Position numbers and translations under genes: made by a program. Positions 1 through 64,000 of a stretch of DNA of 64,000 nucleotides are shown here, one piece after another. The first letter of the stretch is position 1. Each line of letters begins with the position of its first letter. Source of the stretch: Leptotrichia sp. oral taxon 847 (GTDB taxonomy: Bacteria; Fusobacteriota; Fusobacteriia; Fusobacteriales; Leptotrichiaceae); assembly GCF_001553645.1 (NCBI RefSeq), contig NZ_CP014231.1, positions 1,922,001-1,986,000 on the forward strand, in the 5' to 3' direction. The notes under the pieces are model-generated. The model was not told the origin of the DNA. It was given only the letters and a program-made list of their open reading frames with translations, and ran no database searches.

Positions 1-404
1 AAGATGAAATTTTAAAATTATTTCCTCAAAAAAATTATTCTTTGCTTTCGGATTTTGAAAATTGGAAAAATCTAAAAAAAACTGAAATAGTAGTTGTGAA
101 TAAAATGGGAGTGCTCACAGATTTTTATCAAATGGCAGATTTTGTGTTTGTAGGTGGGACACTTGTAAATGTTGGCGGACATTCGATTTTAGAGCCGCTG
201 TATTATGGAAGAAAGCCGATAATTGGAAAGTACTACCAAAATATCGAACAGATCGTAAATGATGCGAAAAAGTTTAATTTTGTTGAAATTGCAGAAAGTG
301 AAGATGAGATTATTAATTATTTAAAAAGTGGAGAAAAAATAAATACAAAAGAATTTTTTGAAAAAAATAATGAAATAGATAAAATAGTGAAAGAAATATT
401 TTGA
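1..404 (+). CDS. waaA: 3-deoxy-D-manno-octulosonic acid transferase, C-terminal part (5' partial)
   Basis: This is the end of a Kdo transferase, which adds Kdo to lipid A at the inner membrane during LPS core assembly. The frame is open from the window edge (codons from position 3), so the start lies outside. The visible part has the GT-B C-terminal signature: FVGGTLVNVGGHSILEP followed by a small-residue loop and an IGKYYQNIEQI segment, where family members bind the CMP-sugar. The TTG at 42 is an internal codon, not a start. Its stop is 14 nt before the trmB ATG, so the two are probably cotranscribed. Confidence 0.85.
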   Translation, partial: DEILKLFPQKNYSLLSDFENWKNLKKTEIVVVNKMGVLTDFYQMADFVFVGGTLVNVGGHSILEPLYYGRKPIIGKYYQNIEQIVNDAKKFNFVEIAESEDEIINYLKSGEKINTKEFFEKNNEIDKIVKEIF

Positions 405-418
405 TTTGGAGCAAGATT

Positions 419-1261
419 ATGGACAATAAAAAAAGAGAAAATAGATTGAGAGAAAAACTAATTAAAGCTGAAAAAAATAAAAAAATTTTATCAAAGGAAG
501 AACTTGAGCGAAGGGAAAAAATAAAAAAAATAAACGATGAATTTAAAATAAAAAATTACGAGAAAAGTCAAGTTATAAACGAAAAAGAAATTTGGAAATA
601 TTTTTTTGAAAAACCTAAAAAAAATTATAACAAATATATGTGTGAAATGCTGGATTATCCGGAATATTTAATGTATGACAACGAAAAAGTGAATGAGTTT
701 CGTGGAAGATGGAACGAGTTTTTTAAAAATGAGAATGACATATATTTAGAAATCGGTTGTGGGAGTGGAAATTTTACGGTGCAAAATGCACAAAAGTTTT
801 TGGATAGAAACTACATTGCGCTGGAATTGCGATTTAAAAGACTTGTGATGGGAGCTAGAAAAGCTGAGAAAAGAAATCTTAAAAATATACTTTTTTTAAG
901 AAAAAGAGGTGAAACAATTTTGGAGTTTTTCGCTGAAAATGAAATTTCAGGAATTTACATCAATTTTCCAGATCCTTGGGAAGGAGAGGAGAAGAAAAGA
1001 ATAATTAGTAAAGATTTATTTAAAAAGATGGATGTGGTGTTAAAATCAAAAGGGAAACTTTTTTTTAAAACGGATCACGAAAAATATTATAAAGATGTTT
1101 TGGAACTGGTTAAAAATCTTGAAAATTATGAAGTTATTTATCACACAGATGATTTGCACAATTCGGAAAAGGCTTCTCAAAATATAAAGACAGAATTTGA
1201 GCAGATGTTTTTGAGTAAACATAATATAAATATTAAATATATCGAGATACAAAAAAAATAG
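419..1261 (+). CDS. trmB: tRNA (guanine-N7-)-methyltransferase
   Basis: TrmB uses SAM to methylate G46 in the variable loop of tRNAs. The SAM-binding motif EIGCGSGNF and the family motif NFPDPW are clear, followed by KTDHEKYY. ATG 419 is chosen because GGAG lies 7 nt upstream; a TTG at 401 in the same frame would add six residues and overlap waaA. The protein (280 aa) has a lysine-rich N-terminal extension of about 65 residues before the methyltransferase domain, longer than most bacterial TrmB proteins. Confidence 0.9.
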   Translation: MDNKKRENRLREKLIKAEKNKKILSKEELERREKIKKINDEFKIKNYEKSQVINEKEIWKYFFEKPKKNYNKYMCEMLDYPEYLMYDNEKVNEFRGRWNEFFKNENDIYLEIGCGSGNFTVQNAQKFLDRNYIALELRFKRLVMGARKAEKRNLKNILFLRKRGETILEFFAENEISGIYINFPDPWEGEEKKRIISKDLFKKMDVVLKSKGKLFFKTDHEKYYKDVLELVKNLENYEVIYHTDDLHNSEKASQNIKTEFEQMFLSKHNINIKYIEIQKK

Positions 1262-1324
1262 AGATAAAAATGAAATTTATTTTTCAAAATTCGGATTAAC
1301 TTTAGCAAAACCCAAAAAATTTCC

Positions 1325-1353
1325 TTGAATATTTATGAAAATAATAGTATAAT
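1325..1353 (+). promoter_or_regulatory. Sigma70-type promoter for the coiled-coil gene
   Basis: TTGAAT (1325-1330) and TATAAT (1348-1353) are separated by exactly 17 nt and lie 58 nt upstream of the next gene's start. Confidence 0.65.
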
Positions 1354-1411
1354 TCTAGTTAGGAAGTATTTTTAATAAATTTTATTAAAAAGACAAAATC
1401 GGGAGGTTTGT

Positions 1412-2014
1412 ATGAAAAATAAAAAAAGATTAATTTTAATAGGGAGTCTGGTATTGGGTATACCGTTATTAGCAGTTAGTACAAATGTGATATTAAAACA
1501 AGCAAGAGATAATTATTATAAAGAACAAAAAATAAAAATGGAATTGGAAAAAGCACAGCAAAAGGCGCAGCAAGAACAGGAATTAGCACGACAAAAAGCA
1601 GAACAGAAAAGATTGGCAGCTCAGGAGGAAGAAAAAAGAGAACAAAAATTTGTTGAGGAAAAACCTAAAAGACAAGTAGTTGTACCTAAAAAAATAACTT
1701 CACAGGAAAAAAATAATGAAAAAGTAAAAGAAGTCATAACAGAAGTGAGAAAAGAAGTAAAACCTGTAGTTGTTTATGAACCTGTATCAAATGTGGTTGC
1801 AAAATCTGAATTGACAGCTAAAGATCGAGCAAGAGTACAAAAAGCACTAAAAAACATAAGAGCAGAGTATTTTGCAAAAAATAAATCTCAAAAAACAAAG
1901 AATAATGAGACACTTATAGTAAAAATGGATAGTGATGGAATTGAAACAAAAAAATATTCTAATGCAAAAATAAAAAAAGTTTTAAAAGAAATAAGAGAAA
2001 ATTACAAAAAGTAA
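1412..2014 (+). CDS. Membrane-anchored coiled-coil protein of unknown function
   Basis: This 200-aa protein is not recognised. Residues 1-27 form a basic start and one hydrophobic segment (signal anchor). Residues 35-85 are a Gln/Glu/Lys/Ala-rich stretch with strong coiled-coil character. A Lys/Val/Pro-rich linker and a basic C-terminus follow, the latter containing two similar segments (VQKALKNIRAEYF and IKKVLKEIRENYK). The layout resembles TolA- or TonB-like periplasm-spanning proteins, but no C-terminal domain of those families is seen, so no function is assigned. GGGAGG precedes the ATG by 5 nt. It is monocistronic, with its own promoter and terminator. Confidence 0.7.
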   Translation: MKNKKRLILIGSLVLGIPLLAVSTNVILKQARDNYYKEQKIKMELEKAQQKAQQEQELARQKAEQKRLAAQEEEKREQKFVEEKPKRQVVVPKKITSQEKNNEKVKEVITEVRKEVKPVVVYEPVSNVVAKSELTAKDRARVQKALKNIRAEYFAKNKSQKTKNNETLIVKMDSDGIETKKYSNAKIKKVLKEIRENYKK

Positions 2015-2025
2015 AAAGGTTTATA

Positions 2026-2069
2026 GTACACTTTAGATGTTGATTTAAAGTGTGCTTTGTTATTTTTTT
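2026..2069 (+). terminator. Rho-independent terminator
   Basis: Stem GTACACTTTA (2026-2035) pairs with TAAAGTGTGC (2046-2055) with one G-T pair, followed by a run of seven T (2063-2069). It ends the coiled-coil gene ahead of groESL. Confidence 0.7.
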
Positions 2070-2101
2070 AGAAAAAATTTTTTCGTATTATAAAAAAAGA
2101 C

Positions 2102-2130
2102 TTGAAAAATTTTAAAAAATGTATTATTAT
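2102..2130 (+). promoter_or_regulatory. groESL promoter
   Basis: TTGAAA (2102-2107), 17-nt spacer, TATTAT (2125-2130). The CIRCE operator starts 4 nt downstream, the usual place for HrcA repression. Confidence 0.6.
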
Positions 2131-2133
2131 ATA

Positions 2134-2160
2134 TTAGCAGTCAGAGTTAAAGAGTGCTAA
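2134..2160 (+). promoter_or_regulatory. CIRCE operator (HrcA binding site)
   Basis: TTAGCAGTC, 9-nt spacer, GAGTGCTAA. This matches the CIRCE consensus TTAGCACTC-N9-GAGTGCTAA except for one base in the left arm. In many bacteria the heat-labile repressor HrcA binds CIRCE and represses groESL. hrcA itself is not in this window. Confidence 0.92.
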
Positions 2161-2193
2161 AAAAGAAACATAATATTTAGGAGGCAATAAAAA

Positions 2194-2457
2194 ATGAAAA
2201 TTAAACCATTGGGAAAAAGAATTTTAATAAAACAAATCGAACAGGAAGAAGTGACTAAAAGCGGTATTGTACTACCGGGAACAGCTTCAAAAGAAAAACC
2301 TATAATTGGAGAAGTTTTGGCAATAGGAAAAGAAATTGAAGATGTTTCTGCTGGAGATAAAGTTATTTTTGAAAAATATTCGGGGACTGAAATAAAAGAT
2401 GGCGATGAAACTTATCTAATCTTGGAAAAGGATAATGTTCTTGCTATCGTGGAATAA
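2194..2457 (+). CDS. groES: Co-chaperonin GroES
   Basis: The 10-kDa lid of the GroEL folding chamber in the cytoplasm. At 87 aa it is slightly shorter than the usual 94-97. It begins KIKPLGKRILIKQ, has a mobile-loop region (EVTKSGIVLPGTASKEKP), then GEVLAIGK and DKVIFEKYSGTEI. AGGAGG lies upstream of the ATG. It is the first gene of the CIRCE-controlled operon, with groEL starting 42 nt later. Confidence 0.96.
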   Translation: MKIKPLGKRILIKQIEQEEVTKSGIVLPGTASKEKPIIGEVLAIGKEIEDVSAGDKVIFEKYSGTEIKDGDETYLILEKDNVLAIVE

Positions 2458-4125
<1,668 letters not shown>

Positions 4126-4191
4126 TAATTTAGGTATTTTCTAAAATAAAAATATTTTAGAAACAATAAAATAAATAAATGTAAATTAAAG

Positions 4192-4227
4192 AGAGGTAGC
4201 GGTTAAACTACCTCTTTTCTTTTTTTT
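4192..4227 (+). terminator. groESL terminator
   Basis: Perfect stem AGAGGTAG (4192-4199) / CTACCTCT (4208-4215) with an 8-nt loop and a T-rich tract to 4227. The tract abuts the stop codon of the convergent mvaS-mvaA gene, so the hairpin separates two converging transcripts. Confidence 0.85.
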
Positions 4228-6679
4228 ATTTTATTTCTTTCAAAATTTTCTTCACATTTTCTAAGTTAATACTTTTCCCGCTTTCCAAGAGCCTTTCCAC
4301 AGCAATATCAATTTCCTTTCCTTTTGCACCAGCAAATAATGCCAACGAACGAGCCTGCAACTTCATATGTCCGTGCTGTATTCCAGTTGTAACAAGTGCT
4401 TTTATTGCGGCAAAATTCTGAGCGAGTCCTACTGATGTAATAATGCTTGCCAGAGTTCTTGCGTCAGGATTTCCTAAAATATTAAATGCAGCTTTTACGC
4501 TTGGATTTAGCCCTATTGAGCCGCCTACACTTGCGATTGGCATTGGAAGGGTAAGTTCGCCTTTTAATTTATTTGCGTTTTCATCAAAAGTCCAAGTTGT
4601 AAGCCCTTCGTATTTTCCATTTTTCACAGCAAAGGCATTTCCGCCAGCTTCGATTGCGCGCCAGTCGTTTCCGGTAGCGATTACCACAGCGTCAATTCCG
4701 TTAAAAATTCCTTTATTATGAGTTGTGGCACGGTAAATGTCAAGTTTTGCAAATTTGCTTGCAAGTTCAATTTTTTTGGCAGTTTCAATAGATGTTTCCA
4801 TTGAGCTGCTAAGAAGTTTTACATTTACTTCACATTCGGCTTTTACTAGAGATTCGGTTGCATAATTTGATAAAATTGCCATTAGGCTTTTTCCGTTTGT
4901 AATATTTTCAAGCGGTATTTTTATGGCTTCAAGCATTGTATTCAAAATATTTGCACCCATAGCCTCCTTCACATCGGCAATCAGATAAACAATCAAAAAT
5001 TCATCAATATTTTTTACTTCAATATTAATTGCACCGCCGCCACGTGCCACAATCGAAGGATGAGCATCATTTGCAATTCTTAGAATCTCATTTTTGTTTT
5101 CTAAAATCATCGAAGTCGCATTATCAAAGTCCAAAATATCATACAATGCAACTTGTCCAATCATTTTCCTGTCTAAAATCTTTGTTGTAAAACCGCTAGA
5201 TTTTCCAATAATTTTAGCTGCATAGCTGCACCCTGCCACAACAGATGGCTCTTCGGTAACCATTGGCACAGCATAATCCTTTCCGTCAATAACAAAGTTT
5301 GAAGCAATGTTAAATGGCAAAGCAAAGGTTCCAATCCCGTTTTCAGCCATCTGATTTGCAGTTTCCAGTGGCAAGTTCTCATTTTTTTTCAGAATTTTTT
5401 CAAATTCATCAGTTAAAAAGCCATTATCTTTTAACATTTGGATTCTTTCAAGCCGATTCTTTTTTTGAAATCCGAGCCAGTTTTTTTTCTTTTTATTCAT
5501 TTTGACAACCTCTTTTTTATAAATTCTTTTATGATTTTCAATTTTTTCCAAATAAAAAAGACTGTTATCTTGCGGGAAATTAACACTATTTCCATCTTCA
5601 TCAAGTTTTATCTGCTCAAAAAATATTTTTTCGTATTCGGCGGTGCTAAGTCTTTTTCTTTTGTCGAAGTCCTTAATTCTATCGTTTCTCAACTGATTTT
5701 TAAATCCATCGACAAGCGTAATACTAAAAATTTCACAAACCGCACCACTTCCATAACTGTACATTCCAATCACATCGTTAGATTTTAAATTTTGGCAATT
5801 TTCCAGTAATGAAAGTAAGCTTAAATAGAGAGAACCTGTGTAAATATTTCCAATTCGTTTGCCGTAAATTATTGAAGAATAAAAATTGTCCAAAAGTGAT
5901 GTCTTCCGTTCTTTTGTCAAATTTTCAGTTTCGGAAAAAAGTGAATTTAAACCTTTCAGTCCAAGTTTTGGGAAAGGCAAATGGAAACAAAAGGCGCTAA
6001 AATCAAGTAAATTTTTATTATAACGTTTTTGATATTCGCAAAAAGTCGTAGTAAGGCAGTCCAAGTACTGTTTTGAAGAAAAATGTCCATCTACAAATGG
6101 GAAATTGGAATAATTTGGACGCCAAAAATCCATTATATCCCTTGTCTGACAGACACTGTCATCATTTAAAATTGCAATTTTGGGGTCTTTTTTAATAAGC
6201 ATGGCCATACTTCCTGCACCTTGAGTGGATTCTCCAGCGGTACCAATACCGTATTTAGCAATGTCAGAAGCTATGACCAGAACTTTTGATTCTGGATTTT
6301 GTAAAATGTGATTTTTTGCAAAATTTAGTGCAGCAGTTGCACTGTAACAAGCTTCCTTTATTTCAATACATTTTGCAAAAGGCTGAATTTCAAGTAAATG
6401 ATGAATAAAGACTCCAGCGGATTTGCTCTGATCAATTCCCGATTCTGTTCCAACTATTATTAAATCAATCTCTTTTTTATCTTTTTCATTTAAAATTTTT
6501 TCTGCTGCACTAGCTCCCAATGTTACAATATCTTGAGTAATTGGAGCAACACACATTTCACTTTGCAGCAGTCCCTTTGTAAACTTATTTTCATTTTGTT
6601 CCCTAGATAACGCTAAGTCTCTAATATCCAAAAAGAAATCAGGCATTGCAAATCCAATTTTATCTATTCCGATTTTCAT
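4226..6679 (-). CDS. Fused HMG-CoA synthase / HMG-CoA reductase
   Basis: One 817-aa ORF carries two successive mevalonate-pathway enzymes. Residues 1-393 are a complete MvaS-type HMG-CoA synthase with catalytic Glu79, Cys111 (EACYSAT) and His233. Residues 394-817 are a complete class II HMG-CoA reductase: EEPSVVAG (Glu476), HNKGI (Lys656), TGND (Asp672) and the GHM histidine (His771). Each half has the length of a free enzyme, and the linker is nothing more than KKEVVK. The product would condense acetyl-CoA with acetoacetyl-CoA and reduce HMG-CoA to mevalonate. No other mevalonate gene is in the window. The start ATG at 6679 has AAAGGGTG upstream. An internal RBS and Met394 could also yield free reductase. 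The fused-ORF call is firm; whether the cell makes one or two proteins is inference. Confidence 0.93.
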   Translation of the reverse strand: MKIGIDKIGFAMPDFFLDIRDLALSREQNENKFTKGLLQSEMCVAPITQDIVTLGASAAEKILNEKDKKEIDLIIVGTESGIDQSKSAGVFIHHLLEIQPFAKCIEIKEACYSATAALNFAKNHILQNPESKVLVIASDIAKYGIGTAGESTQGAGSMAMLIKKDPKIAILNDDSVCQTRDIMDFWRPNYSNFPFVDGHFSSKQYLDCLTTTFCEYQKRYNKNLLDFSAFCFHLPFPKLGLKGLNSLFSETENLTKERKTSLLDNFYSSIIYGKRIGNIYTGSLYLSLLSLLENCQNLKSNDVIGMYSYGSGAVCEIFSITLVDGFKNQLRNDRIKDFDKRKRLSTAEYEKIFFEQIKLDEDGNSVNFPQDNSLFYLEKIENHKRIYKKEVVKMNKKKKNWLGFQKKNRLERIQMLKDNGFLTDEFEKILKKNENLPLETANQMAENGIGTFALPFNIASNFVIDGKDYAVPMVTEEPSVVAGCSYAAKIIGKSSGFTTKILDRKMIGQVALYDILDFDNATSMILENKNEILRIANDAHPSIVARGGGAINIEVKNIDEFLIVYLIADVKEAMGANILNTMLEAIKIPLENITNGKSLMAILSNYATESLVKAECEVNVKLLSSSMETSIETAKKIELASKFAKLDIYRATTHNKGIFNGIDAVVIATGNDWRAIEAGGNAFAVKNGKYEGLTTWTFDENANKLKGELTLPMPIASVGGSIGLNPSVKAAFNILGNPDARTLASIITSVGLAQNFAAIKALVTTGIQHGHMKLQARSLALFAGAKGKEIDIAVERLLESGKSINLENVKKILKEIK
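5498..5513 (-). promoter_or_regulatory. Internal ribosome-binding site and start codon at the reductase boundary
   Basis: On the minus strand AGAGG (5513-5509) lies 8 nt before ATG (5500-5498), Met394 of the fused ORF. Starting here gives a 424-aa protein, the normal size of class II HMG-CoA reductase. This looks like the retained start signal of a once separate mvaA. Confidence 0.55.
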
Positions 6680-6941
6680 ATGAAATTCACCCTTTCGTTG
6701 TATTATTTATACTTTAAATTTTAAGTTTTTTTAAAATGTATTTTATAAGCATTTATTATATTTTACTACAAAAAAAATGAAATATCAAATATATTCTTAG
6801 ACAAGATAGAACATTTGCAAGAAAAAAACTTTAAAGTCTGAATAAATGATTTTTAAAGAGTTTGAAATAATAAAAAAAAATTTTTTTATAAAAAGTTAAT
6901 TTATTTATTTTATTCGATAAATAAAGAGTTTTATAGAAAAT

Positions 6942-7031
6942 GAGAGTGTAAACTTTTTTGTGTAAATAAACTAGAGAATCCTTATATTACTGGATTTATA
7001 TATACATTTACACAAAATTATGGACACTCTC
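6942..7031. mobile_element. 90-bp MITE-like derivative of an IS256-type element
   Basis: The element starts GAGAGTGTAAAC and its other end, read inward, starts GAGAGTGTCCAT. Both ends continue into TTTTGTGTAAAT. These match the terminal repeats of the IS at 7282 (GAGAGTGTCCAG...TTTTGTGTAAAC). The inside is about 38 bp and codes for nothing. Flanking 8-mers TAGAAAAT and GAGAAATT agree at 6 of 8 bases, consistent with an old target duplication. Confidence 0.6.
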
Positions 7032-7204
7032 GAGAAATTTTAAAATGTGATAACCCTATTAGATAAGAAATAGAGTAAAGTATTTAATAGAACTTTATTA
7101 GTGTGTTCACAAAGGTCAATCTTCTGAAAAAGGTATCTGTAAAGGCGTTTATGATGTATTGTTTCATGTTTTATCATTTTTGTTTGTTTTAAAATAATGA
7201 TATT

Positions 7205-7281
7205 TTATTGTAAATGTTCACATTTTTCAAGAAGTTTTAAAAAATCTCTCACATCATTCATCCGAATTTTATTAAAAATTT
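7205..7281 (-). pseudogene. Detached 3' end of the kinase-like gene, cut off by the IS
   Basis: Joining 8651 directly to 7273 (removing the IS and one copy of the 8-bp duplication) continues the kinase-like reading frame for 22 more codons to a TAA at 7205-7207, with the tail NKIRMNDVRDFLKLLEKCEH followed by LQ. This fragment is therefore the missing C-terminus, stranded on the far side of the insertion. Confidence 0.75.
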
Positions 7282-8643
7282 GGGTGTGTAAAAATTTTTG
7301 TGTAAACCTCTAGATAATATATGGTAAAATAACTGTATAATATTTGGAGGTTTTTGTTATGACTAAAAAGAAAATTGACAACGAAATTTTTAAAACACTG
7401 ATTGAGGATTACAATATTAAAGATACTAATGATATTAAGGATATGCTTAAGGATTTGCTTTCGGGTACTATCCAAACCATGCTTGAAGCTGAAATTGAGC
7501 ATGAACTGGGGTATGCTAAACATTCTATGAAAGATAAGACTACTTCTAATGCTAGAAATGGACATTCCAAGAAAACTGTTAGAAGTGAGTATGGCAATCT
7601 TGATTTAGATATTCCTAGAGATAGAAATGCTGAGTTTGAGCCTCAAATCATCCCTAAATATCAAAGAGAAATTACTGGCATTGAAGGACAGATTCTTTCT
7701 CTTTATGCTAAAGGAATGAGCAATAGAGATATCGAGGACCATCTCAATAATCTTTATGGAATTGATGTTTCGCCATCTATGATCAGTAAAATTACAGATA
7801 AAATTATACCTGAAATTAGGGAATGGCAGTCTAGACAGCTTGAGGATGTATACCCAATAGTTTTTATGGATGCTATCCATTACAGCGTAAGAAAAGATGG
7901 AGTTGTTGTTAAAAAGGCGGTATATTTAGCTATAGGAATAGATAAGGAAGGGCGAAAGGAGGTCTTAGGATTTTGGATAGGAGAAAATGAATCAAGCAAG
8001 TACTGGCTAAATGTTTTAAATGAATTAAAAAACAGAGGAGTTCAGGATATACTAATTATGTCTGTTGATAATTTAAAAGGGTTCAGCGAAGCAATATCTT
8101 CGGTGTTCCCTAAGACAGAAATTCAAAAATGTGTGGTTCATCAAATTAGAAACAGCATAAGATACATATCTTACAAAGATGTAAGGGAATTTACATCAGA
8201 CTTAAAAGAAATGTACAATGCACCAACACTGGAACAGGCAGAGTTTAAACTGGATGAACTAGAAGAAAAATGGGGTAAAAAGTATATGGCAGTAATTAAT
8301 TCCTGGAGAAGTAACTGGAATGAGTTGACAACATACTTTAAATATGATACAAAGATAAGAAAGCTGATATATACGACAAACCCGATAGAAAGCTTAAACA
8401 GACAATTAAGAAAGTATACGAAGACAAAATCACTTTATCCGACAGATGAAGCATTGATGAAGTCAGTATATTTAAGTTTAAAGGAAGCAACAAGGAAATG
8501 GACTGGAAGAATACCGGGCTGGGGAGAAATATATTCTCAGTTAAGTATTTATTTTGAAGGAAGGATTTAAAAACAGGATGATAAAAATACCATCCTGTAC
8601 CATATATTATATTTTGAGTTTACACAAAATTCTGGACACTCTC
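7282..8643 (+). mobile_element. IS256-family insertion sequence, copy 1 (1362 bp)
   Basis: Complete element. The left end begins GGGTGTGTAAAAATTTTTGT; the right end, read inward, begins GAGAGTGTCCAGAATTTTGT; both continue into GTAAAC. It is flanked by 8-bp direct repeats AAAAATTT (7274-7281 and 8644-8651). An internal promoter (TATAAT at 7336-7341) serves the transposase. A hairpin ACAGGATG / CATCCTGT (8573-8598) follows the stop. Apparently identical to copy 2 at 32442. Confidence 0.92.
7359..8570 (+). CDS. IS256-family (Mutator-type) DDE transposase
   Basis: This 403-aa transposase catalyses copy-and-paste movement of the IS. DDE context: FMDAIHYSVR (first Asp), MSVDNLKGF (second Asp), the CVVHQIRNS motif and NPIESLNRQLRK (Glu). 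ATG 7359 is preferred because GGAGG ends 8 nt upstream; the in-frame TTG at 7344 lies upstream of and overlaps that site. The gene is intact and the protein is identical to that of copy 2. Confidence 0.95.
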   Translation: MTKKKIDNEIFKTLIEDYNIKDTNDIKDMLKDLLSGTIQTMLEAEIEHELGYAKHSMKDKTTSNARNGHSKKTVRSEYGNLDLDIPRDRNAEFEPQIIPKYQREITGIEGQILSLYAKGMSNRDIEDHLNNLYGIDVSPSMISKITDKIIPEIREWQSRQLEDVYPIVFMDAIHYSVRKDGVVVKKAVYLAIGIDKEGRKEVLGFWIGENESSKYWLNVLNELKNRGVQDILIMSVDNLKGFSEAISSVFPKTEIQKCVVHQIRNSIRYISYKDVREFTSDLKEMYNAPTLEQAEFKLDELEEKWGKKYMAVINSWRSNWNELTTYFKYDTKIRKLIYTTNPIESLNRQLRKYTKTKSLYPTDEALMKSVYLSLKEATRKWTGRIPGWGEIYSQLSIYFEGRI

Positions 8644-9333
8644 AAAAATTTTTGAATTTAAAAATCTAATCCATCTTCTTGAGTGAAAAAATTTTTTTAT
8701 TTCTGTTTTTGTAGTTACATTTTTAGAAATTTTTTCATAGTAATCCAGTATTTCTTCTAAATTATAGTCAACTTTGTATTTTTCAAGCGAGAGTAAAAAT
8801 AGAATCACATCCCTTATTTGCAGTTCTTTTACATATTTTTCCTCTATTTCTTCTTCGAAATCAATCATATAAACTTTGTTATCTTTTAAAGTAAAATTTC
8901 TAAGTTGGGATCCACCTTTTGCAAAGCCTTTTTTGTGTAGTTCAACGAGTGATTCTAATGCTTTTTTTACTAACGTGTTTACTTTTTCTTTATCATTGCT
9001 TTCTTCTATAATTTCAACAAAATTTTTTCCGGTATCTTCCATCACATAGTAATTTTTTGTTTTGTATACGACTTTTGGAACATTTAAGCCAGATTTTGCC
9101 ATTTTTTCTAAAATATTTGATTCAAACAAGATCAAATTTACTTTACTTGATGGAACAGTTGGATAAACTATTGGATTTTTTGTGATTTTATAAAGCAATT
9201 TTTGCAATCTATGTCCTGTATGTAACTTTCTTTCATTATTTTGTTTCAAATAATATTTTTTATTTATTTTAAAAACTCTAGGTTTATCTTTTAATTGTTT
9301 TTTTGTATAAAAAAGCAGCGAATTTTCGTGCAT
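8620..9333 (-). CDS. Kinase-fold protein (LPS-kinase-like), 3' end replaced by IS sequence
   Basis: A 237-aa protein with a weak small-molecule/LPS-kinase pattern: a hinge-like YVMEDTGKNF, then LHKKGFAKGGSQLRNFTLKDNKVYMIDFEEE, where the Asn and the IDFE Asp match catalytic-loop and DFG-like positions of the WaaP/RIO-type fold. The usual HxD/HGD aspartate is absent, so activity is uncertain. Family and substrate are inferred. The last seven residues (ESVQNFV) and the stop are encoded by the IS right end. The ancestral protein was about 252 aa (see 7205-7281). Confidence 0.6.
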   Translation of the reverse strand: MHENSLLFYTKKQLKDKPRVFKINKKYYLKQNNERKLHTGHRLQKLLYKITKNPIVYPTVPSSKVNLILFESNILEKMAKSGLNVPKVVYKTKNYYVMEDTGKNFVEIIEESNDKEKVNTLVKKALESLVELHKKGFAKGGSQLRNFTLKDNKVYMIDFEEEIEEKYVKELQIRDVILFLLSLEKYKVDYNLEEILDYYEKISKNVTTKTEIKKFFHSRRWIRFLNSKIFESVQNFV

Positions 9334-9586
9334 CTTAATATTCCTTTTTATTATAAAATATAGTATCTTTTATTTATTAATATTTTTATTTTTTTAATAT
9401 ATAAATAAACTTTTATATATCTTTGATTATAAGTCATTCAATTAAAAAAGTCAATATATTTTAATGAAAATTTATGGATTTATTGAGATTTTTGTATTTT
9501 ATATCTGAAGTTCATATTAGATGCGATATAATTGAAGTATAGAGATTTTCTGACTTTTGATATATCTAATGTTTAGAAGAATGTTA

Positions 9587-10228
9587 CTAACAAATAGTTC
9601 CGCCAGTTTCTTTAATATCTTTATCATTTTTTACAATAGCTTCAATTGCGGCAATTAAACCTTTTACAGTAGTATTTAATTCCATTGATGGTGTATTTTT
9701 TTTATTAATAACTTGCTCTGGTAAAAATGGAATATGAATAAATCCAGATTTTTTGCTTTTATATTTTTTATTTATTAAATAAAGTGTACCGTAAAGAACA
9801 TGATTACAGATGAAAGTTCCTGCGGTGTACGAAACAGAAGCTGGAATTTTATTTTTTTGTATGTTTTTTACCATAGCTTTTACAGGCAGATCTACAAAAT
9901 ACGCATTTTCTCCATCTGGAAAAATTGGCTCATCAATAGTTTGGTTTCCTTCGTTGTCAGGTATTCGGAAATCATCAAGATTTATTCCAACTCGTTCAAC
10001 GGAAATATCAAATCTTCCGCCTGCTTGTCCGATTGACAAGATGACATCTGGATTATGCTCTTCAATAGCCTTTTCAATTTTTTTTATAGATTTTCCTTTT
10101 ACTGTCGGAATTTCCAATTTGATAATTTGTGCTCCTGCAATATTATCAGGTAATTTTTTAACTGATTCGATAGCAGGATTTATGGGCTCACCTCCAAAAG
10201 GATCAAAGCCAGTAACTAATATTTTCAT
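9587..10228 (-). CDS. pcp: Pyrrolidone-carboxylate peptidase (pyroglutamyl peptidase I)
   Basis: Removes N-terminal 5-oxoproline from peptides in the cytoplasm. Full length at 213 aa, with [13 protein letters not shown] at the N-terminus and catalytic Glu79 (SVERVGIN), Cys141 (GTFICNH) and His165 (FIHIPFLP). It is the last gene after the DUF969/DUF979 transporter pair, suggesting joint uptake and release of pyroglutamate. The ATG at 10228 has no good ribosome-binding site. A strong AAAGGAG lies about 52 nt upstream and instead serves a three-codon ORF (ATG AAA TTA TAA at 10277-10266). Confidence 0.95.
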
Positions 10229-10354
10229 AGTATTTTTTGTATGATTTTATAAAAATAGATTGAATTTATAATTTCATACTCTCCTTTCTAGATTTTTTTT
10301 AATTTAGTTGTTTGTAAAAATTTAGAAATCTCAATAAACATAGTATTTTCAGTT

Positions 10355-11296
10355 TTATTTTACTCCAAATAACAACAGCATAAGTATAACATGTGTTACA
10401 AGCAGTAATAAAGCCATTGGAGCTTGGACTTTTATAATTCCATATTTATCTTTTATTTCCAAAATTGAAGCAGGGACAATATTGAAGTTTGCTGCCATTG
10501 GAGTCATAAGAGTTCCGCAATAGCCGGCGGTCATTCCTAAAGCACCGATAATAGCTGGATTTCCACCATTTTTGATAATAAAAGGGATTCCAATTCCTGC
10601 AGTTATTACTGAAAATGCAGCAAAGGCATTTCCCATAATCATAGTGAATATAACCATTCCAATAGCATAAATAACAATTCCTATAAAGATATTTCCAGTT
10701 GGAACAACAGATGAAATGTTGGCAGCTATTACTTTTCCAACTCCAGCTTTAGTAAATACAGCACCTAGTGCAGCAAGAAGTTGTGGCAAAATAGCAGTTG
10801 CACCAATTTGCATAAGGAGTTTTGAAGTATCTTCGTTTGTTTCGCTAAATTTTGGTTTTATGATAATTGCAGCTGCTAGAAGAGCGACAAGCGAACCTCC
10901 ACCGATACCTAATGCGGGTGGTATAGCAGTTTTTCCAATTTTAAATTGAAGTATTAGAAAAGCGGCAATTCCAATTAATACAGCTGGGATGAAAATTTTA
11001 TTTTTTAATTTTTCACTTTGTGCGATTTTGAATTGTGAAGAAATATTTTCAAATTTTCCAATATGTAATTGTTTTGTTACAGTAATTATGGCAAGAATTA
11101 CAAGAAGTCCGCCAGTAACCTTATATGGAATAGCTTCTCCAAAAATAAATATTATCCCAAGAATAGTCCAAAACAAAAATGTTCCTATTTTTGCCTTTTC
11201 ATTTTTCAATCCTCTAATTCCAGTACTTATACTGACAAGTCCGCAAAGAATATAAATAATTTGTGTCAAAAGTTTTAAAAGAGCTTTTATTTCCAT
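10355..11296 (-). CDS. DUF979 membrane protein, probable 5-oxoproline transporter subunit
   Basis: A 313-aa very hydrophobic protein with about nine predicted membrane segments and Gly/Ala-rich helices (GIGGGSLVALLAAAI, GMTAGYCGTLMTPMAANFN). DUF979 proteins pair with DUF969 proteins and often sit beside pcp, which led to their naming as 5-oxoproline transporter subunits. Here the pair precedes pcp in one orientation. Its ATG overlaps the DUF969 stop by one base (TAATG), indicating translational coupling. Confidence 0.8.
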   Translation of the reverse strand: MEIKALLKLLTQIIYILCGLVSISTGIRGLKNEKAKIGTFLFWTILGIIFIFGEAIPYKVTGGLLVILAIITVTKQLHIGKFENISSQFKIAQSEKLKNKIFIPAVLIGIAAFLILQFKIGKTAIPPALGIGGGSLVALLAAAIIIKPKFSETNEDTSKLLMQIGATAILPQLLAALGAVFTKAGVGKVIAANISSVVPTGNIFIGIVIYAIGMVIFTMIMGNAFAAFSVITAGIGIPFIIKNGGNPAIIGALGMTAGYCGTLMTPMAANFNIVPASILEIKDKYGIIKVQAPMALLLLVTHVILMLLLFGVK

Positions 11297-11976
11297 TATT
11301 TTTTACCTCCTTTGCTCAAAATTATTTTTTTATCATAAATATATACTTGAATAAAAGTAAAAATTATTGCAATTATCCCAATTGGTATTGAAGATAGTGC
11401 CAATTGCTTCAAAGATACGGCATATCCATTTTCCTTCAGTGTAGTCTGAATCAAAAGAAGTCCCGATGCACCGACAAATATGTTTTGTGAAAAGAAATTT
11501 CCATAATTTTCAATTGCAGCACTTAAACTTTTTAACTCTTCAGTTTGCTTTTCTGTTAAATCCTGATTTTTATGAGCTTTTGCAGCAGCTTCAGACATTG
11601 GGTAAATAAGAGGTCGTATAAACTGAATATGCCCACCAATTCTAATTGACAATGCACTCGCAATCGAACGGATTACCATATAAAGTCCTAAGATTCTACC
11701 GGCAGTCGCATTTTTTAATTTTTCAATTAAAGCTGCACTTCTTTCTCTAAGTCCATATCTTTCAAGGACTGCAATGACTGGCAAACTAATCAAAAAAATT
11801 GACATAAGTCTATTATCCACAAAAGCCTTTCCAATAATTCCAAGAATTTCAAAAAAATTCATTTTTGCAGCAATTCCAGTAGCTATACCAGCAGTAAGCA
11901 CCACAGCCAGCACATCTAGCTTCAAAGAAAATCCCACTACAATAATAACAATACCAATAAGTATCCATAAATTCAT
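11296..11976 (-). CDS. DUF969 membrane protein, probable 5-oxoproline transporter subunit
   Basis: A 226-aa protein with about six hydrophobic segments, a conserved-looking RIGGHIQFIRPLIYPM loop and an SQNIFVGASGLLL segment. It is the first gene of the DUF969-DUF979-pcp operon, with AGGAGG upstream of ATG 11976. The substrate assignment rests on family context and the pcp neighbour. Confidence 0.8.
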   Translation of the reverse strand: MNLWILIGIVIIVVGFSLKLDVLAVVLTAGIATGIAAKMNFFEILGIIGKAFVDNRLMSIFLISLPVIAVLERYGLRERSAALIEKLKNATAGRILGLYMVIRSIASALSIRIGGHIQFIRPLIYPMSEAAAKAHKNQDLTEKQTEELKSLSAAIENYGNFFSQNIFVGASGLLLIQTTLKENGYAVSLKQLALSSIPIGIIAIIFTFIQVYIYDKKIILSKGGKK

Positions 11977-12281
11977 AAATATTCCTCCTAATAAAGTTTA
12001 TTATTTTTTTAAAATTATCATATAATCCTAATATGATTTTACCTTGAAATAGTGAAAATGCAATAGTTTTAGAGAAAAAATAGATCTCTAATTTTATACT
12101 GCTTTTTAAGTTTTGAAAAATAGAAAATAAAATTAGTTTTAAATATTTTAAAGTATTGTATAGTAAAATGGGAAAAAATTCAAGATTTTTTAAAAAATTT
12201 TATATTAAGAAATAAATTTTATGTGAAATTATGATATAATATTAAAGAAAAGTAAATTACAAACATAGTTAAGGAGAAAAA
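11977..12281. other. AT-rich divergent intergenic region
   Basis: This 305-bp gap separates the pyroglutamate operon (leftward) from hsdM (rightward). A TATAAT at 12235-12240, 41 nt before the hsdM start, is a likely -10; no convincing -35 is visible. Nothing else recognised. Confidence 0.4.
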
Positions 12282-13103
12282 ATGAAAAATACAAAAGAAT
12301 CAAATGAAACGACACAAAGAGCAGAATTACATCATAAAATCTGGGCAATTGCAGATAATGTGCGTGGAGCAGTGGATGGTTGGGATTTTAAACAGTATAT
12401 TTTGGGAATATTATTTTATAGATTTATTTCGGAAAATATGACAGAATTTTTCAATAAAGCAGAACATGAAGCTGGAGATTTGGAGTTTAATTATGCGGAT
12501 ATTTCTGATGAAGAAGCCAAAGAAGATTTTAGAGCTGGTACTGTGGAAGATAAAGGATTTTTTATTTTACCAAGTCAACTTTTTGAAAATGTAGTAAAAA
12601 CAGCGAGAAATAATGAAAATTTAAATACTGATTTGGCTAATATTTTTAAATCCATTGAGGCAAGTGCTATTGGTTTTGAATCGGAAAATGATATTAAAGG
12701 ATTATTTGAAGATGTTGATACTACCAGTAACCGTCTAGGTGGAACGGTAGCAGAAAAGAATATAAGATTAGCAGATATTTTAATAGGAATTTCTGAAATT
12801 AATTTTGGGAGTTTTCAGCATAATGATATAGATGCTTTTGGAGATGCGTATGAATATCTGATTTCAAATTATGCCAGCAATGCTGGTAAATCAGGAGGAG
12901 AATTTTTTACACCGCAAACAGTTTCTAAACTTCTGGCAAGACTTGTAATGGAAGGAAAAGAAAATATCAATAAAGTATACGATCCGACATGTGGGTCTCG
13001 TGTCATAATAATGACAGAGGCAAATAGTTCAGTAAAATCAAAGGTTTTGAAGCTTCTACCAAAGTTAAAAACTGAAGAAACTGATAGTTTATGTGTTGCT
13101 TAG
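12282..13103 (+). pseudogene. hsdM: Type I restriction-modification methyltransferase HsdM, truncated at the SAM motif
   Basis: Residues 1-239 are an ordinary HsdM: the HsdM_N helical domain ([20 protein letters not shown]), the linker, then [18 protein letters not shown] and VYDPTCGS. Homology stops inside motif I (normally DPTCGSGSLL). The last 34 residues, starting [11 protein letters not shown], are foreign. The catalytic NPPF/NPPY motif and C-terminal half are missing, so methylation by this protein is not expected. AAGGAG precedes ATG 12282. The rest of hsdM is not found downstream, so it was replaced rather than interrupted by the conjugative-element fragment. Confidence 0.85.
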
Positions 13104-13167
13104 AGCTATTATCCATTAAAATAATGGTTGTAAGCAGCACATAAGCCGAAGAGAAAAGAGGTAGTGT

Positions 13168-13449
13168 ATGCGATGGATATTAAAAATTATCTTATTTCCG
13201 ATTAGTCTTGTCTTATCAATTCTGACAGCTTTCCTGACATTCTTACTTGGTATTGGAACAGCATTACTTTATATCGTTATGGTGTTCTGCATATTTGGGG
13301 CGATAGCTTCTTTAATTCGAGGAGAAATTGGGATAGGTATATCGGGCTTGGTCATCGGTTTCCTATTTAGTCCCTATGGGCTTCCGATGATAGGAGCGAC
13401 TGTGATAGCGTTTATTGAATTGATAAATGATAAGATTAAGGCGGTGTAG
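13168..13449 (+). CDS. Small membrane protein of the CD1845 family (conjugative-element type)
   Basis: A 93-aa protein with two or three hydrophobic segments and the SPYGLPM motif, resembling the CD1845-family proteins of Tn1549/Tn916-like conjugative elements of Firmicutes. It lies in the roughly 1.15-kb foreign segment that breaks hsdM. AGAGGTAG precedes the ATG. With no conjugation genes nearby it is probably a stranded fragment without function. Confidence 0.6.
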   Translation: MRWILKIILFPISLVLSILTAFLTFLLGIGTALLYIVMVFCIFGAIASLIRGEIGIGISGLVIGFLFSPYGLPMIGATVIAFIELINDKIKAV

Positions 13450-13478
13450 ACAAATTTGAAGTTGTGGAGGTAATTATA

Positions 13479-13940
13479 ATGAGTTTTTTGGTTGTATATT
13501 ATTCATATTCAGGAATAACAAGAAGATTAGCGGAAGATATTGCGTTGATTACCGATGGAGATTTGAGAGAGCTGAAACCACAAAAGCCCTATTCATTCTC
13601 ATATAATACTGCTGTAAAAGAAGCGAGAGAAGAAATTGAAAAAGGATACTGTCCACCTCTTATTCAAGGAGCGGAAACTATTGAAAATGCAGAGGTAATT
13701 TTTATTGGCTCTCCCAATTGGCTCAAAACTTTTGCCCCACCCGTGCTATCGTTTTTAAGAACGGTTGATTTAAGCGGAAAGACAATCATTCCGTTTTGCA
13801 CGCATGGTGGAGGTGGTTTTGGGAGAATGATTGAAGATTATAAAAAGGAATGTAAAAATTCAATTATTAAAGATGGAATAGCGTTAAAAGGAGATTACAG
13901 TTTTGATGAACTAAAAACATGGTTAGATAGCAATTTATAA
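13479..13940 (+). CDS. Flavodoxin-family protein
   Basis: A 153-aa FMN-binding fold. The phosphate-loop region is YYSYSGITRRLAEDI, the second flavin loop is IFIGSPNWLKTFAPPV, and a CTHGGGGFGRM segment follows. ATG 13479 is preferred because GGAGG ends 8 nt upstream; an in-frame GTG at 13464 overlaps that site. It sits in the foreign segment between the CD1845-type gene and a terminator. The electron partner is unknown. Confidence 0.75.
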   Translation: MSFLVVYYSYSGITRRLAEDIALITDGDLRELKPQKPYSFSYNTAVKEAREEIEKGYCPPLIQGAETIENAEVIFIGSPNWLKTFAPPVLSFLRTVDLSGKTIIPFCTHGGGGFGRMIEDYKKECKNSIIKDGIALKGDYSFDELKTWLDSNL

Positions 13941-13985
13941 ATTCTAATTTGTCGAGCTGAAAAAATTAAATACTGAAGATACAAG

Positions 13986-14018
13986 GCGATTAAGAAATAG
14001 AAATCTTAGTCGCTTTTT
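13986..14018 (+). terminator. Rho-independent terminator
   Basis: Stem GCGATTAAGA (13986-13995) / TCTTAGTCGC (14004-14013) with one G-T pair, then five T. It separates the flavodoxin gene from the RhuM-type gene. Confidence 0.75.
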
Positions 14019-14054
14019 CTTATGCAAAAAATTAAAAGAGAGGAGGCGATAGAA

Positions 14055-14768
14055 GTGGAATTTGATTATTTTTATAACCGGGACGGAGACCGTTTCAGCT
14101 ACTATATGTTACCGAAAATCATAGTAACTGATGAAAGGTTTAAGAACTTAGGAGGAGGAAGTTACTTTAAAGAACTTTTGGATAGAATTAGGGATATCCG
14201 TTCAAGTGAAAAGGTTTTTTATCGACAGGTTTTAGACTTGTTTGCGACAAGTGTTGACTATAATTCAAAAAGCAACGAAGCAAAATGTTTTTTTGCTACA
14301 GTTCAGAATAAGATACATTTTGCAATACATAATCATACAGCAAGTGAACTGATTTATAATCGTGTTGATAGTGATAAGGAATTTATGGGACTTTCAACAT
14401 TTAAGGGTGAACTACCTACTCTTAGTGAAGCGAAAATTGCTAAGAATTATTTGACAGAAAAGGAACTTAAAGGTTTAAATCAATTAGTTTCAGGGTATTT
14501 AGACTTTGCAGAAAGACAGGCAGAAAAAGAAGTTACAATGACAATGAAAGATTGGATAGAGCATGTAGATAGAATTCTGACAGCTACTGGAGAAAATTTG
14601 ATTGACGGAAATGGGGAAATATCACATAACCAAATGACAAATAAAGTAGAAAAAGAATATAAGAAATATCAGGCAAATACATTGAGTAAAGTTGAAAGAG
14701 ATTATCTTGAGGAAATTAAGAATATTGAAACAAAAGTTAAAAACAGTAAGAAGGGAGGTAAAGAATGA
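14055..14768 (+). CDS. RhuM-family protein with RepA-like N-terminus (chimera)
   Basis: A 237-aa chimera. Residues 1-32 (EFDYFYNRDGDRFSYYMLPK, then IIVTDERFKNL) match the start of RepA_N-type replication initiators of conjugative elements. From GGGSYFKELLDRIRDIR on it is a RhuM C-terminal domain (EAKCFFATVQNKIHFAIHNH, MTMKDWIEHVD). The join lies near 14145-14165. RhuM genes often sit inside type I restriction loci; their function is not established. GTG 14055 is chosen for GGAGG 8 nt upstream; ATG 14022 lies in the terminator region. The hsdS ATG overlaps its stop (ATGA), so it still translationally couples to hsdS. Confidence 0.7.
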   Translation: MEFDYFYNRDGDRFSYYMLPKIIVTDERFKNLGGGSYFKELLDRIRDIRSSEKVFYRQVLDLFATSVDYNSKSNEAKCFFATVQNKIHFAIHNHTASELIYNRVDSDKEFMGLSTFKGELPTLSEAKIAKNYLTEKELKGLNQLVSGYLDFAERQAEKEVTMTMKDWIEHVDRILTATGENLIDGNGEISHNQMTNKVEKEYKKYQANTLSKVERDYLEEIKNIETKVKNSKKGGKE

Positions 14769-16649
14769 ATTTTATAGATGAACTTTTGAAGGATGAGAAA
14801 GTAGAGTGGAAGAAGTTGGGGGAAGTTTTTAATACAAGAACAGGATATACTCCTTCAAAGAAAAAGCTATTCTATTGGGAAAATGGTACCGTAGATTGGT
14901 TTACAATAGAAGATATTCGTCAAAGAGGAAGAAATTTAAACTTCGCGAATATAAAAATTTCAGAATATGGAGTAAAAAAAGAAGTATTTAAAAGCAATTC
15001 AATTGTATTATCTATAATTGGTACAATAGGAGAATATGCTCTAATAAAAACAAATTTTGTAATTAATCAACAATTTATGGTATTTACTTTAAAAGAAAGT
15101 TATTCAGATTTTATAAATATGGAATTTATGAAATATTATTTTAGTAAAATTTCAAATTATTGTATATGGAATAGAAGAAAGTCTAGTGTTCCAACAGTTG
15201 ATACAGATAAAATTTTAAGAATTAAAATTCCAATTCTTTCACTAAAAATACAAGAAAAAATTGTAAAAATACTTGACAATTTCACAAAATATGTTACAGA
15301 ATTACAGGCAAGAAATAAGCAGTATAACTATTATAGAGATATGTTGTTAAGCGAAGATTATTTGAATAAAATTTCTGAAAAATTAGTTAGTCTAAATAAT
15401 GAAAATTATGTATTACATTTAACAACTCTCGGTGAAGTTGGAAAAGTATCGATGTGTAGACGAATATTAAAAAATCAAACAACCAGTAATGGGGAAGTGC
15501 CTTTTTATAAGATTGGAACTTTTGGGAAAAAAGCAGATTCGTTTATATCTAAAAGTCTTTTTGAGGAATATAAATCAAGATATTCTTTTCCTAAAAAAGG
15601 AGATATTCTTATCTCAGCCTCTGGAACTATTGGAAGAACAGTTATTTACAACGGTGAAGATGCATATTTTCAAGATTCAAATATAGTTTGGATTGATAAT
15701 GATGAAACAGTAGTAAAAAATAAATATTTATATTATTTCTATAGTACAAATCCTTGGAAAATTTCAAATGGTGGTACAATATCAAGAATATATAATAAAG
15801 ATATAGAAAAAATCAAAATTTTTGTTTCTCCAATAGAAATTCAAAATAAAATTGTAAAAATTTTAGATAGGTTTCAGGGACTTCTTTCTGATACAAAAGG
15901 ACTACTTCCTTTGGAAATAGAGCAAAGAAGAAAACAATATGAATATTATCGAGAAAAACTCTTGACATTTGATTCAATTTGTGATAGAACGAAAATTTTT
16001 AAGCAGTATTTAAGATTAGTTAATGAAGCGGCGAAAGTTGCTGGAATTGATATAAGTGATAAAGTTGAATGGAAAAGATTAGGAGAAGTTGCAAATGTGA
16101 ATAGAGGTGCTTCACCTAGACCTATAAAAAATTATTTAACTGATGACATAACAGGAGTTCCATGGATAAAAATAGGAGATGCAAAAAAAGAAAGTAAATA
16201 TATAGAAAATACTTCAGAAAAAATTACAAGAGAAGGCTCTTTAAAATCAAGAATTTTAAAAAAAGGGGATTTAATTTTATCTAATTCGTTATGGGCGAGC
16301 ATATATCCTTAATATAAATGGAGCTATACATGATGGTTGGGCATCAATAAGTGAATATCATGATAAATTAAATACAGAATATTTATATTATTATTTGGAA
16401 ACATCGGTTGTAAAAGGATATTGGGAGGGTAAGATTAATGGTCAAAGTATATCTAATTTAAATTCAGATATTATAAAAGAGGTTAACATCCCAATACCAT
16501 CGCTATCAGTACAGCAACATATCGTATCAAAACTAGATAAATTTGATAAAATAATAAATGATATAAAACAGGGATTACCAAAAGAAATAGAATTAAGACA
16601 GAAACAGTATGAATATTACAGGGAAAAATTATTGAATTTTGAAAAATAG
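14765..16649 (+). pseudogene. hsdS: Type I specificity subunit HsdS with three recognition modules, frameshifted
   Basis: HsdS chooses the DNA target of type I enzymes and normally has two target-recognition domains in about 400 aa. Here three modules follow one another, each starting with a LGEV-type motif (near residues 18, 220 and 440) and ending in a helix with KQYNYYRDMLL or KQYEYYREKLL (the latter twice). At about 16290 the frame slips by +1, ending the first ORF at 16312 (NSLWASIYP). The sequence resumes in the next frame as GRAYILNINGAIHDGW and runs to 16649. The third module is thus split; the first two remain intact as a truncated 515-aa product. Confidence 0.85.
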
Positions 16650-16690
16650 ACATTTAAAAGGGGGAGAATATAAAAGGAGTGAATTTTTAA

Positions 16691-19600
16691 ATGTCAGAAA
16701 AAAGTGCAGTTTATGAAACATCAACTATTGCTGAAATGACAAATGGGATTATTTTAGCTAATTATGAAAAAATATTGCAGGTGCAGGAAGCTTACCAGAG
16801 CGAAGCAGAATTAGAAGAAAGCATGATAAAAAATCTTGTATTACAGGGTTATGAGAAGTTTAATGGAAAAACATCAGATAATTTGTATAAAAATTTAAAA
16901 ATACAGATTGAAAAGCTGAATAAGGTAACTTTTACAGATGAAGAATGGAAACGTTTTTTAGTTGAATTTCTTGATTCACCAAATGACGGTATGATAGAAA
17001 AAACTAGAAAAATTCAGAAAAATCATATTTATGATTTTATATTTGATGACGGACATCTGAAAAATATAAAAATTATTGATAAAAAAAATATTCATAACAA
17101 CTTCTTGCAGGTAACGAATCAGATTAGGCAGGAAGGCACTCATAATAACCGTTATGATGTAACTATACTGGTTAATGGACTGCCGCTTGTTCATATAGAA
17201 TTGAAAAAACGTGGTGTAAATCTTCATGAGGCATTTAACCAGATTCATAGATATAGCAAGGAAAGCTTCAATGCTGAAAATTCGCTTTATAAATATGTAC
17301 AGATATTTGTAATTTCAAATGGGACTTATACACGTTATTTTGCAAATACTACGGCACAGAATAAAAATCATTATGAATTTACATGTGAGTGGGCAGATGC
17401 GAAAAATAAAGTTATTAGAGATCTTAAAGATTTTACAGCAACATTTTTTGAAAAACGTACAATGCTTGAAGTGCTGACAAAATATTGTGTTTTTGACTCA
17501 AATAATACACTCCTTATAATGAGACCTTATCAGATTGCGGCAACAGAACGTATTTTGTGGAAAATAGAATCTAGTTTTCAAAGTAGAAAAGCAGGAAAAA
17601 TTGAAGCAGGAGGATTTATCTGGCATACAACAGGTTCAGGTAAGACTTTGACTTCCTTTAAGACTGCAAAACTTGCTACAGAGCTTGATTATATAGACAA
17701 AGTGTTTTTTGTAGTTGACAGAAAAGATTTGGATTATCAGACAATGAAGGAATATCAGAAATTTCAGCCTGATAGTGTAAATGGAAGCAAGGATACAAAG
17801 GAACTTAAACGAAGTATAGAAAAACAGGACAATAAAATAGTTGTTACAACTATTCAGAAATTGAATGAATTTGTTAAGAAAAATTCAAATCACGAAATTT
17901 ATGATAAACATTGTGTAATAATATATGATGAGTGTCATCGTTCACAGTTTGGAGATGCACAGAAGAATATCAGAAAATCTTTTAAACATTACTATCAATT
18001 TGGATTTACAGGAACTCCTATTTTTCCTGAAAATGCTCTTGGTGTTGAAACAACAGCAGGAATTTTTGGAGCACAACTTCATAGTTATGTTATAACGGAT
18101 GCCATTCGTGATAAAAAAGTTTTAAAATTTAAAGTGGATTATAATGATATTAGGGCAAAATTTAAAGCGGCTGAAACAGAAACAGATGATAAAAAGCTTA
18201 AAGAACTTGAAAAAAGAATGTTGTTACATCCTGAGAGAATTTCTAAAATAGTAGAATATATTTTAAAAGTATATAATACAAAAACTCATAGAAATGAATA
18301 CTATAATATAAAACAGAAACGGCTAAACGGGTTTAATGCTATGTTTGCTGTTCAAAGTGTAGAAGCGGCAAAACTTTATTATGAAGAATTTTAAAAACAG
18401 CAAGAAAATTTGTCTGAAGAAAAAAGACTGAAAGTAGCAACAATTTATAGTTTTGCTGCGAATGAAGAGCGAAATGCGATAGGAGATATTCCTGATGAAA
18501 ATTTTGAGCCAAGTGCAATGGAATCGACAGCGAAAGAATTTTTGGATAAAGTGATATCTGATTACAACGATTATTTTAAAACAAATTTTTCAACAAATGG
18601 AAACGAATTTCAGAATTATTATAAAGATTTGTCTAAAAAGGTTAAGGATAAAAAAATTGATATTTTAATTGTTGTGGGAATGTTTTTGACAGGATTTGAT
18701 GCACCAACATTAAATACTTTGTTTGTTGACAAAAATTTGAGATACCATGGATTAATTCAAGCATTTTCAAGAACAAACCGTATTTTGAATAAAGTTAAAA
18801 CTTTTGGAAATATTGTATGTTTTAGAGATTTGGAAAAGGCTACAAAAAATGCTATTAAAACTTTTGGAGATGAAAATAGTGTAAATGTAATTCTTGAAAA
18901 AAGTTATAACGACTATATGAATGGATTTAAAGATGAGGAAACAGGGAAATCAGTAAAAGGATATATAGATTTGTGTAATGAAATAGTTAAAAAATTTCCA
19001 AAGCCTGTTGAAATTGAAAAAAATCAAGATAAAAAGGAATTTGCAGAATTATTTGGAGAATTGCTTAAAACAGAAAATATACTTAAGAATTTCGATGAAT
19101 TTGAAAATTTTGAGAAAATTATATCTGATAGACAAATGCAGGATATGAAGAGTGTTTATGTGGATATTTGTGAAGAAATAAGAAATGTTGGAAAAAATGA
19201 TCAAAATAATAGTGATGAACAAGGAATTGATTTTTCTGATATTGAATTTCAAATTGATTTGCTTAAAACAGATGAAATTAATTTAGATTATATTTTAGAG
19301 TTAATTTTAGAAAAGACAAAAGAACATGATGATATTGAAACATTAAAATCTGAAATAAGAAGAGTTATACGTACAAGTTTAGGAACTAGAGCGAAAGAAA
19401 ATTTAGTTATAAATTTTATTAACAAAACAGATTTAAAAAAATTGAAAAATAATGGAGAAATTCTTGACACTTTTTATAAATATGCAAAAAAAGAAAAGAA
19501 GGAAAAAATTGATGAATTAGTTAAAGATGAGAATTTAAAGGAAGATTCTAGAAGATTTATTGAAAAATCTATAAATAAAGGTTTTGTTGACTATGCTGGC

Positions 19601-19717
19601 TCTGAATTAGATAGTATTCTTCCGCCAACTTCACGAAGAAAAGGGGCAAGAGAGGTTAAAAAACAATCTGTATTGGAGAAAATACGGAAAATGGTAGAAA
19701 TTTTTATAGGGATTTAA
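16691..19717 (+). pseudogene. hsdR: Type I restriction endonuclease subunit HsdR, in-frame stop
   Basis: HsdR is the ATP-driven translocase and nuclease of type I systems. The N-terminal nuclease region ([20 protein letters not shown]), Walker A ([11 protein letters not shown]) and DEAD-like motif ([10 protein letters not shown]) are clear. A TAA at 18392-18394 (YYEEF-stop-KQQENL) interrupts the frame, and the same frame continues to 19717 with the second helicase lobe (GMFLTGFDAPTLNTLFVDK, HGLIQAFSRTNRI). A point mutation of a sense codon explains it. The 567-aa product would keep the nuclease and Walker A but lose half the motor. Confidence 0.85.
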
Positions 19718-20906
<1,189 letters not shown>

Positions 20907-20915
20907 TAAAAATAC

Positions 20916-20943
20916 GAGGGAGATTTCTTCCCTCTTATTTTTT
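20916..20943. terminator. Bidirectional terminator
   Basis: Stem GAGGGA (20916-20921) / TCCCTC (20929-20934) has a T-rich tract on the plus side and, read on the minus strand, a T-rich tract as well. It serves both the aldo/keto reductase and the converging LysR gene. Confidence 0.7.
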
Positions 20944-21793
20944 AAGAATCTTTACTAAAACTAACAAAAAGTTTCTCAATTTCATTTTTTATATTTTTCT
21001 TACAGACACAGTAGAAAGTCATTTTTGCTTCCTTGTCAGCAATTGGGATTGAAATATTATTTTTGAAATTGTCTTCACGTTCAAGTGTGAAATTTGAACG
21101 GAAATGCAGTAAATTTTGCATTTCAGCTAATTCCTGATAAATAATCCTGTCGTTTTGGATAAAAAAGTTCATATTAGGCATTTTTTCTAAAACTACATCT
21201 TTCCATATTCCTATTGGATTGAATAAGAGCATTCTATCATCTGTAATATCTGAAAAATGTATTTCCTTCTTTTTAGCCAGTGGATGACTTAGAGGAACTG
21301 ATAAAAATAATTGTTCAGTTTTATATTTTATGCAGAAAAATTCAGAATTATCAATAGGCTCAGAAAGTATGATCATCTGATAAATGTCATTTTTAAGTTT
21401 TTCAAATAGCTGAAGATTATTTTCTATTTTATGAAGAATATATTTTTCAGGATAAAATCTTCCAAATAATGAAATCATATCCCACAATGGAGCGGGAGCA
21501 CATGAACCAATTGAAAAATTATTTTGAACCTGATTATTTTTATTAACTTTTTCTTCCATTTCATCTACAAGATTCAATATTTTTTCTGCGTACTGGATAA
21601 CAGTTTTTCCATTTCCATTTAATTCCATCTTATTTTTTTTCCTGTCAAAAAGTTCAACCCCTAAAGCTTTTTCCAGCTTTTGTATCGAACGGGAAAGTGC
21701 AGGCTGTGAAATATACAATTCTTCAGCAGCTTTTGATAATGTTCCATATGTTGCAAACGCAATAAGCTGTTTAAGTTGTTCCAATTCTATCAT
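20942..21793 (-). CDS. LysR-family transcriptional regulator
   Basis: A 283-aa regulator. Its N-terminal winged helix reads IELEQLKQLIAFATYGTLSKAAEELYISQPALSRSIQKLEK (first part of the domain: residues 1-41), followed by a type 2 periplasmic-binding-like effector domain. ATG 21793 has GAGGTG 6 nt upstream; GTG 21802 in frame overlaps that site. It is divergent from the secreted hydrolase at 21941, the usual LysR arrangement, and probably controls that gene and its own. The effector is unknown. Confidence 0.92.
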   Translation of the reverse strand: MIELEQLKQLIAFATYGTLSKAAEELYISQPALSRSIQKLEKALGVELFDRKKNKMELNGNGKTVIQYAEKILNLVDEMEEKVNKNNQVQNNFSIGSCAPAPLWDMISLFGRFYPEKYILHKIENNLQLFEKLKNDIYQMIILSEPIDNSEFFCIKYKTEQLFLSVPLSHPLAKKKEIHFSDITDDRMLLFNPIGIWKDVVLEKMPNMNFFIQNDRIIYQELAEMQNLLHFRSNFTLEREDNFKNNISIPIADKEAKMTFYCVCKKNIKNEIEKLFVSFSKDS

Positions 21794-21860
21794 ATTAATC
21801 ACCTCATATAATTTTTATTTCTAGTATGCATTTTAATTATAGCACATTTTCTAAACGGTA

Positions 21861-21890
21861 TTGTACTTTTATCTTAAATTTTAGTATTAT
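21861..21890 (+). promoter_or_regulatory. Putative promoter of the secreted hydrolase, LysR-controlled region
   Basis: TTGTAC (21861-21866), 18 nt, TATTAT (21885-21890), 51 nt before the hydrolase start and within the 147-bp divergent region shared with the LysR gene. No single T-N11-A operator stands out. Confidence 0.4.
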
Positions 21891-21940
21891 AACTACATGA
21901 AGATAAGGAAATAAAAATAAGAAAATGAAGGAGATTATAT

Positions 21941-23005
21941 ATGAAAAAAAATTTAATATTATTAATGGCAATAGGGATATTATCAGCAACTGCAAGTTTT
22001 GGATTTCAGAAGCCTGTAACAATTAAAGAACAGGGAAGTTTTATGGCAGGAGGAACAGTTGTAACATCACCAGGAGAATATAAAGATTCGGAGCCTACAA
22101 ATTATGATGGAGAAACTTTACATGGAGATCATGCCTATGTATTTTATCAAAAACCAATGAATGCAAAAAAGAATAGTATTGTATTTTTACATGGGTATGG
22201 ACAGTCAGGAAAAAGTTGGGAAAGTACACCAGATGGAAGAGATGGATTTCAAAATATATTTTTGGAAAAAGGATACAGTACATATATTGTTGACCAGCCT
22301 AGACGTGGTAGAGCTGGGCAGTCAACAGTTCCAAGAAATTTAACAGCAAGACCGGATGACCAGCTTTGGTATAATAATTTTCGTATAGGACAATGGCCAA
22401 ATATATATGACAATGTTTCAGTCCCTAGAGATAAGGAATCGCGAGAACAGTTTTTTAGACAAATGACTCCTGATACTGGAGATTTTGACCAAAAAGTTAT
22501 AAGTGATGCGATGGTAAAAGTTTTTGAAAAATCAGGAAACGGAGTTTTGGTAACTCATTCTGCCGGTGGAGGACCAGGATGGGATACTGCGATAAAATCT
22601 GACAAAGTCAAAGGAGTAATTGCACTTGAACCAGGAACATTTCCATTTCCAAAAGGAAAGTTACCTAAAGTAGAAAAAACTACAAGTCCATTTCCTGCTA
22701 GTGGATACGAAGTATCAGATGAAGAATTTAAAAAATTAACAAAAGTACCGATAGTTGTATATTTTGGAGATAATATTCCAACTGAAATAACAGATAACTG
22801 GGGGCTTGATAACTGGAGAATAAGAGTAAACTTAGCAAGAAAATGGGAAAAATTGATGAATGAAACAGGTGGAGATGTAAAAGTTGTAATGCTACCTGAT
22901 ATAGGAATAAAAGGAAGTACACATTTTATGATGGCTGATTTAAATAATAAACAAGTAGCTGATGCAATGGAAAAATGGATGAGGGAAAAAGGATTAGCAA
23001 AATAA
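21941..23005 (+). CDS. Secreted alpha/beta hydrolase
   Basis: A 354-aa esterase-like enzyme with a cleavable signal peptide (MKKNLILLMAIGILSATASFG). The fold shows FLHGYGQSGKSWES (oxyanion region), a nucleophile elbow THSAGGGPG and a late GSTHFMM histidine. It is the first gene of the LysR-facing cluster. Similar secreted hydrolases occur with flavodoxins and carboxymuconolactone decarboxylases in anaerobes. The substrate is unknown. Confidence 0.85.
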   Translation: MKKNLILLMAIGILSATASFGFQKPVTIKEQGSFMAGGTVVTSPGEYKDSEPTNYDGETLHGDHAYVFYQKPMNAKKNSIVFLHGYGQSGKSWESTPDGRDGFQNIFLEKGYSTYIVDQPRRGRAGQSTVPRNLTARPDDQLWYNNFRIGQWPNIYDNVSVPRDKESREQFFRQMTPDTGDFDQKVISDAMVKVFEKSGNGVLVTHSAGGGPGWDTAIKSDKVKGVIALEPGTFPFPKGKLPKVEKTTSPFPASGYEVSDEEFKKLTKVPIVVYFGDNIPTEITDNWGLDNWRIRVNLARKWEKLMNETGGDVKVVMLPDIGIKGSTHFMMADLNNKQVADAMEKWMREKGLAK

Positions 23006-23032
23006 AAATAGGAGAGTGATTATAATGAAAAA

Positions 23033-23215
23033 AATGATTTTACAGGGAAAAGAGTAATAGCATTTACTACTTCTATATCAACAGGTTCAGGAGAAAGTAG
23101 TAAAAGATTAGAAAAATTAGCAGGTACTGGTAATTGGCTTTCAGGACAAAGATTTTCAAGCAGTCATACTGAAAGAGAAGTTCTAAGTTGAGTTAAAAAT
23201 TTTAATGTTAAATAA
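23033..23215 (+). pseudogene. Flavodoxin C-terminal fragment
   Basis: In the frame starting at 23033 the DNA encodes NDFTGKRVIAFTTSISTGSG, then KRLEKLAGTGNWLSGQRFSS, ending VKNFNVK. This parallels the last 60 residues of the flavodoxin at 27106 (DFTGKTVIPFGTSMSTGDG). A TGA at 23189-23191 replaces the tryptophan found in the intact copy. The ribosome-binding site and ATG at 23025 lead into a different frame that stops after 10 codons. The front two thirds of the gene is missing. Confidence 0.85.
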
Positions 23216-23232
23216 AATTTGAAAGGGAAATT

Positions 23233-24357
23233 ATGAATAAAATCAAAAAATATATCTTAACTTTCATAATCTTTTTACTGGGAGGAAATTTAATTATGGC
23301 AAATTCAGTAAATAATCTAAGTATTACTAAAAAAGAAAATTTAAAATATATCAAAGCAGATCCAAAATATTTTTCAGGAGAAGCAGAGTTTGCAATCTTA
23401 CCACAAATTGATATATCTAAGGATAGTGTTGCAATAGTAGATTTTGAAGTTGGAGTAGTTAACAATTGGCATTCACATTCAAAAGGGCAATATTTATATA
23501 TAACTGAGGGAGAAGGTAGAGTTCAAGAATGGGGTAAGGAAATTCAATATGTAAAGAAAGGTGATGTTGTATGGATACCAGCAGATGTAAAACATTGGCA
23601 TGGAGCTGGGGAAACAACTTCAATGTCCCACTTAGTAATAACACCTGATGCTAAAAATAATACAACTACTTGGTTTGAAAAAGTTGAATTAAATGAAAAA
23701 CCAACAGAAGAAAGATTGAAAATTTCTATTGAGAAACATAAACAAAATACTTCTTTGACAGAAAAACAACTAGCTATTGTTTCAATAGCAGCTAATACAG
23801 CAAAAGGAGATTTAAATAAATTAAAAGTAGCTTTGAATAAGGGATTAGATAAAGGTTTAACTATTAATGAAATAAGAGGAATTTTAAATCATCAATATGC
23901 TTATATAGGTTTTCCAAGAGCACTAAATGGAATGCTTACTTTAAATAAAGTGTTAGAAGAAAGAAAAGTTAATGGTAAAAAAGATATTGAAGGGAAAGTT
24001 CCTACAAATAAGGGGGATATAAATTACTATGAATATGGAACAGAAACTTTAAGTATTTTATCTCAAAGAGATAGCAGTGGATTATTACAAAATTTTGATG
24101 GAGTTGACTATGCTTTAAAGGCACATTTATTTGGTTATTTATTTAGTAGAGATAATTTAAACTATGTAAATAGAGAATTAACAACAGTTTCAACTATTTC
24201 TACAATAGCAGGCGGAGAGTCACAATTAGCTTCACATGTTAATTTAATAACTAATTTAGGAATTAAAAAAAGTGATTTAGAAAAAGTTGTAAATATTTTA
24301 AATAAAGAAGTTGATAGTGATTCATCTAATAGATTAAAAGGAGTTGTTGAAAAATGA
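23233..24357 (+). CDS. Secreted cupin / carboxymuconolactone decarboxylase-like protein
   Basis: A 374-aa protein with an N-terminal signal segment (residues 1-23). It has a cupin domain (about 45-150) with the metal-binding pattern NWHSHSKGQYLYITEGEG and KHWHGAGE, and a helical carboxymuconolactone-decarboxylase/AhpD-like part (about 170-370; LTEKQLAIVSIAANTAKGD, VDYALKAHLFGYLFSRD). The AhpD CxxC pair is absent, so peroxidase activity is not expected. It overlaps the downstream esterase by 4 nt. Codon choice is heavy in TTA, AGA and GGA, more so than in the flanking genes. Confidence 0.8.
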   Translation: MNKIKKYILTFIIFLLGGNLIMANSVNNLSITKKENLKYIKADPKYFSGEAEFAILPQIDISKDSVAIVDFEVGVVNNWHSHSKGQYLYITEGEGRVQEWGKEIQYVKKGDVVWIPADVKHWHGAGETTSMSHLVITPDAKNNTTTWFEKVELNEKPTEERLKISIEKHKQNTSLTEKQLAIVSIAANTAKGDLNKLKVALNKGLDKGLTINEIRGILNHQYAYIGFPRALNGMLTLNKVLEERKVNGKKDIEGKVPTNKGDINYYEYGTETLSILSQRDSSGLLQNFDGVDYALKAHLFGYLFSRDNLNYVNRELTTVSTISTIAGGESQLASHVNLITNLGIKKSDLEKVVNILNKEVDSDSSNRLKGVVEK

Positions 24358-26024
24358 AAAAAATCTTATTAGTAGCTTTATTTTTATTACAAATTGGAAC
24401 TGGAAATTTATCATTTTCTGAAACAAATGAAAATAAAAAAGTAGATAAAAAAATAGAAAATAATGTAAAACAAAATAATACAGTGGCTACAACAGAGTAT
24501 GGTAAAATTCAAGGTTTTGTTCAAGATGGTATATATACTTATTTAGGAGTTCCTTATGCAACTGCCGAAAGATTTATGCCGCCTAAAAAATTAGAAAAAT
24601 GGAATGGAGTTAAACAAACTGTAACTTTTGGAACATATTTTTCGCAAGGTAAGAGGATGGTTTCAAGTGGAGGTTGGTTTGCAGGACCTAAATTAGAAAT
24701 GAGTGAAAATTCTCATAATTTAAATATATGGACTCCTGGTATAAAAGATGGAAAGAAAAGACCAGTAATGGTATGGTTACATGGTGGAGGTTTTAGAAGT
24801 GGTTCATCTGCTGAAAATTATTTCTATGATGGTAAAAATTTAAGTAAAACAGGAGATGTAGTAATAGTTTCAGTAAATCATAGATTAAATTTATTAGGTT
24901 TCTTAGATTTATCAGCTTATGGAAAAAAGTATAAAAATTCAGCCAATGTTGGAATTATGGATTTAGTTGCTTCTCTTGAATGGATAAGGGATAATATAGA
25001 AGAATTTGGAGGAGATCCTAATAATGTAACTATATTTGGAGAATCAGGAGGAGGAGCAAAAGTTTTAACTCTTATGGCTACACCAGCAGCAAAAGGTTTA
25101 TTTCATAAAGCAATATCTGAAAGTGGTGCAGTGGAAGAAATGGGTATGACACTTTTGCCTGAAAAAACAACTAGAAGGGTTGCAGAATTAACTCTTGAAA
25201 ATTTAGGATTAAATGCAACAAATATAGATGAAATTCAAAAAATACCTTATGAAAAAGTTATGGAAGCAACAGAAAAAGCCTTAGCAAAAACAGCTGAGGA
25301 ACAAGGTTATAAGAATGTTTTAACAGGACAGCCAGGACTTGATTGGGCACCTAAATTAGATAGCTATATTCCAGTAGAACCTGTAGGAGAAAAATATTCA
25401 GAACAATCAAGAGATATTCCTTTATTAATAGGTACTAACTTAACAGAATGGGAAACAATGCCATTTGTATTATCAAATAATAAAGTTGAAAATAAAAATA
25501 CTTTTACTAATGCAGAAATAAAAAAGAAAATGCAAGAAAAATATGGTGATAGAGCAGAAGCAATAGCGAAAGAATTTAAAAAGGCTTATCCAGAAAGAAA
25601 AGCAGTAGATGCACTTTATGTTGATGCTTTATTAAGAAAACAAACATTGAAAACAACAAGATTAAAAGCAGATCAAAATGGAGCACCAGTATATAGTTAT
25701 ATTTTTGCTTGGGATAATCCTATGATTGATGGTATGGCAATGTCTTTTCATACAGCAGAAATTCCATTTGTATTTAATAATATAGATAAAGTTGAAGGAA
25801 CTTTAAAAGGTAGAGGAAAGGATGCCTATAAATTAGCAGGAAAAATTAGTCAAGTTTGGATAAATTTTGCAAGAACAGGGAATCCTAATGCAGAAGGTTT
25901 ACCAAAATGGGAACCATATAATCGTAAAAATGGGACAGTTATGATTTTTAACGATAAGTCAGAAATAAAACATAAACATGATGAAGAGTTAATGAGATTA
26001 TTAGCACCTGGCTATAATTTCTAA
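24354..26024 (+). CDS. Secreted type B carboxylesterase
   Basis: A 556-aa para-nitrobenzyl-esterase-like enzyme with a signal peptide (about 1-22). The oxyanion motif is HGGGFRSGS (143-151) and the nucleophile elbow GESGGG has Ser231. A C-terminal FHTAEIPFVF supplies the likely catalytic His. It would hydrolyse carboxylic esters in the periplasm or outside. Its start overlaps the cupin gene stop (ATGA), so the two are translationally coupled. Confidence 0.92.
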   Translation: MKKILLVALFLLQIGTGNLSFSETNENKKVDKKIENNVKQNNTVATTEYGKIQGFVQDGIYTYLGVPYATAERFMPPKKLEKWNGVKQTVTFGTYFSQGKRMVSSGGWFAGPKLEMSENSHNLNIWTPGIKDGKKRPVMVWLHGGGFRSGSSAENYFYDGKNLSKTGDVVIVSVNHRLNLLGFLDLSAYGKKYKNSANVGIMDLVASLEWIRDNIEEFGGDPNNVTIFGESGGGAKVLTLMATPAAKGLFHKAISESGAVEEMGMTLLPEKTTRRVAELTLENLGLNATNIDEIQKIPYEKVMEATEKALAKTAEEQGYKNVLTGQPGLDWAPKLDSYIPVEPVGEKYSEQSRDIPLLIGTNLTEWETMPFVLSNNKVENKNTFTNAEIKKKMQEKYGDRAEAIAKEFKKAYPERKAVDALYVDALLRKQTLKTTRLKADQNGAPVYSYIFAWDNPMIDGMAMSFHTAEIPFVFNNIDKVEGTLKGRGKDAYKLAGKISQVWINFARTGNPNAEGLPKWEPYNRKNGTVMIFNDKSEIKHKHDEELMRLLAPGYNF

Positions 26025-26065
26025 AATTATTATCAATTATGACATTTTTAATAGGAGGTATGGCA

Positions 26066-27058
26066 ATGGCAAATTATAGAAATAATCCTTTTACATTTGT
26101 ATATGATGGAGCGATTACAAAAAATGAAAAAGGAAAGGTAAATGTAGAAAAAGTAAGTTATAAAATTAATGGAATTGATATTGCAGCTAATGTATACAAA
26201 CCTGCAAATTATACTCCAAATGGTAAATTTCCAGCAATAGTGGTAGCACACCCAAATGGTGGAGTTAAAGAACAAGTTGCAGGGTTATATGCACAAAAAT
26301 TAGCAGAACAAGGATATGTTACAATAGCTTTTGATGCTGCTTATCAAGGAGCAAGTGGAGGAAAACCTCGTTATGTAGATAAACCTGCAAATCGTATGGA
26401 AGATATAAGAGCTGCAGCTGATTTCATAACTCAATATCCTGGTGTAGATAAAAATAGATTAGGTTTATTAGGAATTTGTGGTGGAGGTGGCTACTCAATA
26501 AAAGTAGCACAAACAGATAAAAGATTTAAAACTGTAGCGACTGTAAGTATGTTTAATACAGGTGATGTTAGACGTAATGGATATAATCGTACACAAATGG
26601 ATACTATACAAACTCGTTTAAAAGATGCTTCAGATGCAAGAGCACAAGAAGCAGCAGGTGGAGAAGTTAGATACACACCAGCTTTTGCAGATGGAATGAC
26701 AAAAGAAGAAATAGCAGCATTACCTTTTGAATTGTATAGAGATGGTTATGAATATTATGGAGTAACTCATAAACACCCAAATTCTCAAACTAATAATACA
26801 GTTAGTAGCTTATTAGATTTAATGTCTTTTGATGTTAACACTAATGTAGATTTGATAAATCAACCATTATTAATGATAGCTGGAGATAAGGCTGATAGTT
26901 TGTATATGACAGAAGAAGTTTTTAAAAATGCAACTGGAACAAATAATAAAGAATTATTTTTAGTAAAAGGTGCAACTCATATTCAAACTTACTGGAAGCC
27001 TGAGTTTGTGAAAGAAATTAGTGGAAAATTGACACAGTTTTATAATAAAAATTTATAA
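26066..27058 (+). CDS. Alpha/beta hydrolase (dienelactone hydrolase/S15-like)
   Basis: A 330-aa hydrolase. After a beta-rich start, AIVVAHPNGGVKEQ supplies the oxyanion region, GLLGICGGGGYSIK the nucleophile elbow (Cys in place of the usual Ser, as in dienelactone hydrolases), and KGATHIQTYW the catalytic His. ATG 26066 is chosen because AGGAGG ends 7 nt upstream; ATG 26060 is too close and ATG 26039 lies before it. No signal peptide remains with this start, so it is probably cytoplasmic. It is the third gene of the cupin-esterase-hydrolase run. Confidence 0.8.
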   Translation: MANYRNNPFTFVYDGAITKNEKGKVNVEKVSYKINGIDIAANVYKPANYTPNGKFPAIVVAHPNGGVKEQVAGLYAQKLAEQGYVTIAFDAAYQGASGGKPRYVDKPANRMEDIRAAADFITQYPGVDKNRLGLLGICGGGGYSIKVAQTDKRFKTVATVSMFNTGDVRRNGYNRTQMDTIQTRLKDASDARAQEAAGGEVRYTPAFADGMTKEEIAALPFELYRDGYEYYGVTHKHPNSQTNNTVSSLLDLMSFDVNTNVDLINQPLLMIAGDKADSLYMTEEVFKNATGTNNKELFLVKGATHIQTYWKPEFVKEISGKLTQFYNKNL

Positions 27059-27105
27059 AACAAAGAATATAGAGTATATTTAAAAATAAAACAGGAGGCA
27101 AAAAA

Positions 27106-27726
27106 ATGAAAAATTTTGTAAATAGATTTTGTAAAGTAATTTTAAATATGGCGGTATTATTTGGATTTATTGCATGTGGAAATAATTCTTCAGCAGTAAA
27201 TAACCAAAATTCAAGAAAAAACGGAAATGCAAAAAAAGGGAACGGAAAAGTCTTAGTTGTATATTATTCACAGACAGGTACAACTGAAGGAGTTGCTAAA
27301 ATTATTGCGAGAGAAACGAATGCAGATTTGGTTAAATTGGAAGTAAAAAACGAGTATACAAGTGATGATTTGAATTGGACTGATAAAAATAGTAGAGTTA
27401 ACAGAGAACATGATAACCCAAATAGTAGAAATGTAGAATTGAAAAATGCGGTTATTCCTGATTTTTCTTCATATGATACCGTATTTATCGGGTATCCGAT
27501 TTGGTGGAGAGAGGCTTCCTGGGTTCTGGATGATTTTGTTAAGAAAAATGATTTTACTGGAAAAACTGTAATTCCGTTTGGTACATCAATGTCAACAGGA
27601 GATGGGACTAGCGGAAACAGATTGAAAAAATTGACAAAAACAGGAAACTGGGTTGCTGGACAAAGATTTTCCAGCAGTTATAATGAATCTGAGGTTGTAG
27701 ATTGGGTGAAAAGCTTAAAATACTGA
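27106..27726 (+). CDS. Flavodoxin-domain lipoprotein
   Basis: A 206-aa protein with a lipoprotein signal (lipobox FIAC, Cys24) and a Ser/Asn/Lys linker. A flavodoxin domain follows: FMN phosphate loop YYSQTGTTEGVAK, GYPIWWREASWVLDDF and a C-terminal GNWVAGQRFSSS. It is presumably anchored to the periplasmic face of a membrane as an electron carrier. AGGAGG precedes the ATG. A broken paralogue lies at 23033, so the cupin-esterase-hydrolase genes sit between two flavodoxin copies. Confidence 0.85.
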   Translation: MKNFVNRFCKVILNMAVLFGFIACGNNSSAVNNQNSRKNGNAKKGNGKVLVVYYSQTGTTEGVAKIIARETNADLVKLEVKNEYTSDDLNWTDKNSRVNREHDNPNSRNVELKNAVIPDFSSYDTVFIGYPIWWREASWVLDDFVKKNDFTGKTVIPFGTSMSTGDGTSGNRLKKLTKTGNWVAGQRFSSSYNESEVVDWVKSLKY

Positions 27727-27730
27727 ATAG

Positions 27731-27815
27731 AAACTGGAGATGCAGAGTGGTTTGAAGAAGTTTCAGATGAAGAATATGAAAAACTGAAAATTGAATTTTC
27801 TACTGATTTATGATA
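27731..27815 (+). other. Short coding remnant
   Basis: After the flavodoxin stop, about 27 codons stay open to a TGA at 27812 (ETGDAEWFEEVSDEEYEKLK, then IEFSTDL) with no start. It looks like the end of a deleted gene; the family is not recognised. Confidence 0.35.
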
Positions 27816-27857
27816 CAATTGTACTATTATTATAAAATCATGGAATGGAGTTTGATT

Positions 27858-28445
27858 ATGAATAAGGAAAGACTTGCAGCTTTTATGGATGCCGTACTTG
27901 CAATTATTATGACAATTCTCATATTAGAGCTAAAAAAGCCTGAAACAGCAACTTTAAAAGCACTTTGGAATTTGAGAATAGATTTTTTTGCATATACGAT
28001 TTCATTTTTTTGGCTTGGAACAATGTGGGTAAATCTGCATAATGAATGGCATAAAATAAAATATATTACACCGTTAATTGTTTGGGTAAATGTAGTTCTA
28101 CTTTTCTTTTCCTCGTTTTTTCCATATGTAACTTCTTTTGTTACTTCATATTATAACAGTAGTGTAGCTCAAGGATTTTATGGGGTAATAGTTCTGGCTG
28201 TTACATTCTGCAATATAATTTCGTTGTATCTGCTAGAAAAGGTAAATAAACATAATAAAGAATCGCAGGAATCATTAAAAACAATGATAAGATGGATAAA
28301 AGTTGATATAAGTATAAAAATAATTGGGTTAATAATATCGTGTATATTTTATCCGCCTGCAATGATGATAAGTGTTTATATTACTTTATTTGGAATTGCA
28401 TTTCCGGAACAGTATAAGGCAATAAAAAGAAGAAGGGAAAAATAG
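27858..28445 (+). CDS. TMEM175 (DUF1211)-family membrane protein, putative K+ channel
   Basis: A 195-aa protein with about six membrane segments. The first helix, ERLAAFMDAVLAIIMTILIL, matches the TMEM175 pattern R-x3-FxDxVxAIxxTxLxLE; the bacterial members are potassium-selective channels. ATG 27858 follows TGGAG closely; the longer ORF from 27810 starts inside the upstream remnant. Its stop is 4 nt before an AraC-type DNA-binding module. A diverged paralogue lies at 31246 with the same neighbour. Confidence 0.8.
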   Translation: MNKERLAAFMDAVLAIIMTILILELKKPETATLKALWNLRIDFFAYTISFFWLGTMWVNLHNEWHKIKYITPLIVWVNVVLLFFSSFFPYVTSFVTSYYNSSVAQGFYGVIVLAVTFCNIISLYLLEKVNKHNKESQESLKTMIRWIKVDISIKIIGLIISCIFYPPAMMISVYITLFGIAFPEQYKAIKRRREK

Positions 28446-28449
28446 AAAT

Positions 28450-28740
28450 ATGAAATTTTTTCAGCTTATTCCTAGTGGACAGTTTGGCTTAGAAAATGTA
28501 GCAGAAGAGTTTGGGATAAGTGGAAGGACTCTTCAAAGAAATCTGTCGTCAGAAAATACCAGTTTTAATCAGCTGGTGAAAGATATTCAGAAAATAATGA
28601 CTTTCAACTATTTGGAAGCAGAGGAACTTTCAATTGATGAAATAGCCTATCTGGTTGGATACACAGAGATTTCGTCCTTCTATCGAGCATTCAAAAATTG
28701 GACAGGGAAAACAGTTTCGCAGTATCAAAAAGAGAAGTAA
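28450..28740 (+). CDS. AraC-type DNA-binding domain only (truncated regulator)
   Basis: A 96-aa protein carrying both helix-turn-helix motifs of an AraC regulator (VAEEFGISGRTLQRNLSSEN and IDEIAYLVGYTEISSFYRAF) without the N-terminal sensor. Full-length relatives are about 330 aa. It may be a remnant, or a constitutive DNA binder. There is no clear ribosome-binding site, and the start is 4 nt after the channel gene. It is about 94% identical in DNA to the broken copy at 32155-32435. Confidence 0.7.
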   Translation: MKFFQLIPSGQFGLENVAEEFGISGRTLQRNLSSENTSFNQLVKDIQKIMTFNYLEAEELSIDEIAYLVGYTEISSFYRAFKNWTGKTVSQYQKEK

Positions 28741-28751
28741 TAGATATTAAA

Positions 28752-28780
28752 ATGCGTCAGAAAACCGACGCATTTTTTTT
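28752..28780 (+). terminator. Rho-independent terminator
   Basis: Perfect stem ATGCGTC (28752-28758) / GACGCAT (28767-28773) with an 8-base loop and eight T. Confidence 0.85.
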
Positions 28781-28832
28781 GTCGTATTTTTGACGGAATT
28801 ATGGTATAATTTTTTCAGGAGGATTTAAAGGT

Positions 28833-30086
28833 ATGAAAGAAAATAGAGAATTAGAATTAAAATTAACAATAACAAATACTTTTTTAAAAACAGTGAGTGC
28901 TTTTGCTAATTATGGTTCAGGTAGAATAATTTTTGGAATTGATGATAATGGAAAAATTGTAGGGATAGATGATTTGGATGAGACATGCTTAAATCTTGAA
29001 AATAAAATAAATGATAATATTGTACCAAAACCTAATTTTAGTTTTATAAAAAATAATAGGGATAAAACTATAACACTTGTAGTTAAAGAGGGACTTGATA
29101 AACCGTATTTATACAAAGGAAAAGCCTATAAAAGAAATGATACATCAACTGTTGAAGTTGACAGGTTAGAATTGAATAGACTTACTTTGGAAGGAATGAA
29201 CAGATATTTTGAAGAATTACGATCAAATGATCAAGATTTAAAATTTGAAGTATTGAAAAAAGAATTAAAGGAAAAACTTGCAATTGAAAATTTTTCTATT
29301 GATTTACTTAAAACATTGAATTTATATGATGATAAAGAAGGTTATAACAATGCTGCGGCACTTGTAGCAGATAAAAATTCATTTTCAGGAATAGATATTG
29401 CGAGATTTGGTAAGGATATAAATGAGATTCTTGATCGAAATACATTTGTCAATATGTCTATTTTTTCTCAATTTCATAAAACTATAGAAGTATTTGAAAG
29501 ATACTATAAATATGAGGAAATTCAGGGTTTTGAAAGAATTGAAAAAGAATTAATACCAGAAAAAGCTTTTAGAGAAGTGATTGCAAATGCGATAATTCAT
29601 AGAACTTGGGATATAAACTCAAATATAAGAATATCAATGTTTGAGAATAGAATTGAAGTTGTTTCTCCAGGAGGATTGCCTTCGGGAATAACTGAAAAAG
29701 AATATTTAAACGGACAAATTTCACAACTTAGAAATCCTATTTTGGGAAATGTTTTTTTTAGATTGAAGTATATTGAAATGTTTGGAACAGGAATAAGAAG
29801 AATAAATGAAATTTACAGAAATTATAGCACAAAACCTATTTATAAAATCAATGAAAACTCAATAAAAATCACACTTTTTACAATTTTTAATAAAATATTT
29901 TTGTCTAAAGATGAAAAAATTGTATTTGAAACATTAAAAGATGGAAATATTTTATCGAATAAAGAAATATCAGAAATAACAGGGTTTAAAAAGGACAAAA
30001 ATTTGAAATTATTGAAATCTTTGGTTGAGAAAAAATATATTGTAACTATTGGAAATGGAAGAGGAACTAAGTATTATAAAAACTAA
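28833..30086 (+). CDS. AlbA_2 (Schlafen-type) / HATPase_c_4 regulator
   Basis: A 417-aa protein of the RecG-like regulator group (not the helicase). The N-terminal AlbA_2 domain (VSAFANYGSGRIIFGIDDNGKIVGIDD), the linker, then an ATPase-like domain (FREVIANAIIHRTWDINSNI; SPGGLPSGIT; RNPILGNVFFRLKYIEMFGTGI) and a C-terminal winged helix (LSNKEISEITGFKKDKNL) are visible. The family's role is unclear, often regulatory or defence-associated. GGAGG lies upstream of ATG 28833, and an extended -10 (TGGTATAAT, 28802-28810) lies 23 nt before the start. Confidence 0.8.
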   Translation: MKENRELELKLTITNTFLKTVSAFANYGSGRIIFGIDDNGKIVGIDDLDETCLNLENKINDNIVPKPNFSFIKNNRDKTITLVVKEGLDKPYLYKGKAYKRNDTSTVEVDRLELNRLTLEGMNRYFEELRSNDQDLKFEVLKKELKEKLAIENFSIDLLKTLNLYDDKEGYNNAAALVADKNSFSGIDIARFGKDINEILDRNTFVNMSIFSQFHKTIEVFERYYKYEEIQGFERIEKELIPEKAFREVIANAIIHRTWDINSNIRISMFENRIEVVSPGGLPSGITEKEYLNGQISQLRNPILGNVFFRLKYIEMFGTGIRRINEIYRNYSTKPIYKINENSIKITLFTIFNKIFLSKDEKIVFETLKDGNILSNKEISEITGFKKDKNLKLLKSLVEKKYIVTIGNGRGTKYYKN

Positions 30087-30236
30087 AAAACCACAAAAAA
30101 ACGATGTAAATATTTTTGTCGTATTTTAAATTAGAAATTTTTATTATTCAAATTATATTCTAATCAAAAAAAAAAAAGAATAGTGATGTAAAATAATATA
30201 AAATTGAAAAATATATTAAGAAAGGTGCTGATTTTT

Positions 30237-30569
30237 ATGAAAAGAATTGTAATTCTTTTATCATTAGCTTTAGGAAGTTTGAGCTTTTCATTTGGACTTG
30301 GTTACCCTCAGATTACAGTTGAAAAAGGATATTGTGAAGGAGGAAAAGTTATAAGAAGGTATACGATGGGAGAAGAGGTACACGGAGGAGGAGGTACGAG
30401 AACTGTTATGAATTTCAAATTATGTAGAATTAATGGATTAAGATATAGAAATATAGGAGTAACAATACTTGGATATTATAAAAATTCAACTTTATCTATG
30501 AACGAAGGGGTCAATATAGCAATAGATTATGATAAGAGAATTATATTTTATGATCCAGCAGGTCTTTAA
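30237..30569 (+). CDS. Small secreted protein of unknown function
   Basis: A 110-aa protein with a signal peptide (MKRIVILLSLALGSLSFSFG) and a beta-rich mature part containing two Cys and a Gly-rich HGGGGTRTV loop. Family not recognised. ATG 30237 (AAAGGTG upstream) is preferred to the in-frame start at 30204. It stands alone between a regulator and a macrodomain remnant. Confidence 0.6.
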   Translation: MKRIVILLSLALGSLSFSFGLGYPQITVEKGYCEGGKVIRRYTMGEEVHGGGGTRTVMNFKLCRINGLRYRNIGVTILGYYKNSTLSMNEGVNIAIDYDKRIIFYDPAGL

Positions 30570-30611
30570 TTTTTACGTAAAGTTTATATCTTAGTAAAAA
30601 ATGATTGAAAA

Positions 30612-31100
30612 ATGAAAAAGTTGTTTACTATATTTTCTTTACCCACTATAATGGAGGAATTAAGGGCAGAATACGGAAGTCATCACGAGCAGACAACATC
30701 TGTTCCTATGATTACAGCTGCTTACAATCTTCCTGCAAAAAATATAATTCACATAGTCGGTCCGATAGTAAGAAATAGGCTTACAGCAGATTTGGAGCAG
30801 GAATTGGCAGATTGCTATACAAATGTTTTAAATATGTGTCTGGAAAATAATTTGAAAAGTGTGTCATTTTGCTGTATTTCAACTGAGGTATTCCGTTTTC
30901 CAAATAAAAGGGCGGCAGAAATTGCTGTAAAAACAGTTAAGAAATGGTCTTTGGAACATCCAGAGGCTGCTGTTTATGCTTGTATAAATTACAGTGAAGC
31001 ATTTTGTCCGATTAAACTTGAAGATAGAAGCATTTGTTTAGATGGAGATATTGGGGAAGTTTTGGGTGAAATATATAAAAAAATTGAAGAAGATATTTAA
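30612..31100 (+). pseudogene. Macrodomain (ADP-ribose-binding) protein, N-terminus missing
   Basis: A 162-aa product matches only the second half of a macrodomain: ITAAYNLPAKNIIHIVGPIV, then SVSFCCISTEVFRFPNKRAAEIAVKTV. The N-terminal part with the GDIT and NAAN motifs that hold ADP-ribose is absent, and the loop normally CISTGxFxFP reads CISTEVFRFP. There is no ribosome-binding site at the apparent ATG. ADP-ribose hydrolase activity is not expected. Confidence 0.7.
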
Positions 31101-31245
31101 AATTTTTTTCATTTTCCAGTTGATAAAACCTGTATCAATTGATATTGAAAATAAAATATCAAAAAAATAAAAGATGTGCTGGATTTTATTGAACCTTTTT
31201 AGTATAATTACTATTATGGATTCAAATGTAAGGAGAAGGAGTAAG

Positions 31246-31818
31246 ATGAAAAAAGACAGATTAGTAGGCTTTTTTGATGGAGTTATAGCGATTATAATGA
31301 CAGTCTTGGTATTGGAGCTGCCTAAAATAAAAGGCACAACATTAGCAGCCGTTTGGGAAAATAGAGTGCATTATTTTGCATATATAACGACATTTATACT
31401 GTTTGTAATATTTTGGGATACTCATCATATGATATTTGACAAGGTTGAGAAAATAAATTCTAAAATAGTTAAAATACAGATGCTTCTATTGTTTTTAAAT
31501 ACATTGTTTCCATATATAACATTGTGGGTTTCTGAAAATCCTTACAGCTATTTGGTGGAATGCGTGTATATATTTTTTCTGTTGGGAGAGAATATCATTT
31601 ATTCGTGGCTTTGTAATGAACTTGTAAAGGCAGATTCCAGGAATATAGAGCTAAAGAAAACAGTAATAAGTCTTAAAAGACACAAAATAACAACGATTTT
31701 ACAAATTTCTTCTTTTATAATAGGTCTATTTAATCCAATGCTTATGCTAATAATAGGATTTATTTCATTGTCAATATGGTATATTCCAATGCCAAAATTA
31801 AAGAGTTTGAAGAAATAG
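31246..31818 (+). CDS. TMEM175 (DUF1211)-family membrane protein, second copy
   Basis: A 190-aa paralogue of the channel at 27858, with the signature RLVGFFDGVIAIIMTVLVLE and about six membrane segments. AAGGAG and GGAG precede ATG 31246; the ORF extends to 31174 but without a start signal. It is followed by remnants and a broken AraC module, repeating the channel-AraC order of 27858-28740. Confidence 0.8.
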   Translation: MKKDRLVGFFDGVIAIIMTVLVLELPKIKGTTLAAVWENRVHYFAYITTFILFVIFWDTHHMIFDKVEKINSKIVKIQMLLLFLNTLFPYITLWVSENPYSYLVECVYIFFLLGENIIYSWLCNELVKADSRNIELKKTVISLKRHKITTILQISSFIIGLFNPMLMLIIGFISLSIWYIPMPKLKSLKK

Positions 31819-31823
31819 TTCAA

Positions 31824-32015
31824 GTGCAGTATTTTTTTGAACAAAGGGAGAAGGAATTGCCACGTTTTGCAGTCTTGAATGAGTAGCTTATGCTGATAAA
31901 TTTATTGAATAAAGGGATTGGAAAGAAAATATCTCCAGTAAGTGTTACAAGTCCTTTTGAGTATGGGGAATTATTGACAAAAGAGATAAATGCTACGATA
32001 AATAAAGCAAAATGA
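31824..32015 (+). pseudogene. Coding remnant, family not recognised
   Basis: A frame with a single TAG (31881-31883) encodes VQYFFEQREKELPRFAVLNE, then LMLINLLNKGIGKKISPVSV and a further 20 residues to TGA 32015. Base use is coding-like but there is no start. It is the tail of a lost gene between the channel gene and the AraC remnant. Confidence 0.5.
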
Positions 32016-32028
32016 AGTTATTTTTAGC

Positions 32029-32435
32029 ATGAAAGATTTGAAAGAGCCATTTTTGACAGCAAATAATATAATGGTGGAATATTTGGAACCTCAATTGAAG
32101 CAGAAACTCGCAGAAATGGAAAGTGAAACATTTGAAACTTTTATAAACTTTTTCAGCTTATTCCGAGTGGACAGTTTGGCTTAGAAAATGTAGCAGAAGA
32201 GTTTGGGATAAGTGGAAGGACTCTTCAAAGAAATCTGTCGTCAGAAAATACTAGTTTCAATCAATTGGTGAAAGATATTCAGAAAATAATGACTTTCAAC
32301 TATTTGGAAGAAAAGGAACTTTCAATTGATGAAATAGCCTATCTTGTTGGATATACGGAACTTTCGTCCTTCTATCGAGCATTTAAAAAATGGATAGGAA
32401 AAACAGTTTCGCAGTATCAGAAAGAGAAAAAATAG
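32029..32435 (+). pseudogene. AraC-family regulator, 5'-truncated and frameshifted
   Basis: It begins MKDLKEPFLTANNIMVEYLE, which matches the linker just before the DNA-binding domain of ArcR/AraC-type regulators. Near 32150-32158 one T is missing compared with the copy at 28459 (CTTTTTCAG versus TTTTTTCAG), throwing the helix-turn-helix region out of frame. The remaining 280 bp are about 94% identical to 28459-28740. The stop TAG runs into the 8-bp duplication of the adjacent IS. Confidence 0.8.
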
Positions 32436-32441
32436 GCTGGA

Positions 32442-33803
32442 GGGTGTGTAAAAATTTTTGTGTAAACCTCTAGATAATATATGGTAAAATAACTGTATAA
32501 TATTTGGAGGTTTTTGTTATGACTAAAAAGAAAATTGACAACGAAATTTTTAAAACACTGATTGAGGATTACAATATTAAAGATACTAATGATATTAAGG
32601 ATATGCTTAAGGATTTGCTTTCGGGTACTATCCAAACCATGCTTGAAGCTGAAATTGAGCATGAACTGGGGTATGCTAAACATTCTATGAAAGATAAGAC
32701 TACTTCTAATGCTAGAAATGGACATTCCAAGAAAACTGTTAGAAGTGAGTATGGCAATCTTGATTTAGATATTCCTAGAGATAGAAATGCTGAGTTTGAG
32801 CCTCAAATCATCCCTAAATATCAAAGAGAAATTACTGGCATTGAAGGACAGATTCTTTCTCTTTATGCTAAAGGAATGAGCAATAGAGATATCGAGGACC
32901 ATCTCAATAATCTTTATGGAATTGATGTTTCGCCATCTATGATCAGTAAAATTACAGATAAAATTATACCTGAAATTAGGGAATGGCAGTCTAGACAGCT
33001 TGAGGATGTATACCCAATAGTTTTTATGGATGCTATCCATTACAGCGTAAGAAAAGATGGAGTTGTTGTTAAAAAGGCGGTATATTTAGCTATAGGAATA
33101 GATAAGGAAGGGCGAAAGGAGGTCTTAGGATTTTGGATAGGAGAAAATGAATCAAGCAAGTACTGGCTAAATGTTTTAAATGAATTAAAAAACAGAGGAG
33201 TTCAGGATATACTAATTATGTCTGTTGATAATTTAAAAGGGTTCAGCGAAGCAATATCTTCGGTGTTCCCTAAGACAGAAATTCAAAAATGTGTGGTTCA
33301 TCAAATTAGAAACAGCATAAGATACATATCTTACAAAGATGTAAGGGAATTTACATCAGACTTAAAAGAAATGTACAATGCACCAACACTGGAACAGGCA
33401 GAGTTTAAACTGGATGAACTAGAAGAAAAATGGGGTAAAAAGTATATGGCAGTAATTAATTCCTGGAGAAGTAACTGGAATGAGTTGACAACATACTTTA
33501 AATATGATACAAAGATAAGAAAGCTGATATATACGACAAACCCGATAGAAAGCTTAAACAGACAATTAAGAAAGTATACGAAGACAAAATCACTTTATCC
33601 GACAGATGAAGCATTGATGAAGTCAGTATATTTAAGTTTAAAGGAAGCAACAAGGAAATGGACTGGAAGAATACCGGGCTGGGGAGAAATATATTCTCAG
33701 TTAAGTATTTATTTTGAAGGAAGGATTTAAAAACAGGATGATAAAAATACCATCCTGTACCATATATTATATTTTGAGTTTACACAAAATTCTGGACACT
33801 CTC
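32442..33803 (+). mobile_element. IS256-family insertion sequence, copy 2 (1362 bp)
   Basis: Same ends, length and orientation as copy 1 (7282-8643), with no base difference noticed on reading. The flanking 8-bp direct repeats are AGGCTGGA (32434-32441 and 33804-33811), different from copy 1's, so the two insertions were independent. The target was the left arm of a hairpin following the AraC gene. Confidence 0.92.
32519..33730 (+). CDS. IS256-family (Mutator-type) DDE transposase, copy 2
   Basis: 403 aa, identical in protein sequence to the transposase at 7359 and intact, with ATG 32519 8 nt after GGAGG. With two identical active-looking copies, movement is recent or continuing. Confidence 0.95.
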   Translation: MTKKKIDNEIFKTLIEDYNIKDTNDIKDMLKDLLSGTIQTMLEAEIEHELGYAKHSMKDKTTSNARNGHSKKTVRSEYGNLDLDIPRDRNAEFEPQIIPKYQREITGIEGQILSLYAKGMSNRDIEDHLNNLYGIDVSPSMISKITDKIIPEIREWQSRQLEDVYPIVFMDAIHYSVRKDGVVVKKAVYLAIGIDKEGRKEVLGFWIGENESSKYWLNVLNELKNRGVQDILIMSVDNLKGFSEAISSVFPKTEIQKCVVHQIRNSIRYISYKDVREFTSDLKEMYNAPTLEQAEFKLDELEEKWGKKYMAVINSWRSNWNELTTYFKYDTKIRKLIYTTNPIESLNRQLRKYTKTKSLYPTDEALMKSVYLSLKEATRKWTGRIPGWGEIYSQLSIYFEGRI

Positions 33804-33804
33804 A

Positions 33805-33822
33805 GGCTGGATTATTCCAGCC
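33805..33822 (+). other. Hairpin rebuilt by the target duplication of IS copy 2
   Basis: GGCTGGA (33805-33811), loop TTAT, TCCAGCC (33816-33822). Without the IS this hairpin would directly follow the AraC stop codon and probably act as its terminator, though the T run (33834-33840) is 11 nt away. Confidence 0.55.
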
Positions 33823-33904
33823 CAATTTGTCACATTTTTTATTTATAAACTTAGTTTTTACTCTTTGAGGGTCTACCTTAAGGTATTTTTATTATATCAA
33901 ATTA

Positions 33905-34051
33905 TTATTTTTTTAAAATATCTAACCAAAGTAGTAAAGGTAGTATAGATACAAAAAATAGGATTATAGAAGATACTATTGCTCCAGGAAGAAGGAAAAA
34001 GAATTCGTTTAAAAAATCAAAATCTGTCCTACCATTAATATTTAAAATCAT
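33905..34051 (-). CDS. Small membrane protein, 48 aa
   Basis: ATG 34051 is preceded by AGAAGGGAT and the ORF ends at TAA 33905. The product has a polar start (MILNINGRTDFDFLNEF), one long hydrophobic helix (FFLLPGAIVSSIILFFVSIL) and ends LDILKK. Family unknown. Size and layout resemble holin-like or type I toxin peptides, but no antisense RNA or partner is evident, so this is only a resemblance. Confidence 0.4.
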   Translation of the reverse strand: MILNINGRTDFDFLNEFFFLLPGAIVSSIILFFVSILPLLLWLDILKK

Positions 34052-34102
34052 ATTGCTATATCCCTTCTAAATTACTTACTCTTTTTTGAATATCTATAAA
34101 TC

Positions 34103-34417
34103 TTATTTTTTCTTATATTTATTTCCATATTCGTTCATTAAATCAAAAATAGGTTTTAGTTCACTACCTTTCTCTGTAAGAGAATATTCTACTTTTGGTG
34201 GAACAACTGGATATACTTTTCTTACAACTATTCCATCACTTTCAAGTTGTCTTAAGTTTTCAGTTAAAACTTTTGCACTGATTCCAACTATAGATTTTGT
34301 TAATTCATTATATCTTTTTGTACCAGTTAATAAATCCCTCAATATTAGTATTTTCCATTTATTAGCTATTAATGAAGCAGTATATTCAACTGGACATTCT
34401 GTATATATTTTTCTCAT
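34103..34417 (-). CDS. HxlR-family transcriptional regulator
   Basis: A 104-aa winged-helix regulator. The family signature is YTECPVEYTASLIANKWKIL (Cys near the N-terminus, then W-K-x-x-I-L), followed by GISAKVLTENLRQLESDGIV and VEYSLTEKGSEL. Several HxlR proteins sense reactive aldehydes, quinones or disulfide stress through that Cys. ATG 34417 is chosen for AGAGGTGA just upstream; the longer frame to 34471 covers the promoter. The neighbouring cupin gene, on the same strand, is a likely target. Confidence 0.9.
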   Translation of the reverse strand: MRKIYTECPVEYTASLIANKWKILILRDLLTGTKRYNELTKSIVGISAKVLTENLRQLESDGIVVRKVYPVVPPKVEYSLTEKGSELKPIFDLMNEYGNKYKKK

Positions 34418-34436
34418 AAAATCACCTCTTGTATTC

Positions 34437-34465
34437 ATTATATCATCATATGATACTTTAAGTAA
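34437..34465 (-). promoter_or_regulatory. HxlR promoter with overlapping dyad operator
   Basis: Reading the minus strand, TTACTT (34465-34460), 17 nt, TATAAT (34442-34437). A perfect 6-3-6 dyad TATCAT-cat-ATGATA (34441-34455) fills the spacer and touches the -10, a position that suggests autorepression. Confidence 0.5.
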
Positions 34466-34480
34466 GTACAAAAAAAGAGC

Positions 34481-34556
34481 TGTCTCAAAATTTTAAAATT
34501 TTAAATAATTCAAAAATACAGTTTCCACATTATTTTTTAAATTTTTTTTTGAGACA
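34481..34556. repeat. 76-bp inverted-repeat element between HxlR and cupin genes
   Basis: TGTCTCAAAA (34481-34490) and TTTTGAGACA (34547-34556) are perfect 10-bp ends, extended by A/T-rich complementary flanks. On the minus strand the 3' arm is followed by GCTC and seven T, so it can terminate the cupin transcript. A related GAGACAGCTTTT hairpin occurs at 35150. Confidence 0.5.
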
Positions 34557-34576
34557 AACCCTATTAATATATAATA

Positions 34577-34927
34577 TTAATATATAATGGCATCATTTTC
34601 AGTATATGAAGTTAATGAATTTTTCTTTACTTGAACACATACATAGCTGATACCTTCATCATCTGCGGCTGCAAATTGTCTTTTACCATTAGGAGATATT
34701 TTAATTACATTTCCTTTTTTTATTTTAACAACTTCACCATCAATTGTCAGAGTACCTTTACCTTCTGTAATTATGTATATTTCTTCATTTTCTTTATGTG
34801 AATGGACAAATGGTACGCTTACACCTGCAGGTAAACTGTTAAAACTTACTTCCGCTCCTGTTAATCCTAATGTTTGATGGAATTCTGTTCTTGCTCCATC
34901 CGCAATTCCTATTGAATAATTTTTCAT
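34577..34927 (-). CDS. Single-domain cupin protein
   Basis: A 116-aa cupin: PFVHSHKENEEIYIITEGKG (motif 1 with His, His, Glu) and a second strand pair around VVKIKKGNVIKISPNGKRQF, where the usual second-motif His is replaced. Metal binding through three ligands is possible. Enzymatic role unknown. GGAGG is 7 nt before the ATG. It lies upstream of the HxlR gene; a dyad TACC-TTTT-GGTA (35011-35022) sits in its promoter region. Confidence 0.8.
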   Translation of the reverse strand: MKNYSIGIADGARTEFHQTLGLTGAEVSFNSLPAGVSVPFVHSHKENEEIYIITEGKGTLTIDGEVVKIKKGNVIKISPNGKRQFAAADDEGISYVCVQVKKNSLTSYTENDAIIY

Positions 34928-35242
34928 ATATGATTCCTCCTTTTCTTTTATGTGTTTATTTTATAACATAATGAAACAAATAGCAAGAATGCACTTTTTT
35001 GTTATATAGTTACCTTTTGGTATAAATTGTGGAAATATAAAGAAAATGATTGAATAAATCTTAAAAATAGCTCTATACACAAATTATATAATATATTACG
35101 ACAAATAAAAAATGGAACGAAAAGCTTTTCGTTGCAAAAATATTATAAAAAAGCTGTTTCATAAAATAAACCTCATGAGACAGCTTTTAATTCAATGAAA
35201 TCTATTTTTAAAAATTTCAAATCTTACAATTCTCTAAATTTT
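34928..35242. other. Intergenic region upstream of the cupin gene
   Basis: It holds the cupin promoter region, an 18-bp perfect palindrome AACGAAAAGCTTTTCGTT (35116-35133) and the MATE terminator (35149-35188). Nothing coding. Confidence 0.5.
35147..35190 (-). terminator. Terminator of the MATE gene
   Basis: On the minus strand AAAAGCTGTCTCAT, 12-nt loop, ATGAAACAGCTTTTTT: a 13-bp stem with one mismatch followed by T residues, about 55 nt after the MATE stop. Confidence 0.75.
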
Positions 35243-36631
35243 TTATACATCTTGATTCACTTTCGGAATACTTTTCATTTCCTTTTTCAAAACAATCACA
35301 GATACAACAAAAGCTATGAAATCTGCTATTGGGAATGCGAACATAATTCCATCAATACCCATAAAATGTGGTAAAATTATTAGTAATGGTAAAAGTGATA
35401 TAATTTGTCTTACAAGTGACAAAAAGGCTCCTTTTGAGGCCCTTCCAATTGATGTTAAAAACATTGTAATAGCACCTTGAATACCATTTAGGAATATGAA
35501 AAATAAAAATACTCGCATATATTTTGTTCCATATTGAAAGTAGAGTTTACTTCCGTTACCGAAGACAGAAATTATTTGAACAGGGAAAAGTTCGGCGATT
35601 GCAAATGCTACTAAAGAAATAATAAAAGCCACTTTTAGAGATAATTTTAAAATTTCTCGAACTCTTGTATATTTTTTTGCTCCATAATTAAATCCCGCAA
35701 TAGGCTGTGCTCCTTGCGTCAATCCCAATAAGATCGCTAGAAAGATGACATTTATTTTCATAACAATTCCAGCAACGGCAATGGGAATTTCACTTCCATA
35801 AATAGATTTCGCACCATAAATTTTCAATAAATTATTTGTCACAATTTGAACAATTAGTGCAGAACATTGGAAAATCAAAGGCGATGTTCCCAACATAAAC
35901 AAAATCCAAATTTCCCGTATTTTTATTTTAAAATTCTTCAATTCAAACTTTACACTTTTAAATCTGAAAAAATATAACCCCAGCATAACTGCCGAGATAA
36001 ATTGCCCAATTACAGTCGCCCAAGCGGCACCATCCATTCCCATATTAAATCCAAACATAAACAGCGGATCAAGAATCGTATTTGTAATAGCTCCAATAAC
36101 TATCGCAAGCATTGAATAAAAGGCATTCCCATCAGCTCTAACCATAGGATTTGCTCCTATCGAAAATAGTAAAAACGGTATCCCAAGAGATGTAATTTGA
36201 GTATATTCAATCGCATAATCAAAAATTTGATCAGTAGCTCCAAAGGCCGTCAACATTGGTCTTAAAAAAATATTAATTAATATGCACAAAATAGCTCCAC
36301 TTAAAAGTAACATTGTAGCCGCAGTTCCAGCCACGCTTTTTGCCCTTTTTGGACGCTTTCTTCCCAATTCCAAATTAAAGTTAGTTGCAGCTCCGACTCC
36401 AGTCATAAGCCCAATTGCAAGACAAATCGTCGTAAGTGGAAAAGCCACATTCGTAGCCGCATTCCCAAGAAACCCGATTTTTTGCCCAATAAAAATCTGA
36501 TCCACAACATTGTAAAGAGCATTAACCAAGTTAGCAATGATAGCAGGAACCGCAAGTGAAATCAACAGTTTTCCAACAGGTTCTGTACCAAATTTAGTTT
36601 TTCGTTCATTTATTGCTTTCGTTTTTCCCAT
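35243..36631 (-). CDS. MATE-family efflux transporter
   Basis: A 462-aa, 12-helix antiporter of the MATE/NorM (DinF-like) group, expelling cationic drugs or metabolites in exchange for Na+ or H+. Family features: LLISLAVPAIIANLVNALYNVVDQIFIG at the start, the QPIAGFNYGAKKYTRV loop, and two homologous halves. ATG 36631 follows AAGGAAGG; the ORF is open to 36706 but lacks a start signal. A hairpin precedes it (36708-36732). Confidence 0.92.
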   Translation of the reverse strand: MGKTKAINERKTKFGTEPVGKLLISLAVPAIIANLVNALYNVVDQIFIGQKIGFLGNAATNVAFPLTTICLAIGLMTGVGAATNFNLELGRKRPKRAKSVAGTAATMLLLSGAILCILINIFLRPMLTAFGATDQIFDYAIEYTQITSLGIPFLLFSIGANPMVRADGNAFYSMLAIVIGAITNTILDPLFMFGFNMGMDGAAWATVIGQFISAVMLGLYFFRFKSVKFELKNFKIKIREIWILFMLGTSPLIFQCSALIVQIVTNNLLKIYGAKSIYGSEIPIAVAGIVMKINVIFLAILLGLTQGAQPIAGFNYGAKKYTRVREILKLSLKVAFIISLVAFAIAELFPVQIISVFGNGSKLYFQYGTKYMRVFLFFIFLNGIQGAITMFLTSIGRASKGAFLSLVRQIISLLPLLIILPHFMGIDGIMFAFPIADFIAFVVSVIVLKKEMKSIPKVNQDV

Positions 36632-36953
36632 TTTTCCTTCCTTTCCAAAATTTTTAAATCTGATAAATTTATCTCTAAAAAAAGAAAAAAATATTTTTTG
36701 TAACAAGAAAACTGAGAAAAAATCCCAGTTTTAAGCCATCATATTAGTATGGTAAAAAATAATATCTTAAAAGTATTTTACTACATTTGGTAAAGGTTTT
36801 CAAATCTTTTTATTTAGTGCGGAACAGAATATTATGGTGGATTTTAGAATAAAAGAATTTATTGTAATGAAAACTGACTTTAGAAATAAAAACTGATACA
36901 AAACATGTAGATTTTTTGTCAAAAATATTGTACAATAAGTAGAGGTGATTTAA
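36632..36953. other. Divergent region between MATE and yefM
   Basis: It holds a hairpin AAAACTGAGA / TCCCAGTTTT (36708-36732), in the MATE leader or its promoter region, followed on the minus strand by T-rich DNA; this could attenuate MATE transcription. The right half carries the yefM promoter region. No gene seen. Confidence 0.45.
36929..36934 (+). promoter_or_regulatory. YefM/YoeB-type operator core TGTACA
   Basis: TTGTACAA (36928-36935) contains TGTACA, the core hexamer bound by E. coli YefM-YoeB at its own promoter. It lies 20 nt before the antitoxin start, overlapping a likely -10 (TACAAT, 36931-36936). Confidence 0.5.
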
Positions 36954-37211
36954 ATGATAGCTACAAATTATTCAAATGTGAGAAACAATTTAAAAAAATA
37001 TTGTGATAAGGCAACTGATGATTATGAAACAGTCATTATAACAAGAAAAAACGATAAAAATGTGGTACTGATGAGTGAAGAGGAATATAACAATTTGATG
37101 GAAAATCTTTACATCATGTCAAATAAGAAATATTACAATGAACTATTAAAAAGAAAAGAAGAAGTAGAGGCGGGAAATGTACAAATACATGATATAATTG
37201 AGGTGGAATAA
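36954..37211 (+). CDS. yefM: Antitoxin, YefM/Phd family
   Basis: An 85-aa antitoxin. The N-terminal DNA-binding fold begins MIATNYSNVRNNLKKYCDKA, then ETVIITRKNDKNVVLMSEEEYNNL, followed by an acidic C-terminus that would block the toxin. AGAGGTGAT precedes the ATG. The stop overlaps the toxin start by one base (TAATG), ensuring coupled translation. Confidence 0.93.
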   Translation: MIATNYSNVRNNLKKYCDKATDDYETVIITRKNDKNVVLMSEEEYNNLMENLYIMSNKKYYNELLKRKEEVEAGNVQIHDIIEVE

Positions 37212-37468
37212 TGAATCTGATTTGGAATAATGAGGCTTGGGAAGAATATATCCAGTGGCAAAAACAGGATAAAAAAATAGTCAAAAAAATAAATGAAATA
37301 ATAAAAGACATCAAAAGAAACGGAAATGAAGGAATAGGGAAACCTGAGCCTTTAAAGCATGAACTGAATGGATACTGGAGCAGAAGGATTACAGATAAGC
37401 ACAGGTTTATATATAAACTAACAGAAACAAATATAGTGGTTATCGCCTGTGCAAATCATTATAAATAA
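37211..37468 (+). CDS. yoeB: mRNA interferase toxin, YoeB family
   Basis: An 85-aa ribosome-dependent endoribonuclease. Catalytic residues known for E. coli YoeB are conserved at the same positions: Glu46, Arg65, His83 and Tyr84 (KPEPLKHELNGYWSRRITDKHRF; ACANHYK). It is full length and looks active. It forms a complex with the upstream antitoxin, which represses the operon. Confidence 0.96.
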   Translation: MNLIWNNEAWEEYIQWQKQDKKIVKKINEIIKDIKRNGNEGIGKPEPLKHELNGYWSRRITDKHRFIYKLTETNIVVIACANHYK

Positions 37469-37504
37469 TGGAAATTATGAAAAATAAAGTCATGATTAAA
37501 AAAC

Positions 37505-37560
37505 AGACTTCTTTAAAATTGAGAGAAAATCTTAATTTAAGAGGTCTTTTTGTATTTTTT
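37505..37560 (+). terminator. Terminator of yefM-yoeB
   Basis: An imperfect long stem from AGACTTCTTTAAAATT (37505-37520) to AATTTAAGAGGTCT (37533-37546) is followed by T-rich DNA to 37560. Confidence 0.65.
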
Positions 37561-37723
37561 TGAAATTTATATAACAAAATTTGTAAATATTATTGTGTAG
37601 AGTCATTTTGATGAAAAATTCTATTTAAAGAAAATTTATGAAAAAAAATAGGGTATAATATTACTGTATAAAATTTAAAATATAAATTTTGTTAATACTG
37701 AAAAAATATAGAAAGGGCAAGTT

Positions 37724-38734
37724 ATGAAAAAGATAATTTTAATTTTGGTAAGTATATTATTTTTAGTGAGCTGTAGTGGGAATATTCCTTTCTCGGAGGA
37801 GGAAAAAGGAGCTTTAAAAAAGGCAAAAACGGAAATTGCTGAAATGAAGAAAAATCCGACAATGGCAGAAAAAGAAAAAATTTTGCAAAAGGGGCTAGAA
37901 GTTCAGGAAAAATATTTACGAATTGGGGTAGTGTATTTTAAAAGTGTGGAAAAGGATATTCCGATGGCAGATTATTATCTGGCAAGAAACTATAGTGCGA
38001 GAGGGGAAAAAGAAAAGGCACTCAAATGGGCAAGAAAAGGCTCGGACAGAGGAGTGAAGGAAGCAAGTGCATTTGCAGGGCAGATATATGCTAATCGTAT
38101 GGAGGAGTTAAATGCGAGAAAGTATTATATAAGGGCAATGGATCAAGGAGATTACAGCGAGGACACCTTGTTTAGAGTATGGGTATATGGAGAAAGGAAA
38201 GAAATTAATAGCGAAGTGGTGGAAGCGTTTAAAAGAAATTTAAATAAAAATATTGAGGTAAAAAATGCTTTGGCTTTTTATTATCAGAGGCACGATCACT
38301 TTGATGAAGCTGAAAAACTTTACAAGGAGCTTGTTAATGAAAAATATCCGAATGCAGAAAGACTTTTAGGGGAACTTTATATGTGGAAAAAAGATTATGA
38401 CAAAGCTGAAGAATGGTTATTAAAAGAATCGGAAAAATTATTTTCACATTCAGAAGACAATGTGAAACGGATTGAAGAAAAAAGAGCAAGATTATTGCGT
38501 CTGTTAGCAGAAGTTTATGAAATAAAAGGAGATTACGGCAAGGCTGAAAATAGTCTTTTAAAAGCAAAAGAACTTGCACATAAGGAACTTGCATTAACAA
38601 GTTTGGTAAAATTGTATGAAAAGCAAGGGAAATATAGTCAAGCTTTGAAAATAAATGAAGAATTGGTAGAATTGAAGAAAACAAAAAAAGAAAAATTAAA
38701 TCATAAAAGAAATAAAAAATGGAGGATTTTATGA
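37724..38734 (+). CDS. TPR/Sel1-repeat lipoprotein
   Basis: A 336-aa lipoprotein (lipobox LVSC, Cys17) made of helical repeats: ADYYLARNYSARGEKEKALK, then further Sel1/TPR units (FDEAEKLYKELVNEKYPNAE; YDKAEEWLLKESE; YGKAENSLLKAKELA). It is probably a protein-binding scaffold on the periplasmic side. It starts a run of similar repeat proteins and broken small genes to 41.3 kb; the next ORF overlaps it by ATGA. Confidence 0.75.
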   Translation: MKKIILILVSILFLVSCSGNIPFSEEEKGALKKAKTEIAEMKKNPTMAEKEKILQKGLEVQEKYLRIGVVYFKSVEKDIPMADYYLARNYSARGEKEKALKWARKGSDRGVKEASAFAGQIYANRMEELNARKYYIRAMDQGDYSEDTLFRVWVYGERKEINSEVVEAFKRNLNKNIEVKNALAFYYQRHDHFDEAEKLYKELVNEKYPNAERLLGELYMWKKDYDKAEEWLLKESEKLFSHSEDNVKRIEEKRARLLRLLAEVYEIKGDYGKAENSLLKAKELAHKELALTSLVKLYEKQGKYSQALKINEELVELKKTKKEKLNHKRNKKWRIL

Positions 38735-38937
38735 GAATAGAAAAAAACGAAAAAGAAATATTTTTAGAATTGCAAATATCTGAGAAAGAATAATTATTTT
38801 TTAATGAGGAATATTTTTTATAGGGTTTGGAATAGAGCAAGAAACATCATCTTTAGTTGATAATAAAATAGAAAAGAACAAAGGTAAAAAACCAAGAGAA
38901 CAAACCTATGACAGCATCCGTGAATGGCTACTATTGT
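38731..38937 (+). pseudogene. Broken small gene after the TPR lipoprotein
   Basis: ATG 38731 (GGAGG just upstream, ATGA overlap) opens a 20-codon ORF (MRIEKNEKEIFLELQISEKE, then stop). Another open stretch at 38823-38937 encodes FGIEQETSSLVDNKIEKNKG and ends DSIREWLLL. They look like the ends of one gene with an internal deletion or frameshifts. Family unknown. Confidence 0.45.
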
Positions 38938-39012
38938 AACTGTAATTTTTAAAAATAAAAAATAAATAATTAGAATAAAAAAATTTAAAATTAGAAAATG
39001 AGAGAGAAAATT

Positions 39013-40248
39013 ATGAATTTATGGAAAATAAGGAACCTTTATATGAAATATTTACCAATACTTTTGCTTATAGCAACATTAAATATAGCTATAAAAAAAT
39101 GTTCTTTACCCGAAGCAGAAGTAAAGAATAATGAAAGAAGCAGTGATTACAAAAAATATATTGAATTGTCAAATTTGGGAGATGGGGAAATAAAGAAAAA
39201 GAATTATAAAAAAGCACTAGAGTATTATGAAAGAGCTAGAGATTATGATAGTAATATGGCAGATGTAAGCATAGCAAATATATATTATAAATTTATAGAT
39301 AAAGAAGAAGGTGAGATACGATACAGGAAAGCATACAATAATGGAATTTTTGAAGTTGCTTATACATTAGGGAATATAGCTTATAGAAAAGGAAACTTTA
39401 ATTTGGCGAAAGAATGGTATTTAAAAGGAAGTGAAAAAGGGAATGAAAAATCAAGTATAGAACTAGCAAAATTATTAATAAGTGAAAATAATGAAATAGA
39501 AGCTAAAAGATTTTTATTGAAAGTTGAAAATGGAAACGAAGCTGAAGGATTTTATTATTTAATGACCATTTATTATAAAGAAGGTAATAAAGAAAAAATT
39601 TATGAATTGAAAAACAAAATGCTTGAAAAAAAAGAAATGAATCAAATATCTGATGAAATGATGCTTAAAATAGGTTTGATGTTAGGAGACAAAAGACAAA
39701 ATAGGTTATTTGAATCAATTAATAATGCGGATAGTTTAATAAGAATAAAAAAATATGAAGAAGCTAAAAGAGAGTATGAAAAAAGTTTAGAATATGGTTT
39801 TGAAGGGAATTATTTTTTAGGTAATATGTATGGTGAGTTAAATAAAGAGACAGAAGCATTAAAATATTATAAAATAGCTTGTGAAAAAGGGGAAATAGGA
39901 ATTGCGGCATACAAAATAGGCAATATTTATGAAGCAAATAATAATTTTATAGAAGCTAAAAAATGGTATCAAATAGGGATTGATTTAGGTGATTCACAAT
40001 CATTAGTTTCATTAGGAACGTTAGAAATGAAAGAAGGGAATGATAAAGAAGCTAAAGAATTATTTTTAAAAGGCACTAATAAAAAAAATGCGGAAGCTAT
40101 ACTTGGGATGATAGCATATTATCAAAAAAATAATGATGTTCAAAAAGCTAAAGAAATGAAAGAAAAAATAATAACAGAGAAAGGGTTATATTATAATGAT
40201 TCAGATATACAGTATGCAGCATTACTAGCCATTTTACCTTATAATTAA
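39013..40248 (+). CDS. Sel1/TPR-repeat membrane-anchored protein
   Basis: A 411-aa protein with an N-terminal hydrophobic anchor (YMKYLPILLLIATLNIAI) and about eight Sel1/TPR-like helical pairs (KKALEYYERARDYDSNMADV; NLAKEWYLKGSEKGNEKSSI; ETEALKYYKIACEKGEIGIA). Function unknown, probably protein binding in the periplasm. ATG 39013 has GAGAG upstream; ATG 38998 in frame is an alternative. It is related in layout to the lipoprotein at 37724. Confidence 0.7.
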   Translation: MNLWKIRNLYMKYLPILLLIATLNIAIKKCSLPEAEVKNNERSSDYKKYIELSNLGDGEIKKKNYKKALEYYERARDYDSNMADVSIANIYYKFIDKEEGEIRYRKAYNNGIFEVAYTLGNIAYRKGNFNLAKEWYLKGSEKGNEKSSIELAKLLISENNEIEAKRFLLKVENGNEAEGFYYLMTIYYKEGNKEKIYELKNKMLEKKEMNQISDEMMLKIGLMLGDKRQNRLFESINNADSLIRIKKYEEAKREYEKSLEYGFEGNYFLGNMYGELNKETEALKYYKIACEKGEIGIAAYKIGNIYEANNNFIEAKKWYQIGIDLGDSQSLVSLGTLEMKEGNDKEAKELFLKGTNKKNAEAILGMIAYYQKNNDVQKAKEMKEKIITEKGLYYNDSDIQYAALLAILPYN

Positions 40249-40266
40249 TCAGGAATGGAGTTTATT

Positions 40267-40594
40267 ATGGAAACAATAAAAGAAATTAAACGATTTAAAT
40301 GTTTAAAAAATAAAATTTATGAAATTAAAGATAAATCAAAAAAAATTGGAAATAGAAATTTTGTTATAATGGCATGTCGTTCTGGAAGTAAAGAAAAATC
40401 GAAAAAATTTGTAGAAGATAATTTAGTAGAAAATTTAGGAGAAAATATTAAAATTGGTGATGTTATAGGTGTAAGAAGAAATAAGGAGACAAGTGTCTGT
40501 ATGTCCTAAATGTCAAGGAAATTATTCAAAAGATAAGTTTATAGAAGGAATTTTATATGAAGCAGGAGGTCCGTGGGATGAAAAATATAAATGA
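40267..40594 (+). pseudogene. Frameshifted small gene with a CPxC motif
   Basis: From ATG 40267 (TGGAG upstream) the product reads METIKEIKRFKCLKNKIYEI, then RNFVIMACRSGSKEKSKKFV, and ends at TAA 40509. One base later the frame resumes as SVCPKCQGNYSKDKFIEGIL and YEAGGPWDEKYK, stopping at 40594. A single 1-nt insertion near 40485-40500 explains it. With its short size and CPxC motif it could be a toxin-like domain; this is a guess. Confidence 0.5.
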
Positions 40595-41031
40595 TGAAAA
40601 ATTATTAAGTTTTGTAGAAAATGAAATTTTAAAGCATAAAAGAGGATTATTCAGAAAAGGAAATAAAAAAATTAAAATTATTAGAGATTTTCAATGAAAT
40701 TATGAATGTTGTTCCTAAAAAAGCAAATAGCATAGGAGACATGTATATAAATTTCATAGGAAGTGATCATATGGCGGTGTATTATTTTGAATATATATGG
40801 ACTATGGAATTATTAATTAAAATTTTAGAAAATTCATCAAAAAACAGGGCAAGAATTATATTTTGTTTATCTGTATTAAATGATTTGTATTATTTTGTAC
40901 TTGATGATTCAGATAAATTTAGTAAAGACGAGTACTGGTCTGAATTTAGAAAAGTAAAAAAATTATTATATCCCTATTCAGATAAATTTTATGATGGATT
41001 ACTTGAAAAAAATGTTGGGAATTGTTGTTGA
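40578..41031 (+). pseudogene. Frameshifted helical protein gene
   Basis: ATG 40578 (AGGAGG upstream, overlapping the previous gene) encodes MKNINDEKLLSFVENEILKH, then the frame breaks near 40640. The rest continues as EDYSEKEIKKLKLLEIFNEI and runs through YYFEYIWTMELLIKILENSS to TGA 41031. The family is not recognised; a small helical immunity-type protein is possible. The next base frame continues as GIVVEDEVVEKMEEKE to TGA 41128, another slipped piece. Confidence 0.5.
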
Positions 41032-41447
41032 AGATGAAGTTGTGGAAAAGATGGAGGAAAAAGAAGTAGAAGAAGAAAAGAAACTTACACCACAGCAGCT
41101 GAGAAAAAATATTTTCTTAAAAGAATGAAAAGGGAAGATAAATGGAAATAGAGAGAGGGGAATCAGTAACGTTTCAAGAATTTTCATAATGAATTATATT
41201 AGATATTGACAATAAAGGAAATCAGATATTTCCTGAATTTTTAAATGATTATATAGTTTATGAAAGATGAGAAGACTTTGGATATTTTAGTTATTAAGGG
41301 GGAGGATATTGAAAAAATTAATATAAATTTGTAAACACAAATATTGTTTTTTTGTAAAAAATGTGGTATTCTTACAATATAAAAATTAATTTTATAATAA
41401 ATACAATTATGTAACTATAATTGTATAAAATGGAAAGGACGAAGAAA
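41032..41447. other. Degenerate tail of the small-gene cluster and rclA upstream region
   Basis: Coding scraps (an acidic Glu-rich stretch to 41128, then short frames to about 41320) without starts, followed by the AT-rich rclA promoter region. Nothing intact. Confidence 0.4.
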
Positions 41448-42821
41448 ATGAAAAAATACGATGCAATAATAATTGGATTTGGAAAAGGTGGAAAAACTTT
41501 GGCAGGATTTTTGGCTGGGAAAGGGCAGAATGTGGCTTTGATTGAGAAATCGGACAAGATGTATGGGGGGACTTGTATAAATATTGGATGTATTCCTACG
41601 AAAAAACTTGTTGATAGTACAAAAGTTCTTAAAAATAAAGGATTAAGCGGTATTGAGGAAAAGGAGAGATTTTATGCGGAAAGTATAAATAATAAAAATA
41701 CATTGATTGGTGCGTTACGTGGAAAAAATTATGAAATGCTGGCTACAAAGGAAAATATTGATATTTACGATGGATTTGGAAGTTTTGCTTCAAAAAATGT
41801 AGTTAATATTGAAAGTAATGGAGAAAATGTTCAGATTGAAGGAGAAAAGATATTTATAAATACAGGTTCAGCTACAATAATTCCTGGTATAAAAGGGCTT
41901 AAAGAAAGTAATCACGTTTATACAAGCACTTCAATTATGGAACTAAAGGAACTTCCTAAAAAATTGACTATTCTGGGAGCAGGGTACATTGGATTGGAAT
42001 TTGCTTCGATGTATGCTGATTTTGGGTCAGAAGTTACGGTTATTGATTTGGCACAAAGACTTATGCCTAGAGAAGATGAAGAAATTGCTGATAGGGCAAA
42101 GGCTATATTTGAGGCAAAAGGAATCAAATTTTTACTGGAATCAAAAATTGAGGAAATCATTGATAAAAATGGAAAAGGATATGTGCAAATTTCACAAGGA
42201 ACAAGCAAGAGCGAAATTGAATCAGACGCAATTCTTGTGGCAATTGGAAGAAAACCTAATACAGAAGGTCTTAATCTGGAAGTGGCAGGAGTAAAAACTG
42301 ACGAAAAAGGTGCGGTTGTAGTTGATGAAACATTGAAAACAACAGCTGATAACATTTGGGCAATGGGGGATGTGAAAGGCGGACTTCAATTTACATATAT
42401 TTCTCTTGATGACTTTAGAATAATAAGGGATAATCTTTACAGTGGTGGAAATAGAACAGTAAACGATAGAAATGTAATTCCATACAGCGTATTCATAAAT
42501 CCACCTTTATCAAGAGTTGGAATGACTGAAAGCGAAGCAATTGCCAAAGGATATGAAGTAAAAACAGGAAGACTTGAAGCAATGGCAATTCCAAAAGCAA
42601 AAATAGAAGGTGTAACAGATGGATTACTTAAAGCAGTTATAGACGCAAAAACAGATAAAATATTGGGATGTACTTTACTATGTAACACTTCCCACGAAAT
42701 GATAAACATTGTTGCTGCGGCCATGAAAGCTGAACAAAAATATACATTCCTGAAAGATATGATATTTACTCATCCGACAATGAGTGAAGCTTTGAATGAT
42801 TTATTTGGGAGCGTGAAATAA
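41448..42821 (+). CDS. rclA: RclA-like FAD/NAD(P)H-dependent disulfide oxidoreductase
   Basis: A 457-aa flavoprotein of the dihydrolipoamide-dehydrogenase/mercuric-reductase class. FAD site IIIGFGKGGKTLAGFL, redox-active pair Cys43 and Cys48 (YGGTCINIGCIPTKK), NAD(P) site ILGAGYIGLEFASMYADFGS, a second FAD motif TADNIWAMGDVKGGLQFTYI and an FTHPTMSEALNDLF end. These match E. coli RclA, a Cu(II) reductase protecting against hypochlorous acid, including the Cys positions. ATG 41448 has AAGGAC upstream. A role against host or oral oxidants is inferred. Confidence 0.85.
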   Translation: MKKYDAIIIGFGKGGKTLAGFLAGKGQNVALIEKSDKMYGGTCINIGCIPTKKLVDSTKVLKNKGLSGIEEKERFYAESINNKNTLIGALRGKNYEMLATKENIDIYDGFGSFASKNVVNIESNGENVQIEGEKIFINTGSATIIPGIKGLKESNHVYTSTSIMELKELPKKLTILGAGYIGLEFASMYADFGSEVTVIDLAQRLMPREDEEIADRAKAIFEAKGIKFLLESKIEEIIDKNGKGYVQISQGTSKSEIESDAILVAIGRKPNTEGLNLEVAGVKTDEKGAVVVDETLKTTADNIWAMGDVKGGLQFTYISLDDFRIIRDNLYSGGNRTVNDRNVIPYSVFINPPLSRVGMTESEAIAKGYEVKTGRLEAMAIPKAKIEGVTDGLLKAVIDAKTDKILGCTLLCNTSHEMINIVAAAMKAEQKYTFLKDMIFTHPTMSEALNDLFGSVK

Positions 42822-43575
42822 AGAAAATAAAACATTTGTAGAATATATAAATTGGGGAGAAATATTTTCTAAAAGTTTTAATAAATTATAGTCAATATAG
42901 GATAATAATATTGTTATATACTTTTGGGATTATAAAATTTATGAATTGGAAAAAATATAAAAAATAAGTCCAACATTAAGGGCTTAACATTAACGAATTT
43001 TATTTAAATTCTTATACTACATTTTAAATAAGAATCAAGATAAATTAGTAATAATTTTTTTAACGCATAAATTGCAATATTAAATGCAACGGTTTTTAAG
43101 CTCATTTAAAATTAATAATATTCCCATTTGAATAAATTTTCTTAGTAAGATGTAACAATAAAAGTTATAACAAATAAAATTTAGAAACTTTATAAATATT
43201 AATGGGAGGAAATATTCACAGATTATTTGATGGAAAATTGAAAAATATACAAAATGCTATGGAAGATGAGATGAGAAAGTATAAGCTAGAAGGTCTTAGG
43301 AATGAAATTACAAGAATTTTAGCAGAAAAAGAATGAAAAAATTGAGAAGATGTTTGAAGATGTATAATATATTTGTGATGTTTTAACAAAAAGACAGCAA
43401 GAAGTCGTAGGCTTTCTACAAGTGGGAGATGAATTGCTTTTTTTGTAAAAAAATTGAAAATAAGGATACGTCTATGATACAATTTTTGTATAAAATATTG
43501 AAGAGAAATCTTAATGATAAATTTCTAAAGAAATAATTAAAAATAATACTCAAAATCAAAAGGAGGTGTAATTTT
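42822..43575. other. AT-rich region without an intact gene
   Basis: 42822-43200 shows no features. 43202-43336 is a 44-codon frame (MGGNIHRLFDGKLKNIQNAM, ending ITRILAEKE) lacking a ribosome-binding site. 43340-43450 holds a further coding-like scrap. The left end of the TnpB element must lie before 43561 but could not be fixed. Confidence 0.4.
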
Positions 43576-44673
43576 ATGAAATATAATTTAGCATTCAAAT
43601 ACAGAATTTATCCAAATAAAGATCAAGAATTATTGATAAACAAGACTTTTGGATGTGTTCGTTTTGTTTACAATACAATTTTGTACACTGCGAATAAAAT
43701 TTATGAAGAAACTGGAAAAAATAAAATAATTACACCTGCCAGTTTGAAAAGTGAAAATCAATTTTTGAAAGAAGTAGATAGTTTGGCACTTTCAAATGCT
43801 CAATTAAATGTAAAACGCTCGTTTACGAATTTTTTCCAGAAGAGAGCAAAGTTTCCAAGGTTCAAATCTAAAAAGAATAATGTTAAAAGTTATACGACAA
43901 ATTGTGTGAACAATTCGATACGAATAGAGGAAAACAAATATTTGGTTTTGCCAAAATTGAAAAGAGTAAAATTGAAATATCATAGAGAAATACCAAAGAA
44001 TTATAGAATAAAGTCGGTAACACTAACAAACAGTAATGGAAATTACTATGTTTCTATTTTGACGGAATTTGAAAAAGAAATCCAAAAAAATCCAAGTAAT
44101 GATAAAGTGATTGGACTTGATTTTTCAATGTCTGAATTATTTGTCAGTTCTGAAAACCAAAGAGCTGATTATCCAAAATATTTTAAGATGTTGGAGAAAA
44201 AATTGAAAAAATTACAAAAATCATTATCGAAAAAAGTAAAATTTTCTAAAAATTGGTATAGACAAAAAGAAAAAATATCAAGATTGCATGAGTATATCAA
44301 AAATTGTCGGAGAGATTTTTTACATAAATTATCAAAAAAATTGTCTGAAACGTATAATGCTGTGGTTGTTGAGGATTTGAATATGAAAGGGATGAGTCAG
44401 GCATTAAATTTTGGGAAAAGTGTAGGAGATAATGGATGGGGAATGTTTTTGAGGATGCTTGAGTATAAACTGATGTTTTTAGGGAAACAATTTTTGAAGA
44501 TAGATAAGTGGTTTCCATCGTCGAAAACTTGTAGTAAATGTGGAAACGTTAAAGAGGAGCTGAAATTATCAGAAAGAAGTTATAAATGTGAGTGCTGTGG
44601 AATTGAAATTGACAGAGATTACAATGCGGCATTGAATATAAGAGACATTGGAAAAGCGATGTTGAAATATTAA
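43576..44673 (+). CDS. tnpB: IS200/IS605-family TnpB, RNA-guided endonuclease
   Basis: A 365-aa protein with an N-terminal HTH_OrfB_IS605 region (YRIYPNKDQELLINKTFGCVRF) and a RuvC core: Asp182 (GLDFSMSEL), Glu266 (VVVEDLNMKGM) and Asp348 (IDRDYNAALN). A zinc ribbon Cys319-x2-Cys322 ... Cys338-x2-Cys341 is present. TnpB proteins cut DNA guided by an RNA from the element's 3' end. All catalytic residues are present, so it looks active. No tnpA lies nearby, so it would depend on a transposase elsewhere. AGGAGG precedes the ATG. Confidence 0.95.
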   Translation: MKYNLAFKYRIYPNKDQELLINKTFGCVRFVYNTILYTANKIYEETGKNKIITPASLKSENQFLKEVDSLALSNAQLNVKRSFTNFFQKRAKFPRFKSKKNNVKSYTTNCVNNSIRIEENKYLVLPKLKRVKLKYHREIPKNYRIKSVTLTNSNGNYYVSILTEFEKEIQKNPSNDKVIGLDFSMSELFVSSENQRADYPKYFKMLEKKLKKLQKSLSKKVKFSKNWYRQKEKISRLHEYIKNCRRDFLHKLSKKLSETYNAVVVEDLNMKGMSQALNFGKSVGDNGWGMFLRMLEYKLMFLGKQFLKIDKWFPSSKTCSKCGNVKEELKLSERSYKCECCGIEIDRDYNAALNIRDIGKAMLKY

Positions 44674-44787
44674 GAAAATAAAAGAAGACAGGGTAGGAAC
44701 TACCCGAAGAGCTTGGTAAATATATTTGGCTAGCAAAAGCAGATACTTCCCAAGAAGCTCCCGCTTTTAAAAGCGGGAGTAGTTCAC
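44674..44787 (+). ncRNA. TnpB element right end / putative omega RNA 3' part
   Basis: Immediately after the tnpB stop. AGCTTGG (44711-44717) can pair with CCAAGaAGCT (44750-44759), and a perfect hairpin CTCCCGCTTTT / AAAAGCGGGAG (44758-44779) closes the element. The end is AGTAGTTCAC. Position and shape fit the guide-RNA scaffold of IS605-type elements, whose guide is taken from the flanking DNA downstream. Confidence 0.55.
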
Positions 44788-44920
44788 TAAATAATAGTTT
44801 AAAAATTATAAATTTTAAAAAATTGAAATTAGAAAAAAGTTTTGATATAATAAATCATATCATTTATTTAATTTTTTTTATGGTTAGAATAACTTTTTAG
44901 AAAGGAGGAAATACAAAATT

Positions 44921-45364
44921 ATGGAATTTTATAATTTTAATTATTTAGAAAACAAAAAACTTATAACCGATAAGTTTTTTCTGGTGATAATGGTTTTAAT
45001 AGTTATATTTCTTTTATTTGCACTTTTTAAATGGTTTAAAGGTAGTATTTCGTTACGGGGAAAGCAGCTTAGTTTACTTGGATTAATCTTTGTAATTTTG
45101 TTTGGATTGTATAAATTTGAAGATTATCAGTCTAAAAATAATAAAGAAAAAATTTATCGAAATTCTGCAAGTGTCATAAAAAAATTGTCTACTAAATTTA
45201 AGGTCAATGAAGATGAAATTTTTATAAATACGCCTGAAATAACTGAGCATACAGTTTATAAAATAAGGAATAAATTTTACCAGATTCATTGGGTTGACAA
45301 CAGCATTTTGGTTGAAGAAATGACAGTACCTTATGTTGATGAGGTAAAAATTGTAAAAGAATAA
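44921..45364 (+). CDS. DUF3290 membrane protein
   Basis: A 147-aa protein with two membrane helices (residues about 20-36 and 50-65) and a soluble C-terminal domain (EDEIFINTPEITEHTVYKIR). DUF3290 genes regularly precede a DUF421 gene, as here. The pair's job is unknown. AAAGGAGG lies upstream of the ATG. Confidence 0.8.
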   Translation: MEFYNFNYLENKKLITDKFFLVIMVLIVIFLLFALFKWFKGSISLRGKQLSLLGLIFVILFGLYKFEDYQSKNNKEKIYRNSASVIKKLSTKFKVNEDEIFINTPEITEHTVYKIRNKFYQIHWVDNSILVEEMTVPYVDEVKIVKE

Positions 45365-45423
45365 TTTACAAAGTAAAAAAATAGTATAAATTTTTTATTG
45401 ATAGAAAGAGAGATGATTTAATT

Positions 45424-46056
45424 TTGGATTTTATAATTCCAGTTGCGATAAAACTTACGATTGGATTTATTGCATTAGTTTTATTTATGAATTTAAATGG
45501 GCGAAGCCAACTTGCTCCGATGTCAACTGGAGATCAAATTGGTAACTATGTACTTGGTGGAATTATCGGTGGTGTAATTTACAACCCTGCCATAACAATT
45601 ATTCAATTCTTAATAGTTCTATTAATTTGGGGACTTTTAATGACAGCAATTGATTTTTTAAAAAATTCCAGTACAGATGTAAAGAATATAATTGATGGTG
45701 GAATTATTTCCTTAGTAAAAGATGGAAAATTAATTCCTGAAAATTTTGCAAAAGCAAATCTTACTATTGAAAATTTTTACACAAAATTGCGAATGAAAGG
45801 AATTATTAAAATATTAGACATTGATGAAGCCTTTGTCGAATCAAATGGTCAACTTACAATTATACAGAAGGATGATGAAAATTTTGCAAGACTTTTAGTT
45901 TCAGATGGAAAAGTTATTGAGGAAAATTTAAAACATATTGGAAAAGATGTCGAGTGGCTGGAAGAAAAGCTAAAAGAATACAATATCACAGATATAAGTG
46001 ATGTTTTTTTGGTAGAATACACCAGTGATGATAAACTTTTTATTGTGAAAAAGTAA
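45424..46056 (+). CDS. DUF421 (YetF-type) membrane protein
   Basis: A 210-aa protein: three N-terminal membrane helices with LNGRSQLAPMSTGDQIGNYVLGG, and a C-terminal soluble part with GKLIPENFAKANLTIENFYT, LRMKGIIKILDIDEAFVESN and GQLTII. This is the standard YetF/DUF421 layout. The start is TTG 45424; no ATG fits. It follows DUF3290 by 59 nt and ends at the terminator at 46082. Confidence 0.85.
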   Translation: MDFIIPVAIKLTIGFIALVLFMNLNGRSQLAPMSTGDQIGNYVLGGIIGGVIYNPAITIIQFLIVLLIWGLLMTAIDFLKNSSTDVKNIIDGGIISLVKDGKLIPENFAKANLTIENFYTKLRMKGIIKILDIDEAFVESNGQLTIIQKDDENFARLLVSDGKVIEENLKHIGKDVEWLEEKLKEYNITDISDVFLVEYTSDDKLFIVKK

Positions 46057-46081
46057 AAAATATTTAAATAATAAAAATTGA

Positions 46082-46116
46082 TTTAGTGATAGGAATATTG
46101 TCACTAAATTTTTTTA
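46082..46116 (+). terminator. Terminator of the DUF3290-DUF421 pair
   Basis: Perfect stem TTTAGTGA (46082-46089) / TCACTAAA (46101-46108), then a T-rich tail. Confidence 0.8.
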
Positions 46117-46233
46117 TTTTATTAAAAAAAATTAAATTTATTTGACAATAATTGACTCGTTTGATAAAATTTTATAGATAAAAAGTTTATTTTTTTATTT
46201 AAATGAAAATTTATAATATTGGAGGTGGATGTT

Positions 46234-46355
46234 TTGAATGAGGAAATTCCAGAAGAGAATTTTAAAAGATTGAATGACTTAAAATTTACAAATTTGTGCA
46301 AATATGAATAAAGGGAATATCTTCGTTGTTGTTATTCTCCCGGTTTTTATTTGCA
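46234..46355 (+). promoter_or_regulatory. mgtE leader: short ORF overlapping a hairpin
   Basis: GGAGG (46221-46225) is followed 8 nt later by TTG 46234, opening a 25-codon ORF ending at TAA 46309-46311. The peptide begins MNEEIPEENF, with acidic residues and a proline next to the start. The ORF end overlaps the left arm of an extended hairpin: TGCAAATA (46297-46304) / TATTTGCA (46348-46355), with an inner GGGAATA / TATTCTCCC. A 17-nt direct repeat AATTTTAAAAGATTGAA occurs at 46258 and 46360. The arrangement suggests leader-peptide control of mgtE. Confidence 0.45.
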
Positions 46356-46410
46356 TAAAAATTTTAAAAGATTGAAAAAATTGGAAATGCAAAAAAGAAA
46401 GGAGATAATG

Positions 46411-47757
46411 ATGAAAAAAAACATTATTCAAAAATTTATAGATGAAAAAAAATATTTTGAAATTAGAAAGTATCTAAATGATTTAAATATCGTGGAAGTT
46501 TCAGAACTATTAAATCAGTTTGAATCTTCTGAATTGATAATGATTTTTAGGTTACTTTCCAAAAATAGGGCAGCTGATGTATTTTCGTATCTGGATAGTG
46601 AACATCAGGAAATGATTATTAAAACCATGACAGATGTGGAAACTAAAAATATATTTGATGAGCTTTATTTTGATGACATTGTCGATATTATCGAGGAAAT
46701 GCCATCAAACGTGGTCAAAAAGATACTAAAGAATACCGACGCAAAAGATAGACACACAATAAATCTTTTGTTAAAATATCCTGAAAATTCAGCTGGAAGC
46801 ATTATGACAACTGAATACATGGATTTGAAAAAGAATATGACAGCTTCTTCTGCAATTTCTAAAATTAGAAATGTTGTGGAAGATATGGCAAATGTCTACA
46901 CTTGCTATGTGATTGATGAAAGTAGAAAGCTGGAAGGGGTAGTTTCTTTAAAAGAGCTTATTACAAGCGAGGACGATGAACCTATTCAAAATCTTATGAA
47001 TAAAAATGTGATAAGTGTTCATACAAATGATGATCAGGAAAAAGTTGCAGAAATAATAAAAAAATATAATCTTATCGTACTTCCTGTGATAGATAATGAG
47101 AATAGACTTTTAGGAATTATCACAATTGATGATGTAATGGATGTTGTGGAACAGGAAGCGACAGAGGATTTTCATAGAATGGCTGGGATTTCGCCTGTGG
47201 AGGAGTCTTATTTAAAAACAAGCGCCTTTACAATGGCAAGACAAAGAATTAGCTGGTTAATTGTACTTATGATTTCTGCCACATTTACTGGAAGAATTAT
47301 AAGTAAATATGAAGATGTGCTGCAGTCTGTAGTCATACTTTCGTCATTTATTCCTATGCTGATGGATACAGGGGGAAATGCAGGTGCACAGTCTTCGACA
47401 ATTGTAGTCCGTGCTTTGGCATTGGGGGAAGTTAATACAAAAGATACTTTTAAAATATTAAAAAAAGAATTTCTTATTTCATTTATAGTAGCTATTGTTT
47501 TGGCGGCAATAAATTTTTTAAGAATTATAACTTTGACAAAGACACCTTTAAATGTTGCAATAACAGTTTCGGTAACTTTAATTTTTGTAGTTATAATTTC
47601 TAAAATAATAGGTGCTTTTTTACCAGTTGTCGCTAAAGCCTTTAAAATGGATCCGGCAATAATGGCAGGGCCTTTAATAACTACGATTTTAGATGCGCTT
47701 ACTCTTACTATTTACTTTAGATTTGCAACTATGTTTTTAAGTAATGTTATAAAGTAA
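46411..47757 (+). CDS. mgtE: Magnesium transporter MgtE, copy 1
   Basis: A 448-aa Mg2+ channel/transporter. It has the cytoplasmic N domain (about 1-125; ELYFDDIVDIIEEMPSNVVK), two CBS domains (about 125-255; AGSIMTTEYMDLKKNMTASS, LGIITIDDVMDVVEQEAT), the plug helix, and five membrane helices (MDTGGNAGAQSSTIVVRALA near the pore; AGPLITTILDALTL at the end). ATG 46411 is used because AGGAG is 6 nt upstream; the frame is open to 46351 but that part lies in the leader hairpin. Confidence 0.95.
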   Translation: MKKNIIQKFIDEKKYFEIRKYLNDLNIVEVSELLNQFESSELIMIFRLLSKNRAADVFSYLDSEHQEMIIKTMTDVETKNIFDELYFDDIVDIIEEMPSNVVKKILKNTDAKDRHTINLLLKYPENSAGSIMTTEYMDLKKNMTASSAISKIRNVVEDMANVYTCYVIDESRKLEGVVSLKELITSEDDEPIQNLMNKNVISVHTNDDQEKVAEIIKKYNLIVLPVIDNENRLLGIITIDDVMDVVEQEATEDFHRMAGISPVEESYLKTSAFTMARQRISWLIVLMISATFTGRIISKYEDVLQSVVILSSFIPMLMDTGGNAGAQSSTIVVRALALGEVNTKDTFKILKKEFLISFIVAIVLAAINFLRIITLTKTPLNVAITVSVTLIFVVIISKIIGAFLPVVAKAFKMDPAIMAGPLITTILDALTLTIYFRFATMFLSNVIK

Positions 47758-47845
47758 ATATTTTTATAAAATTTAAAAATATAAAAATTGATTGTCTAAT
47801 CGAAGTTATATGATAACTATTTAAAAAAAATGAGGTGAGAAAAAA

Positions 47846-49195
47846 ATGAAAAAGATAAAAAGAATAATTGAAGATCTTTTAAAAGAAAAAAAATATTTTG
47901 AAATAAAAAAAGAATTAGATAAATTAAATGCAGTTGAAATTTCAGATGTGATAAATTTATTTAAACTGCCAGAGCTTGTAATAATGATTTTTAGACTTTT
48001 AAAAAAGGATAAAGCAGCCGATGTATTTTCATATTTGGACAGCGAACATCAGGAAATGATTATTCACGCTTCAACTGATGTTGAAACACGGGAAATATTT
48101 GATGAACTGTATTTTGACGATATTGTCGACATTATCGAGGAAATGCCGTCGGATATTGTAAAAAAAATCTTGAAAAATACGGATAGAAAAGATAGACACT
48201 TGATAAATCAGCTTCTAAAATATCCAGATAATTCAGCTGGAAGCATTATGACGACTGAATATGTGGATTTTCAGAAAAATATGACAGTTCAAGAGGCGAT
48301 AGGACAGCTGAAAAAAACTGGAAAAGACAAGGAAAATATTTATACTTGCTATGTTACGGACAAAAACGGGAAATTGGAAGGCGTGCTTTCACTAAAGGAA
48401 TTGATTTCTAAAAAGGACAATACTGTAATTGAAAATATTATGAATACAAATTTCGTAAGTGTAAATACAAATGATGATCAGGAAAAAGTTGCAGATTTGT
48501 TTAAAAAGTATGATTTTATCGTTATGCCAGTTGTTGACCACGAAAATAGGTTTTTGGGAATAATTACGGTGGATGACGTTCTGGATGTTGTGGATCAGGA
48601 AGTTACGGAAGATTTTCATAAAATGGCAGGAATTACTTCGCCTACAGATGATTCCTATTTAAAGACAAGTGTCTTTACGATGGCAAGACAAAGAATCGGG
48701 TGGCTTGCAGTTCTTATGATTTCTGACACAATTTCAGGAAATATAATACAAGGCTATGAAAAAGTTTTGGCAAAGTCAATAATTTTAACGGCATTTATTC
48801 CAATGCTTATGTCAAGCGGAGGAAATGTTGGTTCACAATCTTCAACGGTTGTAATCCGTTCACTTGCACTTGGGGAAATTTCTCCAAAAGATGCCTTTAA
48901 AGTGATTAAAAAGGAATTTTCAATTGGAATAATGGTTTCAATAGTTTTGGCAATATTAAATTTTATAAGACTTGTAACACTTGAAAAAACTAATTTTATA
49001 ATTGCTTTTGTCGTTTCATTGACACTTGTATTTACAGTAATAGTTTCAAAGCTGGTAGGAGCACTGCTTCCGCTTGGAGCAAAAATTGTGAAGGCTGATC
49101 CGGCGGTTATGGCAACACCTTTGATAACAACGATTTCAGATGCTGTAACACTTATAATTTATTTTAATTTTGCAACAATGTTTTTGAAACTTTAA
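47846..49195 (+). CDS. mgtE: Magnesium transporter MgtE, copy 2
   Basis: A 449-aa paralogue of the preceding gene, with the same N domain, CBS pair and five-helix pore (MSSGGNVGSQSSTVVIRSLA; ATPLITTISDAVTL). GAGGTGAG precedes the ATG. The two genes are 88 nt apart and probably cotranscribed; the second has no leader ORF of its own. Differences concentrate in the second CBS domain and pore, suggesting different gating or ion preference. Confidence 0.95.
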   Translation: MKKIKRIIEDLLKEKKYFEIKKELDKLNAVEISDVINLFKLPELVIMIFRLLKKDKAADVFSYLDSEHQEMIIHASTDVETREIFDELYFDDIVDIIEEMPSDIVKKILKNTDRKDRHLINQLLKYPDNSAGSIMTTEYVDFQKNMTVQEAIGQLKKTGKDKENIYTCYVTDKNGKLEGVLSLKELISKKDNTVIENIMNTNFVSVNTNDDQEKVADLFKKYDFIVMPVVDHENRFLGIITVDDVLDVVDQEVTEDFHKMAGITSPTDDSYLKTSVFTMARQRIGWLAVLMISDTISGNIIQGYEKVLAKSIILTAFIPMLMSSGGNVGSQSSTVVIRSLALGEISPKDAFKVIKKEFSIGIMVSIVLAILNFIRLVTLEKTNFIIAFVVSLTLVFTVIVSKLVGALLPLGAKIVKADPAVMATPLITTISDAVTLIIYFNFATMFLKL

Positions 49196-49948
49196 AAAAT
49201 TAAGAAAATTAAATAATTAAAAATTATGATAGAGTAAAAATATGATGGTTTAAAAATTTTAGGGGCAGATTTTTTAATTTCAAATTTTTTAGCTTGTTTT
49301 TGATTACAAGATGTTATTTTGTTTAATATTATTTTTTTATTTTTTTACATAAGGGGAAAGGACCGCCATTTCCCCTTATAATCCCCACGCTCGTCTAAGC
49401 ATTTTTTTGAAGCAAAGCCGAAACTCGCACTAAACGTGCTCAAACAGTCGTCTTTACTCCAAAAAAATCACGACACCTTTTGTATGATAATAAAATTTAA
49501 ACCGTCGGAGCATTTTTATGTGCTGACAAAACTGTCTGAGCGTAAGCGAGTTTTTTGGCAGTGCATAAAAATGTCGAAGACTAGCCGGGGTGCAGGGGTG
49601 CGGCGATGAGCACTTCTGCTTAAAAAAGAAAAAATTATTTTAGTAACTTTCTGGATTGAATGAAAAACTTAAAATAAGATTTTTTATTTACCCCTAACTA
49701 TTTTACTCTGTCGTAAAAATATAATTAAGTTTACAAAGTAAAGAAAATATAGTATAATAAAAAGCAAGTTTGTTAGATAATATAATATAAAAATAAACAT
49801 ATTTAGCAATATATAAAAAAGTAAAAAATAACTATTGATAAAGTGTAATAAATGTGTTATATTTAAATTGTAAGTATTAATAAACTTATAAATAAAATTA
49901 ACATTTTGAAAGTTAGTTTTATTACAAATTTATGAGAGGAAATAAATA
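49196..49948. other. Long intergenic region before mreC
   Basis: A 753-bp gap between the mgtE pair and mreC. The middle is the structured block at 49351-49620. The flanks are AT-rich and show no gene. The mreC promoter should lie in 49720-49930 but no single pair of boxes stands out. Confidence 0.5.
49351..49620. repeat. Structured non-coding block, possible dispersed repeat
   Basis: About 270 bp, clearly richer in G and C than its surroundings and without an ORF. It starts with a perfect hairpin AAGGGGAAA (49351-49359) / TTTCCCCTT (49369-49377). A long imperfect stem runs from CATTTTTATG (49511-49520) to CATAAAAATG (49564-49573). GTCGT / ACGAC (49448-49473) pairs in between, and CCCCACGCTCGTC (49383-49395) can pair with GACTAGCCGGGG (49579-49590) to close the block. 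It may be a structured RNA or an intergenic repeat. Confidence 0.5.
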
Positions 49949-50860
49949 ATGAAAATAGGTAGAGAATTTTCTGATAAAAAAAGTACTGGGAGGAATATTT
50001 TAATACTGATAGTCGTAATAATTATATTATTTGCACTAAAAAATAGAATTTCCAGTTCATTTTCATTTTTGGACGGAATTACTAAAGAAATAGATTTTAG
50101 GCTTGTAAAAGTGAAAAGTATGCTTTATACTCAGACATTAAAATTAAAATCCAGAGTACAAGATATCAGTTACATCGAAGAGTATGTAAAAAACAATAAA
50201 ATGAGAGATTTTGAATTACAGAAAAATAAAGTTCAAAATACAGAATTAGCATATTTAAAGGTTGAAAATGAAAATTTGAGAAGAATGCTTGATATGCGTC
50301 AAAAAAATCCTGCTGAGTTTATAGCAGCCGATGTTGCGTTAGTGGAAAATATAAATTATTCAGAGAAGTTTTTTATCAACAAAGGTCAAAATCAGGGAAT
50401 AAAATTAAATTTACCAGTTATGTACAACGGCTATTTAATCGGAAAAATCTCGAAAGTTGATGCGGAATATTCAGAAGTTACTCTTTTGACAAGCAAAAAT
50501 TCAAAATTAAGTGTAACTTTGAATGGTACAGATTTACAGATTTTGCGTGGAAATGGAAATGGAACTTTTTCAATCCAAAACTTCAATGAAGGTTCAGTCA
50601 ATGAAAAAACGTTATTTAACATAGAAACTTCAGGTGTGAGTGATGTTTTTCCAAAGGGGATAAAAGTTGGAGTATTTAAAGTAAAAGATTTAAATGCGTT
50701 TAAGAAAATAAAGGAAATCAGATTCAAGCCAGAGTATGATATTTTTCAAATTCAAAACGTGATGGTTTACAAATGGAGCAGAAACGATGCAATTGACAAT
50801 CAAATTCAAAATCAGTTAAATTTGGAAAAAGAGCAGGAATCAAATCAATCTCACGATTAA
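49949..50860 (+). CDS. mreC: Rod shape-determining protein MreC
   Basis: A 303-aa bitopic protein. It has one membrane helix (residues about 15-33), a coiled-coil (about 70-115) and a periplasmic beta-barrel domain (FIAADVALVENINYSEKFFI, YLIGKISKVDAEYSEVTLLT, FPKGIKVGVFKVKD). MreC links MreB to the elongasome peptidoglycan machinery. mreB and mreD are not adjacent. GAGAGG precedes the ATG. It leads a run of same-strand genes to lolD and dinB. Confidence 0.93.
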   Translation: MKIGREFSDKKSTGRNILILIVVIIILFALKNRISSSFSFLDGITKEIDFRLVKVKSMLYTQTLKLKSRVQDISYIEEYVKNNKMRDFELQKNKVQNTELAYLKVENENLRRMLDMRQKNPAEFIAADVALVENINYSEKFFINKGQNQGIKLNLPVMYNGYLIGKISKVDAEYSEVTLLTSKNSKLSVTLNGTDLQILRGNGNGTFSIQNFNEGSVNEKTLFNIETSGVSDVFPKGIKVGVFKVKDLNAFKKIKEIRFKPEYDIFQIQNVMVYKWSRNDAIDNQIQNQLNLEKEQESNQSHD

Positions 50861-50911
50861 TTGCAATAAAACTTTAAGTTCAATTTTTAAAATAATTTAT
50901 GGAGGTAAAAG

Positions 50912-51451
50912 ATGTTTAAAAAATTAACAATGAGTAAGTTAGTAATATTGATGACAATTTTTATTTCGGTTTTTTCCTTTTCAAAAGATTTTTGGGAAAA
51001 AAGAAATTTTACAGTAAATGTAACGGAAGATGCGACAATTAATGGTCAGAGAAGAACCAAAAGATACATTATGAGCTACAATTCAGGAACATTGAAATTG
51101 CAAATTACAGCTCCTAATGTAAATCGAGGTGAAATTTATACCTTTAGTGGAAGCACAAAAACTGTTTATTATCCATCTTTAAAACAGACAGTAAGACAAA
51201 AAGTTGCAAAAGATGAAGCAAATATTTTGTCAGTATTTAACAAAATATCGAGAATAAGCGGTAAAAAGACACAGACTAAAAATGGAGATACATTTCATTT
51301 TTCAGGAAATTGGTTAACTTCGATTACTAGCAGAGGATATACAGTAAATTTCAGCGATTATAGATTGTCAAATGGATATTATTTCCCAACAAAAATTTCT
51401 GTAAGAGATGGAAATTCCCAGATAATTTATAGATTGTCAAACTTTAAATAA
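50912..51451 (+). CDS. LolA-like periplasmic protein
   Basis: A 179-aa protein with a signal peptide (about 1-24) and a beta-rich mature part (RYIMSYNSGTLKLQITAPNV; NRGEIYTFSGSTKTVYYPSL; RLSNGYYFPTKISVRDG), the general layout of LolA/LolB-fold lipoprotein carriers. Sequence similarity is weak; the assignment is by pattern and the nearby LolC/LolD-like genes. GGAGG is upstream of the ATG. Confidence 0.55.
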   Translation: MFKKLTMSKLVILMTIFISVFSFSKDFWEKRNFTVNVTEDATINGQRRTKRYIMSYNSGTLKLQITAPNVNRGEIYTFSGSTKTVYYPSLKQTVRQKVAKDEANILSVFNKISRISGKKTQTKNGDTFHFSGNWLTSITSRGYTVNFSDYRLSNGYYFPTKISVRDGNSQIIYRLSNFK

Positions 51452-51459
51452 AGGTCTTT

Positions 51460-52146
51460 ATGAAAGTTTTTAAAATAAATGGGATAATTTTAAAAAAGAA
51501 AGAATACGGAGAAAATAATTTATTAGTTACTATTTTTTCTAAGGAAATTGGTAAAATTTTGGCAATGGCATACGGAATAACTAAATCTAAAAAAAGAAAT
51601 TTAGCTGCATATAATCCAATGAATATTGTCGAATTTACTATTTCAAAAAAAAATAACTTTTATTCGATAAAAGAAGCAAGCATAGTCAAAGTATTTAAGA
51701 ATATTTTGAAAGATATTGAAAAATTGGAAATTTCGTTATATATTTTAGACAGTATAAATAAAATTTATGATGAGAGTGTTGAAAATCAGATATTTTTTAA
51801 TAAATTGTCGGATATATTAAGCTACATAGATGAAATTGTTAATTTAAAAGATGGGTATAAGTACTATATTCTTATGGCATTTTTGCATAGAATTATGGTT
51901 GAACATGGAATCTATGGAACTAGCGAAGTTAAATCACTATTAAAAAAAGAATTATTTTTGGAGTACAAAAAAATATTGATTTTAAGTAAAAATTTAAATT
52001 TTCAGAAAAAAGTGGAACAGCATAAGGATAGTTTAAAAAAAATAGTCATTATTTTTGAAAAATATGTAAATATGCAATTGCAAGTAGAACTAAATATGCA
52101 AAAATTTATTTTGGAGGGATTTTATGGAAAGCAAAAAAATTGCTGA
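51460..52146 (+). CDS. recO: DNA repair protein RecO
   Basis: A 228-aa protein with the N-terminal OB fold typical of RecO (KINGIILKKKEYGENNLLVT, then IFSKEIGKILAMAYGITKSK) and a helical C-terminal part. RecO helps load RecA onto SSB-coated single strands. The zinc-binding cysteines of some RecO proteins are absent. It overlaps the following EIIA gene by 23 nt. Confidence 0.85.
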   Translation: MKVFKINGIILKKKEYGENNLLVTIFSKEIGKILAMAYGITKSKKRNLAAYNPMNIVEFTISKKNNFYSIKEASIVKVFKNILKDIEKLEISLYILDSINKIYDESVENQIFFNKLSDILSYIDEIVNLKDGYKYYILMAFLHRIMVEHGIYGTSEVKSLLKKELFLEYKKILILSKNLNFQKKVEQHKDSLKKIVIIFEKYVNMQLQVELNMQKFILEGFYGKQKNC

Positions 52147-52588
52147 TTATATTCAGATGGATACAATTTGTTTGGATCTAAAATCAAATAACAAAAATTC
52201 GGTGATAAGAGAGCTTTATGAAAATTTAAAAAAATGTGGTTTAGTAAAAGACGAAGAATTGGCGCTAAATGATATCTTAAAAAGAGAAGAAATGGGAACA
52301 ACAGGAATCGGTAAAAAGATCGCTCTGCCTCATGCTAAAACTAAATCTGTCGACGAGTTAATAATAACTTTTGGAATTTCTAGAGATGGTATTGAATATG
52401 AGTCGCTTGACGAAGATAAAGTAAATATTTTCTTTATGTTTTTATGTCCGGAAAATCAAACTCAGGAGTATTTGAGAATACTTGCGAGAATTTCCAGGTT
52501 GATTAGAGAGACAAGATTTGTTGATTCTTTGCTAAGCGCAAAATCAAATGATGAGATTGTAAAAATAATAAGAGAAGAAGAAAATTAG
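52124..52588 (+). CDS. PTS fructose-type EIIA domain protein
   Basis: A 154-aa EIIA/PtsN-like protein. The active-site His lies in IALPHAKTKSVDEL; the C-terminal LRILARISRLIRETRFVDSL is typical. Standing alone between recO and nrdR without EIIB/EIIC, it is more likely a regulatory PtsN-type protein than a sugar transporter part. GGAGG (inside recO) is 7 nt before its ATG. Confidence 0.85.
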   Translation: MESKKIADYIQMDTICLDLKSNNKNSVIRELYENLKKCGLVKDEELALNDILKREEMGTTGIGKKIALPHAKTKSVDELIITFGISRDGIEYESLDEDKVNIFFMFLCPENQTQEYLRILARISRLIRETRFVDSLLSAKSNDEIVKIIREEEN

Positions 52589-52596
52589 GTGAAATT

Positions 52597-53064
52597 ATGA
52601 GATGTCCGTTTTGTGGAAATGCAAATACCAAAGTAGTTGACAGTCGTGCATATTTTGAAGGAAATTCAATCAAAAGACGAAGAGAATGCGAAAAATGTGG
52701 CAAAAGATTTACGACACACGAAAAAGTGGCAGAATTAGCTTTAAAAGTAATAAAAAAAAGTGGTGAAAAACAAATTTATTCCAGAGAAAAAGTCTATAAC
52801 GGTATCATTCGTGCATTTGAAAAAAGATATTGCGACACTGAAAAAATAGAAGAAGTTATAGACAGAATTGAAAGAGAAATTTTGACTGAATATTCGGGTG
52901 AGATAAAATCAAATGCTTTAGGCGATAAAATACTTTCATATTTGATTGATTTGGATGAAATAGCATATGTTAGGTTTGCTTCTGTTTATAAAAAATTTGA
53001 TAGTTTGGACAGTTTTATTTTTGAAATTGAAAAAATTAGAAATGACAAAAAAAATAAAAAATAA
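52597..53064 (+). CDS. nrdR: Transcriptional repressor NrdR
   Basis: A 155-aa regulator of ribonucleotide reductase genes. The N-terminal zinc ribbon (MRCPFCGN and CEKCGKRF) and the ATP-cone (IKKSGEKQIYSREKVYNGII, then RAFEKRYCD) are complete. NrdR binds ATP/dATP and NrdR boxes upstream of nrd operons, none of which is in this window. Confidence 0.97.
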   Translation: MRCPFCGNANTKVVDSRAYFEGNSIKRRRECEKCGKRFTTHEKVAELALKVIKKSGEKQIYSREKVYNGIIRAFEKRYCDTEKIEEVIDRIEREILTEYSGEIKSNALGDKILSYLIDLDEIAYVRFASVYKKFDSLDSFIFEIEKIRNDKKNKK

Positions 53065-53099
53065 AATTTATAAAAAAATAGAAAAGTTTAGGAGAGTAG

Positions 53100-53363
53100 A
53101 TGAAAAGATTAGTTTTTTTGTGGAATGTTATTTTTGGAATGATTGTAGTATATCAACTTTATGATAGCATAATGAAGTATTCAAGTAGAAATGAAATTCA
53201 AAAGAATATTGCGGCAGCTAATAAAGATATAAAGGAATATACTGAAAAAAAGAATAAAATTATTCAAAATACAAATGATCTTACAGATGAAAATAAATTT
53301 GAAAGATATGTAAGAGATAACTTGAATTTTAAGAAAAAAGGAGAAATTACTTACAAATATTAA
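53100..53363 (+). CDS. FtsB/DivIC-like septum formation initiator
   Basis: An 87-aa bitopic protein: one membrane helix (about 5-20), a coiled-coil (about 30-65; KNIAAANKDIKEYTEKKNKI) and a short end containing RYVRDNLNFKKKGEI, the pattern of FtsB/DivIC. It would join the divisome core with FtsL. AGGAGAG precedes the ATG. Confidence 0.75.
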   Translation: MKRLVFLWNVIFGMIVVYQLYDSIMKYSSRNEIQKNIAAANKDIKEYTEKKNKIIQNTNDLTDENKFERYVRDNLNFKKKGEITYKY

Positions 53364-53378
53364 GTGATGTTATGAAAT

Positions 53379-53879
53379 ATGGAAAATTTATTTGAGTCAA
53401 AAAGTTTAAAAGAAGAAGTACAAAAATATAAAATAGAAGATGAAAATAAAAAGTATATTTTTAGAGCCAATACAAAATATATAATTTCATCGTCTATTTT
53501 TTTTATAATAATTTTATTTGTTGCTTCAAATTCATTGTATAAAGGTGTTATAGGAGCTGAAAAATTATCGGCATTAAGAGTTATTTTGATTTTAATTTTG
53601 TTTTTATATGTTTTTGTGTCCATTTTTTTAATATTTAGTTATAAAATTGTGTTTGAAAATGATACTATTTTTGTGAAAAAAATAAAAATAGAAATTTCAA
53701 ATATAGAAAGTGCAACCGTAAAGATTGCAAAAGTAAGTGCAGCAAAACTGGACAAGGTTTTGGAAGTTATAACTTACGATGGTAAAAGAGTACAAATTAG
53801 ATTAAATATAAAAAATGAAAAATTATTGTTAAAGTTATTGCAAAGAAAGATTGGTGATAAATTGATTTTTAAAATATAA
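53379..53879 (+). CDS. Two-helix membrane protein of unknown function
   Basis: A 166-aa protein with two membrane helices (about 30-50 and 65-85) followed by a soluble part with a PH-like strand pattern (FENDTIFVKKIKIEISNIES; LEVITYDGKRVQIRL). Family not recognised. It follows ftsB by 15 nt and precedes lolC. Confidence 0.65.
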   Translation: MENLFESKSLKEEVQKYKIEDENKKYIFRANTKYIISSSIFFIIILFVASNSLYKGVIGAEKLSALRVILILILFLYVFVSIFLIFSYKIVFENDTIFVKKIKIEISNIESATVKIAKVSAAKLDKVLEVITYDGKRVQIRLNIKNEKLLLKLLQRKIGDKLIFKI

Positions 53880-53999
53880 AAAATTTTTAGCAGTAATTTT
53901 AGGGAAAAGCAAAGTAAAAATAAGAAAAATTAAGGATAAAAAAATAAAAGAAATAAAAAATAAAAACAGAGATAAGGAAAGGAAAGAGGAAAAGAAAAA

Positions 54000-55169
54000 A
54001 TGGTGGAGTTTTTTATTGCATTTAGGCACATTGTAGAAAGAAAGTTTCAAAGTATATTTTCAATGCTTGGAATTGCTATAGCTGTAACGGTTTTTATTGT
54101 GTCGTTAACTGTATCAAATGGACTTGGAAGAAATATGGTAAGTTCGCTTCTTACAATGAGTCCGCATATTTTAATAAAGCATAAGCAAAAAAATTTTTTT
54201 GAAAATTATAGTGAAGCGGTAGAAAATCTAAAAAAAGTAGAAGGTGTAAAAGCGGTTATTCCTAAAATAAATAGTCAGTCAATTATACGTTCACAGGGAT
54301 TTGCAAGAGGAGTGCTTGCTTATGGAATAATGCCAGAAAATGTGAAAAATGACTTAAATTTGAAGATAGTTGCTGGAAATAACAATGTTGAAGAACTGAA
54401 TTCAATTTTAGTTGGAGATGAACTGGCAAAGGGAATGGGTTTAAAAGTTGGTCAGGAGATAAGTCTTGTATCAGCGGAAAATAAAGAAATAAAATTAATT
54501 GTGAGAGGGATTTTTAAAACAGGATTTTTAGAATATGACACAAATCTTGCAATTGTTCCAATGAAAACTATACAAATTTTAGCAGAACAGGGAGAAGTGG
54601 CAACGGATATTTGGGTAAAGGTAGATAATCCTCAAAAAGTTGAAAATGTCGAAAAAAAAATACAGTTAAATAATGTAATTCCTAAATCAGAATACGAAAT
54701 TGTGGATTGGAAAATGATAAATCAAAGTCTTTTAAGCGCTGAAAGATTTGAGAAATTTGTTTTAATTGCTATTTTGAGTTTACTTTTGCTAATTGCAAGT
54801 TTTGCCGTATCAGTTATTTTGAATATGATAGTCAGAGAAAAAATTAAAGATATTGGAATTTTAAAGTCAATTGGTTATACAAATAAACATATTCGAAAAA
54901 TTTTTATGATAGAAGGACTTTTATTGGGATTTTTTGGAATGGTAATAGGGAGCATACTTTCACCAATTGTTTCAATTTTGTTAAAAATATTGTTTAAGGT
55001 GTTTATGAAAAATGGAACTTATTATTTGGAAGAATTGCCACTTTATATCTCAGCAAAAGAACTAATTATAATATATGTGGTTACGTTTGTAGTTGTATTT
55101 ATCTCAACCATTTTTCCAGCAACAAGAGCAGCAAAATTAAAACCTGTGGAGGCTTTGAAATATGAATAA
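54000..55169 (+). CDS. LolC/LolE-type ABC transporter permease
   Basis: A 389-aa permease with the MacB/LolCE layout: N-terminal helix (FQSIFSMLGIAIAVTVFIVS), a large periplasmic domain (about 50-245), then three helices with FtsX-like IKDIGILKSIGYTNKHIRKI and PATRAAKLKPVEALKYE. It is probably the lipoprotein-release permease at the inner membrane, consistent with the overlapping lolD. One permease gene implies a homodimer (LolF-like). Confidence 0.85.
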   Translation: MVEFFIAFRHIVERKFQSIFSMLGIAIAVTVFIVSLTVSNGLGRNMVSSLLTMSPHILIKHKQKNFFENYSEAVENLKKVEGVKAVIPKINSQSIIRSQGFARGVLAYGIMPENVKNDLNLKIVAGNNNVEELNSILVGDELAKGMGLKVGQEISLVSAENKEIKLIVRGIFKTGFLEYDTNLAIVPMKTIQILAEQGEVATDIWVKVDNPQKVENVEKKIQLNNVIPKSEYEIVDWKMINQSLLSAERFEKFVLIAILSLLLLIASFAVSVILNMIVREKIKDIGILKSIGYTNKHIRKIFMIEGLLLGFFGMVIGSILSPIVSILLKILFKVFMKNGTYYLEELPLYISAKELIIIYVVTFVVVFISTIFPATRAAKLKPVEALKYE

Positions 55170-55860
55170 GATAATAGAGTTAAAGAATGTAAGTAAAATT
55201 TACAAAACAAAAGTTGAAGAAATTCATGTATTGAAAAATATTAATTTTGCATTTAATAGAGGAGATTTTGTTTCGATTCAAGGAAAATCTGGAAGTGGAA
55301 AAACTTCACTTTTGAATATAATGGGACTTTTGGATGAGCCGACAAACGGTGAAATTATAATTAGTGGAGAAAAAATTGATCACAAAAATGAAAAAATGAA
55401 AAATATTATAAGAAATGAAAAAATAGGATTTGTCTTCCAGTTTCATTATTTGTTAAATGAATTTTCATCGCTGGAAAACGTTATGATGCCAGCTTTAATC
55501 AATAAAAATATGACTCACGAAAAGGCCAAAAAAAAGGCAAAGGAACTACTGTCCCTTGTAAATTTGTCAAATAGGACTAAACATAAGCCGATGGAATTAT
55601 CTGGTGGAGAAAAGCAAAGGGTTGCAATAGCAAGAGCTATGATGAATGATCCTGATATCATACTAGCGGATGAACCGACGGGAAATTTGGATACGGAAAC
55701 AAGTAACATAATAAATGATCTGTTTATTAAAATAAATAGAGAAAGACAGCAGTCAATAATAATTGTAACACATAGTTTGGAGCTGGCAAATTTGGCAAAA
55801 TATAAGTATAAAATTGAAAATGGTAAATTTAATATGATTTTGCCGACGATAAAATTATAA
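55162..55860 (+). CDS. lolD: LolD-type ABC transporter ATPase
   Basis: A 232-aa ATPase with Walker A GKSGSGKTS, Q-loop FQFHYLL, signature LSGGEKQRVAIARAM, Walker B IILADEPTGNLD and the H-loop VTHS. It drives the LolC-type permease; the two genes overlap by 8 nt. Confidence 0.9.
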   Translation: MNKIIELKNVSKIYKTKVEEIHVLKNINFAFNRGDFVSIQGKSGSGKTSLLNIMGLLDEPTNGEIIISGEKIDHKNEKMKNIIRNEKIGFVFQFHYLLNEFSSLENVMMPALINKNMTHEKAKKKAKELLSLVNLSNRTKHKPMELSGGEKQRVAIARAMMNDPDIILADEPTGNLDTETSNIINDLFIKINRERQQSIIIVTHSLELANLAKYKYKIENGKFNMILPTIKL

Positions 55861-55866
55861 TGTAAA

Positions 55867-56967
55867 ATGGTAAAAACAATGGAAAATAACAAAATATATC
55901 TTCATTATGATATGGATGCATTTTTTGCTTCCATTGAACAGCGAGATAATCCAAAATTGCGTGGAAAGGCGATTGCAGTTGGTAGTGGCGTTGTTACAAC
56001 GGCAAGCTATGAAGCTAGAAAATTTGGAATAAGATCAGCTATGCCAATGTCAAATGCAAGAAAGTTGTGTCCACATTTAAAAGTAGTTTATCCCAGAAAA
56101 GATGTCTATTTTGCTGAAGGGAAAAAAATACAGGATTTAATAAAAAAAATTATCAAAATCTATGAATTCACTTCGGTAGATGAAGGTTATTTGGATATCA
56201 CACAATTCATTTTTGCAGAAAATCAGACGGAAATAAAAAAAATTTCTAAAATAAAAAGATTTATAAAAAAGTTTAAGGAATATATATACAAAAATGTAAA
56301 TTTAACTTGTTCTGTCGGAATAGGATTTAGTAAAGTTAGCGCAAAAATCGCAAGTGATGCCAACAAACCAAATGGATTTTTTATTTTCAAAAATAAAAAA
56401 CATTTTATAAATTACATCTACGATAAAAATTTGGAGATAATTCCAGGCATTGGGAAAAAAACGAGAGAAATTTTAAAATTTTCTTTTGAAGCGACAAAAG
56501 TTTCACAGCTATATGAAATTTCAAAAGAGACATTAATTAGAAAATTTGGTGCGAGTAGAGGCGAGTATATCTATAACGTTATTCGAGGTAAGCATTTTTC
56601 CAAGATTAATGTTGCTAGGCAAAGAAAATCATACGGCTATGAAATAACTTTTAGCCAAAATGTTGATGAGATTTATGAACTTCAAGAAGCAATGAAAGCG
56701 CAAGTAAAAAAAATTAGCCAAAAGTTAAAAGAGCAGAAAGAATTTATAAAAACAGTTACAGTAAAAATAAAATATTCTGATTTTACTGGGCACACTCGGT
56801 CAAAGACGTTTAATAATGCAACAAATGATGAAGAAGTAATTTATAAAATTTCACTTGAAAATTTTAATTATTTTATAAAAAAAGATGAAGTGAGACTTAT
56901 TGGAATTTATGTGAGCAACATTTTTAAGAGGCGTTTTATACAGCTGAGATTGTTTGAGAAAACTTGA
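55867..56967 (+). CDS. dinB: DNA polymerase IV (Y-family)
   Basis: A 366-aa translesion polymerase. Catalytic carboxylates: YDMDAFFASIEQ and TSVDEGYLD. Fingers/palm motif TTASYEARKFGIRSAMP; the little-finger domain ends with RFIQLRLFEKT, close to a QLxLF beta-clamp-binding motif. The start is ATG 55867 or ATG 55879; neither has a clear ribosome-binding site. It lies 6 nt after lolD. Confidence 0.92.
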   Translation: MVKTMENNKIYLHYDMDAFFASIEQRDNPKLRGKAIAVGSGVVTTASYEARKFGIRSAMPMSNARKLCPHLKVVYPRKDVYFAEGKKIQDLIKKIIKIYEFTSVDEGYLDITQFIFAENQTEIKKISKIKRFIKKFKEYIYKNVNLTCSVGIGFSKVSAKIASDANKPNGFFIFKNKKHFINYIYDKNLEIIPGIGKKTREILKFSFEATKVSQLYEISKETLIRKFGASRGEYIYNVIRGKHFSKINVARQRKSYGYEITFSQNVDEIYELQEAMKAQVKKISQKLKEQKEFIKTVTVKIKYSDFTGHTRSKTFNNATNDEEVIYKISLENFNYFIKKDEVRLIGIYVSNIFKRRFIQLRLFEKT

Positions 56968-56992
56968 CAAAATGTGAAAAAACTGGTAGTAT
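56964..56992 (+). promoter_or_regulatory. Promoter of the V-ATPase operon
   Basis: TTGACA (56964-56969), 17 nt, TAGTAT (56987-56992), 95 nt before the first V-ATPase gene. The -35 box is a perfect consensus. Confidence 0.6.
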
Positions 56993-57086
56993 TATAGGAG
57001 TAGTTAATGACTTTTTGGTCATAAATTGAGCATTAAAATATTAAAATTATTTTAATGAATATTTAAAAAGCGAAGGAGGTTATATC

Positions 57087-57398
57087 TTGGCAAAAGAAAT
57101 TTTAGAAAAAATAAAAGCTGCTGAAAAAGAAGCGGATGGTATTATTATGGACTCAAACGATGCTGCAAAGGATATTTTGAAAAATATCGACGAGAAAATA
57201 AAGTCGGATAGTGAAAAAGTGCTTTCACAAGCATCAAAAGAAGCAGAAAATATAAAAAAAACTTCAGTGGAAAAAGCCAAAGAAAAAGTTAAGTTTCTTT
57301 TAGATAGTGAAGCAGAAAATATAAAAAAAATTCTTGAAATTGATGACGCAAAAATAGAAAAAGTCGTTGATTTATTGGCAGAGAGGATTGTAAAATAA
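57087..57398 (+). CDS. V-type ATP synthase subunit G/H-like (peripheral stalk)
   Basis: A 103-aa almost wholly helical, Lys/Glu/Ala-rich protein (AAEKEADGIIMDSNDAAKDI; ASKEAENIKKTSVEKAKEKV) matching the stalk subunit that pairs with subunit E. The start is TTG 57087, 7 nt after AAGGAGG. First gene of the ntp operon; its stop overlaps the next start (TAATG). Confidence 0.8.
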   Translation: MAKEILEKIKAAEKEADGIIMDSNDAAKDILKNIDEKIKSDSEKVLSQASKEAENIKKTSVEKAKEKVKFLLDSEAENIKKILEIDDAKIEKVVDLLAERIVK

Positions 57399-59374
57399 TG
57401 GCAATAGTAAAGATGAGTAAATTTGATTTGGTCATTTTTGATTCCAAAAGAGCAAAAGTGCTAAAAAGACTTCAAAAATTTAAAGAAGTCAATTTTGTCG
57501 ATGTAAACTTAAATGATGATGAAAATGATGAAATCAATGAAAATAAAATCGAAGGCGTGACAAAATATGTGAACAATGAAGAATTGACACATATTGAAGA
57601 GAGACTTCATCAAGTTAGTAGTGCAATTTCCTTGATAAAAAAATATGATGTAAAAAAAACTCGATTAAGAGACGTTATCAAAGGGAATGAAAATTATACA
57701 TTTGATGAATTGTCTAAAAAAGTTTTGTCGTACGATTGGAAAAAAATATCTTCTGAGTTAAATAGTATTGGAGCCAAGTACGCCAATATAAAAAGTAAAA
57801 TTTCTAAAAAATATAACAAGTACGATGAAATTGATTTATGGGAAAGACTTGATGTCAATCCAAAAGAATTAAAGCAATTAAAAAAAGTTAATTCTTATTT
57901 AGGAACTGTGCCGTTAAAATTAAAAGGCACATTTATTGAACAAATTTCAAATTTGAGTAATACTTATTATGAAGAGTTGAAAATTGTAAAAGATGAAGTT
58001 TATTATCTTGTAATTTCACTTATTGAAGAAAATGAAGCCGAAAAGCTGTCTGAAGTATTTAGAGATAGCAGTTTTACTGTGGCAAATCTGGATATAGATG
58101 CAATTCCTCAGGATTACAAAGATAAGTTGCAAAAAGAAATTTCTGAATTAAAAAAGGAAAAAAGAAAATTAAAATCAAAAATCAAATCATATAGTGAAGA
58201 TTTAACAGATTTGGAAGCAATTTATGAATATTTACAAAATAAAAAATTGAGAATTACTGAATCTGAAAAATTAGCACAGACAGAAAATACCAATATTATT
58301 AATGGATGGATACCAACATCAAAAAAAGATGAATTTGAAAAATTGATAAGAGAAGAAACAAATGGAAACTATTATGTAAGTTTTGAAGAAGCTAAAAAAG
58401 ATGATGAAACGGTTCCAATTAAATTAAAAAATGGTAGAATTTCGACTAATTTTGAAACTCTTACACAGATGTACGCTTATCCAAGATATAACGAAATTGA
58501 TCCTACACCATTATTTACACCATTTTATATTTTATTTTTCGGTATGATGGGAGCGGATGTCGGATATGGATTGGTGCTTTTACTCGCAACAGCCATCACT
58601 TTAAGAATTGTAAATCTTAATGATAGTATGAGAAAATCAGTTAAATTTTTCTTTTATTTGAGTTTTTCAGTTATCTTTTGGGGATTTTTATACGGTTCGT
58701 ACTTTGGTGCAACAATACCAAAAATGTGGCGTTTAATTGATCCTTCCAGCGAATATAATACACTTCTTATAGGTTCTATTGTATTTGGAGTTGTTCATAT
58801 TTTTGTTGGACTTGGAATAAAAGCGTATATGTTAATTCGTGATGGAAAATCGCTTGATGCAATTTATGATGTATTATTTTGGTATATGTCACTTGCAGGT
58901 GGAATTGTATTTTTAATTTTCAAATTGAAGAATTTATCGCCTGTTGTAACTCAAGTTTCAATGTGGGTGATGATTTTAGGAATGGTTGGAATTATACTTA
59001 CGGGTGGAAGAGAAGCTAAAAGTGTCGGTGCAAAACTAGGTGGCGGATTATATAGTCTTTATGGTATTTCAAGTTATATTGGAGATTTTGTGTCTTATTC
59101 AAGGCTTATGGCGCTAGGGCTTTCTGGTGGATTTATCGCATCGGCAATTAATATGATTGCAGGAATGATTGCGGGAAATTGGGCTGGAATGATATTTGTA
59201 CCTGTGATTTTAGTATTTGGACATCTATTTAATATGTTTTTATCGTTCTTGGGTGCATATGTTCATACATCAAGACTTATGTATGTAGAATATTTTGGAA
59301 AATTTTATGAAGGTGGAGGAAGACCTTTTAAAGATTTTAGAACAGAAACTAAAAAAATAAATTTAAAAGATTAA
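57398..59374 (+). CDS. ntpI: V-type ATP synthase subunit I (a-subunit)
   Basis: A 658-aa protein: an N-terminal cytoplasmic half with coiled-coils (about 1-350) and a C-terminal membrane half with about seven helices. LFTPFYILFFGMMGADVGYG and SYSRLMALGLSGGFIASAIN hold the conserved Arg that faces the c-ring Glu. It forms the ion half-channels of the Vo motor. Confidence 0.93.
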   Translation: MAIVKMSKFDLVIFDSKRAKVLKRLQKFKEVNFVDVNLNDDENDEINENKIEGVTKYVNNEELTHIEERLHQVSSAISLIKKYDVKKTRLRDVIKGNENYTFDELSKKVLSYDWKKISSELNSIGAKYANIKSKISKKYNKYDEIDLWERLDVNPKELKQLKKVNSYLGTVPLKLKGTFIEQISNLSNTYYEELKIVKDEVYYLVISLIEENEAEKLSEVFRDSSFTVANLDIDAIPQDYKDKLQKEISELKKEKRKLKSKIKSYSEDLTDLEAIYEYLQNKKLRITESEKLAQTENTNIINGWIPTSKKDEFEKLIREETNGNYYVSFEEAKKDDETVPIKLKNGRISTNFETLTQMYAYPRYNEIDPTPLFTPFYILFFGMMGADVGYGLVLLLATAITLRIVNLNDSMRKSVKFFFYLSFSVIFWGFLYGSYFGATIPKMWRLIDPSSEYNTLLIGSIVFGVVHIFVGLGIKAYMLIRDGKSLDAIYDVLFWYMSLAGGIVFLIFKLKNLSPVVTQVSMWVMILGMVGIILTGGREAKSVGAKLGGGLYSLYGISSYIGDFVSYSRLMALGLSGGFIASAINMIAGMIAGNWAGMIFVPVILVFGHLFNMFLSFLGAYVHTSRLMYVEYFGKFYEGGGRPFKDFRTETKKINLKD

Positions 59375-59408
59375 TAAATTTAAAGATTAATTTATAAATA
59401 GTAAATAA

Positions 59409-59906
<498 letters not shown>

Positions 59907-59950
59907 TTGAATAAAAAAGTTATTAAAATTTACAAAAAAGGAGGCAGACG

Positions 59951-60502
59951 ATGTCTAACATTGACAATTTGACATCAAAAATTTTAAATGATGCAAAAAT
60001 TGCTGGAGAGCAGATTGTGAGTGAAGCACAAGAAAAAGCGGATAAAAAATATGAAACAAGTATGAAAAAAGTTGCACAAAAAAAAGAAAAAATTCTTGAA
60101 ACAGCAAAAAAAGAGCAAGTGCTTTTGACTGATAGAATAAAATCAAGTGCAAATTTGAAAATAAGAAATGAAAAATTAAAAGCAAAACAAATAGTAATTG
60201 ACAAAGTTATAGAAAAGTTAAAACAAAAATTAGCAAATATGACAAAAGAAGATTACATGGCGTATTTAAACAAAAACATTGATAAAAATTCGATTTCTTC
60301 AAAAGAATTAATTGTAAAAAAAGAATTTTTACAAGATGTAAAAAAAGAGTTTAAAGACGCTAAAATTAAAGAAAATGAATTTGTAAGCTCAGGATTTATC
60401 ATTGAGGAAAATGGTGTTCAAAAGAATTATACTTTTGAAGTAAAAATAGATTTTATGAGAGACGAATTGGAAGTGGAAATTTCGAAACTTCTTTTCTCAT
60501 AA
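59951..60502 (+). CDS. ntpE: V-type ATP synthase subunit E
   Basis: A 183-aa peripheral-stalk subunit with a long N-terminal helix (IAGEQIVSEAQEKADKKYET) and a C-terminal globular part (SSGFIIEENGVQKNYTFEVK). Together with subunit G/H it holds the A3B3 head against rotation. AAAGGAGG lies upstream of the ATG. Confidence 0.88.
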   Translation: MSNIDNLTSKILNDAKIAGEQIVSEAQEKADKKYETSMKKVAQKKEKILETAKKEQVLLTDRIKSSANLKIRNEKLKAKQIVIDKVIEKLKQKLANMTKEDYMAYLNKNIDKNSISSKELIVKKEFLQDVKKEFKDAKIKENEFVSSGFIIEENGVQKNYTFEVKIDFMRDELEVEISKLLFS

Positions 60503-60584
60503 GAAGATAAACTTAGCTGTAAATTACTTGAAAATTGTAAATTTAAAATATTTTGCAGTTTTGGGAAATTAAGGGAGAAAAAAT

Positions 60585-61577
60585 ATGAATAGAATGGATT
60601 ACGGTCAAAGTGTCGTAACTATTAGAGTATTAGAAAAAAGACTCTTAACTAAAAATAGGCTTGAGCGAATGATAGAATCTGAAACTTGCGAAGAAGTTTT
60701 GAAATTATTATCGGAAACTGAGTATTCTCAAGATATGATGGATATTCAAAATAGTAGAGATTATGAAAAAATTTTAAAAAGGGAAACTGAAAGAGTTTTT
60801 TCGTTAGTTCGCAATATGTCTAAAAATAAAGAAGTTGTTGATATTTTGTCATTAAAATATGACTATCACAATTTGAAAGTATTGATAAAAAGCAAAGTTT
60901 TTGAAAAAGATAACACAAATTTATTGATGAATGCTGGAACAGTTGATATAACAAAATTTAAGACAAAATCTGAAGTTCAAAGTTTGGATTTGCCAGAAGG
61001 AATTTTGGAAGCAATTGCGGAAATAAAAAAGGAAGAAAATCTTAGTCCACAAAAAATTGATATTATTGTGGAAAAATATTATTTCAAAAATTTAGTGAAT
61101 TTATCGAAAAAAATTGATGTGAAAGTCATAACAGATTACGTCAAAGGACTTATCGACTTTCAAAATATAATAACTTTATTTAGAGTTCAAAAACAAAATA
61201 GAAATGCAAAGTTTTTGGATAGTGTAATATTTGACGGTGGGACAATTTCAAAAGATAAAATTGTGGCGTCATTAAATGACAGTTCGGAAACAATTTTGAA
61301 TAAATTTAAAAAAGAAAGATTGGGACCATATTTGGTAAAAGGAGTTGAAGTTTTTAACGAAACAAAAAGATTGTCAGAATTTGAAAAAATATCGGATAAT
61401 TATTTGATGGAATTAACTAAAGAATCTAAATACATCGTATTTGGACCTGAGCCGCTATTTACATATCTTGTTGCAAAAGAGCGAGAAATCAATGCAATTA
61501 GACTTATTATGGTCAGCAAAATTAATAATATAAGTTCAGAGAAAATAAGGGAAAGGCTGCGTGATACATATGCATAA
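60585..61577 (+). CDS. ntpC: V-type ATP synthase subunit C (d-subunit)
   Basis: A 330-aa helical protein (YGQSVVTIRVLEKRLLTKNR; ILSLKYDYHNLKVLIKSKVF; PLFTYLVAKEREINAIRLIM) that caps the c-ring and receives the central shaft. Its end overlaps the start of subunit F. Confidence 0.9.
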   Translation: MNRMDYGQSVVTIRVLEKRLLTKNRLERMIESETCEEVLKLLSETEYSQDMMDIQNSRDYEKILKRETERVFSLVRNMSKNKEVVDILSLKYDYHNLKVLIKSKVFEKDNTNLLMNAGTVDITKFKTKSEVQSLDLPEGILEAIAEIKKEENLSPQKIDIIVEKYYFKNLVNLSKKIDVKVITDYVKGLIDFQNIITLFRVQKQNRNAKFLDSVIFDGGTISKDKIVASLNDSSETILNKFKKERLGPYLVKGVEVFNETKRLSEFEKISDNYLMELTKESKYIVFGPEPLFTYLVAKEREINAIRLIMVSKINNISSEKIRERLRDTYA

Positions 61578-61878
61578 AATAGGTGTTGTTGGAGATAAAG
61601 ATACAATTTTACCATTTAAAGCACTGGGACTTTGCGTATATCCTGTAATAACTAAAGAAGAGGCAAGACATTTTATAGATGAAATGGCAAAAGATAACTT
61701 TGGTATTATTTTTGTAACTGAGCAGATAGCTACTTTGGTAAAAGAAACGATTGAGCGATATGCGGGTAAGATAATGCCAGCAGTTATTGTCATTCCTAAC
61801 AATCAAGGAACACTTGGATTAGGATTAAATAAAATAGATGAATATGTAGAAAAAGCAATTGGCTCTAACATATTTTAA
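61570..61878 (+). CDS. ntpG: V-type ATP synthase subunit F
   Basis: A 102-aa central-shaft partner: KIGVVGDKDTILPFKALGL and FGIIFVTEQIATLVKETIER are family motifs. ATG 61570 is chosen by homology to the usual M-x-K-I-G start; GTG 61561 has better Shine-Dalgarno spacing (AAGGGA 8 nt upstream) and would add three residues. Overlaps ntpC by 8 nt. Confidence 0.9.
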   Translation: MHKIGVVGDKDTILPFKALGLCVYPVITKEEARHFIDEMAKDNFGIIFVTEQIATLVKETIERYAGKIMPAVIVIPNNQGTLGLGLNKIDEYVEKAIGSNIF

Positions 61879-61936
61879 TTTTTTTATAGTTATTAGAATA
61901 ATAGTTTTCAAAATTTTAAGAAAGAAGGTAGATTAG

Positions 61937-63709
61937 TTGAAAACAGGAAGAATTATTAGGGTATCAGGACCTCTTGTAGTTGCAGAGGGTATGGAAAATG
62001 CCAATGTTTATGATGTGGTAAGAGTTTCTGATAGTAAACTTATAGGCGAAATTATTGAAATGAGAGGAGACAAGGCCTCTATTCAAGTATATGAAGAAAC
62101 AGTGGGAATAGGTCCAGGCGAACCTGTTTATACAACAGGGGAGCCTTTGAGTGTGGAATTGGGACCAGGATTACTGGAAGCGATGTTCGATGGGATCCAA
62201 AGACCGTTAAAAGAATATCAGAATATTGCTGGAGATTTTTTAACTAAAGGAGTGGAAGTCGCTCCATTAAATAGAACTAAAAAATGGGAATTTGATCCAG
62301 TTTTAAAAGCTGGAGAAAAAGTTCAAGAGGGAGATATATTAGGCGCTGTTCAGGAAACATCAGTTGTAAGCCATAAAATAATGGTGCCAGTTGGAGTGAA
62401 AGGAACACTAAAATCAATAAAAGCTGGAAATTTTACAGTGACTGAAACAGTCGCAGTAATCGAAACTGAAAATGGTGATGTTGAAGTTCAAATGATGCAG
62501 AAATGGCCTGTTAGAAGGGGAAGAAAATATGCAAAAAAAATAAATCCGGAAGCTCCATTGATAACAGGACAAAGGGTAATTGACACATTTTTTCCCGTAA
62601 CAAAGGGTGGAACTGCGTGTGTACCAGGACCATTCGGTTCAGGGAAAACAGTTGTGCAGCACCAGATGGCAAAATGGGCGGATGCTGAAATTATCGTATA
62701 TGTAGGTTGTGGAGAACGTGGAAACGAAATGACAGACGTTCTTATGGAATTTCCAGAAATTGTCGACCCTAAAACAGGGGAATCACTTATGAAAAGAACA
62801 GTACTTATTGCAAATACTTCAAATATGCCGGTTGCAGCAAGGGAAGCTAGTATCTATACTGGAATTACTATTGCTGAGTACTTTAGGGATATGGGATATT
62901 CAGTTGCGATAATGGCGGATTCTACATCGAGATGGGCAGAAGCATTAAGAGAAATGTCAGGACGTCTTGAAGAAATGCCGGGAGATGAAGGTTATCCAGC
63001 ATATCTTGGTTCGAGAGCTGCTGAGTTTTATGAAAGAGCTGGACATGTTGTTTGTTTAGGAAAAGATGGAAGAGAAGGGGCACTAACAGTTATTGGTGCG
63101 GTATCGCCTCCAGGTGGAGATATTTCTGAACCAGTATCACAGGCGACTTTGAGAATCGTTAAGGTATTCTGGGGACTTGATGCCAATTTGGCGTATAGAC
63201 GTCATTTTCCAGCGATTAACTGGTTAAATTCTTACACTCTGTATCAAACAAAAGTCGATAGATGGATGGACAAAAATGTTGGACCTGAGTTTTCTAAAAA
63301 TAGATCAAAAGCTATGTCATTATTACAAGAAGAATCCAGTTTACAAGAAATTGTGAGACTTGTTGGAAAAGATACTCTGTCTGAAAAAGACCAATTGAAA
63401 CTGGAAGTAGCAAAATCAATAAGAGAAGATTATTTGCAACAAAATGCTTTTATGGAATCTGATACTTATACTTCACTTGAAAAACAAGATAAAATGTTAG
63501 AGTTAGTTTTGAAATTTTATGATGAAGGAATAAGAGGTTTGGATAATGGAGCGTATCTAAGCGAAATTTCAGAGTTAGCGGTAAGAGAAAAAATTGCCAG
63601 AGCAAAATATTTGCCAGAATCTGAATTAAATAAAATCGATGAAATTTCAAAAGAGTTGACTGAAGAAATTGATAATTTAATCAGTGGAGGAGGTGCATTA
63701 AATGCTTAA
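61937..63709 (+). CDS. ntpA: V-type ATP synthase catalytic subunit A
   Basis: 590 aa, full length. N-terminal barrel ([20 protein letters not shown]), the V-type non-homologous insert (about 110-200), Walker [12 protein letters not shown], and [20 protein letters not shown]. Hydrolyses or makes ATP at the A/B interface. The start is TTG 61937 with AAGGT 8 nt upstream; no ATG fits the conserved N-terminus. Overlaps ntpB by 8 nt. Confidence 0.97.
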
Positions 63710-64000
63710 AGAATACAAAACTATAAAAGAAATAGTAGGACCACTTATGGTAGTTGAAGGAGTGGAAGGAATTACATATGAAGAATTGGTAGAAATTCAG
63801 ACTCAAACTGGAGAACTTCGTCGTGGTAGGGTTTTGGAAGTTAGTGGAGATAAAGCGGTTGTGCAATTATTTGAAAATTCGGCTGGAATTAACTTAAAAG
63901 ACTCAAAAGTTAGATTTTTGGGAAGACCATTATCCCTTGGAGTTTCTGAAGATATGATAGGACGTGTATTTGATGGGCTTGGAAGACCAAAAGACAATGG
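63702..64000 (+). CDS. ntpB: V-type ATP synthase subunit B, 3' partial
   Basis: The first 99 codons of the non-catalytic B subunit: [20 protein letters not shown], then [17 protein letters not shown] and [20 protein letters not shown], up to the window edge. GGAGG (inside ntpA) precedes ATG 63702. ntpD would be expected next outside the window. Confidence 0.95.

Follow-up and report, generated by a model that had tools for sequence, protein, structure and literature searches.

A probable recent in-frame fusion of the HMG-CoA synthase and HMG-CoA reductase genes in Leptotrichia sp. F0260

The fused frame and its surroundings

Within the 64,000-nucleotide stretch of Leptotrichia sp. F0260 DNA analyzed here (the window), a minus-strand open reading frame (ORF) running from 6679 to 4226 comprises 817 codons with zero internal stops and joins mvaS and mvaA in a single frame (Table 1). 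This agrees with the original prediction of one uninterrupted ORF, as well as with its claim that both enzymes are complete. The model TIGR01835 (HMG-CoA-S_prok) matches over its full length at residues 3-387, with 492 bits against a cut-off of 360, and TIGR00532 (HMG_CoA_R_NAD) does so at residues 383-775, with 322 bits against a cut-off of 260; the Pfam domains are consistent with this assignment of the two halves. The best solved relatives, the HMG-CoA synthase structure 3leh and the HMG-CoA reductase structure 3qae, align end to end with residues 1-389 and 397-816, respectively, and residues 399-817 make up a complete class II HMG-CoA reductase. Chance could not account for a single frame that encodes both enzyme domains at full length.

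The catalytic residues fit this picture. In the synthase half, E79, C111, and H233 are all at the expected positions, and the reductase half carries the motifs EEPS, HNKG, GNDW, and GHMK, which supply E476/E477, K656, D672, and H771. Cys111, His233, Lys656, Asp672, and His771 had been named correctly beforehand, but the glutamate placed at 476 is one of an EE pair, either member of which (476 or 477) may be the catalytic residue. From sequence, then, the N-terminal half is a bacterial HMG-CoA synthase (MvaS) and the C-terminal half a class II HMG-CoA reductase (MvaA), each with the corresponding predicted activity.

Table 1. Features of the fused gene and its flanks, in window coordinates
Feature	Position	Strand	Remarks
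Promoter-like site TTGATA-17-TAAAAT upstream of mvaS	6760..6788	minus	Consensus match only
Probable mvaS ribosome-binding site (GAAAGGGTG)	6688..6696	minus	Sequence inspection
Fused mvaS-mvaA ORF	4226..6679	minus	Stop included; ATG start, TAA stop, 817 aa
HMG-CoA synthase (MvaS) part	5513..6679	minus	aa 1-389; clade-A type
A6 run	5513..5518	minus	7 A at the same place in G009
Shine-Dalgarno GAGGT	5508..5512	minus	7 nt ahead of ATG 5500-5498 (M394); retained from the unfused arrangement
Linker EVVKMNKKK	5486..5512	minus	aa 390-398; contains the old reductase start
HMG-CoA reductase (MvaA, class II) frame from its own old ATG	4226..5500	minus	424 aa
Terminator-like hairpin after the fused gene	4192..4215	minus	Common to convergent groEL

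Upstream of the fused gene, and divergent from it, lies a Mutator-family transposase gene (window 7344-8570). Farther along the window, a type I restriction system (12282-13103 and 16691-19717) appears decayed: its HsdM-like ORF is short, and its HsdR-like ORF is split by an in-frame TAA at a position that is open in the Leptotrichia genomes G006 and G009.

Occurrence in relatives and known systems

Both mvaS and mvaA are carried by all 13 Leptotrichia genomes, and only in F0260 do they share a frame. In 10 of the 13, the two are separated by a gene for a 196-aa hexapeptide O-acetyltransferase (Hexapep/Mac), while in G009 and G012 they are adjacent. In G005, G006, and G011, what looked like one long open frame (1065-1089 aa) proved to consist of three genes, with the acetyltransferase in the middle.

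The fused two-domain order did not recur more widely in the phylum, a comparison to which the original prediction had pointed. A search of 98 Fusobacteriota genomes gave matches in 35, and an uninterrupted synthase-reductase was seen in none of the 97 genomes other than F0260. Nor did we find a fusion among 377 Lactobacillales genomes with matches, where all full-length one-frame matches are interrupted by one or more stops; three candidates picked out there by open-frame length (G245, G370, and G393) turned out to be separate genes or to have a broken reductase. Junction scans of viral contigs gave no match. None of 78 further loci from Streptococcus, Gemella, and Leptotrichiaceae is fused. 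These groups have the same enzymes in the same order, and many pairs lie end to end or share a few bases, but unlike in F0260 they always form two frames with a stop between them. The one-frame architecture is thus not conserved, as it would be in an established synthase-reductase fusion family.

In the open-access part of the literature, no report of a synthase-reductase fusion was found, in line with the original remark that no characterized one is known. The archaeal thiolase/HMG-CoA synthase complex (6esq) also links neighboring upper mevalonate steps, and the synthase half of the F0260 fusion shows a match to its chain I. We take this complex to be non-covalent and to combine the synthase with thiolase and no reductase, unlike the F0260 protein. 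The known fusion in the pathway is, as had been pointed out, MvaE of Enterococcus, an acetoacetyl-CoA thiolase-HMG-CoA reductase that is present in several enterococci and has been characterized. As in F0260, MvaE carries its class II reductase on the C-terminal side of a second enzyme from this pathway (PMC10070635). The partner differs, however, being a thiolase in MvaE and a synthase in F0260, where the fused ORF has no MvaE-type N-terminal thiolase domain and its N-terminal half is HMG-CoA synthase instead.

The junction and the origin of the two halves

The nearest unfused arrangement is that of G009, which at the junction differs from the window by one A, with seven in the run as against six (junction sequences: window, TATAAAAAAGAGGTTGTCAAAATG; G009, TATAAAAAAAGAGGTTATTAAAATGG). 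In G009, where the junction reads CGA ATT TAT AAA AAA AGA GGT TAT TAA A|ATG G, mvaS ends in RIYKKRGY, the mvaA start comes one base past the mvaS stop, and the mvaA ribosome-binding site AGAGG is embedded in mvaS. The window codons read AGA ATT TAT AAA AAA GAG GTT GTC AAA ATG AAT. Adding a seventh A to the window would yield two genes, mvaS then ending in RIYKKRGCQNE* at a TAA that overlaps the mvaA start. The TAA that terminates mvaS in G009 reads CAA in the window, as would be expected because that frame is out of use after a fusion. Across Leptotrichia, the mvaS tails following RIYKK vary in length and sequence, and indels are therefore tolerated there.

The two halves differ in their affinities. 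Over the 400 kb compared, the median protein identity of F0260 is 94.6% to G006 and 93.0% to G009, as against 76% to L. buccalis (G001). The mvaS gene and the linker as far as the ATG of mvaA are of this background (G006/G009) type, mvaS being about 88% identical in DNA to G006/G009 and about 74% identical to the rest of Leptotrichia. From ~5480 to ~4170 (about 4150-5500), the DNA is mostly 92-99% G008-like and about 70% identical to G006/G009; likewise, the reductase, of clade-B type from about 5480 on, shares 96-97% protein identity with G008, G001, and G010 and about 72% with G006/G009. Beyond mvaA, in groEL, the sequence is back to the background type. Consistent with this mosaic, homologous recombination probably brought in mvaA from a distant Leptotrichia clade, with one of its breakpoints where the two genes meet. 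Because the missing A is situated in background-type sequence, at least some 20 nt upstream of that breakpoint, the import and the frame change look like separate events. Another short G008-like tract is seen in groEL at about 3600-3800.

The reductase start of the unfused arrangement survives within the fused ORF. M394 is preceded by a 5-base Shine-Dalgarno (SD) match, and in 400 kb of F0260 sequence, equal or longer matches occur at 61% of gene starts compared to 3.7% of internal ATGs. RNA structure at the junction near M394 is no stronger than in shuffled sequence (z, -0.66). Since SD and ATG are intact, a free 424-aa reductase is probably still produced alongside the fused chain, which makes it doubtful that the 817-aa protein is the sole product, as the original prediction had it.

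Readings of the junction and pathway context

We favor a genuine fusion, in frame and very recent, of two operon neighbors that has kept the old mvaA start and tethers the two halves, and we give this reading roughly two chances in three, a weight that, like the one we leave to an artefact, reflects judgement rather than a computed probability. Ancestrally, mvaS and mvaA would have abutted as in G009, and the 3' end of mvaS would have contained the mvaA ribosome-binding site. When an A7 run in the unconstrained mvaS tail then lost one A, the mvaS frame would have been joined to that of mvaA, such that ribosomes entering at the mvaS start would continue through mvaA and yield an 817-aa synthase-linker-reductase chain, while the untouched mvaA ribosome-binding site and ATG would still give some free 424-aa reductase. 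Each half would act as an ordinary enzyme, the two being connected by a flexible tether about nine residues long. The reductase half itself was probably swapped in by recombination from another Leptotrichia clade. Judged from the comparisons above, the fusion is most likely young, near-neutral, and limited to the strain, and not an established two-in-one enzyme. We are more tentative about a stronger version, which we consider somewhat unlikely, in which the natural fusion is produced as a single active chain next to free reductase translated from the internal start, the ratio between tethered and free enzyme thus being set by one gene.

The most serious competitor is an assembly artefact, in which the true run would have seven As and the strain two overlapping genes, mvaS ending in RIYKKRGCQNE* and mvaA starting at M394. 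The fusion is read from one assembly and turns on one homopolymer base. Residues 385-394, where the original prediction had located the frameshift that would undo the fusion, fall on the six-A run, which has one extra A in G009, and a homopolymer error is therefore a live alternative. In favor of such an error are the one-base difference from G009 exactly at the junction, the intact mvaA start signals, and the two genes seen in all other genomes compared. There is also a likely precedent, in that a single A lacking from an A run divides mvaS of G008 (L052) into ORFs of 246 and 143 aa; we read this break as probably a sequencing error, and such errors therefore do seem to occur in mvaS in public data. 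For this reason we leave the artefact a real but clearly minor share of the weight. What speaks for a genuine fusion is, first, the quality of the assembly at large: frameshift counting over 400 kb of the F0260 genome gave 1-2 candidate single-base indels against about 193 orthologous ORFs, with none in L. buccalis and more in G006 than in F0260, and the assembly therefore appears fairly clean. Moreover, no second F0260-specific fusion stood out in the 400 kb compared with G006, G009, and L. buccalis. The loss of the stop codon at the G009 position fits a real fusion as well, and the variation of the mvaS tails shows that change at this place is natural.

Conceivably, the junction could be switchable, with A6/A7 slippage yielding both fused and separate products, perhaps also in G009-like relatives. 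A homopolymer does sit right at the frame junction, in frame in F0260 and one base out in G009, but runs of 6-7 As are short for strong transcriptional slippage, and the arrangement is absent from other species; we regard this as very improbable.

AlphaFold models both domains confidently (mean pLDDT, 88), with a pTM of 0.53, a disordered linker (residues 391-398, pLDDT of <50), and a relative domain placement that carries no confidence. The model thus depicts two normal, independent enzymes on a flexible tether, and channelling, although possible in principle, finds no support here. Direct transfer of HMG-CoA from synthase to reductase in a selected bifunctional enzyme, as originally suggested, would suit two consecutive pathway steps in one chain and has a precedent in the enterococcal fusion, but we consider it the least probable reading of all, given a fusion in one strain only, a short, low-complexity, and disordered linker between domains without a confident arrangement, and a junction that bears no sign of adaptation except for the loss of the stop.

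If real and expressed, the gene would represent consecutive upper mevalonate enzymes joined by a single-base loss and caught early, with the old start signal retained. Such a fusion would offer a clean system for asking if simple tethering alters flux, and mevalonate engineering would gain a ready-made part, whereas a sequencing error would illustrate how easily homopolymers give rise to false "novel fusions."

The fused gene is the single copy of both enzymes in the F0260 genome (GCA_001553645.1). Dxr, a marker of the MEP route, had no match in this genome (the control was positive in 10 of 14 genomes), and mvaK1 (mevalonate kinase) and mvaD (diphosphomevalonate decarboxylase) are present; F0260 therefore probably needs both fused activities. 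Thiolase_C had zero matches in all 13 Leptotrichia genomes (G000-G012), and the Thiolase_N matches in F0260 are weak ones only, to FabH/FabF-type frames. MvaS nevertheless requires acetoacetyl-CoA. In other Leptotrichiaceae genera (L244 and L245), a thiolase lies directly upstream of mvaS, as part of a full operon, thiolase-mvaS-mvaA-mvaK1-mvaD-mvaK2-fni, next to groEL (L244, 563-9384; L245, 5157-13866). In Leptotrichia, mvaS-mvaA is likewise found beside groEL, but mvaK1 and mvaD are located elsewhere.

Follow-up and report, generated by a model that had tools for sequence, protein, structure and literature searches.

The M-box riboswitch (RF00380), a known Mg2+ riboswitch, controls mgtE genes in other bacteria. 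The window analyzed here (64,000 nucleotides from the genome of Leptotrichia sp. oral taxon 847, a single contig of 2.19 Mb) contains two tandem mgtE genes; a first-pass annotation of its sequence had claimed that the first of these, mgtE1, lacks an M-box and is preceded by a short leader peptide that could be a separate Mg2+ control. The locus thus raises the question of whether such a leader is real and, if so, how it could set the expression of a Mg2+ transporter. The lack of an M-box was confirmed: the window contains no Rfam match at gathering score, the mgtE leader has a sole chance match (E 7.8) and no sequence match to the M-box, and the RF00380 covariance model matches none of 13 Leptotrichia genomes and none of the 15 genomes in which we located the leader.

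The features of the locus are collected in Table 1. The product of 46411-47757 belongs to the MgtE family, that is, the MgtE, MgtE_N, and CBS domains were all found in it; its structure match is the solved MgtE of T. thermophilus. Elsewhere in the same genome, mgtE3 and corA have no leader of this kind and no Rfam match; CorA is present in each of the 13 Leptotrichia genomes. The mgtE promoter is adjoined on its upstream side by a gene pair (window 44921-46056), first a DUF3290 gene and then a membrane gene of the YetF/DUF421 type. An IS605 OrfB/TnpB-type gene (365 aa, window 43576-44673; OrfB_IS605, Cas12f1-like TNB, and HTH domains) is located ~1.5 kb upstream of the leader.

Table 1. Features of the mgtE1 leader and its surroundings (positions in the window; energies and z scores are those of the window sequence).
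Feature	Position	Strand	Basis or remark
Likely promoter, TTGACA-17-TAAAAT, with TG ahead of the second hexamer	46142..46170	+	consensus scan, 11/12; sequence match alone
Leader Shine-Dalgarno (SD) sequence, GGAGGT	46221..46226	+	sequence; identical in 15/15 aligned leaders
Leader ORF: TTG start 46234-46236, 25 sense codons, TAA 46309-46311	46234..46311	+	conserved frame, stop position, pN/pS
Region 1, leader codons 2-6 (AATGAGGA + ATTCC)	46237..46250	+	pairs with region 2; duplex -14.2 kcal/mol, z -3.8
Hairpin holding the last leader codons in its outer stem	46293..46359	+	RNA fold z -3.7; outer stem retains 5-8 of its 8 pairs across the 15 leaders
Region 2, GGGAATA + TCTTCGTT, hairpin 5' arm and loop	46313..46327	+	near-invariant core GGAAT-TCTTCG; partner is region 1 or 3
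Region 3, TTGTTGTTATTCTCC, hairpin 3' arm with the end of the loop	46326..46340	+	pairs with region 2 or the mgtE start
Region 4, mgtE SD and start GGAGATAATGATGA	46401..46414	+	predicted masking by region 3; 3:4 duplex -11.7 kcal/mol, z -2.3
mgtE1, Mg2+ transporter gene	46411..47757	+	Pfam MgtE, MgtE_N, CBS; structure match 2yvx, E 1.4e-81
mgtE2, tandem paralogue of mgtE1	47846..49195	+	without a leader of the mgtE1 type; a single RNA-model match per genome

The 25-codon ORF that had been described in front of mgtE1 is present, together with its Shine-Dalgarno sequence; in the window genome, the peptide after the start codon is NEEIPEENFKRLNDLKFTNLCKYE. In all 15 leaders the start codon is TTG and the Shine-Dalgarno sequence is perfect. 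The ORF lengths are 20, 21, 25, or 37 codons in 14 of the 15 and, despite this variation, the stop codon is located 2-3 bases ahead of the GGAAT core of the hairpin, also in 14 of 15. The exception is the leader L045 from the genome G020, in which the leader proline is absent and the usual stop is one base out of frame, that is, the ORF traverses the hairpin and terminates 17 bases short of mgtE; the lost stop is either a genuine change or a sequencing error.

In pairwise comparisons of the 13 Leptotrichia leaders, the leader frame contains no stops in 1545 codon pairs (pN/pS 0.44), whereas stops occur in 178 of 1447 codon pairs in one of the other two frames and in 180 of 1477 in the second (pN/pS 0.72 and 1.02, respectively). 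Alignment gaps in the same leaders are multiples of three within the ORF and single bases in the hairpin loop and downstream. Judged by frame and substitution pattern, the leader ORF is coding; as for mgtL and mgtQ, a translated-looking short ORF with a Shine-Dalgarno sequence is found upstream of a Mg2+ transporter gene. A chance small ORF in an ordinary 5' UTR might have been suspected, given that a 464-kb portion of the window genome contains as many as 650 SD-led small ORFs, but the conservation of the start motif, the stop position, and the pairing across three genera refutes this explanation, and we assign it a vanishingly small probability.

Two other frames were considered and rejected: an ATG-started frame at 46238 (a different frame from that of the TTG ORF) is unique to the genome of the window, and the frame of a second small ORF across the hairpin (46304-46375) is not conserved among the 15 leaders. 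A 16-base direct repeat, ATTTTAAAAGATTGAA, has one copy within the leader ORF (46259-46274) and one between the hairpin and the mgtE SD (46361-46376); it is not conserved in the aligned relatives. In three leaders (L009, L010, and L012 from G002, G004, and G001, respectively), a frame that opens where the leader ORF ends continues in frame into mgtE, adding 29-32 codons; annotators may call a longer MgtE in these genomes by way of this extension.

Codons 2-6 of the leader have a pN/pS of 0.05 in the 13 Leptotrichia, with N-E-E-V/I-P held as silent positions vary. All 15 peptides begin N-E-E, and 14 of them N-E-E-V/I-P (Pro6 in 14/15). The second acidic pair, EE7-8, located after the proline, is kept in 8/15 (P-E-E is present in 8/15), so only two acidic residues are invariant. 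For comparison, we used a simple ORF-finding script to call background ORFs over 464 kb of the genome that contains the window: 28 of the 306 SD-led ORFs of at least 120 aa carry two acidic residues within positions 2-6; an adjacent acidic pair in residues 2-6 combined with a proline in residues 2-7 occurs in none of these 306 and in only one of the 650 SD-led small ORFs, this one being the mgtE leader itself. Early acidic residues are reported to destabilize the ribosome, an effect that Mg2+ relieves (PMC9718836, PMC11282234); the second of these studies gives DPEE as the minimum motif for clear EttA dependence, and 8 of the 15 leader peptides have P-E-E. Conserved acidic residues and a proline straight after the start are what characterizes leaders of the mgtL/mgtQ kind. 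The first-pass annotation had likened the peptide start to that of E. coli mgtL; the likeness stands for N-E-E and Pro6, and does not extend to a second acidic pair in 7 of the 15 leaders. The better-fitting precedent is Salmonella mgtQ, by which control is translational; control by mgtL is by Rho-dependent termination.

The leader DNA was matched in 13/13 Leptotrichia genomes, and the frame with its acidic/proline start is conserved before mgtE in every one of them, as the annotation's proposal implies. A search for mgtE orthologues took in 33 genomes of the family; on inspection of the upstream regions of four more orthologues, the leader was also located in two further genera (genomes G014 and G020), whereas it was absent upstream of the tandem mgtE in G017 and from the sequence inspected upstream of the G013 orthologue. 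A degenerate-pattern search of 98 Fusobacteriota genomes identified the same 15 with the leader and two genomes with matches that we rejected as ordinary gene starts (one match at a MarR-like gene in G073 and three at a transposase gene in G029); a match in a Bacillota MAG was rejected as the ordinary start of a MATE-like transporter gene. These gene labels are from our reading of the translations. The three G029 matches (L077-L079, on three contigs) share near-identical upstream sequence and the transposase gene start, that is, they are copies of a repeated insertion element.

A covariance model trained on the full set of 15 leaders has exactly one match in each of the 15 genomes (E 2e-14 or better among the 98 searched); as these leaders went into the model, their matches document copy number and absence elsewhere, not support. 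Neither the pattern nor the model located the leader in the other 83 genomes, where the model has one weak match (G095, E 0.04) that was rejected as an ordinary gene start. The 15 leaders represent three genera of one family and are not independent. Among the literature matches listed, none describes a leader peptide before mgtE in Leptotrichia; a survey of Leptotrichia buccalis counts eight uORF candidates, two of which are named in its passages (PMC11109978), and one of the unnamed candidates could be this leader.

How might such an ORF communicate with mgtE? According to the folding predictions, the leader RNA can adopt two mutually exclusive arrangements of its regions 1-4: in one, region 1 pairs with region 2 and region 3 with region 4 (1:2 + 3:4; mgtE start masked); in the other, region 2 pairs with region 3 (2:3; mgtE freed). 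When the complete leader of the window is folded, the minimum-energy structure combines 1:2 with 3:4, the OFF state. The leader ORF ends, as had been claimed, in the left arm of a hairpin: its stop codon lies between the outer stem (46293-46304/46348-46359) and the inner stem (46313-46319/46333-46339; both read from folds). The description of this hairpin as just upstream of the mgtE ribosome-binding site was right about the order and somewhat loose about the distance, with ~40 bases separating the hairpin end from the SD (46400-46404). In the window, the 88-nt hairpin is more stable than all of 200 shuffles (z -3.7), and the stability of the whole leader is unremarkable (z -0.97).

The three pairings differ in how they fare across the 15 leaders. 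The 3:4 pairing retains 11-13 of 13 pairs, with compensating change (-10.8 to -17.5 kcal/mol; z -1.9 to -3.9); two pairs are changed on both sides, the covariation score is reached by 1 of 500 shuffles, and the number of pair types is below that of the shuffles. The 1:2 pairing retains 12/12 pairs in the window and 8-12 of 12 across the leaders (-11.5 to -17.0 kcal/mol; z -0.5 to -3.8 vs shuffles), without covariation above shuffles in the 15-leader alignment (71/500 reach the score); when the partners were swapped between species, the duplex was scarcely weaker (-14.6, compared with -14.9 for own partners). We considered the change in L045 as a compensation within 1:2 and rejected it; in the swap test, its region 2 pairs better with region 1 of other species. 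The 2:3 inner hairpin taken alone has z from 0 to -5 and, in 7/15 leaders (z 0 to -0.6), is no better than shuffles; its covariation is likewise not above shuffles in the alignment (306/500 reach the score). On the 15-leader alignment, the share of cells in which the pair is formed is 96.6% (of 175) for 1:2, 87.2% (of 179) for 2:3, and 96.4% (of 195) for 3:4, compared with 42-66%, 52-69%, and 37-73%, respectively, after sliding; because the pairings were read from one aligned sequence (L009), this comparison is biased in their favor.

These structures might instead be those of an RNA that binds a protein or senses Mg2+ directly as a riboswitch, the ORF being incidental. The nucleotide conservation of regions 1-4 is consistent with pairing, the loop TCTTCG is invariant, and a new riboswitch class would need no Rfam family; however, an incidental ORF does not agree with a frame free of stops in 13/13 Leptotrichia, with gaps that are multiples of three bases within the ORF but single bases elsewhere, with amino acids 2-6 held while third positions vary, or with a perfect SD and a stop position tied to the hairpin, and we regard this explanation as very unlikely.

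For a ribosome-operated leader, the position of the ribosome on the ORF should decide between the arrangements. We blocked 32 nt of the leader as a ribosome footprint and computed how costly it then is to open the start region of mgtE, an equilibrium folding estimate with a crude footprint and free of kinetics: the median costs are 9.5 kcal/mol for free RNA, 7.0 with the ribosome at the leader start, 6.3 with codon 5 in the P site, 9.3 at codon 12, and 11.0 at the last codon. Opening costs less with the ribosome at codon 5 than at the last codon in 15/15 leaders (for G020, whose own stop is elsewhere, the last codon was placed by hand at the usual site) and less than in free RNA in 14/15 (equal in L013). 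In 7 of the 15 leaders, last codon minus codon 5 is 2.0 to 8.4, matched by 0, 0, 3, 0, 0, 0, and 1 of 40 shuffles each; for the same seven, the relief (free RNA minus codon 5) is matched by 0, 1, 3, 0, 0, 2, and 1 of 40.

Codon-by-codon scans of five of the 15 leaders again place the cheaper opening at the first codons rather than the last. In four, a low plateau extends from codon 1 to ~11 (to codon 9 in L007, which shows a weak effect), and by codon 12 the cost has come back to the free value or close to it; from codon 17 it climbs above the free value in L001 and, slightly, in L003. In the long L044 leader, the cost starts low (codons 1-6), follows no regular course across the middle of the ORF, and ends high. 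The earlier suggestion that a ribosome on the leader changes the hairpin is, as a prediction from these footprint-based folding estimates, borne out. Comparison and computation together support the ORF, its conserved peptide start, the alternative pairings, and their dependence on ribosome position, and we consider it highly likely, on this modeling, that a conserved, ribosome-operated translational switch precedes mgtE.

The switch would operate as follows. Without a ribosome on the leader, 1:2 would pair, leaving region 3 free to cover the mgtE ribosome-binding site (OFF). A ribosome held or lost at the acidic N-E-E-V/I-P stretch would cover region 1 without reaching region 2, so that 2:3 would form and mgtE would be translated (ON). 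A ribosome that arrives at the stop codon, which precedes the hairpin core by 2-3 bases, would break 2:3, and region 3 would again mask mgtE (OFF). With an early-held ribosome ON and an absent or finishing ribosome OFF, a peptide that promotes drop-off at low Mg2+ would switch MgtE on in Mg2+ shortage; the fall-off step would be intrinsic ribosome destabilization, favored by low Mg2+ and leading to more MgtE. We infer that the ribosome aborts at N-E-E-V/I-P, that Mg2+ is the signal, and that mgtE output follows. The whole chain, a ribosome-operated mgtE switch in which Mg2+ is sensed by ribosome destabilization, is our best reading of the locus, with a probability of roughly 0.64.

This anatomy closely resembles that of Salmonella mgtQ (PMC8092293), a short ORF with a strong SD before a Mg2+ transporter gene, with acidic residues and one proline after its start (Asp2, Pro4, Glu5). 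For mgtQ, mutations showed that control of mgtB operates through the same scheme (1:2/3:4 vs 2:3) and through Asp2 and Glu5; the acidic codons hinder translation of the leader, and loss of the start codon lowers mgtB (PMC8092293). In both leaders, 1:2 + 3:4 exclude 2:3, region 1 is located in the first codons and takes in bases of the Pro codon, the ribosome-binding site of the transporter gene serves as region 4, and the default is OFF; for the mgtE leader, these exclusive structures that join the ORF start to the transporter gene, and their setting by ribosome position, are computed. The single Pro codon of mgtQ acted through pairing, not as proline (PMC8092293); by analogy, the Pro codon of the mgtE leader may also act through pairing, because region 1 contains bases of it. 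The differences are the transporter (MgtE, not MgtB), the position (operon start, not intergenic), the length (20-41 codons, not 8), the TTG start, and the phylum (Fusobacteriota, not enterobacteria), and the function in Leptotrichia is a prediction. Because transporter and phylum differ, convergence is likelier than common descent, and the mgtE leader is probably an mgtQ-like translational Mg2+ switch that arose convergently on an unrelated transporter.

The leader shares with mgtL (before mgtA in E. coli and Salmonella) an acidic/proline N-terminus, which in mgtL makes ribosomes unstable when Mg2+ is low and turns the transporter on; however, mgtL acts by Rho-dependent termination, whereas the anatomy of the mgtE leader points to translation. 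The corL leader (before corA in the same two organisms) is likewise a UUG-start ORF before a Mg2+ transporter gene, with expression inverse to that of the transporter; it differs in being Rho-dependent, in its transporter (CorA), and in having fewer acidic residues and prolines than mgtL (PMC11552253). Given that mgtL and corL work via Rho (PMC11552253), leader translation could govern an intrinsic or Rho-dependent terminator before mgtE, and a U-rich stretch (46344-46348) does follow the hairpin in the window. Yet no terminator-like site was found in 45400-48200, that is, no intrinsic terminator of the trp attenuator type separates the leader ORF from the gene, and the complementarity of region 3 to the mgtE start in 15/15 leaders is needed for translational control and not for termination; we give transcription attenuation a low probability. 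Another RNA element, the SRC-65-1 mgtE motif, is also located before mgtE and includes the SD, but it is reported only from Thioalkalivibrio, and the passages that describe it do not mention a leader ORF (PMC11109978).

The same leader and ribosome could also answer to a signal other than Mg2+, for example charging of Pro or Glu tRNA, the supply of EF-P or ABC-F proteins, or the weakness of TTG initiation, in which case mgtE would follow general translation capacity. The weak TTG start in 15/15 and the single Pro codon conserved in 14/15 are compatible with this explanation, and Salmonella mgtP, in the same operon as mgtQ, answers to charged tRNA-Pro (PMC8092293). A search for the EttA family (TIGR03719) identified many ABC proteins, ABC-F-type proteins among them, in 13/13 Leptotrichia genomes, though all are below the family cut-off. 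However, Glu3-Glu4 are invariant and the proline is not, mostly a single Pro codon is found near the start, acidic N-termini are known Mg2+-sensitive destabilizers (PMC9718836, PMC11282234), and the downstream gene encodes a Mg2+ transporter; a different signal is thus unlikely, if not negligibly so.

Taking Mg2+ as the signal, the leader could occupy the place of the M-box. The M-box is present in 18 of the 98 Fusobacteriota genomes, and none of these 18 carries the leader; this lack of overlap in the sample is weak evidence for replacement because most of the 98 genomes have neither element. On balance, we slightly favor the view that Leptotrichia and two sister genera use the translating ribosome as a Mg2+ sensor that evolved independently of that in enterobacteria and is wired to translation of MgtE in the M-box's place.

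In the papers found, ribosome-destabilizing leader peptides are described as Mg2+ sensors for mgtL and mgtQ of enterobacteria; corL is a weaker case. New here would be the mgtQ-type logic on MgtE and in a distant phylum. The 15 natural leader variants, including one without the proline and seven without the second acidic pair, could show which residues matter. If the proposed switch is correct, the fragility of the ribosome at low Mg2+ would be a general sensor that evolution has reached repeatedly, here with an unrelated transporter in a distant phylum.
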